Assembly (NCBI GenBank): GCA_030630935.1
Contig: DAOVMD010000157.1
Location: forward strand, 1-6,990
From: Candidatus Mcinerneyibacteriota bacterium
Lineage (GTDB): Bacteria > AUK180 > JAQVHJ01
Direction: 5' to 3'
DNA length: 6,990 nt
This document shows positions 1-6,990 of the stretch, piece after piece. How positions within the stretch are numbered: position 1 is the stretch's first letter; every line of letters starts with the position of its first letter. Made by a program: the position numbers and the translations under genes. The notes beneath the pieces are model-generated. The model had not been told where the DNA came from. It was given only the letters and a program-made list of their open reading frames with translations, and searched no databases.

Positions 1-137
1 GCTGCATTCATTTTATTTTGATTTTTAACTATTTTTATCTGTCTGCATAATATTTGTGAAATTCTATAGCTGATTTCTAATAATTACTAAAGTTATAACC
101 CCCTTATGTCTGAATTACAACAATGCTATGGTTTTCC

Positions 138-166
138 TTTACTTTTATTCATTTTTATGATATAAT
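138..166 (+). promoter_or_regulatory. Sigma70-type promoter for gatE-gatD, extended -10
   Basis: TATAAT at 161-166 is a perfect -10 hexamer, preceded by TG at 158-159, giving the extended TGnTATAAT form. A 17-nt spacer separates it from TTTACT at 138-143, which matches four of six bases of the -35 consensus TTGACA. Transcription would start around 172-175, leaving a short leader of about 30 nt before the gatE ATG. This is a bacterial promoter pattern. The local AT-richness raises the chance of a coincidental match, so the call rests on the combination of hexamer, TG, spacing and distance to the gene. Confidence 0.7.
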
Positions 167-192
167 TTCAACGATTAAAATTAAAAATATTT

Positions 193-198
193 AGAGGA
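193..198 (+). promoter_or_regulatory. Ribosome binding site of gatE
   Basis: AGAGGA lies 4 nt before the ATG at 203 and is the only purine-rich Shine-Dalgarno-like stretch nearby. It supports this start, which also places the conserved GLEVHQQL motif about 20 residues into the protein, as expected for the family. Confidence 0.75.
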
Positions 199-202
199 TA
201 AA

Positions 203-2104
203 ATGGATAACTTAGATTTTAATGATTCAAAATACTATTCCAAGTTAGGTTTCATGTCTGGGCTTGAGGTTCACCAGCAGTTATTAACTGACAAGAAGCT
301 TTTTTGCCACTGCCCTATTGAATACCAGTATCATGAACCGAACGCCCGAATATTAAGACATATGCGCCCTACACTATCAGAGATGGGCACTTATGACGGT
401 ACTGCATTAATGGAATTCAAGACGAAGAAAAATGTTATATATAATCTTTTCACAGAAGTTAATTGCACCTATGAAATGGATGATACACCACCATTTTTAA
501 TTAATTCGGAAGCATTAGATATCACGATTGAGATTTGTTTTTTATTTAACTGTGCATTAACGGATGAGATTCATGTTGTCCGAAAGCAATACTTAGACGG
601 TTCAATCCCTACTGGTTTTCAGAGAACTTTAATTCTTGGGTTAGCCGGTTGGATCCCGTATAAAGGGCGTAAGATAAGAATCCGGCAGATCTCACTTGAA
701 GAAGATTCATGCCGTCAAATCTCGGACCATGGGCATACAATTAATTTTAAAGGAGACCGGCTTGGAATTCCTTTGGTTGAGGTGGTCACCGAACCTGATA
801 TGAAAACTCCGACTGAGGTTATGGAAGTTGCTGATTTAATCGGGTCAATATTGCGAGCTTCAGGAAAGGTAAGAACAGGTCTTGGTTCTACTCGCCAGGA
901 TGTAAACGTAAGTGTTCCGGGTGGTACCCGAATTGAGATCAAGGGTGTTTCAAGATTAAAATATATCCCTGCTCTCACACATTATGAAACATTACGTCAA
1001 ATTAAATTACTCGAGTTGAAAAAGGAATTTCAAATCCGTGGAATAAATAAAGACACCTTAAAAACTGAGATCAGGAAACTCACATCATTCTTAAAGAAGG
1101 AAAAGACCAAAAATCAATGGTTCAAGCAAGCCTTAAAATCTAAGCATGAGATAAAGGGAATTCTCTTGAAAGGTATTGGCGGGATATTCAATCAGGAAGT
1201 TCAACCTGGTTTCACATTTGGAGATGAGGTCTCGGGAAGAGTAAGGGTTGTTGCATGCATAGATGAACTTCCTAATATTCTCCATACAGATATGGATTCA
1301 GCGGAATTAAATATCGAACCTGAGGAACTGGTTAAAATTAAAAAATTATTTGGTTTCAAGACTCCGGATATTTTAGTCTTTACCCGGGGAGAGAATGAAG
1401 ATGTTGAGATGGCATTGGGCGAGATTAAATTAAGGGTACTTGACGCAATTGATGGAGTTCCACCTGAAACCAGGCAGGCATTCCCTAATGGATTTACAGA
1501 TTTTGAAAGGATTTTACCCGGGCCTGATAGGATGTATCCTGATACAGATCATCCACCGCAACAGCTGAAAAAAGAACGGATGAAAAAAATTAAAAAGGCT
1601 ATTAAAAACAGGTATGTTGACCAATACAAAAAATTAAAGGATTCATTTAAGATTCCGGAAGAATATTTAAAGAAATTTATTCTGTCAGATAGATCTATTT
1701 TAATTCAATCATTAATTAAGAAAAAAGTTAAACCTGAACATATAAATTTTATTTTATTTGAGATATTTACATATTTGAGAAGAAAAGGCTATTCAGCTTC
1801 GAAGTTTACAGACCAGGAGTTAGAAGATTTATTTTCCAGGATTCAATCCAATACCATTCATATTTCTGAAGTTCGTAAGCTTTTACAGGAATCATTTGAA
1901 AAACAAATTTCTTTAAATGAAATCATCAAAAATTATAAAAACGCAAAATCTCTTGATGATTTGAAGAAGGAGATTAAAAAGTTGTTTAAGAGCAGCAAGT
2001 CAAAAAACATAAATTTCATTTTAGGAGAATTAAGAAAAACATTTCCTGAAACAATTCTTTATGCGAAAGCCTTAAATAAATTTATAGAATCACAGGTAGG
2101 TTAA
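203..2104 (+). CDS. gatE: Archaeal-type Glu-tRNA(Gln) amidotransferase subunit E (GatE)
   Basis: GatE is the ATP-dependent kinase/amidase-transfer subunit. It phosphorylates the glutamate on misacylated Glu-tRNA(Gln) and amidates it with ammonia from GatD, giving Gln-tRNA(Gln) in the cytoplasm. At 633 residues it has the normal GatE length and is clearly longer than bacterial GatB. The GatB/E cradle has GLEVHQQL (20-27), a CxC pair (C35, C37), LDGSIPTGFQR (131-141), LEEDSCR (165-171), PLVEVVTEPD (190-199) and GLGSTRQDVNVSV (226-238) followed by EIKGV. The DGS..TGFQR form is typical of GatE rather than GatB. An AspRS-like insertion absent from GatB spans roughly 270-420, with HTD at 361-363 and GVPPETRQAFP at 418-428. 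The GatE signature LPGPDRMYPDTDHPP follows at 438-452. Residues about 455-633 are the lysine-rich helical and YqeY-like tail, which is divergent. gatD follows 2 nt downstream. The family call is very secure. Confidence 0.96.
   Translation: MDNLDFNDSKYYSKLGFMSGLEVHQQLLTDKKLFCHCPIEYQYHEPNARILRHMRPTLSEMGTYDGTALMEFKTKKNVIYNLFTEVNCTYEMDDTPPFLINSEALDITIEICFLFNCALTDEIHVVRKQYLDGSIPTGFQRTLILGLAGWIPYKGRKIRIRQISLEEDSCRQISDHGHTINFKGDRLGIPLVEVVTEPDMKTPTEVMEVADLIGSILRASGKVRTGLGSTRQDVNVSVPGGTRIEIKGVSRLKYIPALTHYETLRQIKLLELKKEFQIRGINKDTLKTEIRKLTSFLKKEKTKNQWFKQALKSKHEIKGILLKGIGGIFNQEVQPGFTFGDEVSGRVRVVACIDELPNILHTDMDSAELNIEPEELVKIKKLFGFKTPDILVFTRGENEDVEMALGEIKLRVLDAIDGVPPETRQAFPNGFTDFERILPGPDRMYPDTDHPPQQLKKERMKKIKKAIKNRYVDQYKKLKDSFKIPEEYLKKFILSDRSILIQSLIKKKVKPEHINFILFEIFTYLRRKGYSASKFTDQELEDLFSRIQSNTIHISEVRKLLQESFEKQISLNEIIKNYKNAKSLDDLKKEIKKLFKSSKSKNINFILGELRKTFPETILYAKALNKFIESQVG
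2094..2100 (+). promoter_or_regulatory. Ribosome binding site of gatD inside the gatE end
   Basis: AGGTAGG overlaps the last codons of gatE and ends 6 nt before the gatD ATG at 2107. With only 2 nt between the gatE stop and this ATG, it implies coupled translation of the two subunits from one transcript. Confidence 0.7.
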
Positions 2105-2106
2105 TT

Positions 2107-3495
2107 ATGAATGATAAAGAGAGATTCAAAGGTTATAAAAAAAATGTAATTAAGAAGTTAAAGAAATTTAATGTTAGGGTTTGGTCGGATATTACCATAA
2201 AAACAAACCAGGGATTATTTGAAGGGGTAATTCTTCCCCGGTCAGAAACTTCTCCTGATGGTTATGTCGTTTTAAAATTAATTACAGGTTATAACATAGG
2301 CATTGATATTGAGAATATAATAGAAATGAAAGAGACTGGTTTTAAAGAAGCTCATTATAAGATCCCCGAATCTGATTTTCCTGTTGATGAGAACAAGCCT
2401 TATGTAACCTTACTTGGTACAGGCGGAACGATTGCAAGTAGACTTGATTATAGAACCGGAGCAGTTATTCCCGCATTCTCGCCGGGAGAATTGTACGGTG
2501 CAGTTCCTGAGCTTGCGGACATTGCAAATTTAAAGACAATAAAACTTTTTGGTGTATTTAGTGAGAACATGGGTCCGGAGCAATGGATAGGTACTGCAAA
2601 CGCGATTGGGGAAGAAGTAAAAAATGGTGTAGATGGAATTGTTATTGGTCACGGCACAGATACAATGCATCACACTGCAGGAATTCTTTCTTTCATGGTT
2701 CAGGATTCTCCCGTGCCGATTATCATGGTTGGCTCACAAAGGTCAAGTGACAGGCCATCTTCTGATGCAGCATTTAATTTGAGGTCAGCAGTCTATGCCG
2801 CAGCTCATGGTGATATTGCAGAAGTCATGGTTTGTATGTTTGGACCGACCAGTGAGAAATATAATCTACTTCATCGAGGTACACGGGTTCGAAAGATGCA
2901 TTCATCAACAAGAAATACTTTTAGAACAATTGGGGATGTACCTGTGGCAATGGTTACACCGGAGAAATTAACTCATATTCATAAAGATGTTAAGTTACGA
3001 AGGAAAGATAAGAAAATTAAAATTGATACGTTATATAATGATAAAGTTGCAATGGTCTATTATTATCCTGATATGAAACCGGATATTATAGAATCATTAA
3101 TTGATAATAATTATAAAGGCATTGTCATTGCAGGAACCGGTTTGGGACATGTTAACAAACCTCTTTATGAGCCCTTGAAGCTCGCAAGGAAAAAAGGGAT
3201 TGTTGTTTTCATGACTGTTCAAACCTTGTGGGGATTTACTCAGATGTATGTGTATGATACGGGTAGAGACTTGATGGATTATGGAGTTGTACCGGTAGAA
3301 AATATGATACCTGAAGTTGCTTATGTTAAATTAGGCTGGGTATTAGGACATACTTCAGACCGGGATAAGGTAATTGAAATGATGCTTACACCTATCGCAG
3401 GTGAAATAACTGAAAGGGAACCTGAGAATGGGTACTTGATATTCCAGGGCGGAACACCAGAGATAAGTAAGTTCCTAAAAAATAATCTAAGATAA
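2107..3495 (+). CDS. gatD: Archaeal-type Glu-tRNA(Gln) amidotransferase subunit D (GatD)
   Basis: GatD is the asparaginase-like subunit that hydrolyses glutamine (or asparagine) and passes ammonia to GatE. It is not the GatA-type amidase of bacterial GatCAB. An N-terminal small beta-barrel (about 20-80, with GLFEGVILPRSE and KLITGYNIGI), characteristic of GatD, precedes the two-part L-asparaginase fold (about 97-455). Catalytic positions look intact: T108 in GTGGTIAS, T184-D185 in GHGTDTM (181-187), and K263 in RKMHSSTRNTF (262-272). The segments TVQTLWGF (370-377) and PEVAYVKLGWVLGHT (402-416) are GatD-like hallmarks and separate it from a free asparaginase. Its 462 residues are slightly longer than typical archaeal GatD, mainly in loops and a charged stretch near 293-306. 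It sits directly behind gatE, matching a heteromeric GatDE enzyme. The order gatE-gatD and 2-nt spacing indicate an operon. Confidence 0.96.
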   Translation: MNDKERFKGYKKNVIKKLKKFNVRVWSDITIKTNQGLFEGVILPRSETSPDGYVVLKLITGYNIGIDIENIIEMKETGFKEAHYKIPESDFPVDENKPYVTLLGTGGTIASRLDYRTGAVIPAFSPGELYGAVPELADIANLKTIKLFGVFSENMGPEQWIGTANAIGEEVKNGVDGIVIGHGTDTMHHTAGILSFMVQDSPVPIIMVGSQRSSDRPSSDAAFNLRSAVYAAAHGDIAEVMVCMFGPTSEKYNLLHRGTRVRKMHSSTRNTFRTIGDVPVAMVTPEKLTHIHKDVKLRRKDKKIKIDTLYNDKVAMVYYYPDMKPDIIESLIDNNYKGIVIAGTGLGHVNKPLYEPLKLARKKGIVVFMTVQTLWGFTQMYVYDTGRDLMDYGVVPVENMIPEVAYVKLGWVLGHTSDRDKVIEMMLTPIAGEITEREPENGYLIFQGGTPEISKFLKNNLR

Positions 3496-3516
3496 TTGTG
3501 CAGCGAAGCGAAACTA
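3496..3516. other. Short convergent intergenic gap, no terminator seen
   Basis: Only 21 nt separate the stop of gatD from the stop of the minus-strand membrane protein. There is no GC-rich hairpin followed by a T tract on either strand. The only inverted repeat nearby is CGAAA (3509-3513) with TTTCG (3531-3535), which is short, has a 17-nt loop and lies partly inside the opposite gene. The two transcripts probably overlap at their 3' ends or end by a factor-dependent route. Confidence 0.5.
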
Positions 3517-6500
3517 TTATATGTACAGCCTTTCGGTTTTGGAGAAGCGCTCAAATTCTGCAGAAGTAACTTTTTTCAATCTTCTTGATAGAACATTAAA
3601 AATCTCAAATGAAAGCTCAGGATTATTATAAATTAAGTCCCTGAATTTCTTCTTATTTATCATCAGTATCTCACAATCCTCAATTGCCCTAATATCTGCG
3701 GATGTTAATTCATTAGTGAAGATTGACATTTCCCCGAAAAATTCCCCTTGATTAAGTTCTGCAATTCTAACCCATTCATCCTTTATCTGTCTCCCTACTA
3801 AAGCTTTACCTTTGGTAATAATATATAACGCTTTTCCTTCCTCATTTTCACAGATTATCAAGTCACCCTGATTATAAATCTTAAAATTCGAAATCATACT
3901 TATCTTCAATAATGAATCCAGATTCATACTTTTAAATAAAGGAATATCCTTTAAAAAGACCAGACGATTAATAACAGTTATCATTTCTTTTACTCCTTCT
4001 TTATTAAAAATAGTTTCATATTTTTTAAATTTCTCAATTGATATTTCTTTTAATATTAATGTATTTATCACTGCATCAAAAAGTGAACCTGTCTCGATAT
4101 CACTCTTTAAAATATTTACCGGATCATCGAAATTCAGGAAATACTCTTTAAAATATTCTAATTTCTCATGAAGCTCAATGTACTCAAATAAGTCAACAAT
4201 AATATTTGTATTTTGAATAATATCCTGACTATTTAAAATATTTTCAAATAGCTCCAGGGCAACTGCCTTCAATTCAATGTTATCAGATAAAATCTGCAGC
4301 CTGACCTTCTCCATTCCTTCACCGGGTAAAATGAGAAATATTAAGTCTAATAAATTCTTTTCATAAGATTCTAATTTCTCAAGGTGATATAATGAGAACA
4401 AACTGATCAATGACTGTTCTTCAGACTGTGTTAACATTTTTAAGATAAATAGTTCTTCAATAATCTTATTAAAAATTAATTTATACCACCTGATATAGCT
4501 TCTGTTAATATTATCTTTAAAATAAAGTTCCCATAAATTGGAATCTAACTTTTCCTTAATTTTAACCATAACACTAATTTTCTCCGCCAGTTCAAGATCA
4601 TCTGTAAACTCTTCTTTTTCAGCGAACATATCCATTGTTTTAACATCTCTGATAAATGGAAGGCTAATCCATAACTTTCGACGCACATCATTCTCATAGT
4701 TGTTGATGTTGGAAAATATTTTATAGATTAGTTTTCTATTCATATTTGCAATTTCTGAAATTATTAAATCAATTGAACAAAGGGATGTTAATGAAGAAAC
4801 CACTTTTGAATATCCGATTTCAATTTCATATCTGATAATGATACTTAAAACCAAGCTTGATATTTTTTCATCTCTTTCATTAATGAATCTTTTAATCTCT
4901 TCTTGAAGACCGAATATTCCTACGCTCTTAATAACTTGAAGAGCAGTAGTTTGCTTTTCCTGGGAATCATAGAGCAAATCCTTTAAAATATCCGCGATAA
5001 AATCATTATATTTATTCTTAGCGCCATGTACCAATAAATCCAAACTTAAAATAAAACTTTCTGGGTCGGGTTCCATTCTAACCCAATCACAGAGAAACCC
5101 TTCGATTTTGCTAAATGAGATATCTGCAAAACACATTAGGATTGCTTGCCTTTGTTCAGAATTACCTTTAATAAATAGTTCATTTACCCTATTAAGTAAA
5201 TAATTATTATCAATTTCTCGTAATAGGATTCTAATTGCTAAATGTTGAAGTGCCGGATTGCCCTTTTCAAATATTTCAAAAACAATTTCATTAAATTGCC
5301 TAATATCATGCTTCTCTATCATCTCTAACGCGAATTGAATAAATGGATCTGAATTTGAGTTCAGGAGACCTAAAATAATTTCTCTGGATTCGCCTGAAGC
5401 ATGTTCAAACATCTGCTCAAAAATCTTCTCCTTATTTTCATTGCTATCTAAAACCAAACTTTCAATTAAAACCTTTTTATATTCCTTCTTCATAGCGATA
5501 TTAGTGATTAACCAGGCAAACGAAAATAACATAATTATAATGGAGATTATGATATAGTAATCACTTGATAGTTTAATTAAAAGTAGAATTACAATACTTG
5601 CGAAGCAGATAAATACCGGTTTTATCATCCCTTCAAGAAAGGCTCTAAGTTTTTCCCGAACTTTCTCATTTAAGGGTGAATAGAAAATATGATTTAATGA
5701 CCTTTCAAATGTATGTAAAACAAATTCATTTCCAAACCGTGCAAATAATCCTGAGTAAAAGCCGCCGATTACAGCTAAAAAACCGCCACTGAAAAACATT
5801 AAAATAGGATGAATCATAATTATCTTGGTAAAACCGATTTTCCTGATAAGGACGGATAAAATAAAGATATTGAAAAGAGTAAAGAATAAACTCATACTCC
5901 CCTTAAATATTCCAAGAAACGAAGAGAATTCTTCCTCTGTTAAAAATTTATGAGATGTGATATCATGGAATTTAAAATCAATTAACCATTCAATTGAAAT
6001 TGAGAAAAAAATAATTAAGACCAGGAGAATAAGGTATTTGTTTTTTGTTAATTTATTTATAAAATATTTTAAATCGACATCCTCCTCTTTCATTAAGAAA
6101 ATATTCTCAGGATCCTTTTCAGCTTCCTGAACACTTTTCTTTAGCAGCAGCATAACAATAATATTAATAGAAAAAATTCCTCCGGATACTGCGATCATCA
6201 TTTTTACACCGATAATTTCAGGAAGGAAACTCATGATAATAACGGCAATAACCCCACCTACCCCGATTCCCGAAGCAACGATTGATATTAATCTTTTTTC
6301 CTGACGAATATTAAATATAAAACTAAATAATGCAGCAAATATTATCATACTGAAGTTATCAATAATCTCAACTATTGCTGCCATAATTGGAATTGTCGTT
6401 CTCCATTCAGCTAAGGCTGAGGCTATTAATAATAATAAGGAAAATAGAATTATTATCCAGGTAAAAAGTTTAACTCTATTCCATTTATCAATTATCCGGG

Positions 6501-6699
6501 TATATAAAAATATTCCAAATATCAAAAATATCGCATTCAGGATATACATGAAAGGATAATTCTGAATACCTAATTCCTTAATGAAAATTGCATTCCTGGA
6601 ATTTTCTGCAATAATTACAGCAGTTGAAACAATTGTTAAAAATAAAAACATTAATAAAACTTTTCGTTTCTCATCTGATTTAATTTTTAAAAAATCCAT
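3517..6699 (-). CDS. ATP/ADP-translocase-like membrane protein with helical-repeat and degenerate cNMP-binding domains
   Basis: This 1060-residue protein has three parts. Residues 1-405 are an integral membrane module with about 11-12 hydrophobic helices (for example 13-32, 47-66, 79-97, 103-128, 137-160, 164-187, 221-241, 265-285, 290-316, 358-378, 380-402). It resembles the ATP/ADP-translocase (TLC, Npt-like) branch of the major facilitator fold, with an N-terminal block around RNAIFIKELGIQNYPFMYIL. Residues about 410-905 are soluble, leucine-rich paired helices of HEAT-like solenoid type. Residues about 913-1042 are a cNMP-binding/CRP-type beta-roll, with LFKSM, KIYNQGDLII, ALYIITKGKA and FGEMSIF (988-994). 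The phosphate-contacting arginine of the R-(S/A)-A motif is T999 here, so cyclic nucleotide binding is doubtful. No helix-turn-helix follows, so it is not a transcription factor. The substrate is unknown and nucleotide transport should not be assumed. It is convergent with gatD and follows the Hpt gene closely. Confidence 0.8.
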   Translation of the reverse strand: MDFLKIKSDEKRKVLLMFLFLTIVSTAVIIAENSRNAIFIKELGIQNYPFMYILNAIFLIFGIFLYTRIIDKWNRVKLFTWIIILFSLLLLIASALAEWRTTIPIMAAIVEIIDNFSMIIFAALFSFIFNIRQEKRLISIVASGIGVGGVIAVIIMSFLPEIIGVKMMIAVSGGIFSINIIVMLLLKKSVQEAEKDPENIFLMKEEDVDLKYFINKLTKNKYLILLVLIIFFSISIEWLIDFKFHDITSHKFLTEEEFSSFLGIFKGSMSLFFTLFNIFILSVLIRKIGFTKIIMIHPILMFFSGGFLAVIGGFYSGLFARFGNEFVLHTFERSLNHIFYSPLNEKVREKLRAFLEGMIKPVFICFASIVILLLIKLSSDYYIIISIIIMLFSFAWLITNIAMKKEYKKVLIESLVLDSNENKEKIFEQMFEHASGESREIILGLLNSNSDPFIQFALEMIEKHDIRQFNEIVFEIFEKGNPALQHLAIRILLREIDNNYLLNRVNELFIKGNSEQRQAILMCFADISFSKIEGFLCDWVRMEPDPESFILSLDLLVHGAKNKYNDFIADILKDLLYDSQEKQTTALQVIKSVGIFGLQEEIKRFINERDEKISSLVLSIIIRYEIEIGYSKVVSSLTSLCSIDLIISEIANMNRKLIYKIFSNINNYENDVRRKLWISLPFIRDVKTMDMFAEKEEFTDDLELAEKISVMVKIKEKLDSNLWELYFKDNINRSYIRWYKLIFNKIIEELFILKMLTQSEEQSLISLFSLYHLEKLESYEKNLLDLIFLILPGEGMEKVRLQILSDNIELKAVALELFENILNSQDIIQNTNIIVDLFEYIELHEKLEYFKEYFLNFDDPVNILKSDIETGSLFDAVINTLILKEISIEKFKKYETIFNKEGVKEMITVINRLVFLKDIPLFKSMNLDSLLKISMISNFKIYNQGDLIICENEEGKALYIITKGKALVGRQIKDEWVRIAELNQGEFFGEMSIFTNELTSADIRAIEDCEILMINKKKFRDLIYNNPELSFEIFNVLSRRLKKVTSAEFERFSKTERLYI

Positions 6700-6703
6700 A
6701 AAA

Positions 6704-6710
6704 CCTTTCT
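6704..6710 (-). promoter_or_regulatory. Ribosome binding site of the membrane protein gene
   Basis: On the minus strand AGAAAGG ends 4 nt before the ATG at 6699-6697. It supports the chosen start, which places a short charged N-terminus (about 12 residues) before the first transmembrane helix, as expected for a protein with a cytoplasmic N-terminus. No separate promoter with good -35 and -10 elements is visible between the Hpt gene and this start. Confidence 0.6.
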
Positions 6711-6712
6711 TT

Positions 6713-6811
6713 TTAGGTTAGTCTATTTAACTGGGTTATGGCTGATTTAATTTCATCTAAGATATCGTGAAGGAATTCATTATGATATTTTTTGTCACTC
6801 TTTATATTCAT
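6713..6811 (-). CDS. Possible 32-residue small ORF between Hpt and membrane protein genes
   Basis: A minus-strand frame reads from an ATG at 6811-6809 to a TAA at 6715-6713, ending 13 nt before the membrane protein start. It overlaps the last 17 nt of the Hpt gene in the +1 frame. The product begins MNIKSDKKYHNEF and continues with HDILDEIKSAITQLNRLT, a charged, amphipathic pattern that would form one or two helices. There is no Shine-Dalgarno motif of quality before the ATG. Translation would have to rely on coupling to the upstream gene, or the frame may be chance or a remnant C-terminal extension of the Hpt protein after a frameshift. No family is recognised. Confidence 0.25.
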   Translation of the reverse strand: MNIKSDKKYHNEFLHDILDEIKSAITQLNRLT

Positions 6812-6990
6812 CATATTTGATTTCTACTACTTCCAGGTACTCCTTCAGGTTTTCAAGTTCAATCTTTATCTTCTCCAAGTTCTTTTCTTTTGCTGCAGCT
6901 TCAATAATTAATCCGATATCGGAAATATCTTTAAAGCCATAATTTAAACCTGTACCCTTCATCTTATGTCCAATAACCTGAATCGCATCA
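6795..6990 (-). CDS. Hpt (histidine phosphotransfer) domain protein, C-terminal fragment
   Basis: This partial gene runs off the right edge, so only the last 64 residues are visible; the first complete codon starts at 6989 and TGA is at 6797-6795. The fragment has the Hpt active-site motif GHKMKGTGLNYGF, with the phosphorylatable histidine encoded at 6968-6966. It continues with DISDIGLIIEAAAKEKN, then a lysine/glutamate-rich final helix ending in YLEVVEIKYDEYKE. HxxKGTGxxYGF followed by xxIxxxGxxIExAAK is the standard Hpt pattern for the last helices of the four-helix bundle. Such domains relay phosphate between response-regulator receiver domains and occur alone or at the end of hybrid histidine kinases. 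Which form this is cannot be told here. It is transcribed towards the membrane protein gene, 95 nt away, probably in one unit. Confidence 0.88.
   Translation of the reverse strand, partial: DAIQVIGHKMKGTGLNYGFKDISDIGLIIEAAAKEKNLEKIKIELENLKEYLEVVEIKYDEYKE

Follow-up and report, generated by a model that had tools for sequence, protein, structure and literature searches.

A 2022 review (PMC9499178) restricts present-day GatDE to archaea and states that no archaeon has GlnRS. It attributes both to co-evolution: GatDE evolved together with an archaeal tRNA(Gln) that is no substrate for GlnRS, and the enzyme reads the D-loop and the A1:U72 pair of that tRNA. The 6,990-nt stretch of DNA analysed here, which we refer to as the window, carries adjacent gatE and gatD genes in a genome of bacterial appearance. 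This raises the question of whether the two genes encode a true GatDE, whether they came from archaea, and what they contribute in their host. In the literature searched, no title or abstract dealt with GatDE in bacteria; such proteins would already receive names from NCBI's automatic models.

The window encodes intact GatE and GatD

The window contains two complete, co-directional open reading frames 2 nt apart, with the following features in and around them.

138–166, + strand: promoter-like site 5' of gatE, TTTACT-17-TATAAT with TG ahead of the second hexamer (consensus scan only)
193–198, + strand: AGAGGA, resembling a ribosome-binding site, 4 nt before the gatE ATG (read from the sequence)
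203–2104, + strand: gatE, 633 aa, with a cradle/catalytic domain, an AspRS-like GAD insertion, and a helical and YqeY-like tail (profiles, alignment, model)
2107–3495, + strand: gatD, 462 aa, with a GatD_N barrel and a type I asparaginase-like domain (profiles, alignment)
3517–6699, − strand: 1060-aa MFS-like protein with a long middle region and a C-terminal cyclic-nucleotide-binding domain, a convergent neighbour outside the GatDE system (Pfam; order shared with STE_202, see below)

Both proteins were identified by curated NCBIfam models with equivalog-level cut-offs. GatE scored 526 bits against NF003107 (cut-off 456) and 440 bits against TIGR00134 (cut-off 320), and GatD scored 502 bits against NF003217 (cut-off 310) and 500 bits against TIGR02153 (cut-off 324). 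Between them the two proteins exceeded the Pfam cut-offs for GatB_N, GatB_Yqey, Asparaginase N and C, and GatD_N; the GAD insertion of GatE, at 20.5 bits, lay slightly below its cut-off of 23.4. An AlphaFold model of GatE built from 42 sequences (mean pLDDT 87.7, pTM 0.85) retrieved as its top structural matches the GatE chains in the GatDE crystal structures from P. abyssi (1zq1) and M. thermautotrophicus (2d6f), with E 1e-44 to 1e-41. The GatD catalytic set, Thr108, Thr184, Asp185 and Lys263, is identical in 68 of 68 GatD proteins. Residues His24, Glu166 and Glu193 of GatE, which correspond to the catalytic residues His15, Glu157 and Glu184 in the enzyme of M. thermautotrophicus, show a conservation of at least 95% within each of the two GatE types described below (83 and 30 proteins). 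With the GatB-like catalytic domain, AspRS-like insertion, YqeY-like tail, and catalytic His and two Glu all present in GatE, and the N-terminal barrel and an asparaginase-like domain bearing Thr, Thr, Asp and Lys in GatD, we confirmed that both proteins of the window are full-length, that their catalytic residues are in place and that the GatE fold is intact.

A reading of the window made from its sequence alone had described an intact gatE and gatD in a 2-nt-spaced operon, and had singled out the GatE insertion and the GatD barrel as family signatures. The open reading frame coordinates proved exact, and the signatures were borne out with GAD just under the Pfam threshold. What it said of the surroundings stood only in part. 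The bacterial-looking promoter is plausible as the site at 138–166, but promoter-like sites in the region were no more numerous than in shuffled sequence (16 versus 14.4), and a terminator scan yielded nothing beyond shuffles. The neighbour described as a TLC-like/cNMP fusion did match cNMP_binding, but its N-terminus is MFS_1 and matched no TLC model, and the supposed Hpt-domain neighbour is a 64-aa fragment with no Pfam or NCBIfam match at E<=0.001.

The host of the window is a bacterium

The host assembly (G000, in which the window is contig C205) comprises 3.16 Mb in 471 contigs and is 80% complete with 1.6% contamination. Because other contigs of this genome encode trigger factor, a sigma-70 family factor, DnaX, RecA and IspE, as well as bacterial-type GluRS and AspRS, we place the host in Bacteria, as its appearance had suggested. 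A MAG of the same family, STE_202 (G001, locus L064), has gatE, gatD and the convergent MFS/cNMP gene in the same order, with 66%, 86% and 47% identity, respectively, to the proteins of the window. This shared gene order argues against a chimeric contig and against a very recent arrival. The GC contents of gatE (35.2%) and gatD (37.6%) also fit that of the whole genome (34.9%). Archaeal markers or a chimeric assembly, either of which the sequence-only reading had named as grounds for abandoning a bacterial GatDE, were therefore not what we found.

The GatE tree supports a separate, mainly bacterial branch

Relatives of GatE were taken from 80 named genomes, among which the carriers bear the labels Ignavibacteria, Bacteroidetes, Acidobacteria, Myxococcota, Krumholzibacteriota, Neomarinimicrobiota, Cloacimonetes, Zixibacteriota, WOR-3, Planctomycetota, Fermentibacteria and others, plus Thermoplasmatota. 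The window GatE belongs to a subfamily that spans about twelve bacterial phyla and part of the Thermoplasmatota. When 15 further archaeal GatE were included in the tree, this subfamily formed a separate clade of 60 rows (SH-aLRT 100) on a stem of 1.19 changes per column. The window GatE is 31–37% identical to canonical archaeal GatE, as against the 66% shared with its nearest bacterial relative, and the closest protein after that of STE_202 is a Thermoplasmatota GatE (47% over the whole protein). At 26 columns the two GatE types are each at least 85% conserved but with different residues. These columns cluster at 89–98, 129–136 and 423–447, and such switches could mean a changed substrate.

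The window system thus has two subunits, domain order, fold and catalytic residues in common with the archaeal GatDE of P. abyssi (1zq1) and M. thermautotrophicus (2d6f), but differs in the clade, identity and switch residues of its GatE, in its bacterial host, and in a U1-A72 tRNA(Gln) and a GlnRS encoded in the same genome. The label "archaeal-type" given to it by the sequence-only reading does not hold, whereas the second option offered there, that a bacterial lineage has a GatDE branch of its own, agrees with the GatE tree, except that GatE, far from being peculiar to one lineage, is present in many bacterial phyla. The window and STE_202 proteins form a deep branch within the clade, and AU tests rejected none of three placements for it: next to Thermoplasmatota, in one group with all bacteria, or basal within the subfamily. 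An origin of the subfamily in bacteria or in archaea, and hence either direction of an ancient transfer, would fit the tree.

Both genes were seen at 71 loci, and at 64 of these gatE and gatD lie on the same strand, often with a 4-nt overlap; the other seven are five archaeal and two Planctomycetota loci. The Thermoplasmatota GatDE of the subfamily (L065–L070 and others) have the same GatE clade and switch residues as the window, but their gatE and gatD genes are divergent where those of the window form an operon. A much more divergent GatDE, with gatD before gatE, is found in a bacterium (G012, L146 2294–5565); it lies outside the bacterial-type clade and is 31% (GatE) and 42% (GatD) identical to the window proteins.

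The host and most other GatE-carrying bacteria also encode GlnRS

The host genome encodes GlnRS (770 bits), two GluRS, a bacterial AspRS and AsnRS (486 bits), and so does not do without GlnRS. In this 80% complete genome no match to PF01425, the amidase family of GatA, was detected; the sole PF02934 match is GatE itself, and TIGR00133, the GatB model, had no match. The proposed check for glnS, gatA and gatB therefore recovered the first gene and not the GatA and GatB pair of bacterial GatCAB. GatB was likewise not found in STE_202, which is also incomplete. Assuming independent losses, gatB would be missed in both family genomes with a chance of about 0.2 x 0.28; a double miss is possible but unlikely.

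The sister family within the same class (f2) has GatB and no GatE, and each of the host's two GluRS is orthologous to one of the two GluRS found there. Two f2 genomes, 95–96% complete, are without GlnRS and presumably depend on amidation. GlnRS and GatB occur together in three genomes (G003, G005 and G006). The host AspRS has Leu at a position linked to discrimination; non-discriminating AspRS carries His at that position, as does the AspRS of one other genome (G009).

Among 46 other named GatE-carrying bacteria of unstated completeness, GlnRS exceeded its cut-off in 40, GatB was present in 18, and six had neither, although contamination of MAGs could inflate some of these co-occurrences. The six include STE_202. 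Of 251 bacterial genomes sampled, 19 had a GatE-like protein as their best GatB_N match, an approximate class since it was sorted by profile score; GlnRS was found in 13 of these 19 GatE-only genomes and in 92 of the 232 others (p 0.027, kinship ignored). One genome listed as 100% complete (G031) encodes GlnRS and GatE and has no GluRS by the class Ic synthetase model, owing to a missing contig or a genuine oddity.

tRNA(Gln) in the host is of the bacterial U1-A72 type

The identity of the 1-72 pair had been raised as a further check, and both tRNA(Gln) of the host (CUG and UUG) have the bacterial U1-A72, with G73. In eight other GatE-carrying genomes the complete UUG tRNA(Gln) was read and likewise has U1-A72; one of the eight carries A73. 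At two Thermoplasmatota and two Deltaproteobacteria loci, a tRNA-Gln(CUG) gene lies 30–120 nt from gatE (L065 3692–3765; L068 7866–7940; L102 5660–5731; L109 5792–5863), those of the Thermoplasmatota being A1-U72. This adjacency hints at a functional link and is not proof of one. A dedicated tRNA beside every gatE was considered and rejected: a tRNA covariance model applied to 88 sources placed a tRNA within about 200 nt in six loci only, and it found none in the window. Where gatE has a tRNA neighbour, this is usually tRNA-Gln and not tRNA-Asn.

One genome (G040) has, 90 nt upstream of gatE (L150 4136–4210, + strand), a tRNA(Gln)-like body (U1-A72, G73, CCA) with an anticodon read as UUA (ochre) and C37. 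Genes of this genome end in TAA as often as in TAG or TGA, with no sign of recoding, and the tRNA may be a decaying gene.

GatDE probably amidates Glu-tRNA(Gln) alongside GlnRS

We consider that the window probably encodes a true GatDE that amidates Glu-tRNA(Gln), a member of a divergent subfamily found mainly in bacteria, and that this enzyme stands in the place of GatCAB and works in parallel to GlnRS. The analyses above establish what the genes are, their catalytic residues and fold, the content of the genome, the sequences of its tRNAs and the orthology of its GluRS. By analogy with the established biochemistry of GatDE, one of the host's two GluRS would load Glu onto U1-A72 tRNA(Gln), GatD would free ammonia from glutamine or asparagine, and GatE would use ATP to activate the Glu side chain and then amidate it, yielding Gln-tRNA(Gln). 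GatB and GatE are homologous and presumably hold the same place in the Glu-tRNA(Gln) route; unlike GatCAB, however, the enzyme of the window would draw its ammonia from an asparaginase-type GatD, not from an amidase. We infer that U1-A72 tRNA(Gln) is the substrate of this amidation and that GatDE replaced GatCAB: an ancestral route of the class with two GluRS and GatCAB, in which GatDE took over from GatCAB in the family of the window, is the simplest reading, since f2 has GatB, no GatE and the two orthologous GluRS. GlnRS would run alongside GatDE as it may beside GatB in the three genomes noted above. Some subfamily genomes elsewhere have GatE with neither GatB nor GlnRS, and the tRNA-Gln(CUG) genes beside gatE at four loci also favour this reading. 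Against it, the presence of GlnRS means that amidation is not needed for Gln-tRNA(Gln), the 26 switch residues could reflect a different substrate, and gatCAB could have been missed in a genome that is 80% complete. A further step, that bacterial-type GatDE is functionally distinct, has become adapted to tRNA(Gln) of the U1-A72 type, perhaps serving the CUG isoacceptor alone, and has long coexisted with GlnRS in bacteria and some Thermoplasmatota so that each cell has two routes, is tentative and we regard it as doubtful.

The frequent company of GlnRS suits a role in fidelity, in which GlnRS would make nearly all Gln-tRNA(Gln) and GatDE would repair Glu-tRNA(Gln) mischarged by a poorly discriminating GluRS; both the 40 of 46 named bacteria and, kinship ignored, the excess of GlnRS in GatE-only genomes point that way. 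We nevertheless think this unlikely, since the retention of an orthologous second GluRS throughout the class points to deliberate charging, and genomes with GatE but without GlnRS and GatB exist, several of them incomplete or of unstated completeness. Bacteria that have both GlnRS and GatCAB, Bdellovibrio among them, use GatCAB to turn Asp-tRNA(Asn) into Asn-tRNA(Asn) (PMC4206432). GatDE could by the same token serve asparagine, and the His-type AspRS of G009 would be in keeping with this. In the host such a role is not called for, because AsnRS is present and the AspRS is of the Leu type and apparently discriminating. The usual tRNA neighbour of gatE speaks for glutamine as well, and GatDE is not known to act on anything but Glu-tRNA(Gln), which makes an asparagine route improbable. 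Least credible of all is that the genes were recently acquired from archaea or lie on an archaeal contig that contaminates the assembly: although GatDE has been described as archaeal and a Thermoplasmatota GatE is the closest after STE_202, the gene order and 66% GatE identity shared with STE_202, the GC content of the two genes and the low identity to canonical archaeal GatE all oppose it.

GatDE and GlnRS are not mutually exclusive

With GatDE widespread in bacteria, and mostly beside GlnRS, the rule of mutual exclusion fails, and this coexistence makes the idea of co-evolution directly testable. Bacterial genomes have been sorted into five classes by GluRS copies, GlnRS and gatCAB (PMC3927822); two GluRS and GlnRS without gatCAB fall outside these classes. 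The bacteria with GluRS2 and GlnRS described there resemble the host in having two GluRS and GlnRS, but carry gatCAB. Surveys of this kind, which infer the route to Gln-tRNA(Gln) from GlnRS and gatCAB alone, would misclassify GatE-carrying genomes.

Two Thermoplasmatota, G062 (CP070739.1, a single chromosome) and G061 (ex4572_165), encode GlnRS (L281 6426–8120, − strand; L282 4187–5872, − strand) together with an archaeal-type GluRS and a GatE of the subfamily, so that both Thermoplasmatota genomes tested resemble the host in this respect. This goes against the statement in PMC9499178 that no archaeon has GlnRS. In G062, the GlnRS gene has a tRNA-Gln(CUG) of the A1-U72 type about 250 nt away. 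Of 70 archaeal genomes sampled among the relatives of G061, 31 had no GatE match at E 1e-60.
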